Below are positions 1 through 64,000 of a stretch of DNA of 64,000 bases, piece after piece. The position numbers and the translations under genes were made by a program. The notes under the pieces are model-generated. The model was not told the origin of the DNA, ran no database searches, and worked only from the letters and a program-made list of their open reading frames with translations. Position 1 is the first letter of the stretch. The number at the start of each line of letters is the position of its first letter. This DNA is from Alphaproteobacteria bacterium (lineage in GTDB: Bacteria; Pseudomonadota; Alphaproteobacteria; Caulobacterales; Maricaulaceae). Location: assembly GCA_016124205.1 (NCBI GenBank), contig WGOD01000001.1, forward strand, positions 62,001 through 126,000, in the 5' to 3' direction.

Positions 1-270
1 CTGAACGTCTCGGTGACGATGGAAGTCGTGACCACGGATTCACTGGTGAAGAACAACGTCCTTTACGCCAATGGCGTGATGCGCCGGAAATTCGGCTGGA
101 CCCCGAAATCGGCGAAGACGTCGGGTCCGGGCGCGCTGATGAAGCTCGGCCTCTCGAAACTCGCCAAGACGATGTGGAAAGAGGACAAGCCGATGCCGAA
201 GAGCGAGCGCACCTTCGACATTGATCCGGACGCGCCCACCGGCTTCCGCGAGCGCCGCAAGGCGGGGTGA
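1..270 (+). CDS. C-terminal fragment of a protein truncated by the window edge, function not recognised
   Basis: Open frame 1 from base 1 to TGA at 268-270; no recognisable domain in the visible ~89 aa. Confidence 0.6.
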   Translation: MNVSVTMEVVTTDSLVKNNVLYANGVMRRKFGWTPKSAKTSGPGALMKLGLSKLAKTMWKEDKPMPKSERTFDIDPDAPTGFRERRKAG

Positions 271-336
271 TCCCCGGTAGACAGGTCTGACGCAGCCTCG
301 TATCTCTCCGGCCATGCGGGGGCGTGACGGAGAGAT

Positions 337-1134
337 ATGATGCGTTCGATTCTGATTGCCGCGAGTCTGGCACTTGCGCCCGCCATTCCCGCCTTCGCCG
401 ACAGTCCAGACATCCCCGGGAGTTGGCCTCCGCTCGTGCGCGAAGCGCTCGGCGCGGTGCATGAAGGCCATGAGGACGATGTCTGGCGCTTCACGCTCAC
501 CGCCAATTACGGCGAGATGGGTGAATTCACCGCGCGCTTCGATTCCAGCCGGCCGGAAGGCGAACAGTGGACGCTGATCAGCCCGTCCTCTCCGTCCGCG
601 ATGAGCGACGATCTCCGCGAGGAGTGGATGGACATGTCCACACCGGACGAGGAGGAGGCTCCGGCCGAGGACGGCGAGGAAGCCGAAGAGGAAACTGGCC
701 AGTCCTTCGGGATCGGCGGCGAGGGCAGCGGCCTGTTCTTCAGCGCCGACACGGCGGACCTGATTTCGGGCGAGCTCAGCGAATTGCGCCTTTCCGGCGG
801 CCGCGCCGTCTATTCGTTTCAGCCGAACATGTCGGATGACGAGGACGACTCGGATGCCGACGATTTCGGCCGCTATCTGTCCGGCGAGCTGACCGTGGCG
901 CAGTCCGATCCTTTCGTCGAACGCATCCGCATCTTCGCTCCGGCTAGCTTCAAGCCGCATCCGGCGGCCCGGATCCACGAGTTCGAGATGGTGATGGAGT
1001 TTGCGCGGGTCGACGGCCTGCCGGGGCCGATCGTGCGCGAGTTCTCGACGCGGATCGATCTCAGCGCGCTCTTCCAGCGCCAGAGCCAGGATGTCCGCTT
1101 CACCTTCTCGGACGTGGAATACGAGGCGCGGTAG
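337..1134 (+). CDS. Hypothetical secreted/periplasmic protein with acidic linker
   Basis: ORF 265 aa; N-terminal signal peptide (MMRSILIAASLALAPAIPAFA); Glu/Asp-rich stretch. Confidence 0.75.
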   Translation: MMRSILIAASLALAPAIPAFADSPDIPGSWPPLVREALGAVHEGHEDDVWRFTLTANYGEMGEFTARFDSSRPEGEQWTLISPSSPSAMSDDLREEWMDMSTPDEEEAPAEDGEEAEEETGQSFGIGGEGSGLFFSADTADLISGELSELRLSGGRAVYSFQPNMSDDEDDSDADDFGRYLSGELTVAQSDPFVERIRIFAPASFKPHPAARIHEFEMVMEFARVDGLPGPIVREFSTRIDLSALFQRQSQDVRFTFSDVEYEAR

Positions 1135-1152
1135 GGGACGGGTTCAGCAATT

Positions 1153-1253
1153 GCCGCCCTTCGAGACGCGTCCTTTGGCCGCTCCTCAGGACAGGCAATT
1201 GAGTTCGAGCCTGTCCTGAGGAGGCCGCGCAAGCGGCCGTCTCGAAGGGCGGC
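1153..1253. repeat. ~100-bp imperfect intergenic palindrome (REP/RUP-like element)
   Basis: Arms GCCGCCCTTCGAGACG...CGTCTCGAAGGGCGGC and inner arms GGCCGCTCCTCAGGACAGGC...GCCTGTCCTGAGGAGGCCGC read directly. Confidence 0.85.
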
Positions 1254-1383
1254 TCGAATGTGTCGCTCACCCCACACCGCTCCCGTCTCCCTGACAGAAG
1301 CCGCTCGCGTCCCCCCCCCATCAAGGGGAGGGCAACAACATGGTGACTTTGACCTTCCGGCGATTCCGCCCTAGCTCGACGTC

Positions 1384-1818
1384 ATGCCGCTGCATCTGAT
1401 CAAGCTGTGCGTCGGGGTCGACACGGTCGAGGAGCTGGAAAGCTTCCGCGACCTGCGCGTGGCCGAACGCACGGCGCGTGGTGAGCCCGCCGTGTCGCGC
1501 CATGTCACCCGCATGTCGCCCAAGCGTGCCGAGGAAGTGCTGGATGGCGGCAGCCTCTACTGGGTGATCAAACGGGTCATCCAGTGCCGCCAGCGCATCA
1601 TCGGCCTCGACGAAGTGATCGATGCCGAGGGGACGAAGCGCTGTGTCATCGTGATGGACCCGGAGATCATCCGGACCAATCCCTCGCCCAAGCGGCCGTT
1701 TCAGGGCTGGCGCTATCTGAAGGATAGCGACGCGCCGGCGGATCTCACCGCGGCGACCGGCGGGACCGATCTGCCGGACGAGCTCCGCCGGAAGCTGATC
1801 GAGATCGGGGCTTGGTAG
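1384..1818 (+). CDS. DUF1489 family protein
   Basis: 144 aa; MPLHLIKLCVGVDTVEEL...SLYWVIKRVIQCRQRI resembles the alphaproteobacterial DUF1489 family. Confidence 0.8.
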   Translation: MPLHLIKLCVGVDTVEELESFRDLRVAERTARGEPAVSRHVTRMSPKRAEEVLDGGSLYWVIKRVIQCRQRIIGLDEVIDAEGTKRCVIVMDPEIIRTNPSPKRPFQGWRYLKDSDAPADLTAATGGTDLPDELRRKLIEIGAW

Positions 1819-2685
1819 TCAGCGTGGATCAGCCGCGACATTGTCGATCAGTCGCGTCGAACCGAGCTTGACCGCCGCCAGAACGCGGGCCGGGCGGTCG
1901 AGTACCGGGCCGGGCAGGGCGGCGAGCGTGTTTGCGCAGCGCACGTCGACATAATCGACCAGATCGAAGGCACTCTCCGCGACGATGCGGGCGGTTTTCA
2001 GCGTGTCGGCGATGCGTTCGCCCTTTTCGAGCGCTTCGGCGCAGGCGAAGAGCAGGGCGTTGAGGCGCACCGCGCGTTCCCGCTCCTCAGCCGAGAGATA
2101 GACATTGCGCGACGACATGGCCAAGCCGTCCGCCTCGCGCATGACCGGGCCCGGCACGATCTCGACGCCGAGGTCGAGGTCGGCGGCGAGCCGCTTCACG
2201 ACGAGCAATTGCTGATAATCCTTCTCGCCGAACACGGCGATGTCGGGCCGCACCTGGGTGAACAGTTTCGTGACCACGGTCGCAACGCCGTCGAAGAAGT
2301 GCGGGCGGAAATCCGTCTCCAGCCCTTCTGACGGACCGCCGACATGCACGGAGGCGGCAAAGCCGTCGGGGTACATTTCCGGTCCGTTCGGCGCGTAGAG
2401 CAGGTCGCAGCCGGCCTCTGCCAGTTTCCGCGCATCGTCCGGCAGGGTGCGGGGATAGGCCCCGAAATCCTCATTCGGTGCGAACTGTTTCGGGTTCACG
2501 AAGACGCTGGCGACGGTTTTCGCCGCGCGGGATTTCGCGATGTCGATCAGCGAGATATGCCCGGCATGCAGCGCGCCCATGGTCGGGACGAAGCCGACGG
2601 TTTCGCCTTCGGCCTTCCAGCCGGACACGGCGGCGCGGAGGTCGGCAACGGTGTGGACGGTGCGGATCGGGAAGGGTTCGCTCAT
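1819..2685 (-). CDS. panC: Pantoate--beta-alanine ligase
   Basis: VGFVPTMGALHAGHISLI, VFVNPKQFAPNEDFGAYPR, FGEKDYQQL motifs; start taken at MSEPFPIRTVH. Confidence 0.95.
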   Translation of the reverse strand: MSEPFPIRTVHTVADLRAAVSGWKAEGETVGFVPTMGALHAGHISLIDIAKSRAAKTVASVFVNPKQFAPNEDFGAYPRTLPDDARKLAEAGCDLLYAPNGPEMYPDGFAASVHVGGPSEGLETDFRPHFFDGVATVVTKLFTQVRPDIAVFGEKDYQQLLVVKRLAADLDLGVEIVPGPVMREADGLAMSSRNVYLSAEERERAVRLNALLFACAEALEKGERIADTLKTARIVAESAFDLVDYVDVRCANTLAALPGPVLDRPARVLAAVKLGSTRLIDNVAADPR

Positions 2686-2749
2686 GACCTGCCGTCTAGG
2701 CCGGACCAACAGGCGAGGCAAGCGGGGCGACTCGCGCTAGAGGGGAAAG

Positions 2750-3316
2750 ATGCTTCGCTTCGCTGTGATTCCTCTCGCATTGCTCCTGACCGCCTGTGCC
2801 ACGACGGGCAGCACTGCCACGTCGTCCGCCCCGATGATGGTGGCGGACCATCCCGACGCGCGGCTGGCCGCGGCGCTCGCCGCCGAACTCGAAGCGCGCG
2901 CCGCCGATCCTGCGCGTGTCACGCCGATCCGCCCCGAGATGGACGCGCTGGCCGCGGCGATCTGGGGACAACCGAACCGCGCCGAGCCGGCCGTTGAGCC
3001 AGAGGCACCGGAAGTGATCCCGCCGGGGCAGAGCCTGCTCTACGGCGTGCACATCGCCAGCTATCGGACGATGGATCATGTGGTTCAGGGCTGGGAGACG
3101 ATGCGCGCCATGCTGCCCGACGTGCTGGGTCCGCTGCAGGCGCGCGTCGAGGCCGCAGACCTGGGCGGTCGCGGCGTCTATCTGCGGCTGAAGGCCGGCC
3201 CGTTCGCCACCCGGGCCGACGCGCTGTCGGCGTGCGCCGAGCTCAGCCAAAGCGCGATCTATTGCCAGGCGATGGCGTTCACCGGCGATCCGCTGGAGGC
3301 GGAGTCGGAAAATTAA
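2750..3316 (+). CDS. Putative lipoprotein with SPOR-like C-terminal domain
   Basis: Signal/lipobox LLLTACATTG; C-terminal YLRLKAGPFATRADALSACAEL is SPOR-like. Confidence 0.7.
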   Translation: MLRFAVIPLALLLTACATTGSTATSSAPMMVADHPDARLAAALAAELEARAADPARVTPIRPEMDALAAAIWGQPNRAEPAVEPEAPEVIPPGQSLLYGVHIASYRTMDHVVQGWETMRAMLPDVLGPLQARVEAADLGGRGVYLRLKAGPFATRADALSACAELSQSAIYCQAMAFTGDPLEAESEN

Positions 3317-3393
3317 TTTCTGCGCCATCAGCTTTATCGCGATTGCGAATACCCTATCTTGCGCGGCGCACACCGGCGCGGTGCCCGGAACCC

Positions 3394-4281
3394 ATGATGA
3401 ATGAGACGGCCAAACCCTTTGCGAGCGGTCTGAAACTGCCCGGACGCGGCGCGGGCCAGCCTGCGCATGTCATTGTCGTGGGCAATGAGAAGGGCGGTGC
3501 CGGCAAGTCGACCGTGGCCATGCATCTCGTCGTCGCGCTGATGCGGATGGGCCGCGTGGTCGGCGCGATCGATCTGGATGTGCGCCAGCGCAGTTTTTCC
3601 CGCTATCTGTCGAACCGTAAGCGCTGGTGCGAGACCTACCAGGCCGATCTGCCGTCGCCGGTCGAGGAGATCATCGAACCGAGCGCCGAACGTCATCTTG
3701 ATCGCGCCGAGGCCGAAGAGGCCGAACGATTCAGGGACACGCTGGCGCGTCTGAAGGGACAGTGCGATTTCATCGTCATCGATGCGCCGGGCAGCGACAC
3801 GCACTATTCGCGCCTCGCCCATGCGGCGGCCGACACGATCATCACGCCGGTCAATGACAGCTTCATCGATTTCGACCTTCTGGCGGAGGTCGATCCTGAC
3901 ACGTTCGAGGTCGGACGGCCGAGCCTATATGCCGAGATGGTCTGGGATTGCCGCAAGCGCAAAGCCCAGCGCGAGAAGAAGTCGATCGACTGGATCGTCA
4001 TGCGCAACCGGGTCTCGATGCTGGATGCGCGCAACAAGCGCCGTGTGGGCGACGGGCTGAAGAAGCTCTCCGAGCGGATCGGTTTCCGGCTGGCGCCCGG
4101 CTTTGCCGAGCGCGTGATCTACCGCGAACTCTTCCCGCTCGGCCTGACACTGCTGGACCTGACCGAGGACGGGTCGACCATTCCCTTCACGATGAGCCAT
4201 GTCGCCGCGCGCCAGGAATTGCGCGACCTTCTGATCATGCTGAAGCTGCCCAGCCTCGCGGGCGAACGTATTCCGTTCTGA
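3394..4281 (+). CDS. mipZ: ParA-family division plane positioning ATPase MipZ
   Basis: Deviant Walker A NEKGGAGKSTVAMHL, IDLDVRQRSFSRYLSNR and overall MipZ-like sequence; internal ATG used rather than the ORF-track start that overlaps the SPOR gene. Confidence 0.9.
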   Translation: MMNETAKPFASGLKLPGRGAGQPAHVIVVGNEKGGAGKSTVAMHLVVALMRMGRVVGAIDLDVRQRSFSRYLSNRKRWCETYQADLPSPVEEIIEPSAERHLDRAEAEEAERFRDTLARLKGQCDFIVIDAPGSDTHYSRLAHAAADTIITPVNDSFIDFDLLAEVDPDTFEVGRPSLYAEMVWDCRKRKAQREKKSIDWIVMRNRVSMLDARNKRRVGDGLKKLSERIGFRLAPGFAERVIYRELFPLGLTLLDLTEDGSTIPFTMSHVAARQELRDLLIMLKLPSLAGERIPF

Positions 4282-4285
4282 CGCG

Positions 4286-4738
4286 ATGCCCTTTCTTCTC
4301 GCCGGTATTGCGCTGCTTGTGTTCGCCTATTTCGGGCTGAAAGCGTTCGCGCGCATGAAGCCCCAGGAGGCCAAGAAGTGGAGCCGCGCCGTTCTGGGGG
4401 CCGGGGCCATTCTCGTGGGCGGGTTGATGACGCTGCGCGGGCTGGCGGTCCTTGGCGTGCCGGTCATCGGCTTCGGCATGGGACTGATCGGCGTCGCCTT
4501 CGGTCTTCGCCCGAAGCCGGGCGCTAACCGGGGCGGGCAGGGCGGCAGTGCGCCGACGGCGCCGGGGGCGATGACGCGGCGTGAAGCGCTTGAAATTCTC
4601 GGCCTCCAGGAGGGGGCGCAGGAAGAAGACATTCGCGCCGCCTACCGCGCCCAGATGAAGCGCAATCACCCGGACACAGGTGGTTCACCGGCGCTTGCCC
4701 GGCGTATCCAGGAAGCCCGGGATCTGCTGCTGCGATAG
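4286..4738 (+). CDS. Membrane-anchored J-domain protein (DnaJ/Pam18-like)
   Basis: N-terminal TM segments; C-terminal REALEILGLQEGAQEEDIRAAYRAQMKRNHPDTGG includes HPD. Confidence 0.85.
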   Translation: MPFLLAGIALLVFAYFGLKAFARMKPQEAKKWSRAVLGAGAILVGGLMTLRGLAVLGVPVIGFGMGLIGVAFGLRPKPGANRGGQGGSAPTAPGAMTRREALEILGLQEGAQEEDIRAAYRAQMKRNHPDTGGSPALARRIQEARDLLLR

Positions 4739-4747
4739 GCGAGTGGA

Positions 4748-6070
4748 TCAGGCGTCCGGCGCGACGGCAAAGCAGGCTTCGCCCCGTTCGGCGAGCAAGC
4801 GGCAGACGGCGCGCGCCGTATCGGCGGACACGCCTTCGAAACGGGCGCGGAACAGGCGGCGGCCATTGGTGTCGACCGACGGTGTCGCGAGCGACGCCGT
4901 GGTCAGGTCCGGAGCCAGCGTGCGCACGGTTTCAAGCCGGGCGAGGGCGGCGGCTTCACCGGCATAGGCACCGACCTGCACCGCCCACTGGCCGGACGGC
5001 ATGGCGGCGGACGCCGTGCGGACCGGGGTGGAGGGCTGAACGGCCGGTGCCGAGCCCGTTGCGGCCGGCGCGGCGGGTTCGTGCGCCGGGGCGGGGCTGT
5101 CATCAAGCACAACCCGAAGCGCCGGCATGTTGTCCGCATCGCCCTGGGCGACGGGGCCGCGCAGGTCGAGCTGGGCGATCTCGACGGCGATCTGGTCCTG
5201 CATGCGGATCGGATTCATGCGCGGCGCGATGTCGTTCGCGGCCATCAGGATCTGTTCCCGGCGCTCGAAGGAGCGGAAAGCCGCGTTGACGAGCTCTTCG
5301 GCGTGATTGTCCCGCGAGGCCGCAGACGGGCCGCCCATCACGACCGTGACGATGCGGTGGCCATTGCGCTCGGCGGTCACGGCGATGTTGAAGCCGGAGG
5401 CGCGGATATAGCCCGTCTTCATGCCGTCCACGCCGTTCACCCGTCCGACGAGATTGTTGTGGCTGCGCCAGGTCCGGCCGTTATGGACGAAGCTGCGCTC
5501 GCGGAAATAGTGGAAGTATTGCGGGAAGTCGCGGTGCAGGGCGATCGACAGGCGGGCCATGTCGCGCGCGGTGGTCATCTGGCGGCTGTTGGGCAGGCCG
5601 GAGGCGTTGCGGAAAGTCGTCCGCGTCAGCCCGAGCTCGCGGGCACGGGAGGTCATGCGGGTGGCAAAGGCGGACTCCGTGCCGGCGAGGTGCTCGCCCA
5701 CGACGACTGCAATGTCGTTGGCGCTGCGGATGATCAGGGCCCGGATGGCGGTCTCGACCGTGATCGTATCACCGCTTTCCACGCCCAGGACCGACGGGGA
5801 TTGCCCGGCGGCGTGGCGCGAAACGGTCATTTCCGTCGACAGGGTGACGTCACCACGTTCGAGCGCCTCGAACAGCATGTAGAGCGTCATCATCTTGGTC
5901 AGGGAGGCCGGGTAGCGCGCGTCATCCGCGCGGCGGGCGTGAAGGACCTCACCGGTGGTCTCATCAACGACGAAAGCGGCGTAACGGGGATTGTCGGCCG
6001 CCGCGTGACCCGCGTGCGCGACCATGAACAGGGTGGCCAAAGCCACCAGAAAAACCCGCAATCCGCCCAT
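4748..6070 (-). CDS. D-alanyl-D-alanine carboxypeptidase (PBP5/6-like) with C-terminal SPOR domain
   Basis: SLTKMMTLYM (SxxK), SANDIAVVVGE (SxN), KTGYI (KTG); C-terminal WAVQVGAYAGEAAALARLETV SPOR repeat. Confidence 0.92.
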   Translation of the reverse strand: MGGLRVFLVALATLFMVAHAGHAAADNPRYAAFVVDETTGEVLHARRADDARYPASLTKMMTLYMLFEALERGDVTLSTEMTVSRHAAGQSPSVLGVESGDTITVETAIRALIIRSANDIAVVVGEHLAGTESAFATRMTSRARELGLTRTTFRNASGLPNSRQMTTARDMARLSIALHRDFPQYFHYFRERSFVHNGRTWRSHNNLVGRVNGVDGMKTGYIRASGFNIAVTAERNGHRIVTVVMGGPSAASRDNHAEELVNAAFRSFERREQILMAANDIAPRMNPIRMQDQIAVEIAQLDLRGPVAQGDADNMPALRVVLDDSPAPAHEPAAPAATGSAPAVQPSTPVRTASAAMPSGQWAVQVGAYAGEAAALARLETVRTLAPDLTTASLATPSVDTNGRRLFRARFEGVSADTARAVCRLLAERGEACFAVAPDA

Positions 6071-6224
6071 GGGGCCATATTCCAGCGCGCCGGGGTTACC
6101 GGAGGCTTAACGGGGCAATTGTGATATTTTTGTGCAGCGCAACATTTCCCTTGACGCGGGTGCGAAGAATCCCCATTAATATGCTGCAACTGCGAAGAGC
6201 AGATTCGAAGAGATAACAGGACCC

Positions 6225-6926
6225 ATGACCGATAACGCTGCCAAAACCGAACCGCAAAAGGCCGTCGAAGCCGCTGCCGAAACCGTGACCACCACGGCTG
6301 AAGCGGCGACCGAAGCTGCCCAGACGACCGTCGCCAAGACGGCTGCGGCCCCGAAGAAGGCGGCCAAGACGGTCAAAACGAAGCCGGCTCGTGCAACCCG
6401 CACGAAAGCCGTCTCGACCAAGAAGCCGGCGCGTCGCAAGGCCGCCGCGAAACCCAAAGCGACCTCCCCGCGCAAAGGAAAAACTCAAATGGCTACCTCT
6501 ACCAAGACCGCCCGCGACACTGTCGAAACGATGACCGCCGCTGGCAATGAAGCTTTCAAGGAAGGTTTCGAGAAGACGATCAAGTCGTTCAACGAAGCCG
6601 GTTCCTTCCACAAGGAAAACCTCGACGCCGTGATCGCGTCCGCGACCGCCGCCGGCAAGGGCGCGGAAAAGCTGAACGCCGACACGATCGCGTTCGCAAA
6701 GAAGTCGATGGAAGACACCGTCGCCGCCTCGAAGGCCCTGACCTCGGCGAAGTCGGTGCAGGAAATGGTCGAAGTTCACACGAACTTCGTGAAGTCCTCG
6801 ATGGACGCCTACCTGGCCCAGATCAACACCGTTACGGACCTGTATGCCGGTACCGTGAAGGACTCGATGGCCCCGCTGAACGCCCGCGTCTCGGCCGCCG
6901 TCGAAATGGTTCAGTCGCAGCGCTAA
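6225..6926 (+). CDS. Phasin family protein with N-terminal Ala/Lys/Pro-rich extension
   Basis: C-terminal ~145 aa phasin-like (FKEGFEKTIKSFNEAGSFHKENLDAVIAS...); N-terminal 88 aa AAPKKAAKTVKTKPARATRTKAVSTKKPARRKAAAKPK. Alternative start ATG at 6489. Confidence 0.85.
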   Translation: MTDNAAKTEPQKAVEAAAETVTTTAEAATEAAQTTVAKTAAAPKKAAKTVKTKPARATRTKAVSTKKPARRKAAAKPKATSPRKGKTQMATSTKTARDTVETMTAAGNEAFKEGFEKTIKSFNEAGSFHKENLDAVIASATAAGKGAEKLNADTIAFAKKSMEDTVAASKALTSAKSVQEMVEVHTNFVKSSMDAYLAQINTVTDLYAGTVKDSMAPLNARVSAAVEMVQSQR

Positions 6927-6962
6927 TCGCGCCGCCGACTTAACAAGTGTACCTCCCCGACT

Positions 6963-6998
6963 GGCCCGGCACCTTCAGGTGCCGGGCCTTTTCTTTTT
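6963..6998 (+). terminator. Rho-independent terminator downstream of phasin
   Basis: Perfect 11-bp stem GGCCCGGCACC-TTCA-GGTGCCGGGCC followed by TTTTCTTTTT. Confidence 0.95.
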
Positions 6999-7097
6999 GG
7001 TCGATCCGCGCCGCTTTTTACCGCGTTTCTCACAGCGGGGGGCTTCCCCAAGGGGGCGGGTTGCCTATCTACTAGAACCGGACCGCAGGCGGATTCG

Positions 7098-7427
7098 ATG
7101 ACTGAACGCGAGAAAGGCCCAGCAGCACCGGGACGCGAAACAGGCGTTGCCACGCAAACGCGCCCGAAGACCAAGAAACCGTCACTTTATCGGGTTCTGC
7201 TGCTGAACGACGACTACACGCCGATGGAATTCGTGGTGGAGGTGCTTGTGCGCATCTTCAACAAGACACCCGAGGACGCGGCCCGGATCATGCTTCATGT
7301 GCACCAGAATGGTGTCGGTGTGTGCGGCGTGTTCACATACGAAGTGGCCGAAACGAAAGTCGCCCAGGTCATGGACGCCGCGCGCCGTGCGCAGCATCCT
7401 CTGCAATGCACGATGGAAAAGGAATAG
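7098..7427 (+). CDS. clpS: ATP-dependent Clp protease adaptor ClpS
   Basis: [20 protein letters not shown]...[23 protein letters not shown]. Confidence 0.96.
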
Positions 7428-7431
7428 TTCG

Positions 7432-9765
7432 TTGCCCTCCTTCTCACCTGCTCTCGAAGACTCGCTCCACCGCGCCCTCGGCTTTGCCAATGAGCGCGGC
7501 CATGAATACGCGACGCTGGAGCACCTGCTGCTTGCCCTTGTCGATGACGAGGATGCGGGCGGGGTGATGCGGGCGTGCGAGCTTGATCTCGAAGAGCTTC
7601 GGGCGACGCTGACGGACTATGTAGACAACGAACTCGGCGAGCTGGTGGTCGACGACGACGAGGACGCCAAGCCGACCGCCGGATTCCAGCGCGTGATCCA
7701 GCGGGCCGTGATCCACGTCCAGAATGCCGGGCGTGAGGAAGTGACCGGGGCCAATGTGCTGGTCGCGATCTTCGCCGAGCGCGAGAGCCATGCCGCCTAC
7801 TTCCTCGCCGAGCGGGACATGACCCGCTACGACGCGGTGAATTTCATCTCGCACGGGATCGCCAAGAAGGCCGGCGGCGCCGAGCCGCGCGCCGTTCGCG
7901 GCGCGGCGGAAGGCGAGGGCGAAGCCCCCGGCGCGCCGAAGGCCGATGGCGATGCGCTGTCCACCTACTGCATCAATCTCAACGAAAAGGCCCGCAAGGG
8001 TGATGTCGATCCGCTGATCGGGCGCGAGTCCGAGGTGGAGCGGTGCGTCCAGGTGCTGTGCCGCCGGCGGAAGAACAATCCGCTGCTCGTGGGCGATCCG
8101 GGCGTCGGCAAGACGGCCATCGCCGAAGGTCTGGCCCGCAAGATCATCGAAGGCGAAGTGCCGGACGTGCTCGAGGATGCGACGATCTATTCGCTCGACA
8201 TGGGCACGCTGCTCGCGGGGACCCGATATCGCGGCGATTTCGAGGAGCGCGTGAAGCAGGTCGTCAAGGAGCTGGAAAAGCTCGACAACGCCGTCCTCTT
8301 CATCGACGAGATTCACACGGTCATCGGCGCCGGGGCAACCTCCGGCGGGGCGATGGACGCGTCCAACCTCCTGAAGCCCGCGCTGCAGTCCGGCGCGCTG
8401 CGCTGCATGGGGTCCACGACCTACAAGGAATACCGCCAGCATTTCGAGAAGGACCGGGCGCTGGCTCGCCGCTTCCAGAAGATCGACGTGGTCGAGCCCT
8501 CCGTGGCCGACACGATCAAGATCCTGCAGGGCCTCAAGACCTATTTCGAGGACTTCCACGACGTGAAGTTCACGAACGAGGCGCTGAAGACCGCGGTGGA
8601 GCTGTCGGCGCGCTATATCGGCGACCGGAAACTGCCGGACAAGGCGATCGACGTGATCGACGAGGCCGGGGCGCGGATGCGCCTGCTGCCGGCGTCGAAG
8701 CGGAAGAAGACGATCAACGTCAAGGAGATCGAGGACGTCGTGTCCAAGATCGCCCGCATCCCGGCCAAGACGGTGACGCAGGACGATGCGATCGCGCTGA
8801 AATCGCTCGACAATGACCTGAAACGCGTCGTCTTCGGTCAGGACCAGGCGATCGAGAAGCTGTCCGCGGCGATCAAGCTGGCCCGCGCCGGTCTTCGCGA
8901 GCCGGAAAAGCCGATCGGCAATTATCTGTTCTCCGGACCCACGGGCGTCGGCAAGACCGAGGTGGCGCGCCAGCTCGCCTCCATACTCGGCGTCGAACTC
9001 GTTCGCTTCGACATGTCGGAATACATGGAACGGCACACGGTGAGCCGCCTGCTCGGCGCACCTCCGGGCTATGTCGGCTACGATCAGGGCGGTCTTCTGA
9101 CCGACGCGATCGACCAGCATCCGCACTGCGTGCTGCTGCTCGACGAGATCGAGAAGGCGCACCCGGACCTGTTCAATGTCCTCCTGCAGGTCATGGACCA
9201 CGGCACGCTGACCGACGCGAACGGCCGCAAGGTCGATTTCCGCAATGTCGTCCTGATCATGACGACGAATGCGGGCGCCTCCGACGCCGCGAAGGAAGCC
9301 ATCGGTTTCGGTCGTGGCCGCCGCGAGGGCGAGGACCAGGCCGCGATCGAGAAGCTGTTCACGCCGGAATTCCGCAATCGTCTCGATGCGATCATTCCGT
9401 TCGCGGGCCTGTCGCAGAAGATCGTCGGCCGCGTGGTCGAGAAATTCGTGTTGCAGCTGGAGGCCCAGTTGTCGGACCGCGGTGTGACGTTCGAACTGAG
9501 CGAAGCAGCGACCGAATGGCTGTCCTCGCGTGGCTATGACGAGAAGTTCGGCGCGCGTCCGCTGTCGCGGGTGATCCAGGAATACATCAAGAAGCCGCTC
9601 GCCGAGGAAATCCTCTTCGGGCAGCTGAAGGAAGGCGGCCTGGTGAAGGTCGATGTCGACGCGGCTGATCCCGAACGGCTCGACTTCGACATCACGCCGG
9701 GAGACCGGATCAATCCGAAGAAGTCCGGCGGCAAGTCGAAGAAATCGAAAGAGCCGGTGCGCTAG
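7432..9765 (+). CDS. clpA: ATP-dependent Clp protease ATP-binding subunit ClpA
   Basis: N-domain, two Walker A motifs ([30 protein letters not shown]), [12 protein letters not shown] start with upstream AAAGGA just after clpS. The longer ORF-track start lies inside clpS. Confidence 0.95.
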
Positions 9766-9775
9766 CGCATCGTCG

Positions 9776-10870
9776 TCACGAAGCGACGAGGTCTTCCGCG
9801 GGAGATCCGGTTCCGCTGCCCCTTCGGTATTCCCGCGGCGTCTGGCCCGTCGCCTCGCGGAAGGCGCGGTTAAACGGGCCGAGTGATGCGAAGCCGCTTT
9901 CCAATGCCACATCCAGAATGGACCGGTCGGCAAAGGCCGGATCGCGCAGCATCGCCTTGGCGTGGTCGATCCTGTAACGGTTCACGAAGCGATTGAAATT
10001 GGCTTCGCCGAGGCCCGACGCGATCGCGCGCGACACCTTGTAATCGCGCTCCTGCAGACGCCGTGCGAGGTCGGCGACTTTGAGCTCGGCGTCGAGATAA
10101 GCCCCGGACTCCACCAGCTTTCTGATCCGCTTTCCAAGCTCGAGATCTTCCGTCGTGGCTTCAGGTCTGAGGCTGGTAGGCAGGGGGTGGGCAAGGCGAT
10201 GTCGCAAGATGATCGACATGCTGGCGAGTATCGCGAGCGCGCATGCCGCCTGAATGGTGGCGGTTACGTCCGGCGATATGAAATCAAGCCGGCCGTGGTC
10301 GAACAGGAAGACGCAGATGCCTACGCCCGAACCGAAGCTGACGAGAAAGAGCAAGCGCATTCTCTTCTCGCCTGCCGCCATGCGCGGCCCCCACCCGTCC
10401 AAGCCTTCCCGGAAAGCCAGTGCGAGGGCGAGTGAACTGAAAAGCGTCTGCACCCCGTCCAGACGATCAGAGGTGCCTGCGATGAATTCGTCTCCGACGA
10501 GACTTCCGGCACCCGTCACCACCGCGATCTGATCGAAGATGGTTGGGATGAAGACGCCGGCCAGGATCAAGGCGGCGAACCACCCAGAGTCAAAATGCCG
10601 CCGGAACAGGGCGCGGGCTGTCAGCCAGAACACCGAACAGGTCGCACATGTCATCACGGCCAGGACCGGATAGGCCGGTCCCAACGCACGACCGAATACC
10701 TCAATCAGCATGACCGCGACGAAACCGGCGCAGAACACCGACCACAATCCAAACAGAGGTTGCGGCAGCCGTTTGACGGCAACGATGCCGATCCAGCCGG
10801 CCGCAAGGCCGGCGCAGGCGAGTTTTACGGTGGCAGCGAGTGCGAGCATGTCGGTCTCCATTCCCGCCAT
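9776..10870 (-). CDS. Membrane-integral AraC-family transcriptional regulator
   Basis: N-terminal multi-TM region then AraC HTH (VADLARRLQERDYKVSRAI...DVALESGFASLGPFNRAFREATGQTPREYRR). Confidence 0.85.
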   Translation of the reverse strand: MAGMETDMLALAATVKLACAGLAAGWIGIVAVKRLPQPLFGLWSVFCAGFVAVMLIEVFGRALGPAYPVLAVMTCATCSVFWLTARALFRRHFDSGWFAALILAGVFIPTIFDQIAVVTGAGSLVGDEFIAGTSDRLDGVQTLFSSLALALAFREGLDGWGPRMAAGEKRMRLLFLVSFGSGVGICVFLFDHGRLDFISPDVTATIQAACALAILASMSIILRHRLAHPLPTSLRPEATTEDLELGKRIRKLVESGAYLDAELKVADLARRLQERDYKVSRAIASGLGEANFNRFVNRYRIDHAKAMLRDPAFADRSILDVALESGFASLGPFNRAFREATGQTPREYRRGSGTGSPAEDLVAS

Positions 10871-11014
10871 GATGCCCCCGTCCTGAAATTTATTGCAAAC
10901 TCAGCAGAAAACTTCTCGCCGTTTTTCAAATCGGAGAGAACCCGCCTCCATTTCCCGACATGTCTGTCCGAAACCGGTCACTCCCCGGACCGGAAGCACG
11001 AAAAGGACCTGGTC

Positions 11015-11836
11015 ATGGCGGCAATCGACACTTCGCCTCGCAGAAGCGGAGGCTTCTCTGCCCGTTCAATTCTGAAGGCCACCGGCATTGTCTGGTTCAT
11101 CCCAGCTGCGATCGGACAATGGCTGTTTGCCTATTATGTGCTCGCCGCTTATGTGCCGGAAACTGCTTCGGGCGAATGGTCGCGATGGGATGATACCGGT
11201 CTGATCCAGGGCTTTACGGCCGGCGATCTGATCGGAAATCTGGCGTTTATCTCGCACACACTACTGGCCGCAGTGATAACGGTCGGCGGTACGATGCAAC
11301 TCGTCCCGCCGCTCCGAAAGCGGTTTCCCGCGATCCATCGCTGGACCGGCAGGATCTATATGACGGTGGCTGTCGTCCTCGCCGCCGGCGGTATCTGGAT
11401 GATCTGGGGGCGCGGCAGCCGTCTGACCGAAATCGGAGGCTGGGGCACGACGGTCAACGGCATCCTGATCCTGATTGTCGCGGCGATCGCGCTGAATTTC
11501 GCCATGCGGCGGCAGATTGATCAGCACCGCCGTTGGGCGATGCGGCTTTTCGTGTTGGTCAGCGGCGTATGGTTCACCCGGCTCGGCTACATGGCTTGGG
11601 CGATATTGACCGGCGGGGCGGGGATGAGCCGGTCTCTGGACGGTCCGTTCGACATGTTCATCGCCTTCGGAAGCTATCTGGTGCCGTTGGCCGTGCTTGA
11701 AATCTACCTTGCGGCCGGCGACAGCCGTTCAGGGGCGTTCAAGCTGTCAGCCGCAGGTCTGACACTCGCTGCGACCGCGGTCACTGCGATCGGCGTCTTC
11801 GGTGCATGGAGCTATATGTGGAGCCCGCACATCTGA
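11015..11836 (+). CDS. DUF2306-type multi-TM membrane protein
   Basis: GGTMQLVPPLRKRFPAIHRWTGRIYM, IDQHRRWAMRLFVLVSGVWFTRLGYM resemble DUF2306; start at ATG 11015 preceded by AAAAGGA. Confidence 0.8.
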   Translation: MAAIDTSPRRSGGFSARSILKATGIVWFIPAAIGQWLFAYYVLAAYVPETASGEWSRWDDTGLIQGFTAGDLIGNLAFISHTLLAAVITVGGTMQLVPPLRKRFPAIHRWTGRIYMTVAVVLAAGGIWMIWGRGSRLTEIGGWGTTVNGILILIVAAIALNFAMRRQIDQHRRWAMRLFVLVSGVWFTRLGYMAWAILTGGAGMSRSLDGPFDMFIAFGSYLVPLAVLEIYLAAGDSRSGAFKLSAAGLTLAATAVTAIGVFGAWSYMWSPHI

Positions 11837-11840
11837 CCGG

Positions 11841-12317
11841 TCAGATCGCGGTGCCATCGGACGGGGCGTAGATCTCGGCCAGATAGCGCCGCAGGTCCGG
11901 TTTTTCGGGCCAGGCGAGGATGTGGCGGACATAGGCGTCGCGTTCCGACGCGATGATCTGCAGATCCCAGACGCAGATGGATTCATGCGCGTTGGCGGGG
12001 CGCCAGCCCTGGCCCTCGTCGACGACGACGCGGATCGGCAGTTCGTTCTCGCGGTCCCACCAGGCCATGACGACGTAATTCTGGTTCCGGCCCTGGTGCC
12101 GGATCACGACCGCCGCGCCGGGCCGGTCTTCCGCGACGGCGGGTGAGGGCAGAAGGCCGCGGGCCATCGTCTCGCCCTCGACGAAGCGCGGATCGTCCAT
12201 CGCCGAGCCATCCCATGACAGGGAGTAGCGCTTGAACTTCCAGCCGTCCGATTCATCGAGCCCGTCATAAGCGACGGTGCGGGCGGCATAGCGGTGGTGA
12301 ACCTTGAACTGTCCCAT
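11841..12317 (-). CDS. Conserved hypothetical protein
   Basis: 158 aa ORF; 4-nt ATGA overlap with downstream HIT gene. Confidence 0.75.
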   Translation of the reverse strand: MGQFKVHHRYAARTVAYDGLDESDGWKFKRYSLSWDGSAMDDPRFVEGETMARGLLPSPAVAEDRPGAAVVIRHQGRNQNYVVMAWWDRENELPIRVVVDEGQGWRPANAHESICVWDLQIIASERDAYVRHILAWPEKPDLRRYLAEIYAPSDGTAI

Positions 12318-12751
12318 CAGTCGGTGAGTGCTCCTGCGATCTTCTCGGCGTGTGCCTTCAACTCGTCCATGTCCGCTTGCGTTCCGCCGTGGCGGCCAAG
12401 CGGCTTGTCCTCCCAGCGTGGTATGATGTGGAAGTGGATGTGAAACACGGTCTGACCGGCGGGGGCACCGTTGAACTGGGTGATCACGATGCCGTCGGGA
12501 TCGAGGGCGGTGCGGACCGCCTGCGCGATCCGCTTCACCCGCACCATGGCGGCCTGCAGCGCGTCGTCATCAAGGTCGAGGAGGTTTCGCGCCGGCGCCT
12601 TCGGCACGACCAGCGTATGCCCTGGCGATTGCGGGAAAATGTCCATGAAGGCGAGGACCGCATCGTCCTCAAAAACCTTCACGCAGGGCATCTCGCCCTT
12701 CAGGATTTTCGCGAAGATATTGCCGCTGTCATAGGCGCCGTCGAGGCTCAT
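12317..12751 (-). CDS. HIT family protein (HinT-like)
   Basis: DNIFAKILKGEMPCVKVFEDD...TVFHIHFHIIPRW (HxHxH). Confidence 0.95.
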   Translation of the reverse strand: MSLDGAYDSGNIFAKILKGEMPCVKVFEDDAVLAFMDIFPQSPGHTLVVPKAPARNLLDLDDDALQAAMVRVKRIAQAVRTALDPDGIVITQFNGAPAGQTVFHIHFHIIPRWEDKPLGRHGGTQADMDELKAHAEKIAGALTD

Positions 12752-12805
12752 GGCCGGACTCCGGATTGGTGACTCCGGTCCAGACTATCGCCCTCAAGCC
12801 TGCAT

Positions 12806-13270
12806 TCAACCGGCCGGCGATTTCGTTCGAGTGTATCCAGCCTCTTCCGCCGTGATCGGGTCAGGCCGTTCGGGACGGAAACGATGTCCGCAGGATTCGC
12901 ACGACCGGGTCGATACAACACGCGGCGGAACCGCCAGGGCCCATGTGCCGATTGCCAGCGGGTAGAGTGCTGCGAGCGCGAGGGCGAGTGGGCCACCGCG
13001 AGTCTTAAGCTTGCGGCTTTCGCCGCCGCATGCGGGGCAGGGGTAAAAGGGCTCGGCCGGCCGGCTGGCATTTGCGATCGAGAGGGCCTCTTCCGCAAGG
13101 GCTGCCGGGACCATCACCCGCGCGGCGGTGAAGCCGATCGAGAGGTATGGAAAGTAGGAGTGCATGTGCCGCTCGGGCACGACGACCGGGATGCCGGCGG
13201 CCTCCAGCGCGCTGGCCAGCACGATAGCGTGTTCGGGCTGCTGGAATTCGGCGATCGTGACAAGGCTCAT
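12806..13270 (-). CDS. DUF2007-like putative signal-transducing protein with C-terminal zinc-ribbon-like cysteines
   Basis: MSLVTIAEFQQPEHAIVLASALEAAGIPVVV; CPACGG and CESCGH pairs. Confidence 0.75.
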   Translation of the reverse strand: MSLVTIAEFQQPEHAIVLASALEAAGIPVVVPERHMHSYFPYLSIGFTAARVMVPAALAEEALSIANASRPAEPFYPCPACGGESRKLKTRGGPLALALAALYPLAIGTWALAVPPRVVSTRSCESCGHRFRPERPDPITAEEAGYTRTKSPAG

Positions 13271-13312
13271 GACGGAGAGCGTAGCCGTGCCGGGCGGCAA
13301 CTCAAGCGGGAC

Positions 13313-14458
13313 TCAGGCATCCGCCTTGAAGGGGCTTTCCGCGTCAATGGCGGCGATCTCGTATTCCACCGCTTCGCGCTCGCGATCGAGATAGTCGGCG
13401 ACGGCGGCGCGGAAGCCGGGATCGGCGATGAAGTGGGCGGAGTGGACCGCCGTGGGGCGGAAGCCGCGCGCCAGCTTGTGCTCGCCCTGCGCGCCGGATT
13501 CCATGCGCGAAAGGCCGCGTTCGATCGCGAATTCGATCCCCTGATGGTAGCAGAGTTCGAAATGCAGGGCGGGGCGGTCTTCCAGTCGGCCCCAATAGCG
13601 CCCGTAGAGCGCATCGGACCCGACGAAGTTCAGGGCCGCGGCGATATAGCGCCCGTCATGCTTGGCCATCACCATGAGGATGTCGTCGGCCATGCGCTGA
13701 TGGATCAGGTCGAAGAATTCGCGGTTGAGATAGGGCGAGCCCCATTTGCGGCTGCCGGTTTCCTGATAGCAGGCGAAGAAGACGTCCCAGTGGGCCGGGG
13801 AGAGGTCAGAGCCTGCGAGGCGTTCGATCTCGACGCCGTCCTGCGCCTCGCGGCGTTCCTTTTTCAGCGCCTTGCGCTTGCGGGAGGAGAGGTCGGCCAG
13901 GAAGTCGTCATAGCTCTGGTAGCCGCGGTTTTCCCAGATGAACTGCCGGTCGGTGCGCGCCAGCAGGCTGGCCCCGTTCAGGGCTTCGCGATCCGCCGCC
14001 GACGGGAAATTCACATGCCAGGAGGACACGCCCCACTGGGCGGTCAGCTGCCGCGCGCCGTCGATCAGCGCGCCGCGCACGTCCGAGTCGGGCGACAGAA
14101 GGCGGCGACCGGTGACGGGCGTGAAGGGGATCGCCGTGAGCAGTTTCGGATAGTAACGCCCGCCGGCGCGCTCATAGGCGTCGGCCCAGGCATGGTCGAA
14201 CACGTATTCGCCCATGGAATGCGTCTTGGCGTAAAGCGGCATCGCGCCGAGCAGGGCGCCATCCTCGTCCTCCGCGAGAAGGTGGCGCGGCAACCAGCCG
14301 GTCTCGTCCCCGACGCAGCCCGACGCTTCCAGCGCTTCGAGGAAAGCCCAGCTCAGGAAGGGGTCGCGCTCCGCGCCCGGCGGGTTCGCCAGCGCGTCCC
14401 ACGCGTCGGGGTCAACTCCGGACAGGCCCGGCACGGCTTTGATCGTCAGGGAGGTCAC
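13313..14458 (-). CDS. GNAT/FemAB-like N-acyltransferase (DUF482 / peptidogalycan family)
   Basis: DPFLSWAFLEALEASGCVGDETGWLPRHL...FELCYHQGIEFAIERGLSRMESGAQGEHKLARGF. Confidence 0.85.
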   Translation of the reverse strand: MTSLTIKAVPGLSGVDPDAWDALANPPGAERDPFLSWAFLEALEASGCVGDETGWLPRHLLAEDEDGALLGAMPLYAKTHSMGEYVFDHAWADAYERAGGRYYPKLLTAIPFTPVTGRRLLSPDSDVRGALIDGARQLTAQWGVSSWHVNFPSAADREALNGASLLARTDRQFIWENRGYQSYDDFLADLSSRKRKALKKERREAQDGVEIERLAGSDLSPAHWDVFFACYQETGSRKWGSPYLNREFFDLIHQRMADDILMVMAKHDGRYIAAALNFVGSDALYGRYWGRLEDRPALHFELCYHQGIEFAIERGLSRMESGAQGEHKLARGFRPTAVHSAHFIADPGFRAAVADYLDREREAVEYEIAAIDAESPFKADA

Positions 14459-14473
14459 GGATATATCAATGTC

Positions 14474-17400
14474 TTAGCGATCGGAAACGGAAGGCGGCCC
14501 CCCTTCTACCCGCGTCGCAACCGAAGTTCGGCCAAAGCGATTGCCGGCCTGAAAGCCTTCGTTGAACTCGATCCAGATTCGATAGGTTGCGGGATCGAAA
14601 GGCTGCGCATAATCGCGAGTCCTCAGAAAGACAGTGAACGTCTTGATCTCGTTCTCGCCGAATGAGGTTGTCAGTGAAGCACTTCGAGCGGTCACGCACT
14701 GCCCCGAAATGTCGGTTTCGCAAACCTGTAGCAATTCAAGACCGTTGTGTACGCCGCCGATCTGCACGTCGACATTGCCGTTCGCTTCTCCGATGTTCAC
14801 CGCTGCAACCGCGAAAGCGCGTGTTCCCGTCGGAACGAGATTGACGATGCCGTCCCCGGATTGTGTTTGCGCAATCGAAATGATGTCGGCTGCCGGTTCA
14901 CGGTAAGCGGCGATGATCAGGTCTTCTATCGGGTCGGGCGGTTCGACGGGCACGACATTGTCGCAATGGAAGGAAAACGAGGGTTCGACGGTGGCCTCGA
15001 TCGACGGCGTAACGGCAAGAACGAGCGTTTGAGCCGTCCCGGGAGCAAGGTCGAAGGTCGCGTCCTCACTGCCGATTGCGCGGTTCGAGGCATCCGTCAA
15101 ACGGTAGGAGAAATCATAGGAGATACCTTCACCGTTTGCTATCACCCGGCAGTTGCGGGCCGTTTCGCCGAAACGAGCGGGATTGATGACGGTCATGAAG
15201 ACTGTTGCGGTTTGTCCCAGTGTCACGCGCCTGACGGTCGGCAGAACAGCGGCTCGAAGGTGGTGATCATCATTGCGCGGCGCACCGTAGGTGAAGCGCC
15301 AGTACCAATTCGCGTCGTCACGTCCGACGCGGATCCAGTAGGTATGCCCCTCGGTGACGGCGAATGGCAGATTCCTGCTTTCGCTGTCGTCTTCTCCGTT
15401 GGACGGTGCCGACGTCATTTCCAATTGGGCGATGGGTTCGAGCAATGACCAGTCATCCGTTGGTGCGTGATCGTCCGCACCGTCTGTCCGTTCGAACACA
15501 GCAAAGGTCGTGATGCGGTTGTTGTCAGCGATCCGGTCGGCGAGGGACGCCGTTCCTGTGTAAGGCGCCGTCCAAACAAACCAATGCCGCGCAGCATGGC
15601 TTTGACCGAGAGACGGTTCACCCGGAAGCGGTTCGACCGCGTTGCTGCCGAAACGCTGTACGCTGCCTGACCCGCCATTGAGCCGGATCGCTTCCCATGG
15701 CGCACTTCCACTCAGATTGTCGTTTCCCGAGGTCCGGATTCTTATTTGTGCGCCGTCAGAAACGGGGTCGGCAAGGGCGATGTAAACCGTCTGGCCAGCA
15801 CGGGCATGGAACGGGAAATCCCGAATCCTTCCGGTTCCGACGGGACCCGTATCGAGCCGGCGCGCGGCAAGATTGTCCGGTCCACCTGAGTACACCCCCG
15901 ACGATGCAGCGCTCGTCTCGACAAGATAGGTCCGGGTTTCAGGTGGTGTAAAAGCAAACCAAATCGAATTGGTTGCTGAGTCCGGATGCGTTTCTCCAGC
16001 CTCGACTGTGGCGAGCGCCAAGTTCACGTTCGCGTAGGCGCTTCGCAGACCGAGCGGTGCGGCATTCGCGAAATTATCGTTCGGCGGGCGGAACTCAACG
16101 AAAAGGTCGCGGACGATCGACCTTTGCGGCGTCTCGAAGACGAGCACCGCTGCATAGCGGCCTTCGGCCAGCACCCGCGCGGGGCTGACGAAAATGCTGA
16201 CCGAGGCGCCGGGTTCGATCGCGCCCGACAATTGTTCAAACTGGCCATCTGCGGCAGCGCCGGGCGGGGTAAGCGAAAAATCGAGCCAGGCAACGGAGGA
16301 ATGAACCGACCAGTTCTGTACGGTCGAGCCGGTGTTCGTCAGAACATACTGGGCGTAGTCGTTTGCAGAACGCGCCGACACCGTGTTCGCGCCATCGGGA
16401 CTGACCCTTATCTGGGTTGCCGGCTCGTTCCCACTGGAAAGCGCGGCAATCGCGAGGTCGAGGCGCAAGGACGGAACCGGCGGGTTCGCATCATCCCAGA
16501 TGACCGGCTTACCTGCCATCGACATCGCGTTCAGGATCTCGTCGGAACCCATTCCGGGAAAAAGGGACGCGGCGACTGCAAATCCGCCGGCCACATGAGG
16601 CGCGGCCATTGATGTTCCAGACTGGGTCGAGACGGGCGGCGAGTTGCCGGAATGTCCGGCGGCCGATATGTCCTGACCGGGCGCCGCGAGGTCGGTCAGT
16701 TCAGAGACATTTGCAAAACCCGCGATCCGCGCCGAACCGCTGGTGGCGGTCACCGACACGGTGTGAGTGATGCAGGCGGGACTCGACATTTGCCCCTCGG
16801 CGCCATCATTCCCGGCCGCAACGACGGTGGTGATATGGGCGGTCTTGAGCTGGCTGATGATGCCGGCTCGCGGATCGCTGTTGCATGAGCCGGTTCGGGG
16901 CGCTCCCCCCAGACTCATGTTAATCACATCGACACCGAGCGTTTCACGGTTGGCGTATATCCATTCCAGTGCGGCGATCTGGTCCGAGACGTAAGACACA
17001 GTGCAGCGATTTCCGACCGGACAATCATTCGGCACCAGGCGCATTTCCGAGAATACCTGAACCGCAACGATGTTCGCTCCCGGCGCCACGCCGGAATAAG
17101 GGTAGCTGCCTCCTGGCGCCCCGGCGGCAATGCTCGCGACATGCGTGCCATGAAAACAGGCTTCAATCGGGTCGTCGTCGAAGCAATAGTTCGCGGCGCG
17201 AGGCGAATTTGTATCTACCGCCGCTCCGCCAATACAGGATGAAACGGTTCCATCGCCTGCGACCTGGCTCGAAAAGCAAGCCGAGCCGGTGATGCGGCCT
17301 GTGAACGCCGGATGGTCGTAGTCTATACCGGTGTCGAGGATCGCAATCGTCGCTCCGGCGCCGTTTATACCGCCAGAGTGCAGCACGTTCGCGCCGATTT

Positions 17401-17845
17401 CGGCGATCGAGACATCAAGGGTTACGCGATCCCATTCATCCGTCTCGATCCGCACCACTCCCGGATCGGCGGCCAGCGCCTCGATCTCTTCCCGTGTCAG
17501 ATACATCGCGGCGGCAGGCGTGAAGTCGAACGCGCGATGGAGACGCGCCTCTGTGGCGTCGCCCGCTGCGAGTTCGGCGGAGGATGCCGCAAAGACGCGG
17601 GCGAAGATGGCTTCTCTTTGCTCCGTGATCGAGGCCGTCAGCGCGGAATCAGCGGCTTCGCTGCCCACCGCGTCGTTCGCTAGGGGCATGTGCCTGAAGG
17701 TGACGATCACTCGGGCGCGGTCGCCCGCTGCGAGTTGTGTTTCGGTCCGGTTTTCGAACTCGAGAGTCGCTTGCCGGGCCAAGGCAGGCGACGCAACCAT
17801 CAGGAATAGACACGCCGTCACAACGGCCTTGGCAAAGCGCATCAT
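14474..17845 (-). CDS. Secreted subtilisin-like S8 serine peptidase, 1123 aa
   Basis: Signal peptide; catalytic triad motifs AILDTGIDYDHP, FHGTHVASIAAG, GTSMAAPHVAGG; propeptide-like region and long C-terminal beta-rich region. Confidence 0.93.
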   Translation of the reverse strand: MMRFAKAVVTACLFLMVASPALARQATLEFENRTETQLAAGDRARVIVTFRHMPLANDAVGSEAADSALTASITEQREAIFARVFAASSAELAAGDATEARLHRAFDFTPAAAMYLTREEIEALAADPGVVRIETDEWDRVTLDVSIAEIGANVLHSGGINGAGATIAILDTGIDYDHPAFTGRITGSACFSSQVAGDGTVSSCIGGAAVDTNSPRAANYCFDDDPIEACFHGTHVASIAAGAPGGSYPYSGVAPGANIVAVQVFSEMRLVPNDCPVGNRCTVSYVSDQIAALEWIYANRETLGVDVINMSLGGAPRTGSCNSDPRAGIISQLKTAHITTVVAAGNDGAEGQMSSPACITHTVSVTATSGSARIAGFANVSELTDLAAPGQDISAAGHSGNSPPVSTQSGTSMAAPHVAGGFAVAASLFPGMGSDEILNAMSMAGKPVIWDDANPPVPSLRLDLAIAALSSGNEPATQIRVSPDGANTVSARSANDYAQYVLTNTGSTVQNWSVHSSVAWLDFSLTPPGAAADGQFEQLSGAIEPGASVSIFVSPARVLAEGRYAAVLVFETPQRSIVRDLFVEFRPPNDNFANAAPLGLRSAYANVNLALATVEAGETHPDSATNSIWFAFTPPETRTYLVETSAASSGVYSGGPDNLAARRLDTGPVGTGRIRDFPFHARAGQTVYIALADPVSDGAQIRIRTSGNDNLSGSAPWEAIRLNGGSGSVQRFGSNAVEPLPGEPSLGQSHAARHWFVWTAPYTGTASLADRIADNNRITTFAVFERTDGADDHAPTDDWSLLEPIAQLEMTSAPSNGEDDSESRNLPFAVTEGHTYWIRVGRDDANWYWRFTYGAPRNDDHHLRAAVLPTVRRVTLGQTATVFMTVINPARFGETARNCRVIANGEGISYDFSYRLTDASNRAIGSEDATFDLAPGTAQTLVLAVTPSIEATVEPSFSFHCDNVVPVEPPDPIEDLIIAAYREPAADIISIAQTQSGDGIVNLVPTGTRAFAVAAVNIGEANGNVDVQIGGVHNGLELLQVCETDISGQCVTARSASLTTSFGENEIKTFTVFLRTRDYAQPFDPATYRIWIEFNEGFQAGNRFGRTSVATRVEGGPPSVSDR

Positions 17846-17959
17846 TCCCGAACTCCCCCGGACACAACCGGAAGGAGCATGCCCGAAACCCGCGCAATTG
17901 CGAAGCCAAATCCCTTGTCAGACAGGAATTTGAACAATGTGGCGGCCAGGCGGGAAGGT

Positions 17960-18433
17960 TTACGAACGCACCTCGATCACCGCATCGATCTCAACCGCCG
18001 CGCCGAGCGGCAGGACCGGGCAGGATACTGCCGAGCGGGCGTGGCGGCCCGCATCGCCGAAGGCCGCGACCATCAGGTCGGAACATCCGTTGATGACTTT
18101 CGGGATGTCGGTGAAGTCCGGCGCGGCACAGACGAAGCCGCCGAGCTTCACCACGCGCACGACCCGGGACAGGTCGCCATCGCAGGCGGACTTGAACTGG
18201 GCGATCAGATTGATGGCGCACAGTGTCGCGGCGGCCTGACCGGCTTCGATGTCCATGTCGGCGCCGAGCCGGCCGGTCACGAGGCCGTTCGGACCCATCG
18301 AGATCTGGCCGGAAACGAAGACCTGATGGCCGGACCGGACCCAGGGCACATAGTTCGCGACCGGGGCGACCGGTTCGGGCAGGGTGATGCCCAGTTCGGA
18401 CAGGCGGCGTTCGGCGTCGGACATGGTGCTCAT
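17960..18433 (-). CDS. RidA (YjgF/YER057c/UK114) family protein
   Basis: VFVSGQISMGPNGLVTGRLGADMDIEAGQAAATLCAINLIAQFK; PVLPLGAAVEIDAV. Confidence 0.88.
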   Translation of the reverse strand: MSTMSDAERRLSELGITLPEPVAPVANYVPWVRSGHQVFVSGQISMGPNGLVTGRLGADMDIEAGQAAATLCAINLIAQFKSACDGDLSRVVRVVKLGGFVCAAPDFTDIPKVINGCSDLMVAAFGDAGRHARSAVSCPVLPLGAAVEIDAVIEVRS

Positions 18434-18547
18434 CTCCCTTGGACAGGAGACCGGAATAGGCGCAGAGCCCGGTCCGGCGCAAGCGGCTTGACTTGACGCG
18501 CGCGTCATCCGGCACAGTGAACGCCATTCCTCCCCGGAGCCTGCAGC

Positions 18548-19408
18548 ATGAGCGGTATCAAGACCGAAACCCTGACCATCAAGGCACTCGACGGCTATCC
18601 GCTGTCGGCCCTCAGCGTGGTTCCCGAACAGCCCAAGGCAGCCGTGCTGATATCCTCCGGGACCGGCTTCCCGAAGGAGTTCTATCGCCGCTTCGCCGAG
18701 GCTGGTGCCGCGCGCGGCTATGCCTGCCTGCTCTATGATTATCGCGGGATTGCCGGATCAGCGCCGAAGCGGATGCGCGGATTCAAGGCGTCCACACTGA
18801 TGTGGGGCAAGCGCGACATGCCCGCGGCCATCAACGCCGCGATGGCACTGGCGCCGGGCAAACCGTTGTTCACCGCCGGGCACAGCGTCGGCGGACACCT
18901 GATCGGCTTTTGTCCGAACAGCGACCGCGCCCGCGCCCATGCCTTCATCAATGTCGGGTCCGGCTATTGGGGTCAGCACAAGCCACACTACAGGCCGCAA
19001 GTGCTGTTTTTCTGGCTGGTGTATGGCCCGGCCTGCCTGGCGGCGCTGGGGCATATTCCGGCCGGTGGCTTGTGGGGCGGCACGGCCTTGCCCAAGGGTG
19101 TCTTCACCCAGTGGCGGCGCTGGTGCTTCAACCCCCGCTATTATGGCGGCGAACTCGACCGGCTGCAGCCGAACTGGTTCAGCCGGGTTCGCGAGCCGAT
19201 CCGCTCCTGGGGCATGACGGACGACCCGATCGCGACGAAGGCGGCCTCGGAAACGATCCTCCATCTGTATGAGAATTCAAACGCGGACGAGGTCTGGCTG
19301 TCGCCGGGCGATCTGGGGCAGGACTCCGTGGGACATCAGGGTCTGTTCACGCGCAAGGGCGAGGCGTTCTGGCCTCAGCCGTTCGACTGGTTCGACACCC
19401 ATCTGTGA
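18548..19408 (+). CDS. Alpha/beta hydrolase
   Basis: TAGHSVGGHLIG nucleophile elbow; SPGDLGQDSVGHQGLF C-terminal His region. Confidence 0.85.
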   Translation: MSGIKTETLTIKALDGYPLSALSVVPEQPKAAVLISSGTGFPKEFYRRFAEAGAARGYACLLYDYRGIAGSAPKRMRGFKASTLMWGKRDMPAAINAAMALAPGKPLFTAGHSVGGHLIGFCPNSDRARAHAFINVGSGYWGQHKPHYRPQVLFFWLVYGPACLAALGHIPAGGLWGGTALPKGVFTQWRRWCFNPRYYGGELDRLQPNWFSRVREPIRSWGMTDDPIATKAASETILHLYENSNADEVWLSPGDLGQDSVGHQGLFTRKGEAFWPQPFDWFDTHL

Positions 19409-19484
19409 GCGCTGCGGCAGTCCGGCACTTGATTGCGCTATCGCCCCGGTTCCATCATACGGTCCGGGACCGGCGGGGGGTGGC

Positions 19485-20060
19485 ATGCGAATTCTGACAG
19501 GACTGGTGATCGCGTTGGCGTGGGCAGGCATTGCGTCGGCCCAGGAGACCGGTTGCGCCTACGACCCCCAAGCCTTCGTGGCCCAGGATTACGAGACGTT
19601 CAACACGGCTCCCGAAGGCTGGCAGGCGTTGGCGATAAATGATTGCTATATCGAGGCGGCCGAGGCGATTTCTGCCTGGCACAGGGCGCATGCATCGGAT
19701 CTCAGCGCCGATCAGCTGCGCACACTGACATGGAATGCCGGACTGATGCGGGGTGCGGGCGGGGACTACCAGTCCGCCATCTTCCTGTTCCGCCAGACCT
19801 TTCCCGAGCGCGGGCAGGCCGCAGCCGGTCACTACTACACCTATGCGATGATTGCGTTTCTGGAGCGCGACCGGGAGGGGTTGCAGCGCGTCCGTGATGC
19901 GCTGGCCAGCATGCCGGAACCCGAGGGCGGGGTGCCGAACGGGGCAGACTGGCCGCCCAATCTGCAATCGGTCGATAACCTGCTGACCTGTTTCGACAGC
20001 CCGTTCGGCTGGGCGGTCGCGGGCTATTGCGGCGACGAAGCCGAGGCTGCGGCCGAGTAG
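19485..20060 (+). CDS. Hypothetical secreted protein
   Basis: Signal peptide MRILTGLVIALAWAGIASAQ; conserved-looking Cys; TPR-like helical content. Confidence 0.7.
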   Translation: MRILTGLVIALAWAGIASAQETGCAYDPQAFVAQDYETFNTAPEGWQALAINDCYIEAAEAISAWHRAHASDLSADQLRTLTWNAGLMRGAGGDYQSAIFLFRQTFPERGQAAAGHYYTYAMIAFLERDREGLQRVRDALASMPEPEGGVPNGADWPPNLQSVDNLLTCFDSPFGWAVAGYCGDEAEAAAE

Positions 20061-21356
20061 TCAGTCCCGCTTGCGATCCGGCAGGCCGCGACCCTTCATG
20101 ATCGCGCTTCCTCCGAATTTTGCGCGTGCCGCGTCCATGGCACGCTCCGCTGCGGCGCGCTTGGTCGCGCCGGGGTCGAGCAGGTCGGCCGCGTCTCCGC
20201 CCGCCGTTTCAAGATCGGAGATGCCGATTCCGATCAGGCGGTAGCGCGTGCCGGTCGCCTCCCTGGCCAGCAATTCCCGCCCGACCCGGAACAGCATGTC
20301 GGCCAGCTGGGTCGGGGCGTTCAGCGTGCGCCGGCGGGTGATCGATTTGAACTCGGCGGTCTTCAGCTTCAGCGTGACGACACTGCCGGACGTCGCCTTG
20401 GCTTTCGCGGCGTCTGCGACTTTCACGCAGAGTGTCCAGAGCTGCTTTTCCAGCGCCTGCAGGTCGGCGATGTCCGTGTTGAACGTGGTTTCCGACGAAA
20501 TGCTTTTCCGTTCGCGGTCCGGGCGGACTTTCCGGCTGTCCTCGCCCCGGGCGAGCCGGGCCAGATGCAGACCGGATTCGCCGTACCGTGCCGCCATGGT
20601 CCGGTCGTCGATGCGCCGGATCTGCGACAGGGTGCGCAGCCCGTCGCGCTCGAGCCGCGAGGCGAAGGCGGGACCGACGCCGTAGACGCTTCCGACCGGG
20701 CGGGGGGCGAGAAAGTCGAGCGTTTCGGCCTTGCCGATCACGGCAAAACCGTCCGGCTTGTCGAGGTCGGACGCGGTCTTGGCGAGGAATTTGTTGTGAG
20801 ACAGGCCGACCGAGACGGTGATACCGACCTCCTGCCGGATGCGACGCTGCAGCCTGAGCAGGCTGAGCGCGGGCGGCGCGCCGTGCAGCCGCTGGGTTCC
20901 GGTCAGGTCGAGAAAGGCCTCGTCGATGGACAGTGGTTCCACCATCGGGGTCAGGTCACGCATCATGTCCTGGATGCGGCGGCCCTCGGCCGCATAGACG
21001 CTGCCGCGCGGCTTCAGGACGACCGCGTCGGGGCAGAGCCGGAGCGCCTGGAACATCGGCATGGCTGATTTCACGCCGTAGAGGCGCGCGACATAGCAGG
21101 CCGTGGCCACAACGCCGCGCTGGCGGCCGCCGATGATGACGGGCTTGTCCTCAAGGCTCGGATCGTCGCGCTTCTCGATCGCGGCATAGAAGGCGTCGCA
21201 ATCGATGTGGGCGATGGACAACGTGTTGAGTTCTGCGTGGCGCATGAGCCGGTGTGAGCCGCAGGCTGGGCAGGTCTTTCGTGGCTCCGGCGGAAGCGGG
21301 GCCAGGCAGGCGCGGCAATAGCCGGGGGGCCGGGCTACTTCGCCGGCCATAGCCAA
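20061..21356 (-). CDS. dinB: DNA polymerase IV (Y-family) with N-terminal zinc-ribbon-like extension
   Basis: IAHIDCDAFYAAIEKRDDP, SIDEAFLDLTG, VSVGLSHNKFLAKTASDLDKPDG; N-terminal CRACLAPLPPEPRKTCPACG. Confidence 0.93.
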   Translation of the reverse strand: MAMAGEVARPPGYCRACLAPLPPEPRKTCPACGSHRLMRHAELNTLSIAHIDCDAFYAAIEKRDDPSLEDKPVIIGGRQRGVVATACYVARLYGVKSAMPMFQALRLCPDAVVLKPRGSVYAAEGRRIQDMMRDLTPMVEPLSIDEAFLDLTGTQRLHGAPPALSLLRLQRRIRQEVGITVSVGLSHNKFLAKTASDLDKPDGFAVIGKAETLDFLAPRPVGSVYGVGPAFASRLERDGLRTLSQIRRIDDRTMAARYGESGLHLARLARGEDSRKVRPDRERKSISSETTFNTDIADLQALEKQLWTLCVKVADAAKAKATSGSVVTLKLKTAEFKSITRRRTLNAPTQLADMLFRVGRELLAREATGTRYRLIGIGISDLETAGGDAADLLDPGATKRAAAERAMDAARAKFGGSAIMKGRGLPDRKRD

Positions 21357-22210
21357 GCCGCCCCCCGAACGCCGCTGGAATCGCCATGGGCGTGCCGGCG
21401 CACGCGCGTCGTGACATCATCGTTGAAGACGTGCGCGGGCAGGGCGGCCTCCACCGCTTCAGCCAGACCGGGTGTATTGGAGACGCCGCCGCCCAGCACG
21501 ATGACCTCCGGATCGAAGACGTTCACGATGTGCGCAAGGCCGCGGGCCAGCCGCGACACGTACCGCTCGAACTCCTCCGGTTGGTCGAGGATTTCGGGCG
21601 GGGGCAGGGTTTCGCCTGTTCTGCGGTAGTGGTCGGCGACGACGCCGGGACCCGAGAGCCACGTTTCGACGCAACCGGTCTGTCCGCACCAGCATTCCGG
21701 TCCGGGATATTCCTCGGGCTTCAGCCAGGGCAGGGGGTTGTGTCCCCATTCCCCGCCGATGCCCTGCGCGCCCGCATGCAGTCTCCCGCCGATGACCAGA
21801 CCGCCACCGACCCCTGTACCGAGGATGACGCCGAGAACGCTCGAGGCTCCGGCGCCTGCGCCATCGATCGCTTCGGACAGGGCGAAGCAGTTGGCATCGT
21901 TCGACAGCCGGACCTCGCCCCCCAGGGCGCGCTCGAGATCGGCCTTCAGCGGCCGGCCGTTGAGCCAGGTCGAGTTGGCGCCGCGAATCAGACCCGAATC
22001 AGGGTGAGCCGAGCCGGGGTGTCCGACACCCACGCACCGGGAAATTGCAGTATCCGGTGCAAGAGTCTGCACGACGGACGACAGGGCGTTCACCATGTCC
22101 GGATAGCTGGAAGGCGTCGGAATCCGGTGCCGGGACAGGATATTTCCGTCCGGATCCATCGTCACGGCTTCGATTTTCGTGCCGCCAAGATCAATCCCGA
22201 TTCGGATCAT
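21335..22210 (-). CDS. ROK family sugar kinase (fructokinase/N-acetylglucosamine kinase-like)
   Basis: IGIDLGGTKIEAV; GVILGTGVGGGLVI; CWCGQTGCVETWLSGPG zinc motif. Confidence 0.9.
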   Translation of the reverse strand: MIRIGIDLGGTKIEAVTMDPDGNILSRHRIPTPSSYPDMVNALSSVVQTLAPDTAISRCVGVGHPGSAHPDSGLIRGANSTWLNGRPLKADLERALGGEVRLSNDANCFALSEAIDGAGAGASSVLGVILGTGVGGGLVIGGRLHAGAQGIGGEWGHNPLPWLKPEEYPGPECWCGQTGCVETWLSGPGVVADHYRRTGETLPPPEILDQPEEFERYVSRLARGLAHIVNVFDPEVIVLGGGVSNTPGLAEAVEAALPAHVFNDDVTTRVRRHAHGDSSGVRGAAWLWPAK

Positions 22211-22395
22211 GCTTTTGCCACCGGACGCCTTATGATTAACATCGGCGTTCTTATCTTGTTCCGGAAAGGGAGAAAAGCGCGAGGCCGACTCATTCTTTGT
22301 TTAGGAAGATCGGCTTGAATGTCACGCGGGGTGTCATAAGGCGCATAACAACCGCGCCGCCATCGCGAAGGACGTTTCAGCGCATGCTTCAGGTC

Positions 22396-22761
22396 ATGTC
22401 GAAGAAAGTTCTCATCGTCGAGGACAACGAGCTGAACATGAAACTGTTTCATGATCTGCTCGAAGCGCATGGCTATGAGGTTGCGGGAACGCGCGACGGC
22501 CTCAAGGCGCTTGAAATGGCGCGCGAACACCGGCCCGATCTGATCCTGATGGATATCCAGCTGCCGGAAGTGTCCGGCCTGGAGGTCACGAAATGGATCA
22601 AGGAAGACGACGAGCTTTCCGCCATTCCTGTCGTCGCGGTCACCGCCTTCGCCATGAAGGGCGATGAGGACCGGATCCGCGCGGGCGGCTGCGAAGCCTA
22701 TTTGTCCAAGCCGATCACGGTCTCGACCTTCATCGAAACCGTTCAGAAATTCCTCAGCTAG
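22396..22761 (+). CDS. divK: Single-domain response regulator DivK
   Basis: [29 protein letters not shown]...[24 protein letters not shown]; immediately upstream of pleD. Confidence 0.93.
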
Positions 22762-22772
22762 GGGCGGGCGAT

Positions 22773-24140
<1,368 letters not shown>

Positions 24141-24157
24141 CAAGGCGACGGAAAGAC

Positions 24158-24175
24158 GGCGCGGAAAACCGCGCC
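24158..24175. terminator. Hairpin between convergent pleD and rpmG (possible shared terminator)
   Basis: Perfect 7-bp stem GGCGCGG-AAAA-CCGCGCC; weak T-tract on the minus strand. Confidence 0.6.
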
Positions 24176-24180
24176 GGTCC

Positions 24181-24348
24181 TTACTTGATCTTGGCTTCTT
24201 TGAACTCGACGTGCTTCTTCGCGACCGGGTCGTACTTCTTCAGCACGAGCTTCTCGGTCATCGTGCGGGCGTTCTTCTTCGTCACGTAGAAATAGCCCGT
24301 ACCGGCGGTCGAGTTGAGGCGGATCTTGATGGTCGTCGGTTTGGCCAT
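24181..24348 (-). CDS. rpmG: 50S ribosomal protein L33
   Basis: Translated by hand: [55 protein letters not shown]; 55 aa, below the ORF-track cutoff. Confidence 0.97.
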
Positions 24349-24432
24349 GACGAAATCACCCGAATAAGCTTTGTACGCAGGGCAATGCCGCCCGGCGCGG
24401 AGCGGCGGAACATACGCATGGGCACGGGGTTG

Positions 24433-25611
24433 TCAACCGGTCCGGCGCTGCACGATGCGGATGGTCAGCACTGCAATGAAGAGCAGTGCGAAACCGGACA
24501 GGACGATCAGCACGCCTTGCGGGTCGATCATGTCCATCGCGGCACCGGCCACCGGCGGTCCGGCGAAGGATCCGATGCCGTAGGCCATCACGAAGGCCGC
24601 GTTGGCGGCCGCAATCGCTCCGCCCGTGAAGCGGTCCCCGATCATGGCGAGGCCGAGCGTATAGAGCGTCGTGGCCAGACCCACGTAGACGAACATGACG
24701 GCATAGAGCGCGAGCGCGGCACTGCCCGCGAGCCAGACGAAGACCGGGCCGACGAGGCAGACAAGTGCGATTGCCGCCACGACGGGGCGCTTTCCGACCG
24801 TGTCGGCGAGCCGTCCGACGGGAAGCTGCATCAGAATTCCGCCGACGGCGCCGCACGCCATGATGATGCCGATGGCGGCCTCGGCGAGGCCGATACGCAC
24901 GCCATAGACCGGCATCAGCGAGAAGAAGATCGTCTCCGTCGCGCCAAAGAGCAGTCCCGCGCCCACGGCCGTCGGGGCGATCGCGGCGGCCTTCAACATG
25001 GCGAGAGCGCTGGCATCGCCAGGTGAGGGTGGCTCGATCTCGGGACCGCGCAGCGCGATGACAGGGATGGTGCCGAGCGTAAACAGCAGCGTGCCGGCGA
25101 TCCAGGGCGCCCAGCCCTGTGAACCCAGGACCGACAGCAACATCCCGCCGAGGCCGAACCCGCAGGCCAGCGCTGTGGCATACATCGCCAGAATGGTGGC
25201 GCGGCGCGCCGGGGTGGCGATCTGATTGATCCAGGTTTCCGAAGCGACGAACACGATGGTGATGGCCACGCCCATCAGGAAGCGCAGGACGAACCAGGCG
25301 GTCACATCCGGGATGAGCCGGAAGAGGGGCAGGCAGGCGGCCGCAAACAGGAGGCTCAGCACGATCAGGGGGCGGCCGGGCAGGCGCGACAGCATCCGCG
25401 GCACGAAGGGCGTCGCGAGGATCGTCGACAGCGCAGCCGCGGCGCCATTCAGGCCGACCAGCGCGCCCGATCCGGTCATCATTTCCAGATTGATCCCGAT
25501 CACCGGCATCAGCAGCGTGAAACCGCAGCCCGACAGAGCCGCGCAGACGATTGCCGCCGCAAGGGAGCGGTTGCGCGCAAGATCGGGAGACAGGAGCAGG
25601 CGGGCGATCAT
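24433..25611 (-). CDS. MFS transporter
   Basis: ~12 hydrophobic segments; RMLSRLPGRPLIVLS loop; LVGLNGAAAALSTILATPFVPR. Confidence 0.88.
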   Translation of the reverse strand: MIARLLLSPDLARNRSLAAAIVCAALSGCGFTLLMPVIGINLEMMTGSGALVGLNGAAAALSTILATPFVPRMLSRLPGRPLIVLSLLFAAACLPLFRLIPDVTAWFVLRFLMGVAITIVFVASETWINQIATPARRATILAMYATALACGFGLGGMLLSVLGSQGWAPWIAGTLLFTLGTIPVIALRGPEIEPPSPGDASALAMLKAAAIAPTAVGAGLLFGATETIFFSLMPVYGVRIGLAEAAIGIIMACGAVGGILMQLPVGRLADTVGKRPVVAAIALVCLVGPVFVWLAGSAALALYAVMFVYVGLATTLYTLGLAMIGDRFTGGAIAAANAAFVMAYGIGSFAGPPVAGAAMDMIDPQGVLIVLSGFALLFIAVLTIRIVQRRTG

Positions 25612-25650
25612 GGCCGCGCTATAGCGGCCCTCGAGGCGATTGTCGCCTGC

Positions 25651-26307
25651 CTAGAGTGGATCGATGCGGACCTTGCGCGCCAGTTCGCGGATGTGGCGCG
25701 GCTGCGCCTTCGTGTCCTTCAATTGCCGGTCGAGTTCATGCAGTACGAAGCGCGTGACATGGGGCAGGGGCAGATCGCCGGTCTTTTCGAACGGGACCCA
25801 GAGGATGTCTTCCAGTTCCGGATCGGTGATCTCGACGCGCTCCTCGCGCAGGGCGGACGCGTCGGCGTGGAAGAACCAGGCATCAAAGCGGCGCACGCGC
25901 CCCGGCGGCGTGATCGCACGCGCGACCAGTCTGAGCGGGGACAGGTCCGGCGCGACGCCGTGCTGGCGAAAGGGCGACCAGGCCGCATGGCGGCTGCGGA
26001 TCTCGGCCGGCGAGGCCAGGAGGTAGCCCGTCTCTTCCGCGGTCTCGCGGACGCTGGCGACCGCGACCGCGCGAGCCCGGTTTTCCGGCATGGTTTTCGT
26101 CATGCAGCCAAGCACCGGACGCGGCAGATCTCCCGCGATAGTCGCATAGGCGTCGGCGCGGTCGGCTCGGCCGCCGGGAAAGACGTAGCGGTCGGGCATG
26201 AAGGCGTGCTTCGCGGAGCGGCGGCCCATCAGGATTTCGACACTGCCGCCCGCCGGACGCGTCAGAATGAGCGATCCGGCGAGTTTCGGACGCAGCGGCG
26301 GGTTCAC
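25651..26307 (-). CDS. NUDIX hydrolase
   Basis: YVFPGGRADRADAYA ... AVASVRETAEETGYLLA (Nudix-box-like RExxEExG). Confidence 0.88.
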   Translation of the reverse strand: MNPPLRPKLAGSLILTRPAGGSVEILMGRRSAKHAFMPDRYVFPGGRADRADAYATIAGDLPRPVLGCMTKTMPENRARAVAVASVRETAEETGYLLASPAEIRSRHAAWSPFRQHGVAPDLSPLRLVARAITPPGRVRRFDAWFFHADASALREERVEITDPELEDILWVPFEKTGDLPLPHVTRFVLHELDRQLKDTKAQPRHIRELARKVRIDPL

Positions 26308-28607
26308 CGGCGCTTGCCCTTCTTCGCCTTGCCACCCTTTCGGCCGCCCTTCGGCCCGCCCGGCCGGCCCTTGGGCCCGCCGCGGCCGCGATAACCGCCC
26401 GGACGCCCGCGGCCCCGCCCATGCCGGGGCGGCTTGCCGTCTTCGGGCGGCGTTGTGAGTTCGAGCAGCAGGCCGCCTGTTATCGGCGCGGCCTCCAGAA
26501 CGCGGACTTTCACCGGCATGCCGAGCCGGTAGGTGTCGCCGGAGCGCTCACCGATCAGGGCGTGGGCGGTTTCGTCGTGATGGAAGCGTTCGTGTCCGAG
26601 CTGGCTGATCGGGACAAGCCCGTCCGCGCCGGTCTCGTCGAGCCGGATAAAGGCGCCAAACCGGGTGACGCCGGTGATGCGGCCCGGAAATTCGCTGCCC
26701 ACATGCTCCGACATGTAGAGCGCGACATAGCGGTCGACGGCATCGCGCTCGGCGGCCATGGCGCGGCGTTCCGCTGCCGTGATGTCTTCCGCGATCGCTT
26801 CGAGTTGGCTTGCCTCGGCCTCGGTCTGGCCGTCCTTCCCGAACTTGCCGGCGCGGATCAGCGCGCGATGCACGGTCAGGTCGGCATAGCGCCGGATCGG
26901 CGAGGTGAAGTGGGCATAGCGGCGCAGGTTCAGACCGAAATGGCCCTGGTTTTCGGGCGAGTAGACCGCCTGGGACTGGGTGCGCAGGACGACTTCATTG
27001 ATCGTCGCATAGTGCGGCGTGTCCTTGGCGCGTTCCAACAGTCGATTGAAGCGTTCGGTGCGCACGGTTTCACCCTGCGCCCAGTTCATGTCCAGCGTGT
27101 CGAGGAAGTCCGCAAGCGCCTGAAGTTTCTCGGCACTCGGCGGTTCGTGGACGCGGTAGATCAAGGGCAGTTTCGCCTGCTCCAGCGTTTCCGCGGCGCA
27201 GACATTCGCCTGGATCATGCATTCCTCGATCAGGCGGTGGGCGTCGAAGCGTTCGCGGGTCTCGACACCGATCACCTTGCCGTCCTCACCAACGCGCACC
27301 TTGCGCTCCGGTGAGTCGATCTCGAGCGGCTGGCGCTGCTGGCGCGCCTTCTTCATCGCGGCATAGGCGCCCCAGAGCGGTTTCAGGACCGGGTCGAGCA
27401 GGGGTCCGGTCTTGTCGTCGGGGTTTCCGTCTATCGCGGTTTGCGCCTGCGTGTAGCTGAGCTTGGCCGCGGAACGCATCCAGCCGCGCAGGAAGCGGTG
27501 GCCGTGCTTGTGGCCGCCCTTGTCGAACACCATGCGGACGGCCATACAGGGCCGGTCCTCGTTCTCGCGCAGCGAACACAGATCATTCGACAAGCGCTCG
27601 GGCAGCATCGGCACGACGCGGTCGGGCAGATAGACCGAATTGCCGCGCTTGAGCGCGCCGCGATCAAGGGGAGAGTCCGGCGTGACATAGGCTGCGACGT
27701 CGGCAATCGCGACGATCACGACCCATCCGCCCTTGTTGCCGGGATCCTCGTCCGGCGCGGCCCAGACGGCATCGTCATGGTCCTTGGCGTCGTCCGGGTC
27801 GATGGTGACCAGCGGGATCGAGCGCAAATCCTCGCGATTGCCCTGGCTCGCGGGTTTCACGTCCTGCGCCTGACGGAATTCCTCCTCGCCGAATTCGGTC
27901 GGAATACCGTGGGAATGCAGGGCGATGATGCTGCCGGCGCCGGGTGAATCCGCGCTGCCGATCACTTCGATGATGTGGGCCGGTTTCGGACCGCCGCGCC
28001 GCTCCGCGCGCGCAATCCGGCACAGGACCAGATCGCCGTCCTTCGCCTTTTCCGCCTCGCCCTTCATCGGGACGAGATCGTCCTTCGACCGCCGGTCGAC
28101 GGGCTTCAGCGCTGGGCGGCCCTTGCCCTTCCGCAGGACACACAGGATGGTGTGCGCACTCTGGCCCAGCTTGCGGATAAGGCGTGCTTCCCAACCGCCT
28201 TCGTCGTCCTTCTCGAGGCGAACGAGGGCGCGGTCGCCAATGCCGAGCGCCGGCCCTCCACGTCCGCCAGCACCTTCGCCGGGGGCCAGGCGGATGCGTG
28301 CGGCCGGAGCGCCGGGCTTGGTCATGCGCGCGAGCAACTCGCCGTCGGTGTCCCGGTCATGGATCTCGACCACGGCGACTTCGGGCACGGTATCGGACAG
28401 GGCCCAACCCTTGCGGCCTTCGCGGTGGATGGCCTTTTCGTCCTCGAGAATGCGCAGGGCGGTTTTCAGGAAGGCTTTCTGGTCGGCGTCGAGTTTCAGG
28501 GCCTGCGCCAGATCGCGCTTGGTGGCGCGTCCCTGTCCAAGGCGAATGGCCTCGAGCAGGGCGTCGCGGGTGAAACCGGTTTCCTTCGGATCAAAGTCCG
28601 TTGACAA
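26304..28607 (-). CDS. rnr: Ribonuclease R
   Basis: RNB motifs VTIDPDDAKDHDDAVWA, SLRENEDRPCMAVRM, RYAHFTSPIRRYADLTVHRAL; S1 domain; RG/K-rich tail. Confidence 0.95.
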   Translation of the reverse strand: MSTDFDPKETGFTRDALLEAIRLGQGRATKRDLAQALKLDADQKAFLKTALRILEDEKAIHREGRKGWALSDTVPEVAVVEIHDRDTDGELLARMTKPGAPAARIRLAPGEGAGGRGGPALGIGDRALVRLEKDDEGGWEARLIRKLGQSAHTILCVLRKGKGRPALKPVDRRSKDDLVPMKGEAEKAKDGDLVLCRIARAERRGGPKPAHIIEVIGSADSPGAGSIIALHSHGIPTEFGEEEFRQAQDVKPASQGNREDLRSIPLVTIDPDDAKDHDDAVWAAPDEDPGNKGGWVVIVAIADVAAYVTPDSPLDRGALKRGNSVYLPDRVVPMLPERLSNDLCSLRENEDRPCMAVRMVFDKGGHKHGHRFLRGWMRSAAKLSYTQAQTAIDGNPDDKTGPLLDPVLKPLWGAYAAMKKARQQRQPLEIDSPERKVRVGEDGKVIGVETRERFDAHRLIEECMIQANVCAAETLEQAKLPLIYRVHEPPSAEKLQALADFLDTLDMNWAQGETVRTERFNRLLERAKDTPHYATINEVVLRTQSQAVYSPENQGHFGLNLRRYAHFTSPIRRYADLTVHRALIRAGKFGKDGQTEAEASQLEAIAEDITAAERRAMAAERDAVDRYVALYMSEHVGSEFPGRITGVTRFGAFIRLDETGADGLVPISQLGHERFHHDETAHALIGERSGDTYRLGMPVKVRVLEAAPITGGLLLELTTPPEDGKPPRHGRGRGRPGGYRGRGGPKGRPGGPKGGRKGGKAKKGKRR

Positions 28608-28616
28608 GTTCTGTCT

Positions 28617-31202
28617 CTAGTCCTTTGCCTTAGCTGCGGCTTTCTTCTTCGCCGTAGACTTCTTCTTCGCGCCGGAGGCGGTCTTTTTCGCAGGGGTCTT
28701 CCGCGCGCCCTTCTTGCCGCCTTTGGCGGCGCGTTCCTGGATCAGCTCGACCGCCTTCTCGAGCGTCACGTCTTCCGGGGCGAGCCCCTTGGGCAGGGTG
28801 GCGTTGACCTTCTTCCACTTCACATAAGGACCATAGCGGCCCTTCATGACGCGGACCTGATCGCCATCGTGCTCGCCGAGTTCCTTGAGCGGTTCGGACG
28901 TCGCACCACGCCCACCGCCCGCCTTTTTCTCGGCGATCAGCGTGACGGCACGGTTCAGGCCGATATCGAATACTTCTTCGATATCAGAGACATTCGCGTA
29001 TGTTCTGCCGTGGCGCACGAAGGGGCCGTAGCGTCCGAGACCCGCCTCGATCATCTCCCCGTCTTCCGGGTGTGGACCGACTTCGCGCGGCAGGGACAGG
29101 AGTTTGATCGCGCGTTCGAGATTGATCGTGTCCTTGGCCCAGCCCTTCGGCAGGGAGGAGCGTTTCGGCTTCTCCTCGCCCGCGACGGCCATCTCCAGAT
29201 AGGGACCGAAGCGGCCATCCTTCAGATAGATCGTCTCGCCCGAAACCGGGTCTTCGCCGAGCGACCCGTCGCCTTCTGCGGCCGGGGCCTCGTCAGTCGC
29301 ACCCAGGGGGCGGGTGAACTTGCAGTCCGGGTAATTCGAGCATCCGACGAAAGCGCCGAACTTGCCGAGGCGGATCGACAGCGTGCCTTGCTTGCAGGAC
29401 GGGCATTCGCGCGGATCGGAGCCGTCCTCGCGTTCGGGATAGATGTGCGGGGCGAGCGCGGTGTTCAGCGCCTCGAGGACATCGCCGATCCGGAGATCGC
29501 CGATATCGTTCACCGAGGCGGAGAACTGGGTCCAGAAATCGCGCAACAGCTGCTTCCAGTCGAGGTCGCCGGCCGAGACCTTGTCGAGCTGGTTTTCGAG
29601 ATCCGCGGTGAAATCGTATTCGACGTAGCGCGCGAAGAAATTCTCGAGGAAGGCGGTGACGACGCGGCCCTTGTCCTCCGGGATGAAGCGGTTCTTGTCC
29701 ATCCGGACATAGTCGCGCTCGCGCAGCACGGTCAGGACCGAGGCATAGGTCGACGGGCGGCCGATGCCGAGCTCTTCCATCTTCTTGACCAGCGAAGCCT
29801 CGGTATAGCGGGGCGGGGGCTGGGTGAAATGCTGGTCGGCATAGGTCTTCTTCACGTCCGCCGGCGCGCCTTCATCGACCTTCGGCAGACGGGTGTCGTT
29901 CTCGTCTTCCTCGTCGTCGCGGCCCTCGGTGTAGAGGGTCAGGAAGCCGTCGAAGAGCAGAACCGAACCGGTCGCGCGCATGGCGAGCGTGCCGTCGGCA
30001 TTCTCCATGTCGATCGTCGTGCGCTCGAACCGCGCGCTTTCCATCTGGCTGGCGACGGCGCGCTTCCAGATCAGGGCGTAAAGCTTCGCCTCGTCGCCAT
30101 CGAGATGGAGGTTTTCCGGCAGGCGCGAGAAGCTGGTCGGGCGGATCGCCTCGTGGGCTTCCTGCGCATTCTTTTGCTTCGACGTGTACACGCGCGGGCT
30201 GGACGGCAGGTAGAGCGCGCCGTGACGGTCGCCGATCACGTGGCGGGCTTCGCTGATCGCCTCGCCGACCATGGAGACGCCGTCGGTCCGCATATAGGTG
30301 ATGAGGCCGACCGTCTCGCCGCCGAGATTGACGCCTTCATAGAGCTTCTGCGCGGTGCGCATGGTGCGTTGCGCATTGAAGCCCAGCTTGCGCGCGGCTT
30401 CCTGTTGCAGCGTCGAGGTGGTGAAGGGCGGGGCCGGGTGGCGCTTGGTTGGCTTCGCTTCGACCGAAGCGATGGAGAAGCTGGCGGCCTCGATCGCGGC
30501 GACGGCGGATTTCGCCATCGCGCGGTTGCCGATCGACATCTTGTCGATCTTCTTGCCTTCGAACTTCGTCAGACGGGCGCGGAAGGGGTCGGACTTGCCC
30601 GACGCCATGTCGGCCTCGACACTCCAGTATTCTTCCGGGCGGAATTTCTCGATCTCGAGTTCACGGTCGCAGACGAGGCGCAGCGCGACGGACTGCACGC
30701 GGCCAGCCGAACGGGCGCCCGGCAGCTTGCGCCAGAGGACCGGCGACAGGGTGAAGCCGACGAGATAGTCGAGTGCGCGGCGCGCCAGATAGGCCTCGAC
30801 CAGTTCCATGTCGATCGCGCGCGGATGGCGCATCGCTTCACTGATGGCGCTCTTCGTAATCGCGTTGAAGGCGACGCGTTCGACCGCGACCCCCTTCAGG
30901 ACCTTGCGCTTGGTCAGCGCTTCCAGCAGGTGCCAGGAAATCGCTTCGCCTTCGCGGTCCGGGTCGGTCGCGAGGATCAGCTTGTCGGCGCCCTTCACGG
31001 CGTCGGCGATCGCCTTGATCCGCTTGGCGGAGGCGGGCTCGACCTCCCATTCCATCGCGAAATCCTCGTCCGGGCGAACCGAACCGTCTTTCGGCGGCAA
31101 ATCGCGGACATGGCCAAAGCTGGCGAGGACTTCGAAGTCCTTGCCGAGATACTTGTTGATGGTCTTGGCCTTGGCCGGGGATTCGACGACGACGACGTTC
31201 AT
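28617..31202 (-). CDS. topA: DNA topoisomerase I
   Basis: MNVVVVESPAKAKTINKYLG; LITYMRTDGVSM (active Tyr); CPSCKQGTL zinc motif; K/A-rich C-terminus. Confidence 0.97.
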   Translation of the reverse strand: MNVVVVESPAKAKTINKYLGKDFEVLASFGHVRDLPPKDGSVRPDEDFAMEWEVEPASAKRIKAIADAVKGADKLILATDPDREGEAISWHLLEALTKRKVLKGVAVERVAFNAITKSAISEAMRHPRAIDMELVEAYLARRALDYLVGFTLSPVLWRKLPGARSAGRVQSVALRLVCDRELEIEKFRPEEYWSVEADMASGKSDPFRARLTKFEGKKIDKMSIGNRAMAKSAVAAIEAASFSIASVEAKPTKRHPAPPFTTSTLQQEAARKLGFNAQRTMRTAQKLYEGVNLGGETVGLITYMRTDGVSMVGEAISEARHVIGDRHGALYLPSSPRVYTSKQKNAQEAHEAIRPTSFSRLPENLHLDGDEAKLYALIWKRAVASQMESARFERTTIDMENADGTLAMRATGSVLLFDGFLTLYTEGRDDEEDENDTRLPKVDEGAPADVKKTYADQHFTQPPPRYTEASLVKKMEELGIGRPSTYASVLTVLRERDYVRMDKNRFIPEDKGRVVTAFLENFFARYVEYDFTADLENQLDKVSAGDLDWKQLLRDFWTQFSASVNDIGDLRIGDVLEALNTALAPHIYPEREDGSDPRECPSCKQGTLSIRLGKFGAFVGCSNYPDCKFTRPLGATDEAPAAEGDGSLGEDPVSGETIYLKDGRFGPYLEMAVAGEEKPKRSSLPKGWAKDTINLERAIKLLSLPREVGPHPEDGEMIEAGLGRYGPFVRHGRTYANVSDIEEVFDIGLNRAVTLIAEKKAGGGRGATSEPLKELGEHDGDQVRVMKGRYGPYVKWKKVNATLPKGLAPEDVTLEKAVELIQERAAKGGKKGARKTPAKKTASGAKKKSTAKKKAAAKAKD

Positions 31203-31353
31203 ACTGATTCCGTTGTGGAAAGCGGCTTCTGCCGGTCGGGCAGCGGCGCGGGAACGTGGGGGAGGGTCAGGCGGGTGTCAACGGGCGGCACAACTTGCAA
31301 AGCAAAATTTCATCATGCACAAATACCCGCACAGGTAGATTTTGGGGGCGGGC

Positions 31354-31542
31354 ATGCAATCGACTGGAGAAGCGGGGCGCGCGATTCTCGCGACCGAGGC
31401 GGCCGACTTTACCGCCGAACTGCTGGCGGACCTCGCGGAAATTGCGCAAACGGCGGGACTGCCGCAATCCGCCGCCGTCATCGCTGCAGCCATACATGTG
31501 GTCCGGCTCGAGTCGACGGCGGGTGATCGCCGGGACAATTAG
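31354..31542 (+). CDS. Small hypothetical protein (62 aa)
   Basis: MQSTGEAGRAILATEAADFTAELLADLAEIAQTAGLPQSAAVIAAAIHVVRLE; helix-rich; occupies the topA-dprA intergenic space and overlaps the dprA stop. Confidence 0.45.
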   Translation: MQSTGEAGRAILATEAADFTAELLADLAEIAQTAGLPQSAAVIAAAIHVVRLESTAGDRRDN

Positions 31543-32636
31543 GCGGACCTGACCTGTCCGCCCGGGGCGATTTCCGTCCGGCCGGCCAGTTCCAGTTCGA
31601 CCAGCGCGGCCATCACGAGTTGAACCGGGCACCCGGACGCCCGGGCGAGTTCGTCGACACTGACCGGTGAGGGCGACAGCAGGTCCGCGACGCGCTCGCG
31701 CACCGCGTCGATATCGCTGTCATCCGGCCGCTCGTCGCCGAGTTGCGGCGCGGACCAGCCTTCGCCCTCTTCCTCGGCGGCGCGGCGCTTCAGCTGGCCG
31801 AGAATGTCCAGCACATCGTCCGCGCTTTCGATCAGGGCAGCGCCTTCGCGGATCAGCTTGTTGGCGCCTTTGGCGCGGGGATCAAGCGGCGAACCGGGCG
31901 TCGCCATGACCTCGCGGTTCTGTTCCGCGGCCAGCCGCGCGGTGATGAGCGAACCGGATTTCAGCGCTGCTTCAACCACGACCGTGCCGAGCGACAGGCC
32001 GGAGATGATCCGGTTGCGGCGTGGAAAGTCGCGCGCGGTCGGGGACATGCCGAAGCGCGATTCCGTCACCAGACAGCCGCGCCGGGCGATCTCGGCCTGA
32101 AGCTCCCGGTGTTCGGGCGGATAGATGTGGTTGATGCCGCCGGCCAGCACAGCCACCGTCCCGGTTTCCAGCGAACCGGTATGGGCGGCGCCGTCGATGC
32201 CGCGCGCCAGTCCCGAAACCACGGTCACGCCCTGCGCCCCCAGCCCCTGGGCGAGTTCCCGCGCGAACTTCATCCCGATCGCCGAGGCATTGCGCGACCC
32301 GACGATGGCGCAGGAGGGGCGGTCGAAACTCAGCGGCCCGATCAGTGTCAGGACGGGCGGGGGCGGGTCGAGCTCCAGCAGGAGCGCGGGATAGTCGGGA
32401 TCCGACGCGATCGCGATGCGTGCGCCGAAGTCCTCGGTCGCCGCGATCTCGCTTTCGGCCTCCTCGCGGGAGGGAATGTGCGGCGCCTGCGTGCGTCCGG
32501 CCTTGCGGGCGAGGTCCGGCAGGGCGTCGAGCGCGGCTTCGGCTTCACCAAACCGTTCGATCAGCTTGAAGAAGGTGACGGGGCCGACCCCGTCGGTGCG
32601 GGCAAGCCGCAGCCAGGCGGTGCGCTCGGCGTTCAC
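31539..32636 (-). CDS. dprA: DNA processing protein DprA
   Basis: [76 protein letters not shown]. Confidence 0.95.
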
Positions 32637-33238
32637 GCCTTGGCGCCGCCGATCTTCGGCTCACTGCCGTCCATCAGGCGCGCGATGTTGGCGCGGTGCC
32701 GCCAGTAGATGATGGCGGCGAGGAAGAGGCAAAGGATGGCAACGTCACCGCGTCCGAAGGCGTAAGCGATGAGGGGAGAGGCCGCCGCCGCGACGAGCGC
32801 GCTGAGTGAGGAGATCCGCATCAGGAGCGCCATGCCGATCCAGGTCAGCGCCGCGAGCAGGCCGACCGGCCAGGCCACAGCGAGGATCGTGCCGTAGAAG
32901 GTCGCCACGCCCTTGCCGCCCTTGAAGCCGAGCCAGACCGGGAAGCAATGGCCGAAAAAGGCCGCGCCGCCCGCGACCAAACCCGCCTCAGTCCCGATCA
33001 GCCAGGTAAAGATCAGCGCCGCGATGCCCGCCTTGCCCGCATCGAGAACGAGGGTGGCTAGGGCGAGATCCTTGCGGCCCGTGCGAAGGACATTGGTCGC
33101 GCCGATATTGCCCGAACCGATGGCGCGAATGTCGCCCAGGCCCGCCAGCTTCGTGATGACGAGGCCGAAGGGGATGGAACCGAGAAGATAGCCGCCGCCC
33201 GCGGCCAGGGTCATCGCTGCCAGCGTCCAGATCGACAT
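32633..33238 (-). CDS. plsY: Glycerol-3-phosphate acyltransferase PlsY
   Basis: [43 protein letters not shown]. Confidence 0.96.
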
Positions 33239-33251
33239 TTGCGCTCGCCTT

Positions 33252-34541
33252 CTAGTTGTCGTTCGTGTGGATCATCGCCCCGGCGACGAAAGTCTTCAAG
33301 ACCCGGCCCTGGAAACGGCGGCCTTCGAGCGCCGCATTGCGCCGGGCCGAGAGGCCGTCGGCGGCGCGGTAGACCCAGGGCGCATCGCCGTCGATCAGGA
33401 CGAGGTCGGCGGGGGCGCCTTCCTCCATCCGGCCTTGCGGCAGCCCGATCAGGTCGGCGGGACCGGAGGTGACGACGCGCAAGGCGTCGATCAGCTCCAG
33501 CTGACCGTCATGGACGAGGGAGAGGAGGCCGGAGAGCAGGGTTTCGACCCCGGTCGATCCGGCAGCGGCCTCCGGCCAGGGCTCGGATTTCGCCTCGACC
33601 GACAGCGGGCGATGGTCGGACACGACCGCATCGACGAGACCCTCGGTGATGGCGCGGACCAGCGCTTCCCGGTCAGCCTCGAAACGGAGGGGCGGGACCA
33701 GGCGCATGCTGGCGTCATAGCCGCCGGCATCGACCTCGTTGAGGAGGAGGCTGTTCACCGAAGCCGTCGCGCCGATCTCCAGCCCCTTGCGCTTGGCACG
33801 CGACAGGGCCTCGAGACCTTCTTCGGTCGAGATGCGGTCGATCAGGACACGGCCGCCGGTCAGTTCGCCGAGAGCGGCGAGGCGTTCGATCGCCATGCGC
33901 TCCGCGACGGTGGGTTCGGCGGGAATGCCGTTTCGCGCCGCCCATTCGCCTTCGGTCGCAGCGGCGCCCGCGGACAGGCAGGCATCGGCCGGGCGCAGGG
34001 CCACCCAGGCTTCGAAATGGCTGGCGTAGGACAGGAGGCTGCGCAGGACACGCGTATCGGCGATCGGGGCGTCGCCATTCGAGACGAGAAGCGCGCCGGC
34101 GTCATGCATAAGGCCGATCTCGGACATCGTCTCGCCGACGAGGCTGCGCGTCGCGCCGCCGGCCACCGGCATCCGCACCCGCATCGGCCGGGTCTCGTGG
34201 CCGAGAGCGCGGACGGTTTCCGGCGTGTCGAAGGGTGTCGCAGCATGCGGGCCGAGCACAAGCGTGCCGATCCCGCCCGCGGCCGCAGCAGCGGACAGGC
34301 TGGAGATGGTTTCGCCGCCCGGCGTGAAGGGCGGTTCGATCCCGGCACGCAGATCGATCAGCGCCGGGGCGAGAATGGCGCCGTGCGCGTCGATCACCTC
34401 GACATCCTCGAGATTGATCCCGCGTACGCCGGGGCCGAATTCGACGATGTGGTGGTCCTCGACGAGGACGCCGCCGGCTTCGTCCCTCCCGCTGGCCGGA
34501 TCAACGAGGCGCGCATTGACGATGGCGAAACGCTGGCTCAT
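33252..34541 (-). CDS. pyrC: Dihydroorotase (PyrC/PyrX-type)
   Basis: [50 protein letters not shown]; directly coupled to pyrB. The metal-binding DxHxH is altered to DLRAG, so it may be non-catalytic. Confidence 0.85.
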
Positions 34542-35506
34542 CGGCGGCGCTCCTCGTTGCGGCGCGTCTGTTCGCCGAGCATTTCCAGAACAGCCATGCG
34601 GACGGCCACACCGGCCTCGACCTGATCGAGGATCAGGCTGACTTCCTCGTCATCGGCGAGCGCGCCGTCGATCTCGACGCCGCGATTCATCGGGCCGGGA
34701 TGCAGGACGAGCGCGCCGGGCTGGGCGGCCTCCATCCGGCGATGGGTCAGGCCGTAGAAGCGGAAGTATTCGCGCTCCGACGGGATATAGCCGCCGGACA
34801 TGCGCTCTTTCTGCAGGCGCAGCGTCATCACCGCGTCGCAGCCTTCGATCGCGTCGTCGAGATCGTGGAAGACTTCCACGCCCCACCGGTCGGCATCCGC
34901 GGGTAGCAGGGTGGGCGGCGCGCAAAGCCGGATCTGCGCACCCAGCAGGCTGAGCAGCAGCACATTCGACCGCGCGACCCGCGAATGCAGGATGTCGCCG
35001 ACGATCAGGATGCGCCGCCCGCCGACATCGCCGAGGCGTTCGGTCAACGCGAAGGCGTCGAGCAGGGCCTGCGTGGGGTGTTCGCGCGTGCCGTCCCCGG
35101 CATTGATCACGGACAGGCCGGTTTCCCGCGCGATGAAGTCCGGCGCGCCGGACGCCTTGTGGCGCACGACGAGCAAGTCGGGGTTCATCGCGGCGAGGGT
35201 GCGGGCGGTATCGGCGAGCGTCTCGCCCTTGGCGGTCGAGGAGGCCGAGACCGAGAAATTCACCACGTCCGCGCCAAGCCGCTTGCCCGCGAGTTCGAAG
35301 CTCGCCTGGGTGCGGGTCGAGTTCTCGAAGAAGAGGTTGATCTGGGTTAGACCCTTCAGGGGGTCATGCTTCTTGTCCGGCGTGCGGTTCACGCCGTGCC
35401 AGTGGCTGGCGCGCTCCAGCAGCATCTGCACGTCGAGCGGATTGAGGTCCGCGATCGACAGAAGCGATCTGTGGGGGAAGTCGTAGTGAAAGTCCGCGCG
35501 GCCCAT
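34538..35506 (-). CDS. pyrB: Aspartate carbamoyltransferase catalytic subunit
   Basis: NLFFENSTRTQASFELAGKRLGADVVNF; GDGTREHPTQALLDAF; VLHPGPMNRGVEID. Confidence 0.96.
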   Translation of the reverse strand: MGRADFHYDFPHRSLLSIADLNPLDVQMLLERASHWHGVNRTPDKKHDPLKGLTQINLFFENSTRTQASFELAGKRLGADVVNFSVSASSTAKGETLADTARTLAAMNPDLLVVRHKASGAPDFIARETGLSVINAGDGTREHPTQALLDAFALTERLGDVGGRRILIVGDILHSRVARSNVLLLSLLGAQIRLCAPPTLLPADADRWGVEVFHDLDDAIEGCDAVMTLRLQKERMSGGYIPSEREYFRFYGLTHRRMEAAQPGALVLHPGPMNRGVEIDGALADDEEVSLILDQVEAGVAVRMAVLEMLGEQTRRNEERRR

Positions 35507-35591
35507 GGACGCCCTCTCGCGATTTTTGGCGGTATACGGTTTGACCGGGACTCGGGCAAGATGGCCAGATGTCAGGCCTGTGGAGAGCGGC

Positions 35592-36104
35592 ATGATCCGG
35601 ATACGCGCGATGCGGGAGGAGGACGCCGATTCCGTCCTCGCCATCTACGGCGAAGGCATCGCAACCGGGCACGCCACATTCGAGACCGAAACTCCCAGTT
35701 GGGAAAAATTTGACGCCTCGCGTCTCGAAAAGCCGCGTCTCGTTTCGCTGGATGCGCGTGACCGGGTGACGGGTTGGGCGGTGATGAGCGGCGTGTCATC
35801 CCGCTGCGTCTATGCCGGGGTGGGGGAGAGCGCCGTCTATGTCGCTGAAGCCGCGCGCGGGCAGGGCGTCGGGCATGCGTTGCTGGCCGCATTCCTGCTG
35901 GCGGCGGAGCAGGCCGGCTTCTGGTCGGTGCAGGCGGGCATCTTCCCGGAGAATACCGGTTCGATCCGCCTCCATGAATCCTGCGGCTACCGGCCGGTGG
36001 GAACGTTTATCCGCCAGGGCAAGATGAATCATGGTCCGATGACCGGCGAATGGCGCGACGTGTTCTACATGCAGTGGCGCAGCCGGCGCGTGGGAGTGGA
36101 TTGA
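35592..36104 (+). CDS. GNAT N-acetyltransferase (phosphinothricin acetyltransferase-like)
   Basis: IRAMREEDADSVLAIY...GVGHALLAAFLLAAEQ...NTGSIRLHESCGYRPVGTF. Confidence 0.88.
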   Translation: MIRIRAMREEDADSVLAIYGEGIATGHATFETETPSWEKFDASRLEKPRLVSLDARDRVTGWAVMSGVSSRCVYAGVGESAVYVAEAARGQGVGHALLAAFLLAAEQAGFWSVQAGIFPENTGSIRLHESCGYRPVGTFIRQGKMNHGPMTGEWRDVFYMQWRSRRVGVD

Positions 36105-37036
36105 TGATCGCGGAACTTCTGGCCCTGACGCTGCAGGCGTCCTGCCAAATCGAACTGGTCGTGCTCGGCGTGGGGCAGGATGGCAGTGCGCCGCAGCTGG
36201 GGCGCAATGACGACCCGGCGTGGGAGGATCCGTCGCTGGCTATGCGCACGGTCTCGCTGGGCGTGGTGCATCACGAGACCGGGGAGCGCTTCCTGTTCGA
36301 AGCGACGCCGGACATGCGCGAGCAACTCCACGACCTTGACGCAGTGGCCGGAACGACCGGACCGCGCGCGCCGGACGGCATCTTCCTGACCCATGCGCAT
36401 ATCGGCCACTACACCGGGCTGATGTTCCTCGGGCATGAGTCGATGGGGGCTGAGGGCGCGCGGGTTTATGCGCTGGAGCGGATGGCGGACTTTCTGCGCA
36501 CCAACGGGCCGTGGAGCCAGCTGGTCGCGTACGGGAATATCGATCTCGTCACCATCCCGGAGGAAGACGCGTTCGGGATTGCGCCGAACGTGATGGTGCA
36601 GGCCTTCACCGTGCCGCACCGGCAGGAATTCTCCGAGGTCGCGGGTTACCGCATCATGGGGCCGCAGCGCAGCGTCCTCTTCATCCCGGACATCGACAGC
36701 TGGGAGGAATATGACCCGGAGGGCGGGCAGATCGAACAGATGATCGCCAGCGTCGACCGCGCCTATTTCGACGCCACCTTCTTCGACGATGGCGAAATCC
36801 CGGGCCGCGACATGAGCGGCTTCCCGCATCCCTTCATCCGGCATTCCATGGCGCGGTTTGCGCACCTGCCGGACGATGAGCGGGCGAAGATCCGCTTCAT
36901 CCATTTCAATCACACCAATCCGGTGCGGTTTCCGGACAGTCCGGAACGCGCCATCGTCGAGGCGGCGGGCTATGGCTTGGCCGAGCGCGGCGAACGGTTC
37001 TGCCTGTCCGGACCGTCGCTGCGGCATCCTGAATAG
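36104..37036 (+). CDS. PqqB-like metallo-beta-lactamase-fold protein
   Basis: IELVVLGVGQDGSAPQLG; FLTHAHIGHYTGL; FIHFNHTNPV; signal-like N-terminus. Confidence 0.8.
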   Translation: MIAELLALTLQASCQIELVVLGVGQDGSAPQLGRNDDPAWEDPSLAMRTVSLGVVHHETGERFLFEATPDMREQLHDLDAVAGTTGPRAPDGIFLTHAHIGHYTGLMFLGHESMGAEGARVYALERMADFLRTNGPWSQLVAYGNIDLVTIPEEDAFGIAPNVMVQAFTVPHRQEFSEVAGYRIMGPQRSVLFIPDIDSWEEYDPEGGQIEQMIASVDRAYFDATFFDDGEIPGRDMSGFPHPFIRHSMARFAHLPDDERAKIRFIHFNHTNPVRFPDSPERAIVEAAGYGLAERGERFCLSGPSLRHPE

Positions 37037-37117
37037 CGGGAATGCACACCGTCCCTCTCGCGCCGCGACGCCGGACGTCCTAGCTCTGGTGCACAACCAG
37101 AACCGGGGAGTTCCAGA

Positions 37118-37624
37118 ATGTCCCATTCCACATCCAGCATCGCGCTTGCGCAGATCGGGCAATACTACCGCGCCATGGGCGGCGTGCTCGCCAAGGGCGC
37201 GCAGCATGCCAAGGACCGCGGTGTCGACGAGCAGACCTATCTGAACTGGCGGCTCGCGCCCGACATGTTCTCGCTGACGCGCCAGGTCCAGCTGGCGTCC
37301 GATTTCGGCGTGCGCGGCATGTCCCGCCTCGCCGGCGTCGATCCGGTCAGCCTGCCCGATACCGAGACTACGTTCATGGAGCTTCAGGCGCGGCTGGCGA
37401 AGGCGTGGGAGGTCGTCTCGGGTCTCGATGCCGAAGCCATGGCCGCCGATCCGGACGGCGAGATCACCTTCCCGGCGGGGCGCGACCAGACGATGACGCT
37501 GCCGCGCGGCGTCTATGCCTGCAACATGATCGTGCCGAATGTCGGTTTCCACGCGGCGATGACCTACGCCATCCTGCGTCATCTGGGCGTGCCGCTAGGC
37601 AAACGCGACTTCATGGGCGGGTAG
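37118..37624 (+). CDS. DUF1993 family protein
   Basis: LNWRLAPDMFSLTRQVQLASDFGVRGMSRLAG; FHAAMTYAILRHLGVPLGKRDFMG. Confidence 0.85.
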   Translation: MSHSTSSIALAQIGQYYRAMGGVLAKGAQHAKDRGVDEQTYLNWRLAPDMFSLTRQVQLASDFGVRGMSRLAGVDPVSLPDTETTFMELQARLAKAWEVVSGLDAEAMAADPDGEITFPAGRDQTMTLPRGVYACNMIVPNVGFHAAMTYAILRHLGVPLGKRDFMGG

Positions 37625-37638
37625 TTTTTTTGGTGGTC

Positions 37639-37683
37639 GCGATTTCGAACCGAAAAACCGGCTTCCACTTTTTCTGAAATCGC
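37639..37683. repeat. Intergenic palindromic repeat element (resembles alphaproteobacterial mosaic elements)
   Basis: GCGATTTC ... GAAATCGC 8-bp arms enclosing GAACCGAAAAACCGGCTTCCACTTTTTCT. Confidence 0.65.
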
Positions 37684-37708
37684 TCCGGACGAAACCGGTA
37701 CCGGTGCG

Positions 37709-38635
37709 TCACCCCACCAGTTGGGCGATCCAGACGGCGGTGGGCAGGGTGAAGAAGCTGAGCAGTGTTGTGGCGGTGACGTCGCCGGCGGTGAGCTGGC
37801 GGTTACCGCCCAGCTGCTGGGCGAGGACGTAGGCCGATGCGGCTCCGGGGGAGGCGCCGACCATCACAACGATGGCGAGCGCCTCGCCCCTGACGCCGAA
37901 ACTCCAGGCCAGAAGCCCGAACACGAGCGGGGCGAGGATCAGCTTCAGCGCCACGGTAAGGGCGAGCAGCCAGCGATTGGCCTTGAGCGCGGTGAAGTCG
38001 AGCCCGGCGCCGACCGCGAGCAGGATCAGCGGCAGGGCGGCCCTGCCCATCAGTTCGACGACTTCGGAGACGGTGCCGGTCTGGAACCAGCCGAGGAGGT
38101 TCGCCACACCGCCCGCGATACAGCCGAGGATGAGCGGGTTGGTCACGATCCGCCACATCACGGTCGGCACGTCCGGCTTGCGGTTATGCGCGCCCCAGAC
38201 GGTCAGGACGGTCACGACCTGAATGTTCACGATGGGAATGGTGACCACCATGATCAGCGAGATCAGCACCTCACCCTCGACGCCATAGGCGAGCGCTGCC
38301 AGCGCGAGGATGACGAGACCGTTCCAGCGGCAAGCGCCCTGAAACACGCTGGTGAAGGAGGGGCCGTCGGCGCGGATCAGCGGCTTCAGCGCCAGCACGA
38401 TCGCGCCCATCACCACGAAACCGAGCGCGGCGGCGGCCACGGCCGGGCCGACGCTGATCGTGGAGAAGTCCGCCTTCGAGATCACCGAGAAGAGGAGGGC
38501 GGGCGAAAGGCCGACATAGGTCAGGCGGGAAATGCCGGGCCAGGCGCTTTCCTGAACGAGGTTGGTGCGCCTGAGGACCCAACCAAGGCCGATGACCGCG
38601 AAGATCGGAAGGAGGGCGCCGAGGATTTGCGTCAT
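37709..38635 (-). CDS. AEC family (auxin efflux carrier-like) transporter
   Basis: ~10 TM segments; LLPIFAVIGLGWVLRRTNLV; GASPGAASAYVLAQQLGGN. Confidence 0.88.
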   Translation of the reverse strand: MTQILGALLPIFAVIGLGWVLRRTNLVQESAWPGISRLTYVGLSPALLFSVISKADFSTISVGPAVAAAALGFVVMGAIVLALKPLIRADGPSFTSVFQGACRWNGLVILALAALAYGVEGEVLISLIMVVTIPIVNIQVVTVLTVWGAHNRKPDVPTVMWRIVTNPLILGCIAGGVANLLGWFQTGTVSEVVELMGRAALPLILLAVGAGLDFTALKANRWLLALTVALKLILAPLVFGLLAWSFGVRGEALAIVVMVGASPGAASAYVLAQQLGGNRQLTAGDVTATTLLSFFTLPTAVWIAQLVG

Positions 38636-39081
38636 TTGCTCGCCGCCCGGTTCCTGAGCGCGCTTTCAAGGATGACCGCCGCGGCGTGGGCATCGATCAC
38701 CTGTTCGCGCTGTTCCCGGCGCATGCCGGCGGCAATCAGACGCTCCTCCGCTTCCTCGGTCGACAGGCGTTCGTCTTCATAGGCGACGGGCACGTCGCGG
38801 ATACGCAGGAGGTTGGTGCCGAGCGAACGGGCCGATTGCGCGCGGGGGCCCAGCGAGCCGTCCATGTTGACCGGCAGGCCGATCACGAGGCCCACACAGC
38901 CGAATTCGTCATAGAGGGCGAAGACGCGCTGGGCGTCAGCGGTAAACTTCGTCCGCGCAATCGTCTCGACCGGGGTCACCACGCCGGACCGCGCGGAGAC
39001 GGCGACACCGATCGTCTTCGATCCGGGATCGAGGGCGAGAAGGGGGCCATCGGGCAGGGCGGCAAGGTCGGCAAACGGCAT
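38632..39081 (-). CDS. ruvX: Putative pre-16S rRNA nuclease / Holliday junction resolvase RuvX (YqgF)
   Basis: LALDPGSKTIGVAVS; VGLVIGLPVNMDGSLGPRAQSAR; YEDERLSTEEAEERL. Confidence 0.95.
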   Translation of the reverse strand: MPFADLAALPDGPLLALDPGSKTIGVAVSARSGVVTPVETIARTKFTADAQRVFALYDEFGCVGLVIGLPVNMDGSLGPRAQSARSLGTNLLRIRDVPVAYEDERLSTEEAEERLIAAGMRREQREQVIDAHAAAVILESALRNRAASK

Positions 39082-39182
39082 CTTTCCCGCCTGCGCCCAT
39101 GCGGCTTTGCCGTCAAGTCATCTTGCGCCGCACAATCCCGGTTGATACTCACCCCGGATCACGAATTTCCGGGATACGCCTC

Positions 39183-39470
39183 ATGTCCGTCACGACCGAA
39201 GACGTCCGCCGCATCGCGCGCCTTGCCCGCATCGCCGAGCCGACCGAAAGGCTGGAAGCCCTGACGCAGGAGCTGAACGGCATCCTGACGTGGATCGAGC
39301 AGCTGGACGAGGTCGATACGGACAACGTCGAGCCGATGACCACGCCGGTGAAATTCCCGCTGCCGCAGCGCGAGGACAAGATCACCGACGGTGGCATCCG
39401 CGATGATGTTCTGGCCAATGCGCCGAAGTCTGAAGAGGGCTTCTTTGTCGTTCCGAAATCGGTCGAGTGA
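39183..39470 (+). CDS. gatC: Asp-tRNA(Asn)/Glu-tRNA(Gln) amidotransferase subunit C
   Basis: VRRIARLARIAEPTERLEALTQELNGILTWIEQLDEVDTDNVEPM; operon with gatA/gatB. Confidence 0.95.
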   Translation: MSVTTEDVRRIARLARIAEPTERLEALTQELNGILTWIEQLDEVDTDNVEPMTTPVKFPLPQREDKITDGGIRDDVLANAPKSEEGFFVVPKSVE

Positions 39471-39952
39471 TGACGGAACCGGTCTCCATAATGGCCGAGG
39501 ATCCGCGCACGGCGGACGGGGCGCGCCTGATCGGCGCGCTCGATGCGCACCTGTCCGCGCTCTACGACCCGCAGTTCAACTACTTCCTCGATCTCGATCA
39601 GCTGGCGCAGCCGAACATCACCTTCCTGGTGGCGCGCAATGCGGCGGGCGAGGCGCTGGGCTGTGTGGCGCTGCGCGACTATGCCGACTTCGCCGAGATC
39701 AAGCGCATGTATGTCGACGAGGCGGCGCGCGGGCTCGGAATCGCCAAGGCGCTGCTGACTGCGGCGCACGATCTGGCGCTGTCCAAGGGGTTCGAGACGG
39801 TCCGGCTTGAAACCGGCGATCGCCAGACCGCGGCGATCGGCCTTTACGAACAGGCGGGATACCGCCCCTGCGGCTGTTATGGCGACTATGCGCCCGACAG
39901 CCCGCACAATCATTTCTTCGAAATCCGGCTTTCGCCGGCCGCGACGGTGTAA
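39467..39952 (+). CDS. GNAT N-acetyltransferase
   Basis: IKRMYVDEAARGLGIAKALLTAAHDLA...LETGDRQTAAIGLYEQAGY. Confidence 0.9.
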   Translation: MMTEPVSIMAEDPRTADGARLIGALDAHLSALYDPQFNYFLDLDQLAQPNITFLVARNAAGEALGCVALRDYADFAEIKRMYVDEAARGLGIAKALLTAAHDLALSKGFETVRLETGDRQTAAIGLYEQAGYRPCGCYGDYAPDSPHNHFFEIRLSPAATV

Positions 39953-39955
39953 CCG

Positions 39956-41431
<1,476 letters not shown>

Positions 41432-41435
41432 TCCG

Positions 41436-41606
41436 ATGCGGAGGCTGATGCTCTGGATCGGCGGGCTGCTGCTGGTTTGCGTGGTGCTGGTGGCGATCTT
41501 CTATGCCGTGATGATCGCCGCGGCGCTCGCGCTCGCCGGCATCGTGCTGCTCGCGATCATGGAGCTCTACGCCCGCTTCCGGATCTGGCGGAGCCGCGAC
41601 CAATGA
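41436..41606 (+). CDS. Small single/double-TM membrane protein (56 aa)
   Basis: Hand translation [56 protein letters not shown]; starts 4 nt after gatA stop, ATGA overlap with next ORF. Confidence 0.65.
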
Positions 41607-41848
41607 AAGAGCCCGCCGTCCTCGCCTTCACCAAGCCGGCGATCCTCCTCGGCGCGCTGTCCGCGCTGTTCGGGGCTGGGCTGTTTGCCGGCGTGATGGC
41701 GATCGAACACGCGACGGCCTGGGGCATTGTCGCCCTGTGCCTTGGCTTCGGCCTCGTCATCTTCGGCGTGATGACACAGGCCCTCTGGCGCGTGGTGACG
41801 GCCGCCGCCCAAAACAACAACGACATTCCTTCCGAGGACGCGAAATGA
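41603..41848 (+). CDS. Small membrane protein (81 aa, two TM helices)
   Basis: [63 protein letters not shown] overlaps at both ends. Confidence 0.7.
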
Positions 41849-43338
41849 CCGACCACAGCTATCGTCTTCCCGGCGCGACCGGGGATTGGGAACTCGTCCT
41901 GGGCCTCGAAGTCCATGCGCAGGTGATGTCGGAATCGAAGCTCTTCTCCGGCGCGGCGACGGCCTATGGCGCGGCGCCGAACACGCAGGTCTCGCTGGTC
42001 GATGCGGCGATGCCGGGCATGCTGCCGGTGATCAATGCGCACTGCGTGGAACAGGCGATCCGCACCGGTCTCGGCCTGAATGCGAAGATCAACACCTATT
42101 CGCGCTTCGACCGGAAGAACTACTTCTATCCGGACCTGCCGCAGGGCTATCAGATCAGCCAGTTCCAGCACCCGATCGTCGGCGAGGGCGAGATCGAGTG
42201 CGAACGCGATGACGGCTCGATCTTCACCGTGCGGATCGAGCGGCTGCACCTGGAACAGGATGCCGGCAAGTCGATCCACGATCTCGATCCGAACGCGACC
42301 TATGTCGACCTCAACCGGTCGGGCGTTGCGCTGATGGAAATCGTGTCGAAACCCGACATCCGCACGCCTGCGGATGCGGCGGCCTATGTGAAGACGCTGC
42401 GTTCAATCGTGCGCTATCTCGGCACGTGCGGCGGCGACATGGAGAAGGGCCAGCTGCGCGCCGACGTGAACGTCTCGGTCTGCCGCCCGGGCGACTACGA
42501 GAAGTTCCGCGAGAATGACGATTTCAAGCATCTCGGCACGCGCTGTGAGATCAAGAACGTCAACTCTATGCGCTTCATCGTGCAGGCGATCGAATACGAG
42601 GCGCGCCGCCAGATCGACATCATCGAGGATGGTGGCAAGATCGATCAGGAAACCCGCCTGTTCGACGCGGGCAAGGGCGTCACCCGCTCCATGCGCTCGA
42701 AGGAAGAGGCGCACGATTACCGCTACTTCCCCGATCCGGACCTTTTGCCGCTGGAAGTGCCGCAGTCGCGCATCGACGAGATCCGCGCGGAGCTTCCCGA
42801 ACTGCCGGCCGAAAAGCGCAAGCGCTTCGTCGAGGTGCTGGGGCTGACGGAATACGACGCGAGCGTGCTGGCGTCCGACAAGGACCGGGCGAACTATTTC
42901 GAGACCGCCGCGAAGGGCCGGGACGCGAAGCTGACCTCCAACTGGGTCAACAACGAGCTGTTCGGCCGCCTGAACAAGGAAGGCCTCGACATCACGGAAA
43001 GCCCGGTCAGCGCAGAGCAGCTCGGCGAGCTCGTCGCCCTGATCGAGAGCGATGTCATTTCCGGCAAGATCGCCAAGGATGTGTTCGAAATCCTGTGGGA
43101 CGAGGGCGGTTCACCCGCGAAGATCGTCGAGGACCGGGGCCTGAAGCAGGTCACCGACACCGGCGCGATCGAGGCGGTGATCGACCAGCTGATCGCGGAA
43201 AATCCGGACCAGGCCGAGCAGGTGAAGGAAAAGCCCAAGGCGATGGGCTGGTTCGTCGGTCAGGTGATGAAAGCCATGCAGGGCAAGGCGAATCCGCAGG
43301 CCGTGAACGAGATTCTGAAGAAGAAGCTCGGCGTCTAA
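41845..43338 (+). CDS. gatB: Asp-tRNA(Asn)/Glu-tRNA(Gln) amidotransferase subunit B
   Basis: [66 protein letters not shown]. Confidence 0.97.
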
Positions 43339-43439
43339 CCGGAACCCTGACCCGCTCCCTTTCGTTGATGCAGTGCGGCACGGTGCGGTTTGACCCGCTG
43401 CCGGGCCGCTCTAGCTGAAGTCAGCGAAAGGAGCGCGTT

Positions 43440-43589
43440 ATGGAACAGCACATCGAAAAGACCGAAGCCCGACAGGGCGAGCGCCGCCGCTGGCAGGAGC
43501 ATGTCCTCTATCTGTCGACGTTCGGCGCAGCCGTCGTGCTGGGCGGTGCGGCCCTGATCTTCATCTTCGCGACTGGCGGCAACGGCTAG
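43440..43589 (+). CDS. Small single-TM protein (49 aa)
   Basis: Hand translation MEQHIEKTEARQGERRRWQEHVLYLSTFGAAVVLGGAALIFIFATGGNG; upstream AAAGGAG SD; stop shared with the convergent gene. Confidence 0.65.
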   Translation: MEQHIEKTEARQGERRRWQEHVLYLSTFGAAVVLGGAALIFIFATGGNG

Positions 43590-44533
43590 GCGAGGCGAAT
43601 TTCCCGCAGTCTTTCCATGAGATAATCCTGCGCCGTCAGCGGCTGGGGATAGCGGTTCGGATTGTCCGGCGTGACGCAGCTTTCGAGCGTTTCGATCAGA
43701 TAGTCCGGGCGGAAATGCAGGAAAAACGGCATCGAGTAGCGTGCATAGCGTTGCCGCTCCGGAGCCGGATTGATCACGCGATGGCTCGTCGAGGGCAGGA
43801 CGTGATTGGTCAGCCGCTGCAACATGTCCCCGATATTGACCACCAGACAGCCCTGCGGCGGATTGATGTCCAGCCACTGGCCCGTCTTGTCCTTGACCTG
43901 CAGGCCGGCTTCCTCCGCCCCCAGCAGCAGGGTGATCGTGTTGATGTCCTCATGCGCCGCAGCCCGGATCGAGCCTTCCGGGGCCGGTGTCGTCTGCGGC
44001 GGATAGTGCAGCAGGCGCAGGATCGAGTTGCCGTCACGCACCGGGTCGACAAAGAAGTCGTCATCCAGACCCAGATCGCGCGCGATGGCCGCCAGCAACC
44101 GCAGGCCGAGCGCGTCGAGTGACTGAAAGAGCCGGTAGACGGCCTCCCAGTCTCCGATCTCCGCCGGGTTCAGATTTTCCGGCATGAATTCGCGGTAGGG
44201 GTGACCGTCCGGCAATTCCCGGCCGACATGCCAGAATTCCTTCAGGTCGATCGCCTCGGCACCCTTGGCAGCTTCGCGGCCAAAGGGCGTGTAGCCACGC
44301 TGTCCGGCTCCGCCGGGCACGAAGTAATGCTGCTTCACGCTGTCAGGCAGAGCAAAGAACTCTTTCGCGCGGGCCAGAGCCGTATCGATCACCGACTGGT
44401 CGAGGCCGTGATCGCTGACCACCGCAAAACCGTAGCGGCGGAAGCTGCTGCCCAACGCGGATGCAAAGGCGTCCGGGTTGCTGGCGGCAAGCGTCATCGA
44501 GACGGGTTCGAAAGCGTTGGTCGGCATAGGCAA
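43586..44533 (-). CDS. Isopenicillin N synthase-family 2OG-Fe(II) oxygenase
   Basis: RAAAHEDINTITLLLG (HxD), GDMLQRLTNHVLPSTSHRVINP (distal His). Confidence 0.93.
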   Translation of the reverse strand: MPMPTNAFEPVSMTLAASNPDAFASALGSSFRRYGFAVVSDHGLDQSVIDTALARAKEFFALPDSVKQHYFVPGGAGQRGYTPFGREAAKGAEAIDLKEFWHVGRELPDGHPYREFMPENLNPAEIGDWEAVYRLFQSLDALGLRLLAAIARDLGLDDDFFVDPVRDGNSILRLLHYPPQTTPAPEGSIRAAAHEDINTITLLLGAEEAGLQVKDKTGQWLDINPPQGCLVVNIGDMLQRLTNHVLPSTSHRVINPAPERQRYARYSMPFFLHFRPDYLIETLESCVTPDNPNRYPQPLTAQDYLMERLREIRLA

Positions 44534-44596
44534 GGCCCTGTTCCGGTCGGGCGGGTTTCATACTCCTTGGCGCGAAGAGCGCCAATGCCGGGCACA

Positions 44597-44630
44597 GAAA
44601 AACGCCGGCGCGGATTGCCGCACCGGCGTT
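44597..44630 (-). terminator. Rho-independent terminator for the acidic lipoprotein gene
   Basis: Minus strand AACGCCGGTGCGGCAATCCGCGCCGGCGTT followed by TTTC. Confidence 0.8.
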
Positions 44631-44653
44631 CTCCAAACATCGAAGCGCAGTGA

Positions 44654-44923
44654 TTACTGCGGGTCGCCTTCGGCGGCGTGTTCCGCATCTTCGGCGGCTT
44701 CATCCATGGCGTGACCGGCGTCATCGGCCATGTCTTCCATGGCGTCACCCGCGTCGTCGGCCATTTCCTCGACTTCGTCGGCGGCGTTTTCCATCGCGTC
44801 GCCAGCGTCATCCATCATTTCTTCGGTTTCGGATTCCGCTTCCTGCTGTTCGGCAGGCGTGCAGGCGGACAGGGCGAGGGCCAGAGCCGTGGCCGAGGTC
44901 GCGCCGAGAAGAATTCTGAGCAT
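44654..44923 (-). CDS. Acidic repeat lipoprotein (89 aa)
   Basis: Lipobox ALALSACTPAE; tandem ~11-residue repeats ADDAGDAMEDMADDAGHAMDEAAEDAEHAAE. Confidence 0.8.
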   Translation of the reverse strand: MLRILLGATSATALALALSACTPAEQQEAESETEEMMDDAGDAMENAADEVEEMADDAGDAMEDMADDAGHAMDEAAEDAEHAAEGDPQ

Positions 44924-45144
44924 TGCGTTGTCTCCCTCCTGAGAAAAACAGCGCGCCGATCGATACGATCAGCGCCCGCTGATTCCTGTGCAGTAGCAGC
45001 ATTTTCTTCGTTTACGGGCCGAATCGCAAGGGACATGACAATTCGGAAAGGTTCGAAACGCGAGAAAATTGCGCGCTGCAGCGCTTGATTGCGCCGTGAT
45101 GGGGACCGATATGCCCTTCAGGCCGCCAAGATGAGGGTATCAAC

Positions 45145-45873
45145 ATGCCGGACCAACAGCCGATCGAGCTCTACTACTGGCCGACGCCGAATGGTTGGAA
45201 GGTGTCGATCGCGCTGGAAGAAATGGACCTGCCCTATGTCCTGAAGGCGGTGAATATCGGGACGGGCGAGCAGTTCGAACCGGCCTTCCTGAAAATCAGT
45301 CCGAATGGCCGCATGCCGGCGATCATCGATCCCGATGGCCCGGATGGAAGGCCGATCTCGGTCTTCGAGTCCGGCGCGATCCTTCAGTATCTCGCGCGCA
45401 AGTCGGGCAAGTTCTACGGCGCGGATGCGCGCCAGCAGTCCGAAATCGAGCAATGGCTGTTCTGGCAGATGGGCGGGCTGGGGCCGATGGCCGGTCAGGC
45501 GCACCACTTCCGCAGCTATGCGCTGAAGATCGAGCCCGATCCGGCGAAGCTGGAGTACGGCAAGACACGCTACACCAACGAGGTGAACCGGCTCTATGGC
45601 GTTCTGGAGCGCGGCCTGTCCGACGGACGCGATTTCATCGCTGGCGAGTATTCGATCGCCGACATGGCGATCTGGCCCTGGATATTGCCGGAAGGCCAGG
45701 GGCAGGACCTCAACGACTTCCCGAAGCTGAAAGCCTGGGTCGACCGGGTCTGGGAGCGTCCGGGCGTTCAGGCCGGCCGGAAGCTGGGCAAGGATCTCCG
45801 GTCCAATCTCGGGGCCGACGACAAGAAGGCCGAAGAGGCGCGGAAAATCCTGTTCGGTCAGCGCGCGAACTGA
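45145..45873 (+). CDS. Glutathione S-transferase family protein (YfcG/Ure2-like)
   Basis: IELYYWPTPNGWKVSIALEEMDLPY; ISPNGRMPAIIDPDG; VFESGAILQYLARK. Confidence 0.93.
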   Translation: MPDQQPIELYYWPTPNGWKVSIALEEMDLPYVLKAVNIGTGEQFEPAFLKISPNGRMPAIIDPDGPDGRPISVFESGAILQYLARKSGKFYGADARQQSEIEQWLFWQMGGLGPMAGQAHHFRSYALKIEPDPAKLEYGKTRYTNEVNRLYGVLERGLSDGRDFIAGEYSIADMAIWPWILPEGQGQDLNDFPKLKAWVDRVWERPGVQAGRKLGKDLRSNLGADDKKAEEARKILFGQRAN

Positions 45874-45902
45874 CGACCGATCCGGCGTGAATGTCCGGAA
45901 AT

Positions 45903-45934
45903 GCCCGCCCGTCGGCATGATGGGCGGGTTTTTT
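45903..45934 (+). terminator. Rho-independent terminator downstream of GST gene
   Basis: CCCGCCC-gtcggcatgat-GGGCGGG followed by TTTTTT. Confidence 0.85.
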
Positions 45935-45954
45935 CATGCCTGATTCACCGGGCT

Positions 45955-46014
45955 TAACGGATCGAAACAGAGTCTAACGGAATTCAACAAAGCCTAATCG
46001 AATTAAACCATTAA
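45955..46014. repeat. Three imperfect 20-bp direct repeats, exactly phased
   Basis: TAACGGATCGAAACAGAGTC / TAACGGAATTCAACAAAGCC / TAATCGAATTAAACCATTAA at 45955, 45975, 45995. Confidence 0.65.
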
Positions 46015-46168
46015 GGCGCGATAACCCTGATTTTTCTTTACCTTATGGCAAGCATCCGGGGTGAATCTCCACTCGTCCGCCGGAAGCGGGCATTGGGTGG
46101 AAATCCCGACCGAGAGACCATTAGCCAAAAAGGCGAGGCCCGGTCGGATACATGGATGGGGTGCCAAA

Positions 46169-46441
46169 ATGGCCTTCACTGATGTGGAAACGGCGCAGGC
46201 TCACAGCGCCATCGAGACCAACGCCAATGGCGAGGATCTCTGCAAGCTCGGCCTTCTGTATTCGACGGGCCAGGGCGGCACGATCGATTTCATCGAAGCG
46301 CACAAATGGTTCAACCTGGCGGCCCTGATGGGGTCGGAGCCGGCGAAGCACTATCGCCGCGAGATTTCCGAGGAGATGTCCTCGTTCGAAATCGCCGACG
46401 CTCAGCGCGCTGCCCGGGAATGGCTCGCCACGCGTCACTAG
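46169..46441 (+). CDS. Sel1-repeat-like small protein (90 aa)
   Basis: LCKLGLLYSTGQGGTIDFIEAHKWFNLAALMGSEPAKHYRREI matches Sel1-like repeat pattern. Confidence 0.82.
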   Translation: MAFTDVETAQAHSAIETNANGEDLCKLGLLYSTGQGGTIDFIEAHKWFNLAALMGSEPAKHYRREISEEMSSFEIADAQRAAREWLATRH

Positions 46442-46456
46442 GCCGTTCAAACGCGG

Positions 46457-47176
46457 TCAGCGATTGTTGATCGCGTTTGCGATGGCGTAGGAGAAGGCCT
46501 GGTCGAGGGGCAGTATGCCGTAGACATACTGGTCGACCCACAGCGTGACCTCCGAAACCGTGGTTCGCGGCACGAAGATGATGTCGTGCCGCCGGAGCGG
46601 GATCGGGTCGCCGCTGCCATTACCGCGCAACACTTCGCGCAGATTCACGACGCGCATCATGACGCCGCCATTGCGAGCGCGGCGCAGGATGACGACTTCG
46701 CCTCGTGCGGCGTCGTCGCGGAAACCGCCCGCCAGCATGACGGCCTCGAGCGCGCCGATCCGTGTCGGCATTTCGTAAAGGCCGGGGCTGTTGACCTGCC
46801 CGCCGACGATGATGTTCTGCGGGCCATAGCTGTCGACATTCACTTCAACGATCGGATCGCGAAGCATCGCGGTGTACGCGTCGGCGACTGCGCTGGCGGC
46901 CTCTGCATCCGTGCGGCCCGCCACCATGACGGGGCCGGCGAGGGGCAAGTTTACCCGTCCATCGGGCCCGATGGTCGCCGTGCGGTTCAGCTCCGTTGCG
47001 GTGTGAACCGTGACGTCGATCGAATCGCCGGGCGCCAGCAGAAAGCCCGGATCGTCGTCGCGCCAGTCCTGATAGGACACGGCATTCCAGCTCGAAATCT
47101 GCTGATGGCGGTCCGGCTGAGACGTGCCGCACGCTGCCAGGATGAGACAGCTGAAGACGATGCCTGTGCGCTTCAT
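46457..47176 (-). CDS. hfsD: Polysaccharide export outer-membrane lipoprotein (Wza-like, HfsD-like)
   Basis: Lipobox LILAACGTS; Poly_export FLLAPGDSIDVTVHTATELNRTATIGPDGRVNLPLAGPVMVAGRT; SLBB-like IIVGGQVNSPGLYEM. Start from ATG at 47176, not the 784-aa ORF-track start. Confidence 0.88.
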   Translation of the reverse strand: MKRTGIVFSCLILAACGTSQPDRHQQISSWNAVSYQDWRDDDPGFLLAPGDSIDVTVHTATELNRTATIGPDGRVNLPLAGPVMVAGRTDAEAASAVADAYTAMLRDPIVEVNVDSYGPQNIIVGGQVNSPGLYEMPTRIGALEAVMLAGGFRDDAARGEVVILRRARNGGVMMRVVNLREVLRGNGSGDPIPLRRHDIIFVPRTTVSEVTLWVDQYVYGILPLDQAFSYAIANAINNR

Positions 47177-47266
47177 CACGCGAACTCCCGGAATTCCTTG
47201 TTCGAATGTGACGTTCGACCGGTTTGGATAAGGAAAAATTAAGCCGCCCGACGTCCATATCGGCTC

Positions 47267-48787
47267 ATGTCGCACGCCGACTCTCCCGCCGGGAGGACGG
47301 CCGCGCCGCAAGCCTCCCCACGGGGCGACGAGCGGGGCGAGCTGGACCTCTACGATCTTGTCGAACTCGCCTGGGCTCAGCGCGTGCTGATCATCCTTGT
47401 GTTCGCGGTCCTGTTTGCGGTCGGGGCCGGGGCGGCGATCATGCTGATCAAGCCCAGCTATGAGGCGCAGGCCCGCCTTCTCCTGATTCTCGACGATGCC
47501 GATCCAACGCCGGGAACGGCGGGTGCCGGCGGCGCCTTCGTGCTCGATCAGGTGCTGCAATCGGAATCGGAAATCCTGAATTCCGACGCGGTGCGGCGTC
47601 TTGCGATCGAGGATATCGGCCTTCCCGCGCTGATGCCGGAAGGGGGCACGGAAGCCGATGCCCTGAAAATGCTGCGCGACGGATTTTCGATCACGCGCGC
47701 GCCCAACGCGTCGATCCTGGTGCCGACCTTCGAGGGGCGCGATCCGGAGATCGCCGCACTGGCGGTCAATGCGATGGTCGAAGCCTATACCGAATACCGG
47801 ACCTCGCTGCTGATCGGTGACGGGGCGGATACCGCAGCCCAGCAGGCCAATGCCGCGGCGGCGCTCGCCCAGGCGCAAGCCGAACTCGACGCGTTTCTCG
47901 ATGCCAACGGGCTGACCAATTACACGAGCGACTATGACGCCGCGGTATCGCAGGTCACGACGTTGAACGGTGCTCTTGCGACGGCCGAGGCCGAGCGCGC
48001 GGCGGCCCTGGCGGGCATCGCGGCGCTGAATGAGCGGCTGTCGAATGTCCCGGTGTCGATCGAGGAATATGTCGAGAACGACGCCGGAAACCAGCTGCTG
48101 CAACGCCGTATCGAGCGGCAGTCGCTGCTCGCCCGCTACCAGCCGGACGCCCCGCCCGTGCAGGCGATCGACCGCGAGATCGAGGCGATCGAGACCTTCA
48201 TCGCCAGCGGGGCGGCGGAAGGCCTCGGGCAGCGCCGCGTTGGTGCCAATCCGGTCCGCCAGGACATGGAGTCGGAGCTTTCCACCCTGCAGTCGCAGGC
48301 CGCAGCCGAAGGTCAGCGGATCGCAACCTTGCAGCGTCAGATCCGCGAGGCGAGGACGGAAGTGGCGCGCCTGCGTCCGCTGAATTCGCAATATCGCGAG
48401 CTGGCTCAGGAAGTCTCTGCGAACGAGGAAGTCCTTGGCCGTCTCGCCAGCCAGCATGTCGAAGCGCAGACACGGCGCGCCTCGGCGGTCGGCGCGGCTG
48501 ACACGGTTCGCGTGGTGGAATGGGCCACGCCGCCGACCGAAGGATCGTCCCTGAAGAAGGTGGCGGTGATCGCGGCCTTCATGTTCGCGGCGGGCGTTGC
48601 GGTTCTGACCGGTCTTCTCTGGGGGTTCTGGTCGCGGCATCTGCGGTCGCCGTCGCCGCGTGGAGGCCGGAGGTTCAACGTGGTGGGCTCTCCGGCGCCA
48701 GCACCGCAACCGGTTCGGACCAACGAGTCGAGCGGAATTCCCGTTCTGGCCCGGGTGTCGGACCGGGGTTCGTTCGCACAGCGTTAA
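47267..48787 (+). CDS. hfsA: Polysaccharide co-polymerase (Wzz/GumC family, HfsA-like)
   Basis: DLYDLVELAWAQRVLIILVFAVLFAVGAGAAIMLIKPSYEAQARLLL; coiled coil; C-terminal TM FMFAAGVAVLTGLLWGFW. Confidence 0.88.
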   Translation: MSHADSPAGRTAAPQASPRGDERGELDLYDLVELAWAQRVLIILVFAVLFAVGAGAAIMLIKPSYEAQARLLLILDDADPTPGTAGAGGAFVLDQVLQSESEILNSDAVRRLAIEDIGLPALMPEGGTEADALKMLRDGFSITRAPNASILVPTFEGRDPEIAALAVNAMVEAYTEYRTSLLIGDGADTAAQQANAAAALAQAQAELDAFLDANGLTNYTSDYDAAVSQVTTLNGALATAEAERAAALAGIAALNERLSNVPVSIEEYVENDAGNQLLQRRIERQSLLARYQPDAPPVQAIDREIEAIETFIASGAAEGLGQRRVGANPVRQDMESELSTLQSQAAAEGQRIATLQRQIREARTEVARLRPLNSQYRELAQEVSANEEVLGRLASQHVEAQTRRASAVGAADTVRVVEWATPPTEGSSLKKVAVIAAFMFAAGVAVLTGLLWGFWSRHLRSPSPRGGRRFNVVGSPAPAPQPVRTNESSGIPVLARVSDRGSFAQR

Positions 48788-48831
48788 CCGGTTCGGCGCA
48801 GCCTTGAACACGTAAAAGGAGCGAGTCGGTC

Positions 48832-49473
48832 GTGCCTTACATTGATCTCACTGCGGAACTGATCGAACTGGTCGAGCGACTGGAACCGATTGCGCGCCCG
48901 GGCGGACGTGGCCGTACGATGATGATCATGGGGACCGGACGGCAGACCGGTGCATCAACGGTCGCGCGGGAGTTTGCCCGGATCGCCGCTGCGCGTTCCC
49001 GGCGCGGCGTCTGGCTGTTCGATCTCGACCTCGCCAACAATCCCCAACGCCGCCTGCTGGTGCCGCAACAGGGCACGGCCTTCGATGCCGGCTTCGGCCG
49101 CAACCCGTTCTGGCGGGTCGAGCCGGAAGTCGCGCGCGCCCGGCTGGTCGCGCGTCAGGCCGAACAGCGTCTCTACGTAACGGAATTCCAGCGCGCGCCG
49201 GGCGAAGTCCAGCGCCTCAGCCTGCGCGGTGCGCCGGACTACTGGAATGCCGTGCGCCAGTCGATCGACCTCGCCGTCGTCGATGCGCCGGGCAATAACC
49301 GCGCGGTGCTCGCGCTCGCGGCGGACATGGACGGCGTCATCCTCGTCAGTGACGAGCGCCGGCCCAATCCCGATGCGATCAACGCCCGCCGCGAAGCGAT
49401 CGAATCGCGCGGCGGCGTGGTCGCCGGACTGATTCTCAATCGTGCACCCGATCGGGGGCAGTGGGCGGCATGA
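48832..49473 (+). CDS. hfsB: CpsD/BY-kinase-like P-loop protein (HfsB-like), degenerate Walker A
   Basis: MIMGTGRQTGASTVAREFARIAAARSRRGVWLFDLDLANNPQRRLL...DLAVVDAPG; directly downstream of hfsA. Confidence 0.82.
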   Translation: MPYIDLTAELIELVERLEPIARPGGRGRTMMIMGTGRQTGASTVAREFARIAAARSRRGVWLFDLDLANNPQRRLLVPQQGTAFDAGFGRNPFWRVEPEVARARLVARQAEQRLYVTEFQRAPGEVQRLSLRGAPDYWNAVRQSIDLAVVDAPGNNRAVLALAADMDGVILVSDERRPNPDAINARREAIESRGGVVAGLILNRAPDRGQWAA

Positions 49474-50723
49474 GTTTTGTCGCCGGCACAATCGGCCGGC
49501 TCAGGCAGGCTCCCCGGATCGGTGTTCTCGAGCCCATCGAGGCGGGCGCGACGGTCCTCGTGTTCCTTCTGATGTCGCAGGCCCTTCTGGGGCCGCTCCT
49601 GACCACGGAAACCAATCCGGACGGTCCCGCAATCCTCCGGCTGATGTGGCTGCCGGTCTATGCGCTCGGCCTGGTCTGGCTGCTTTCGCGGCCGATGCAG
49701 GGGCTGAAATCGGTATCCCGGGCGCCGCTCATGCTGGTGCTCGCGCTTCTGTGCATGGCGTCTGCGCTGTGGTCGCTCGATCCGGGCCTGTCGATGCGTC
49801 GCGGTTTTGCCGTCGTGATGTCGGTCCTGTTCGGGTTTGCGATCGCGGCCCGGTGGGACTGGAAGCAACTGATCACGCTGCTCGCCATTACCTATCTCAT
49901 CCTCGCGGTCGGCAGCCTGATTGCCGTCCTCGCGGCGCCATCCTTCGGGATCCACTACGACATCCATGTCGGGGCCTGGCGCGGCCTGTGGGGCGAGAAG
50001 AATACGCTCGGCGCGATCATGTCCTACGGCGCTTCGGCCAGCCTCGGCGCGGCGGCCGTGATGCCGAGACGCAAGCTCTTCTGGTGGGGCGTGGCCGGGC
50101 TGCAGGCCGGTCTCGTCCTGATGTCGACCTCGAAGACGGGGCTGCTCGCGCTGCTTCTGGTGGTCGGCGGGGCGATCGGTATCGCGCTCGTCCGCCGGGG
50201 GTTCGGATTCGCGGCGCTGATGATTTTCGCGCTGCTGCTCGGCGGTAGTCTGGGGGCGTTGATCCTCACCATGGCGCCGGTCGAATTCCTCGAAATGCTC
50301 GGCAGGGACGCCACGCTGACGGGCCGGACCGACATCTGGGAAGTGCTGATCGAGCAGGTCTTCGACCGGCCCTGGACCGGCTATGGCTACGGGGCGTTCT
50401 GGACGGTGGAGCATGGCCCGGTCTTCTGGGTTCGCCAGGCGACCAACTGGCCTGTGCCGACGGCACACAATGGGTGGCTCGAGGTTGCCCTGGCGATCGG
50501 TTTGCCCGGGCTGGCCATTCTTGTTCTCGTTTATCTGGGGACAGTCGGGCGTGCAGTCGGGCGCCTGTTCCGGGGCCGGGAGGTCTATTTCCTCCTGACC
50601 TTTTTCGCCGTGGTCACGACCGTGTCGATCTCGGAGAGCAATCTCCTCCACCGCAACAGTTTGATGTGGGTGGTGTTCGTCGCGGCCGCCTCGAAACTCG
50701 CCGTCCGCGAAGACCGCGTCTAG
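49461..50723 (+). CDS. O-antigen ligase/polymerase-like (Wzy, HfsC/HfsI-like) membrane protein
   Basis: ~10 TM; STSKTGLLALLLVVGG; VPTAHNGWLEVALAIGLPGLAIL. Confidence 0.87.
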   Translation: MGGMSFVAGTIGRLRQAPRIGVLEPIEAGATVLVFLLMSQALLGPLLTTETNPDGPAILRLMWLPVYALGLVWLLSRPMQGLKSVSRAPLMLVLALLCMASALWSLDPGLSMRRGFAVVMSVLFGFAIAARWDWKQLITLLAITYLILAVGSLIAVLAAPSFGIHYDIHVGAWRGLWGEKNTLGAIMSYGASASLGAAAVMPRRKLFWWGVAGLQAGLVLMSTSKTGLLALLLVVGGAIGIALVRRGFGFAALMIFALLLGGSLGALILTMAPVEFLEMLGRDATLTGRTDIWEVLIEQVFDRPWTGYGYGAFWTVEHGPVFWVRQATNWPVPTAHNGWLEVALAIGLPGLAILVLVYLGTVGRAVGRLFRGREVYFLLTFFAVVTTVSISESNLLHRNSLMWVVFVAAASKLAVREDRV

Positions 50724-51484
50724 GCGCCAATCGCCTCGACGGTGTCGCGCACGGTCAGAACGTCGGCGCCGGATCGCGCAACGGCTTCCAGAACCATCTC
50801 GAATTCACGCGGCGTGCAGCCCCAGTCGGTCGGATCGTCCTGGATGTCGTGGGCGTAAAGGATCAGCCAGCCGGGTTTGCGCTGCGCGTCGGCAATCCAG
50901 TCGAGTACACGGTCCATGCCGTCCTGGCCTCCGTCAATCCCGACAGCCTTCAGGAGGTTCAGATCGTCGCCTGTGCGGTTTACCCCCGGACGAACGCCGC
51001 GCAAGGTCGAAAAGCGTGCCTGAAGCGCGGATTTCGATGCGGGCGATGCCTCACCATAGGGGAAGGCGTAATTCTCAAGCTTGAGGGCCGGTGCCGCCTG
51101 ACGAAGAGTTTCAGCATTCCGGTCGATATCCGCCAGCAGCGCGTCGACCGGCGTGCGGGCGGAATCAGTGTGGGAATGCGTGTGGCAGGCGATCTCGTGG
51201 CCGGTCTCGGCCAGAGCGCGGATATCGTCGCGTGTCATCATCGAGCCGTGATGGGTGTCGCTTCCGGTGAAGCCAGCGGCCGCATACCAGGTGCCGAGCC
51301 AGCCGCGTTTGCCGAGCGCGGCGCGGCCATGCGTGACGGCAGACCGCGGAAAGTCGTCGAAGGTGATCGAGACGACCGGCCGATCGAGCGCGAACGTCAT
51401 GGGCCGGCGCGCGCGCAGGCGGGCGTTCATGCGTACGAGTTTTCCGGCGATCCCGCCGGAGGGGATGTAGGGCTGAACGGTCAT
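50720..51484 (-). CDS. hfsH: Polysaccharide deacetylase (NodB homology, HfsH-like)
   Basis: VVSITFDDFPRSA, GHEIACHTHSHTDS, NYAFPYGEASP, LILYAHDIQDD motifs; position next to GT2/flippase. Confidence 0.87.
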   Translation of the reverse strand: MTVQPYIPSGGIAGKLVRMNARLRARRPMTFALDRPVVSITFDDFPRSAVTHGRAALGKRGWLGTWYAAAGFTGSDTHHGSMMTRDDIRALAETGHEIACHTHSHTDSARTPVDALLADIDRNAETLRQAAPALKLENYAFPYGEASPASKSALQARFSTLRGVRPGVNRTGDDLNLLKAVGIDGGQDGMDRVLDWIADAQRKPGWLILYAHDIQDDPTDWGCTPREFEMVLEAVARSGADVLTVRDTVEAIGA

Positions 51485-52398
51485 TGTTCGATCACCTCGG
51501 CAGCCCAGCTCGCCCGCCACAGTTTGAGGGCCAGAGTGCGCACGCGCATGGGCACGGTTTCGCTGCGCGCCAGACCCTGCCAGACCCCGCGAAGAACCGC
51601 TTGTCCGGGCACGGCACGAAGCGTTCGTGCGGCTTTCGCGCCGGGCAGGGCGGCGAGTTCGGGATGCTTGCGCAGGAGCAGCGCGTAATTTGCCGCAGCG
51701 TCACGGTAGCGCGCCAGCAATTGCTCGACGGATTGCCAGCCGCGATGGCCAGCCGGATTGTCGACATGCTTCAGGCGGCCGGCCTGAGCCGCCCGAACGG
51801 CCCAGTCGACATCCTCCCAGCCCCAGCCCCTGAACGCTTCGTCGAACAACACGCGCGGCATGATGTTCGCGCGCACCAGAAGATTGCTGGTGCAGAAGGC
51901 GGTCGGACCCTTTCGGGTACGATCCTCGGCGCCGCCGATATCTGACGCGGCAGAAATTGCGGCGTGCAGGCGTCCATCCGGCGTGTCGGCGGGTTCGGCT
52001 TCAAAGCCCCCGAAGGCGGCGTCGAAATCCTCCGTCTCGATTTCGTTCAGCCAGCGCGCAAGAAAGCCGTCCGGCAGCGTCATGTCAGCGTCTAGGAAGA
52101 GGGACCATGTCCCGCTCGCGGCCTGTGCCAGTACGTTTCGCGCGGCGGCGCGTCCCGCATTGACCGGCCTTGTGACCAGAACGAGCGGCGTCGACAGCTC
52201 GGATTTCAGGTTTTCCAGCGCCGTCGTCAGCGTAGCGTCGCCGCTGCCGTCATCACACAGAACGATCTCGATGGCGGCGGCCACTGTTCGGGATTGCGCA
52301 TCCAGCGCACGAACGAGCGAAGACGGATCATCGCGGTAGAAGGGGATCAGAACCGAGAGGAGCGGCTGATCGGGCGAGGTCGCGGCGGTGGCGCTCAT
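51481..52398 (-). CDS. hfsG: Glycosyltransferase family 2 (HfsG-like)
   Basis: LLSVLIPFYRDDPSSLVRALDAQ...VLCDDGSGD...AGRAAARNVLAQAASGTWSLFLDADMTLPDGF; ATGA overlaps both sides. Confidence 0.87.
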   Translation of the reverse strand: MSATAATSPDQPLLSVLIPFYRDDPSSLVRALDAQSRTVAAAIEIVLCDDGSGDATLTTALENLKSELSTPLVLVTRPVNAGRAAARNVLAQAASGTWSLFLDADMTLPDGFLARWLNEIETEDFDAAFGGFEAEPADTPDGRLHAAISAASDIGGAEDRTRKGPTAFCTSNLLVRANIMPRVLFDEAFRGWGWEDVDWAVRAAQAGRLKHVDNPAGHRGWQSVEQLLARYRDAAANYALLLRKHPELAALPGAKAARTLRAVPGQAVLRGVWQGLARSETVPMRVRTLALKLWRASWAAEVIEQ

Positions 52399-53852
52399 GA
52401 GGTGGCCTCCGCTGTCCTGAGCCAGTTGCGCGCTTCGCCGATCCACCCGCGGCATCCGCCCGCATCAAGGAGGATGGCCAGCGCTGCATAGGCGGCGACA
52501 CCTGCGGCCACCGATGCGATCAGGTCGAGGAAGGCGTGTTCGATGGCCGGCAGGGCAATCACCGCCGCGGCCATGCCGGCTGTCGCCAGTGCCGTCTTGC
52601 CCCAGTCTATCCAGGGCATTGGCAGGGCGAAGATCCGCCCGCCAATGATCGCGCAGGCGACGAGGCTGGCTGCATAGGCGATGACGGTCGCGGCGGCAGC
52701 GCCGGCAATCCCGAACATCGGCAGGAAGAGGAGGTTCAGGCCGAGATTGAGGAGGGCTGCCACGCCCATGATGCTCGCCATCGCACGCGTCCGGCGTCCC
52801 AGAATGAAGGACTCGTGGAAGTAGTAGGTCATCACGCCCTTCATCAGACCGGCCAGGGCAATCCAGGGCAGGATCAGGGTCGCGCCTTCGCGGAAATCCT
52901 CGCCAACCATCACGCCGGCCAGCGGCGCGGCAACAAGGGCGAGACCCGCGGCTGCGGGAAAGCCGATCAGAGCCATGATCCGCGCGGTGCGCGCGGCAAT
53001 TTCACGGGCGGCTTCCGGTCCGCCGCGCTCGAGCGCAGCTACGGTGAGCGGCGTGGCCGCGGCCCCCAGCCAGACGAAGATGATGTCGAGCGACCGGTCG
53101 GCGAGGCTGTACCCGGCCGCATAGACGCCCACGGCTGCTTCTCCCAGGAAACCGGCGATCAGGAAGCGGTCGCCTGCCGACAGGAGATGTTCGAAAACGA
53201 GCGAGATCGAGATCGGGAGGCCGTAAGCGAAATAAAGTGCAAGCCGCCGATTGTTCGTCTTGCCGCCCTTGGCGCGCCGTTTCTGACCCGGCAGGTCGAA
53301 GGTGAGGGCAATGAGTGCGCCGAGTGCCATGCCGGCGATCGGTCCGGCGGCGCCGAGCGGCGTCATCATGATGAGACCGATTCCGAGCCCGAAGCCCAAC
53401 AGCAGATTGAACGTGCCGATGGCGGAATAGGCCGCGACCTGGCCTGCGGCGCGGCGGGTTTCCTGACCGATCTGTAAGAGGGACTGAACGCTGAGCGCGG
53501 CGAGCGCAAAGCCGAATGTGGTTTTGAGTTCGGCAGAGATCGGCAGCAGCCACAACAGAAGACCGCCGATCACGATGACGGCGGCGACGAGGGCGAAGAA
53601 TGTGCGGTAAGCCGTCGTCAGATGTGCCGCCAAAGCCCCGCGCGCGTCGGCGCGGGCGTGAAAGCGCGCCACGGCCGCATCAAGCCAGGTAAACAGCGCC
53701 ATGGAGACAAGATGCATCGCCGTGATGGCGAGGGCGTACTGGCCATACATGTCAGGCGGCATCAGGCGCGTCAGCACCGCCACGCCGCCGAAACCGACGA
53801 GTGCTTGCGCGGCCTGGACCGGCAGATATCCGAACAGATGGCGGCCAAGCAT
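52395..53852 (-). CDS. hfsF: Lipid-linked polysaccharide flippase (Wzx/MATE-like, HfsF-like)
   Basis: ~12-14 TM; GGVAVLTRLMPPDMYGQYALAITAMHLVSMALF; ERGGPEAAREIAARTARIM. Confidence 0.87.
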   Translation of the reverse strand: MLGRHLFGYLPVQAAQALVGFGGVAVLTRLMPPDMYGQYALAITAMHLVSMALFTWLDAAVARFHARADARGALAAHLTTAYRTFFALVAAVIVIGGLLLWLLPISAELKTTFGFALAALSVQSLLQIGQETRRAAGQVAAYSAIGTFNLLLGFGLGIGLIMMTPLGAAGPIAGMALGALIALTFDLPGQKRRAKGGKTNNRRLALYFAYGLPISISLVFEHLLSAGDRFLIAGFLGEAAVGVYAAGYSLADRSLDIIFVWLGAAATPLTVAALERGGPEAAREIAARTARIMALIGFPAAAGLALVAAPLAGVMVGEDFREGATLILPWIALAGLMKGVMTYYFHESFILGRRTRAMASIMGVAALLNLGLNLLFLPMFGIAGAAAATVIAYAASLVACAIIGGRIFALPMPWIDWGKTALATAGMAAAVIALPAIEHAFLDLIASVAAGVAAYAALAILLDAGGCRGWIGEARNWLRTAEATS

Positions 53853-53986
53853 GCCGGGCGAACGTCCTTTCGGGTTTCGAAACCGGCAGGAACGCTATCC
53901 GCAAGCGCCTAAAATGCGGTGAACGCGCGCGCGGCAACGAAAACTCAAGGGGTTTCTGCGAAAACAGGGGCGACCAAGGGGGACGC

Positions 53987-55081
53987 ATGTCCGAACGCAT
54001 GATCCAGACCGAGCTGAAACGCCCGAGCGAACTGACCGATGCCGAGCGCGGCGCCTGGTTCGAATTTGTCGACGGATATGGCCTGTTCGACAGCCCCTAT
54101 TTCCGGATCGAGTTTGCGGAATGCTGCGAGGTTGCGCGCGGCGATACGCGCGTGCTGATCGGCCGTCAGGGCGGGCAGATCCAAGGCTTTCTGCCGCTTC
54201 AGATGGGCAGGATCGGCTATGCCCGCCCGCTGAGCGGACCCTTGTCGGACGTCCACGGTGTCATCACCCGCGAGGCCGACAAGGTGAGCTTGCCGGACTG
54301 GCTGAAGTCGGCCGGTATTCCGCTGTTCGAATACCATTCCGCGCTTGCCTTGCAGCAGTGCTGGCATGAAAGCGAACAGATGCGCGACGGCTCGGCCGTG
54401 GTCGACTGTTCGGATGGCTATGACGCGTTCGAAGAGGTCCGAAAGGCAGCGGAACCGAAGGCTTTCAAGAATATCCGCGCACGCCGCCGCAAGCTGGAAG
54501 CCGAGGAGGGCGGCTTCGAGTTCCGCATGGACGATTTCTCCGATGAGGCGCTCAGCGCGATGCTGCACTGGAAGCGCGCGCAATACCGCACGACCGGCGT
54601 GTTCGACGTGTTTTCGGTTGCGTGGACCAACCGGCTGATCGAGGCAATCGCACGCAAGCGGACCGACCGGTTTGCACCGGTGTGCGGCACGCTGCGGGTG
54701 AAGGGCGAGATCATCGCCGCGCATTTCGGCATGCGCAGCGAGAACCGGGTCCAGTACTGGTTCCCTTCCTACGATCCGGCCTTCAATCACGTCAGTCCGG
54801 GCCTGCTCCTGCTGCTCGAAACGATCCGGCATGCCGCGGAATCCGGACTGTCGACCGTCGAGCTCGGACCGGGCGATTATGATTTCAAACGCCATCTGGG
54901 CGCCTGGCAGGTGCCTCTGGCTGGAGGGTGTGTGGTGACCCGGTCCCCCGTCACGGCACTGCGTTCCGCGGCCCGTGCGCTGGCTGATGCCGGTGAGCGC
55001 TCGCCTTTGGGCAAGGCGGGGCAGATCCCGCGCCGCGCACTGAAGAAGGCCGACCGTCTCGCTTCCTTCTACGCGGTCTGA
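53987..55081 (+). CDS. FemAB/CelD-like GNAT acyltransferase (HfsK-like)
   Basis: SPYFRIEFAECCEVARGDTRVLIGRQGGQIQGFLPLQMGR; AHFGMRSENRVQYWFPSYDPAFNHVSPGLLLLLETIRHA. Confidence 0.85.
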   Translation: MSERMIQTELKRPSELTDAERGAWFEFVDGYGLFDSPYFRIEFAECCEVARGDTRVLIGRQGGQIQGFLPLQMGRIGYARPLSGPLSDVHGVITREADKVSLPDWLKSAGIPLFEYHSALALQQCWHESEQMRDGSAVVDCSDGYDAFEEVRKAAEPKAFKNIRARRRKLEAEEGGFEFRMDDFSDEALSAMLHWKRAQYRTTGVFDVFSVAWTNRLIEAIARKRTDRFAPVCGTLRVKGEIIAAHFGMRSENRVQYWFPSYDPAFNHVSPGLLLLLETIRHAAESGLSTVELGPGDYDFKRHLGAWQVPLAGGCVVTRSPVTALRSAARALADAGERSPLGKAGQIPRRALKKADRLASFYAV

Positions 55082-55082
55082 C

Positions 55083-56258
55083 ATGCCGCCAAGCCGCAGG
55101 GACATACTCGCGGGCAGTGCCGGTCTGATGTTCGCGAGCGGCTGCGCGGCCGCGCAGACGCCCGACCGGAAAATCGATCTCTGGGACAATGCGACCGGCC
55201 CGCATCTTCGCGGGGCGGTCTTCAGTCATCGCCGGATCGTGCCCTCGCTCGATGGCGAGTTTCTCGGGCCCGGCGCCGTCGGATCGCCGACATCGGACAG
55301 CGCCATCGCCTCCTTGCGGGCGGCGGGGGCCAATCTGGCCCTTCTGAGCCACCCGGGAATCTTTACCGAAGAAGCCCCATGGCGGCTCGACACTCCCGTC
55401 CTCGACCATCTCGACGACATGGTCACGCGCTGCGAAGCGGCGGGCGTGTTTACCGTGATCGGGTTCCGCAGCGGTCCCGGGCGGTCCGAATTTTCGATCC
55501 AGCGCGATTCCGCAGGCGACTGGTTTCCCGCCGAGCTGGTGAATGAGCGGATCTGGTTCGACATGGCGGCGCAGGACGCTTGGGCGGAGATGTGGCGCGA
55601 AACGGCGCGGCGCTTTGCCCGGCGCCGCGGTGTCGCGGGCTTCCTTTTGATGGTTGAACCGAACGCCAATCAGGCCGCTTTGCCGGCGGGGGGCGAGATC
55701 TGGGACGCCGGTGAACTCTCCCGACGCATTGATGGCACGCCGGGCGACTGGCCGGCGCTTGCGGCGCGGCTTTGCCGGACGATCCGGTCCGTCGATGCGG
55801 ACATTCCGATCCTCGTCAGCCCGGATGGCTATGCCAACGCCCGGTTTGCCGGCTTGCTCGATCTCGATGTGGTGCCCGGTTGCGTGCTGGCCATTCATGA
55901 CTATCACCCGCGGGCCTTCACCCATGCCTGGGGCCCGATGTCCGCGGCGTCCTTCAGCTCGGCCGACGCGATCGTGTCGCCGCCGGATTATCCGCGCTGG
56001 ATGCTGGGCGAGTACGGGGTCCGGCGGTGGGCGGTTGGTGCGGAGGACTATGTGCGCCAGCGCCTCGCCGGCCTCGAACGCGCGGGAGCGAATTCGGCCT
56101 ATTTCCGGTGGGATAGCGGCTGGCGTCGCTATGAAGCGCAGGAAAATGGCTGGAACCCGGTTTACGGGGCCGATCCCGATGCATCGCAACCGGCCCGCGA
56201 TACGCCCATCGTCGATGCGCTGTCGGCCGCGTGGTCGCGGAATGCGCGGCGTCCCTAG
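55083..56258 (+). CDS. Tat/lipoprotein-signal glycoside hydrolase-like protein (GH5/cellulase-like)
   Basis: SRRDILAGSAGLMFASGCAAA signal; LLMVEPNAN, HDYHPRAFTHAW, MLGEYGVRRW motifs; 1 nt downstream of the HfsK-like stop. Confidence 0.75.
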   Translation: MPPSRRDILAGSAGLMFASGCAAAQTPDRKIDLWDNATGPHLRGAVFSHRRIVPSLDGEFLGPGAVGSPTSDSAIASLRAAGANLALLSHPGIFTEEAPWRLDTPVLDHLDDMVTRCEAAGVFTVIGFRSGPGRSEFSIQRDSAGDWFPAELVNERIWFDMAAQDAWAEMWRETARRFARRRGVAGFLLMVEPNANQAALPAGGEIWDAGELSRRIDGTPGDWPALAARLCRTIRSVDADIPILVSPDGYANARFAGLLDLDVVPGCVLAIHDYHPRAFTHAWGPMSAASFSSADAIVSPPDYPRWMLGEYGVRRWAVGAEDYVRQRLAGLERAGANSAYFRWDSGWRRYEAQENGWNPVYGADPDASQPARDTPIVDALSAAWSRNARRP

Positions 56259-57787
56259 CGAATATTGATCTTGTCGCCCAAGAGGGCGGGCAGGGTCCGC
56301 AGCATGATCCACAGATCGAACCAGAGGCTGGCGCGCGCGATGTATTCGACGTCGAGTTTGACGCGCTCGCGTGCCGCTTCCGGTGAATGCAGCGGGCCAC
56401 GCGATCCATTGACCTGAGCCCAGCCGGTCAGGCCCGGCTTAACGCGGTGACGGTGCGCATATTCGGCCACGAGGTTCGAGGTCAGCGTGGCACCGGTCTT
56501 CATGCCCGGCGCGTGCGGACGCGGCCCGACGAGCGACATTTCGCCCTTCAGCACGTTCCAGAGCTGCGGCAGTTCGTCGAGGCTTGTCGCGCGCAGGATC
56601 CGGCCGATGCGGGTGACGCGCGGATCATCGCGTTCGACCTGACGCACGCCGGATTTCTCTCCCTCGACGCTGTGACGCATCGAGCGGAATTTCAGCACGC
56701 CGATCGGACGGCCGTTGAAACCTTCGCGGACCTGCCGGAACAGGATCGGCCCCGGCGAGTCGAGACGCACGACAAGGGCGATCACGGCCATGACGGGCAG
56801 GGCGGCAAGGAACATCAGCGATCCGATCACCAGGTCCTCGAGCCGCTTCACGATCAGCCAGTCCGGATTGGCCGGACGGCCCGACAATTGCGCGGCCGGG
56901 GAATCGGCGATGGAGGCGAGCGAGGCGCCGGCAGCGGCTTCATCGCCGAATTCCAGCGACAGACCGATCGGATGCGGTAGCGGGCTCAACTTGCCGAGCA
57001 GGTCGCGAACCCGGGCGATCGCATCCGGCCGGACCGTGATCAGGATGCGGTCGACTTCCGGCAGGGCTTTCCAGTTCGCCAGATCGTCCAGCGTTCCGAG
57101 ATAGGGCACGCCGGCGAGCCGCGACGGGCTGCGCGACTGACGGTCGTCGAAAATGCCGACAATGTTCACTTCGCGCGTGCGGCGATTGGCGTCGATCATC
57201 CGGCGCGCCTGCGGCGTTGCGCCGACGATCACGATATTGGCGGCAAGCCGGCCGGCGCGGGCCCAGCGGCAAATCGCGAAAGCGTAGATCACCTGCAGCG
57301 CAAGCAATCCCGCACCGCCCGCAACCGTCTGCCAGGCGGCAACGGGAAGAACGGCGGGATCGAACAGGCGCGCGGTCGTCAACGTCACCAGTCCGGCCAG
57401 CCCGATCGCGATGACCGAGCGCGCCAGACGGTCCCAGGGCGGAACCGTCGGTGAAATCCGGTATAGCGAGAAGGAGTGCAATCCGCCCGACGCGATCACG
57501 AGGAAGAGGGCGAGTGGCCAAACCGTCCGCGGATCAAGCGCAAGGGCGGCGAATGCGATCAGGATCGCCGCGCACAAGTCGGTGAACTGGAAGACACGCG
57601 ACAGTGCCGCCCGGTCGATCCGGTGCGTTGGCGTGCGTGCGTTGGCACGGTTCTCAGCCAGCATGGCCGCGCTGACGCCCCGGAGTTCGGCGTCGAAGCG
57701 CGCCGAGTGGTCATTCGCCGGGGCGTGCCGGCCCGTTTCCGATTTGCGGTCGCTCATTTCGTCCACCGGTTCCATTCCGGCGGACAC
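56255..57787 (-). CDS. hfsE: Undecaprenyl-phosphate sugar-1-phosphate transferase (WbaP/PssY-type, HfsE-like)
   Basis: N-terminal TMs and CoA-binding-like domain; [21 protein letters not shown]...[32 protein letters not shown]. Confidence 0.9.
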
Positions 57788-57843
57788 TCTGACAGGTCAG
57801 GACAAATATCCCGTTGCCAAACGTGGTTGGCAGGGGGTTAACG

Positions 57844-58917
57844 CTACTCCGCTGCGCCGGCGACCGCGTGGACGTAGGCCTTGCGGGCATCGAAGTCGGC
57901 CGCCGCCTTCTCGTCGTCCCGGCCCAGCTGATCCGGGTCGAGATCGGCGAAGTGCATCACGCCCATGTCCTCGTAGCATTTGCGGATTTTTGGACCCCAA
58001 AGGCCGATATCCTTCACGATCGGGACAATCCGCTGGAACAGCATGGTGCGGTAGAGCTTGGTGATCTCCGAATTCTCGGCCCACTCGATGCATTCCTTCT
58101 CCGGCAGTCCGAGCGCTCGGTAGACTTCGCGCGCATCGGTCATCCGGCCGCGCATCAGCCAGCAGGCCTCGACAAGGAATTCCTCGCGCTCATCACGCTC
58201 GGCCTGGGTCAGTTGCGGGTAGAAGTCCCGCAGCGACAGACGGCCGAAGGCGACGTGGCGGGCCTCGTCTTCCATGACATAGGCGTTGACCATGCGTGCC
58301 AGCGGGTTCTGGGCAATGTCGCGGATCGTGCCGAAGGCCGCGAGCGCGAGCCCTTCGATCACCACCTGCATGGCGAGATAGGTCATGTCCCAGCGCGAGT
58401 CGCGCATCGCCTGGTCGACCAGTTCCTGAAGCGGGCCGGTCATCGGGTAGGCGACGCCGAACTTCTCGAGCAGCTTCTTGTAGGCCTCGACGTGGCGGGC
58501 TTCGTCCATCACCTGCGTCGCGGCATAGAATTTCGCGTCGAGGTCGGGGACCTGCGTAACGATCTTGGAAGCGCAGAGCAGGGCGGCCTGCTCGCCCTGC
58601 AGGAATTGCGAAATATTCCAGGCCTGCGCGTGGGTCGTCAGCTCGATCCGGTCCTTTTCCGACATGCGGTTCCAGATCGGAGAGCCATAGAGGCCGCCGG
58701 CTTCGGGTGGCATCTGCATCGGATTTTCGGGATCGAGCTCGAGCGACCAGTCGATGCGGTTGACCGCATCCCACTGCATGTCCTTGCCCTTCTGGTAGAG
58801 GTGCATGAGCGTCGTGCGGCCCTCGTCGAACTCCCAGTCGAACAGGGCATTGTATTCCTGGGGAACGGACCAGCAGGGGTCGATGTCCGGAATCGGATAC
58901 AGATCGCGCAGGCTCAT
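57844..58917 (-). CDS. Ferritin-like diiron protein (RNR R2-like/AurF-like oxygenase candidate)
   Basis: Repeated metal-ligand style motifs GEQAAL...MDEARHVEAY and VIEGLAL...MEDEARHVAFG. Confidence 0.8.
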   Translation of the reverse strand: MSLRDLYPIPDIDPCWSVPQEYNALFDWEFDEGRTTLMHLYQKGKDMQWDAVNRIDWSLELDPENPMQMPPEAGGLYGSPIWNRMSEKDRIELTTHAQAWNISQFLQGEQAALLCASKIVTQVPDLDAKFYAATQVMDEARHVEAYKKLLEKFGVAYPMTGPLQELVDQAMRDSRWDMTYLAMQVVIEGLALAAFGTIRDIAQNPLARMVNAYVMEDEARHVAFGRLSLRDFYPQLTQAERDEREEFLVEACWLMRGRMTDAREVYRALGLPEKECIEWAENSEITKLYRTMLFQRIVPIVKDIGLWGPKIRKCYEDMGVMHFADLDPDQLGRDDEKAAADFDARKAYVHAVAGAAE

Positions 58918-59027
58918 GATGTCTCTCCCTTCGCATGCAGCGGCGTTTCGTTCTCAAAAAGTGAACGCCGTTTACTTCAGGGGAGAGTGATAGAAAATTC
59001 CGCCCGGCGCAAGGGGTCGCGTCTCTG

Positions 59028-59978
59028 CTATTCGGCAGGTAGACGAGAGCCGGCTGTAGGCTCTGAATCTGCCCGGGCTCCGCCGTCCCGGCGTTCCGCC
59101 TCCCAGATTTCCTTGATCGTCTTCGACGTCATCCGGCTGCCGTCGGGCGACCAGCCAGGCGGGGCAAAGATGTAGCCGAGCGCATCCTTTGGGGATTTCG
59201 ATCCGGCGACGTCCTTCGCAATGCCCCACCATTCGTGCAGCGAGATGCGGAGCGGGTTCCAGGTGCCGAGATTCTTCACGATGCCGTAGCGGCAGCGTTC
59301 CTCGTCGAGCTCCGGCTGGAAGGTGCCGAACATCTTGTCCCAGATGATGAAGACACCGGCATAATTGCGGTCGAGATAGATCGGGTTGGTCGCGTGATGC
59401 ACGCGGTGGTGCGAGGGCGTGTTCATCACGGCTTCGAACCAACGCGGCATCCGCGTGATGGCCTCGGTGTGGATCCAGAACTGGTAGATCAGGTTGAGCG
59501 AGCCGACGAAGGCAATGATGACGGGCGGGAAACCGAGCAGCACCAGCCAGGATCCGAGCCACATGAACTTGAAGGTAAAGACGGTGAACCAGGGCTGCCG
59601 CAGGGCAGTCGTCAGATTGTAGTGCTGCGAGGAGTGGTGAACGACATGGTCGGCCCAGAACCAGCGGACGGTGTGGGCCCAGCGGTGCGACCAGTAATAG
59701 GTGAAGTCGTCGAGCACGAAGGCTGCGATCCACGCCCACCACACATAGCCGATGTCGAACAGGGCGAATTGCTGGATGAAGGTCAGCCAGGCCGCTGTGA
59801 TGCCCGCGAAGAGCACACCGGCGATGGTGTTGCCGAGGCCCATGGCAAGGCTGGCCGCACTGTCGCGGGGTTCGAAGCGCGCCTTTCCCGTTGTGCGGGC
59901 ATAGACCATCTCGGCGATGATGAAGGCCACGAAGAAGGGGATGGCGATATAGATCGGTTCGATCAGTTCGATGTCCAC
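59028..59978 (-). CDS. Sterol desaturase/fatty acid hydroxylase superfamily protein
   Basis: Histidine boxes YYWSHRWAH, DHVVHHSSQHYN, PSHHRVHHATN. Confidence 0.95.
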   Translation of the reverse strand: MDIELIEPIYIAIPFFVAFIIAEMVYARTTGKARFEPRDSAASLAMGLGNTIAGVLFAGITAAWLTFIQQFALFDIGYVWWAWIAAFVLDDFTYYWSHRWAHTVRWFWADHVVHHSSQHYNLTTALRQPWFTVFTFKFMWLGSWLVLLGFPPVIIAFVGSLNLIYQFWIHTEAITRMPRWFEAVMNTPSHHRVHHATNPIYLDRNYAGVFIIWDKMFGTFQPELDEERCRYGIVKNLGTWNPLRISLHEWWGIAKDVAGSKSPKDALGYIFAPPGWSPDGSRMTSKTIKEIWEAERRDGGARADSEPTAGSRLPAE

Positions 59979-59982
59979 GGCA

Positions 59983-60396
59983 CTACTCCGTGCTCAACCG
60001 CGTCGCCCATTCGCGGGCCGCGTCGTCTTTCCCCAGTGTGATGCGGGTCGTGGGAAAGGTGAAGTCCTTGAAGTGCAGCATAATGACGCCGCCGTCGCGA
60101 ACCTCTGCGCGCGACACGCTGCCCGGCTCGATCAGGCGCGAGACGAGCGTGTCTCCGCGCGCAGACACATAACCCACCGAGCGACCCTCCCTCGATTGCA
60201 CGAGGGCCGCGAGACCGTCGCTCGCCAAGACACCCGTTTCGCCGGGTTCGAAGGTCAGCAGATCCTGGCGCAGCGTCTGGCCGGCGTCCTCCAGACTTTC
60301 GATCCGCGACGGCGACCAGCCGCCGATCCAGACATTGAAGCCGACGATGGCGGATACCGCCACGAATGAGCCGATGAGGATGAGAAGCGTGGTCAT
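59983..60396 (-). CDS. Hypothetical membrane-anchored protein
   Basis: 137 aa; N-terminal TM LLILIGSFVAVSAIVGFNVWIGG; tightly linked to desaturase gene. Confidence 0.7.
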   Translation of the reverse strand: MTTLLILIGSFVAVSAIVGFNVWIGGWSPSRIESLEDAGQTLRQDLLTFEPGETGVLASDGLAALVQSREGRSVGYVSARGDTLVSRLIEPGSVSRAEVRDGGVIMLHFKDFTFPTTRITLGKDDAAREWATRLSTE

Positions 60397-60407
60397 CCCG
60401 TTTCTCC

Positions 60408-60442
60408 AAAAGAAAAGGAGCGGAGACCGAGGTCTCCGCTCC
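60408..60442 (-). terminator. Rho-independent terminator of the TonB-dependent receptor gene
   Basis: Perfect 12-bp arms GGAGCGGAGACC/GGTCTCCGCTCC, minus strand followed by TTTTCTTTT. Confidence 0.92.
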
Positions 60443-60468
60443 CAATCCTAGCAGATTTGCGCGGCTGA

Positions 60469-62937
60469 CTAGCGGCGCAGGCGCAGCGTCACACCATAGG
60501 TGCGCGGGTCGCCCGGATAGCCGTTCAGGCTGCCCGGCTGACCAACGGAGCTGAACTCGCCGACAAGGTATTCTTCGTCGGCCAGATTGCGGCCCCAGAA
60601 CTGCAGACCCCAGCTCTCGTCCTCGGCACCGAAGCCGAACGAGCCGTTGAACAGGGTGATGGCTTCCTGCTGCTTGCGCGGGTCGAGATCGCCGCCGAGA
60701 TTGCGCTCGGAGGAGTAGAAGACTTCGCCGCGAACGAAACCGCCCCAGTTGTTGCCCAGCGGGAAGAACCAGGTACCGGTTGCCGTCGCGGTGGTTTCCG
60801 CGGCGCCGGCCAGGTTGCGGCCCGACAGGTCCTGCGTGCCCGAAATCAGACACTGGGACGACGTGTTGAGGTCGTCGCAGGGGGCGTTGGTGTAGGTTTC
60901 ATACTCGGCATCGAACAGGTGCGTGACGCCGCCCGTGAAGAGGAAGGCTTCGCTCGGACGCCACATGGTTTCGATTTCGACGCCGCGGACGAGAACCTCA
61001 CCGGCGTTGTCGAGCACGAAGGCCGTGCCGTTGAAGTTGTTCGACTGGAAGTCTTCCAGGGTCTGGTGGAAGGCGGCGATGTCGAGACGCATCGTGTTGT
61101 CGAACAGCGTCGTCTTCAGGCCGATCTCATAGTTGGTCGAGATTTCCGGATCGAACTCCAGCGCATTCGCAATGGCCGCCGTCGAGGAGACGTTGAAGCC
61201 ACCGGCCTTATAACCGGTCGAGTAGCTGGCGTAGATGTTCACATTGTCCGAGACGTCATAGGACAGAATGATGTTGCCCGACGTGTTGTCCTCGGAACGG
61301 GCCGACGCGTAGTCCGGCGCCGGCGGCGAGAACTGCAGCGGGGTCAGGCCGAGCAGCGGGTTCACGTTCGGGTCGGTCGAACCGGCCGCGGCAGCGGCCT
61401 GGGCCTGAGCGGCAGCAGCCGGGTTCGCGGCGATGTTCGCCGGGGTCGGCGGCAGGCCGGTCAGCTGGAAGAAGACCGTCGCAAAGATCTGCTGGAAGCC
61501 GATCTGCACGAAATCAAGCGCCGAGAACGGGTCGTTGACGTTCAGGTCGGCGTCGATCGTCTTGTCTTCTTCGGTGTAGCGCAGACCCGCGGTGACCGTG
61601 AAGCGATCCGTGACGTGCCAGTCGATCTGACCGAACAGCGACCAGCTCTCCGTCGTCAGCGCATAGTCTTCCTGACGACCCTGACCCGCCGCGAGGAAGG
61701 TGCCGTTGGGAACGCCGAGACCGCCTTCAAGTGCAGTGATCGCGCCGCCCGAAACCAGATCCGCGAACGGACGCAGGTCGTTACCGTAGCGGGTGATGTC
61801 CTGGTGGCTCATCGATTGATCGAAGAAGTACGCACCCACGAGCCAGTCGACCATGTTGTCGCCGGTCGAGGTCAGGCGGAATTCCTGGGTGAAGGTGTCG
61901 TACTGCGTGTCGAGCGCACGGGTGCGGGACAGATCGACGTCGGTGAAGTCGGCGTCGATCTCGTTGTCATCGCGGAAGTAGCGATAGGCCGTGATCGACG
62001 TCAGCTGGAAACCGTCGAAATCGACATCGACCTGGCCGGAGAGGCCGCGCGTGTCGATCTGGGTGTTCACCGGCGAATTGGTGGCAACCTGACGGTTGTA
62101 CGGATTGGCCGGAAGCACAGTGCCGCCGAGTGCATTGAGCGCTCCGGCGTTCTGCGGCAGGTGGAAGGAGAAGGGCGCGGCGCAGCAATTCTCGTCCACA
62201 ATGCCGTAGTCGCCGATCAGGCGAACCGAGACGTTCTCGCCGAGGTCGGCGGCGAACTGGCCGCGGAAGCTCCAGCGGTCACGGTTGTTCAGCGTGCCGC
62301 CGGTGGAAACGTTGTCGAGGAAGCCGTCACGCGTGTTGCGGTTGAAGTCGAAGCGGACCGCAGCATTGCCGTCCATGACCGGGCCGGTGACGGTGCCGCG
62401 GAAGATGCGGCCGTCATAGTTCGAAACCGTCACTTCGCCGACGGCGCCGAATTCATATTCCGGTGCGCGGGTGATGAAGTGAACCACGCCGGCCGGAGAG
62501 TTCTTGCCGAACAGGGTCGATTGCGGGCCGCGCAGGACTTCCACGCGTTCCAGCGACAGGAAGTCGTTGATCGCGGCGCCCTGACGCGAGCGGTAAACGT
62601 TGTCGACGAAGATGGCGACCGACGGCTCGAGGCCGACGTTATCGGCGGACGTACCCAGACCGCGGATCGCGAATTCCGTCACGCCGGAGCGCGAGAACTG
62701 CGACACGCGCAGGGACGGAACGAGCTGTTGCAGATCGCGAACGTCGCGGATCTGGCCAAGTTCGAGCTGTTCTTCCGGAACCGCGGAAACCGCAACCGGG
62801 GTTTCCTGCAGCGTTTGCTCGCGGCGTTGCGCCGTCACCGTGATGGTGTCGACCTGCGCCGCGGCGATGTCCGAGATGACGAGGCTGGCGCCAAGCGCCG
62901 TGGATGCCAATGCGATGGCGCGGATTGAAGACTTCAT
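60469..62937 (-). CDS. TonB-dependent receptor
   Basis: Signal peptide; DTITVTAQRREQTLQETPVAVSAV; VEVLRGPQSTLFGKNSPAGVVHFIT plug; C-terminal beta-barrel ending YGVTLRLRR. Confidence 0.95.
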   Translation of the reverse strand: MKSSIRAIALASTALGASLVISDIAAAQVDTITVTAQRREQTLQETPVAVSAVPEEQLELGQIRDVRDLQQLVPSLRVSQFSRSGVTEFAIRGLGTSADNVGLEPSVAIFVDNVYRSRQGAAINDFLSLERVEVLRGPQSTLFGKNSPAGVVHFITRAPEYEFGAVGEVTVSNYDGRIFRGTVTGPVMDGNAAVRFDFNRNTRDGFLDNVSTGGTLNNRDRWSFRGQFAADLGENVSVRLIGDYGIVDENCCAAPFSFHLPQNAGALNALGGTVLPANPYNRQVATNSPVNTQIDTRGLSGQVDVDFDGFQLTSITAYRYFRDDNEIDADFTDVDLSRTRALDTQYDTFTQEFRLTSTGDNMVDWLVGAYFFDQSMSHQDITRYGNDLRPFADLVSGGAITALEGGLGVPNGTFLAAGQGRQEDYALTTESWSLFGQIDWHVTDRFTVTAGLRYTEEDKTIDADLNVNDPFSALDFVQIGFQQIFATVFFQLTGLPPTPANIAANPAAAAQAQAAAAAGSTDPNVNPLLGLTPLQFSPPAPDYASARSEDNTSGNIILSYDVSDNVNIYASYSTGYKAGGFNVSSTAAIANALEFDPEISTNYEIGLKTTLFDNTMRLDIAAFHQTLEDFQSNNFNGTAFVLDNAGEVLVRGVEIETMWRPSEAFLFTGGVTHLFDAEYETYTNAPCDDLNTSSQCLISGTQDLSGRNLAGAAETTATATGTWFFPLGNNWGGFVRGEVFYSSERNLGGDLDPRKQQEAITLFNGSFGFGAEDESWGLQFWGRNLADEEYLVGEFSSVGQPGSLNGYPGDPRTYGVTLRLRR

Positions 62938-63123
62938 GTCACTCCCCCTGAGACGCCGGGATCCCGTCCGGCGTGTTTGGTTTATCGACGCATAACACCA
63001 TCGTTTGATCCCGGTGTCAGTAGCGAACGCGCAACAGGCGAACAACGAATAACCGTTGCACTTTGCCGGTGTTCGTCGTGACACTGGAACCTCAACAACC
63101 GGTAACCGGAACTGGGGGAGACG

Positions 63124-64000
63124 ATGGTTCTAAGGATTCTGGGTGGTGTTCTGCTGGCCGCAGTCGTGGCCGTAACCGCCATAGCAGCATGGTTTTTCCG
63201 CCCCTGGTCGGAGTATTCTCCGGCTGAAATCCAGCGGCTTTCAGATCCGGCAGATTTCACCGAAACCTTCCAGACGATGGATTCGATCTTTCCGTACCGG
63301 ACCATCGAAGCCACCAGTCCCGAACCGCTTGATGGTGCATCGCAGCCGCTTGACGTCACCTATGAGTGGGGCGGCGAGGCGCGGACACTGGACCAGTATC
63401 TGGATGAATCGCGTTCCCTTGGCCTTGTCGTGCTGCACAATGGCGAGCTGGTTCACGAGCGTTATCTGAACGGGGCCAATGCCGGAACGCGGCTGACGTC
63501 CTGGTCGGTCGCCAAGAGTTTCGTCGCGACGATGATCGCGATGGCGATGGAAGAGGGGCGGATCGAGTCGCTCGACCAGCTGGCGCAGGAATTCGCACCG
63601 CAATACGAAGGCAGCCCGATGGGCGAGACCAGCCTGCGGCATCTCCTGATGATGTCGGCGGGCGTGGATTTCAACGAAGACTATTCCGGTCCCGATTCAG
63701 ACATCCGGCCGCTCTTCTTCAACACCTTCATCCTGGGCCGCAGCGTCGACGAACAGATCGCGCAGATCGAACGCAATCGCGAGCCGGGCCAGGACCTGCA
63801 CTATACGAGCCCGAACACGCACGTGCTCGGTGCCGTGCTGCGCGGAATCTACGGCGAGACTCTCGCCGCGATCACGCAGCAGGAAATCTGGGCGCCGCTG
63901 CACATGTCGAGCGATGCCTACTGGTCGCAGAATGTCGAAGGCGATCGCGCAGAGGCGATCGGATATTGCTGCCTCAATGCGACCACCCGCGACTATGCGA
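63124..64000 (+). CDS. Serine hydrolase (class C beta-lactamase-like), truncated by window end
   Basis: Hand-read frame open to the window end: TSWSVAKSFVATMIAMAMEEGRIESLDQL (SxxK), HYTSPNTHVLGAVL (YxN-like). Confidence 0.9.
   Translation, partial: MVLRILGGVLLAAVVAVTAIAAWFFRPWSEYSPAEIQRLSDPADFTETFQTMDSIFPYRTIEATSPEPLDGASQPLDVTYEWGGEARTLDQYLDESRSLGLVVLHNGELVHERYLNGANAGTRLTSWSVAKSFVATMIAMAMEEGRIESLDQLAQEFAPQYEGSPMGETSLRHLLMMSAGVDFNEDYSGPDSDIRPLFFNTFILGRSVDEQIAQIERNREPGQDLHYTSPNTHVLGAVLRGIYGETLAAITQQEIWAPLHMSSDAYWSQNVEGDRAEAIGYCCLNATTRDYA

Follow-up and report, generated by a model that had tools for sequence, protein, structure and literature searches.

Background

Among the closest described systems are the phasins of Pseudomonas putida, where PhaF binds PHA and carries a basic, disordered, histone-like tail and PhaI is tailless (PMC3574117, PMC5658603). 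In Ralstonia eutropha the phasin-like protein PhaM attaches PHB granules to the nucleoid (PMC5658603), and it is in species with such separate anchor proteins (PhaF, PhaM) that PHA granule segregation is understood. A coat-protein gene with two products is known from the Pdu microcompartment, where a second in-frame start in the gene for PduB gives the N-terminally truncated PduB' and where the shell is linked to the core through the N-terminal region of the longer product (PMC5109269, PMC12108088). A search of open-access full text, subscription papers being outside its scope, gave nothing relevant on alternative starts or on N-terminal tails in phasins.

The phasin gene described here resembles PhaF/PhaI in that a basic-tailed form is predicted from sequence to stand beside a tailless form. 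Unlike that pair, which is made up of two genes and has a C-terminal tail of AAKP repeats, it is one gene with an N-terminal tail; the protein ends with its phasin domain and has no C-terminal basic tail of the PhaF kind. Its family is Phasin_2 (PF09361), whereas the family of PhaF and PhaI was not matched. PhaM differs in being a separate protein rather than the main phasin read from another start. The likeness to PduB/PduB' is that of an organelle coat gene with an in-frame internal start, both products having been shown by experiment there and being predicted from sequence here; protein and organelle are unrelated, and the extension there is short, the body of PduB beginning at residue 38. 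The tailless Phasin_2 phasins of the Caulobacteraceae share the locus, operator, promoter, Shine-Dalgarno (SD) sequence and ATG, but have no upstream coding tail.

The gene and its starts

In the window, which is the whole 64,000-nucleotide stretch of DNA that was analysed, an open reading frame on the forward strand (6225-6926) encodes a protein of 233 amino acids, this long form being supported by the frame, its translation and the coding constraint on its tail. The preliminary description had placed 88 residues upstream of an ATG at 6489 in this frame, and these coordinates are exact. It had also proposed that a phasin core is fused in frame to an Ala/Lys/Pro/Arg-rich tail, and Pfam Phasin_2 indeed matches residues 127-222 (E=2.9e-23). 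The Phasin_2 score is 82.4 bits against a cut-off of 24.9, and that of the phasin model TIGR01841 is 43.8 against 30.2. At E up to 1 the Pfam search gave no family besides PF09361, the tail searched alone gave no Pfam match, and a sequence search of solved structures with the phasin gave no matches. The tail (88 codons, 6225-6488, forward strand) is of low complexity and rich in Ala, Lys, Pro and Arg; its first half is nearly neutral (net -2) and its second half, at about 6360-6488 with SPRK at 6465-6476, is strongly basic (net +17). AlphaFold modelled the full protein with a mean pLDDT of 49, which does not suffice for searching by fold, and predicted, with low confidence, a change from coil to helix at residue 92. 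From the internal ATG (6489-6491, residue 89) to 6926 the frame encodes the phasin core of 145 amino acids, which matches Phasin_2 at E=8.9e-24 and TIGR01841 above its cut-off. Since this short form holds the whole Phasin_2 match and equals the tailless orthologues, it is by sequence a complete functional unit.

The internal ATG is preceded on the forward strand by the SD sequence AAAGGA (6474-6479), which is supported by its conservation and by a codon test; the earlier report of AAGGA at 6475-6479 with a spacing of 9 nt was confirmed. The upstream start at 6225 has AGGA at 6218-6221, only 3 nt from its ATG, within the region GAGATAACAGGA (6210-6221, forward strand), and in the window sequence the duplex dG is -4.0 here versus -6.1 at the internal SD. 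Thus the claim of two SD-supported starts holds for the internal site, whereas the upstream SD is weak in the window. In relatives the upstream SD is stronger, with a mean dG of -6.6, and the mean for the internal SD is -7.0; from these mean strengths comparable initiation would be predicted at both starts. The mRNA accessibility is 0.68 at 6489 and 0.71 at the upstream start, versus 0.41 (sd 0.08) elsewhere in the frame, but it was dropped as a discriminator because the junction in Maricaulis, where the canonical SD is gone, is likewise highly accessible (0.58).

Promoter, operator and genomic context

The gene is flanked by dac, on the opposite strand, and by clpS-clpA, an order that is kept across the Maricaulaceae; among the Caulobacteraceae nearly all keep dac upstream, and some have clpS-clpA downstream. 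The promoter (6151-6182, forward strand) has TTGACG at 6151-6156 followed, near 6175-6182, by a -10-like element. A TTGAC with an AT-rich -10 some 17-20 nt away is kept across the orthologues, and a TGCTGC..TGCGAA stretch upstream is conserved in tailed and tailless orthologues alike. A consensus promoter scanner did not call the promoter at 6151-6182. A promoter within the tail was considered as another origin of a short form, and this scanner, which also misses the real upstream one, found no consensus promoter there. The operator-like palindrome TTTTGTGCAGCGCAACA (6128-6144, forward strand) is a candidate PhaR site. Its consensus, TTTTGTGC-N-GCACAAAA, adjoins the -35 box on its 5' side in many of the tailless orthologues and in almost every tailed one, and rows L037-L067 have it at the equivalent place; this conserved palindrome is probably the PhaR operator of the order. 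An intrinsic terminator with an 11-bp stem and a T-tract (6963-6998, forward strand) closes a transcript that is probably monocistronic. Presence of phaC, named as a check in the preliminary description, is borne out by a copy in the genome (G000:C1:268878-269393), and phaR is present too (G000:C7:558634-558816). One Phasin_2 gene was detected in this assembly, which is roughly 70% complete.

Conservation of the internal start

A search of the genome collection gave 80 orthologues, 33 of them tailed and 46 tailless, with one more (L068) cut off at the contig start. The 33 together with the window make up a tailed set of 34, all of which fall in the Maricaulaceae in the tree; the named genera are Maricaulis, Hyphobacterium, Oceanicaulis, Glycocaulis, Woodsholea and Marinicauda, and for some records the label goes no further than class. 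The 46 tailless orthologues begin at the junction position, where the ATG is the ordinary start in the Caulobacteraceae. AGGA or GGAG lies 9-10 nt before the junction ATG in 20 of 20 tailed species outside Maricaulis, and the same SD is present in 46 of 46 tailless orthologues, these species counts not being independent events. Where the ATG has shifted, as in L038 (+5) and L053 (+4), the SD has shifted along with it. In the core-protein tree the tailed proteins and L087, which is tailless and long-branched, are on one side of a 100/99 branch and Maricaulis is a clade (100/98) nested within the tailed group; two changes would suffice for the gain of the tail and the loss of the SD.

In one sequence alone the internal SD and ATG are not beyond chance. 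Taking the genes of the window and the flanking genes of the relatives as the null, AGGA or GGAG occurs at the given spacing before 19 of 287 in-frame ATGs (6.6%) in the former and 91 of 1356 (6.7%) in the latter. The internal site is significant because it is conserved, and selection maintains this start signal in six genus-level groups of the Maricaulaceae. The gene has an in-frame internal start with a conserved ribosome-binding site, and the two-start reading of the preliminary description, which was to be judged by such conservation, holds in 20 of the 34 tailed species, where both SD and ATG are retained, and fails in the monophyletic Maricaulis, which has lost the canonical SD and still has the tail.

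Selection on the junction and on the tail

The Gly at the junction is encoded by GGA in 17 of 17 species, while GGA accounts for 2 of the 123 Gly codons in the cores. When codons were redrawn from each locus with the peptides fixed, 3.6 of 20 SDs were expected versus the 20 observed. The third base of this GGA shows no synonymous change versus 13-35 expected if neutral (P(0)=1e-6 or lower), an estimate that takes the tree joining the 17 taxa as 3.5 amino acid changes per site and is calibrated, roughly, on tail dS, three of the 17 codons not being strictly homologous. In the Hyphobacterium relatives the codons AAG GAC form AAGGA in another register, with the SD moved by 1 nt and the Gly lost. 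An insertion in L064, L065 and L055 has displaced the PRKxxG motif and its Gly has become GGC, yet AGGA is again found 9 nt before the ATG. By this codon evidence the internal SD is selected at the nucleotide level, beyond the peptide, and the junction peptide G-D/E-x-x-M is in effect a translated Shine-Dalgarno sequence. The leaders of some Caulobacteraceae, which are untranslated, would give the same peptide pattern in that frame, an example being TGDTEM in L109.

All 34 Maricaulaceae tails are open and Lys/Ala/Pro-rich, and each has a net positive charge (+2 to +20) that lies largely in the half adjoining the core; in the species with the SD they are 57-106 amino acids long. Pooled over 11 close pairs, the differences in the tail by codon position are 110/88/248, and pN/pS is 0.33 for the tail and 0.12 for the core. 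By this protein-coding pattern of substitution the tail is translated and constrained, which excludes a gene for the short form only.

Maricaulis

The canonical internal SD is found in none of the 14 Maricaulis sequences (L043-L045, L047-L049, L052, L054, L057, L059, L061, L066, L067 and L071), and both tail and core are kept. The in-frame ATG closest to the junction lies 7 codons deeper into the gene in 14 of 14 (MN[QD]T[IL]E[ST]M), preceded by a purine-rich, non-canonical stretch. Since AGGA still stands before clpA in 14 of 14, Maricaulis has not abandoned SD sequences in general. The upstream phasin start of Maricaulis also has a weak SD. Since Maricaulis keeps tail and core without the canonical SD, some species can evidently do without the short form.

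N-terminal tails in other lineages

In a class-wide sample of Alphaproteobacteria, Lys/Ala/Pro-rich N-terminal phasin tails occur in other families too; the histone-like tail had been correctly described as N- and not C-terminal, but it is not unique to this gene. A Sphingomonas-type group comprises 25 species of one family and genus (f15/g40, rows L171-L195), whose best named relative is Sphingomonas parapaucimobilis at 57% identity. AGGA or GGAG precedes an in-frame junction ATG in 24 of the 25, with AAGGA or GGAG 7 or 10 nt before it, and the annotated phaP of S. parapaucimobilis (L201), which follows phaC, has the same junction layout. These tails are long, Ala/Pro/Lys-rich, often not basic (net -9 to +25) and weakly constrained (pN/pS 0.4-1.0). 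Since the same junction design is found on acidic to basic tails, DNA binding is not the general reason for the layout. Two other tailed families, f36 (L122, L129) and f46 (L140), whose long N-terminal tails lack an SD-preceded Met at the junction, serve as natural contrasts, and the junction design is thus recurrent and not universal. In L123, from another alphaproteobacterial family and without close relatives in the sample, the tail is net about +35 and the junction reads AAAGGA-ATGATGATC-ATG.

Proposed mechanism and alternative explanations

Since both starts are under selection, the best explanation, and one we regard as fairly probable, is that one mRNA with two starts would yield long and short phasins that coat the granules; dual initiation as such is likely. 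We propose that a single promoter gives one mRNA that would be translated from two in-frame starts, initiation at 6225 giving the 233-residue phasin with its disordered basic N-terminal tail and ribosome entry at the internal SD giving, from 6489, the ancestral tailless phasin of 145 residues. The tail would have been added 5' of an ordinary phasin in an ancestor of the Maricaulaceae, and most genera would have retained the old start, with the result that both forms, if both accumulate, coat PHA granules. Most of the coat may then consist of the short form, with fewer molecules of the long form tying the granules to the nucleoid or to some other polyanion, one gene thus combining the jobs of Pseudomonas PhaF and PhaI.

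If only the long form were made, the internal SD and ATG would be a relic of the tailless ancestor. The site is ancestral, the Caulobacteraceae proteins starting there, and Maricaulis lost it and kept the gene, both of which fit. Yet a relic is expected to decay, and the third position of GGA has stayed silent, AGGA stands at the right distance even after displacement of the motif and a shift of register, and a second lineage has the same layout; we consider this reading unlikely. Intragenic SD-like sequences have been proposed to slow ribosomes, and the present one, being at a domain border, might serve as a programmed pause between tail and core and not as a start. A pause would have no need of an ATG at a fixed 9-10 nt, yet ATG and spacing are kept and the SD moves with the shifted ATG in L038 and L053, which makes a pause very improbable. 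That only the short form is made, with the 88 upstream codons as a leader sequence, would agree with the stronger internal SD in the window, but is hardly credible given the protein-coding substitutions in the tail, its being open in 34 species and the good upstream SDs of most relatives.

With both starts in use, the tail could still act otherwise than as a DNA anchor, either as a charged, disordered brush or by docking PHA synthase or further proteins of the granule. The range of charge among the Sphingomonas-type tails, which share the junction design, and the charge of only +2 on some Maricaulaceae tails, make this a real possibility, if somewhat short of an even one. Against it, every Maricaulaceae tail is net basic, mostly next to the core, and it is with such basic tails that PhaF and PhaM engage the nucleoid (PMC5658603). 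For the long form of the two-start phasin proposed here, DNA anchoring has about an even chance, the analogy of PhaF and PhaM making a tether to the nucleoid plausible.

Significance

With Maricaulis, its canonical SD lost, and the tailless Caulobacteraceae as natural controls, the proposal can be tested directly in cultured strains (Maricaulis maris, Oceanicaulis, Glycocaulis albus, Hyphobacterium indicum and Caulobacter). A gene in which internal initiation determines how much anchored and how much plain coat protein is made would be a compact genetic device. Annotation, with its single recorded start for each gene, would overlook it, and it would supply a tunable part for PHA engineering. 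We suggest tentatively, as something that may well prove otherwise, that the dual-start phasin is a repeated solution in Alphaproteobacteria, arrived at independently in at least two lineages (Maricaulaceae and Sphingomonas-type) that each placed a disordered tail ahead of a phasin and retained the old start, and that its one transcript would fix the ratio of anchored to plain coat and with it the placement and inheritance of the granules.
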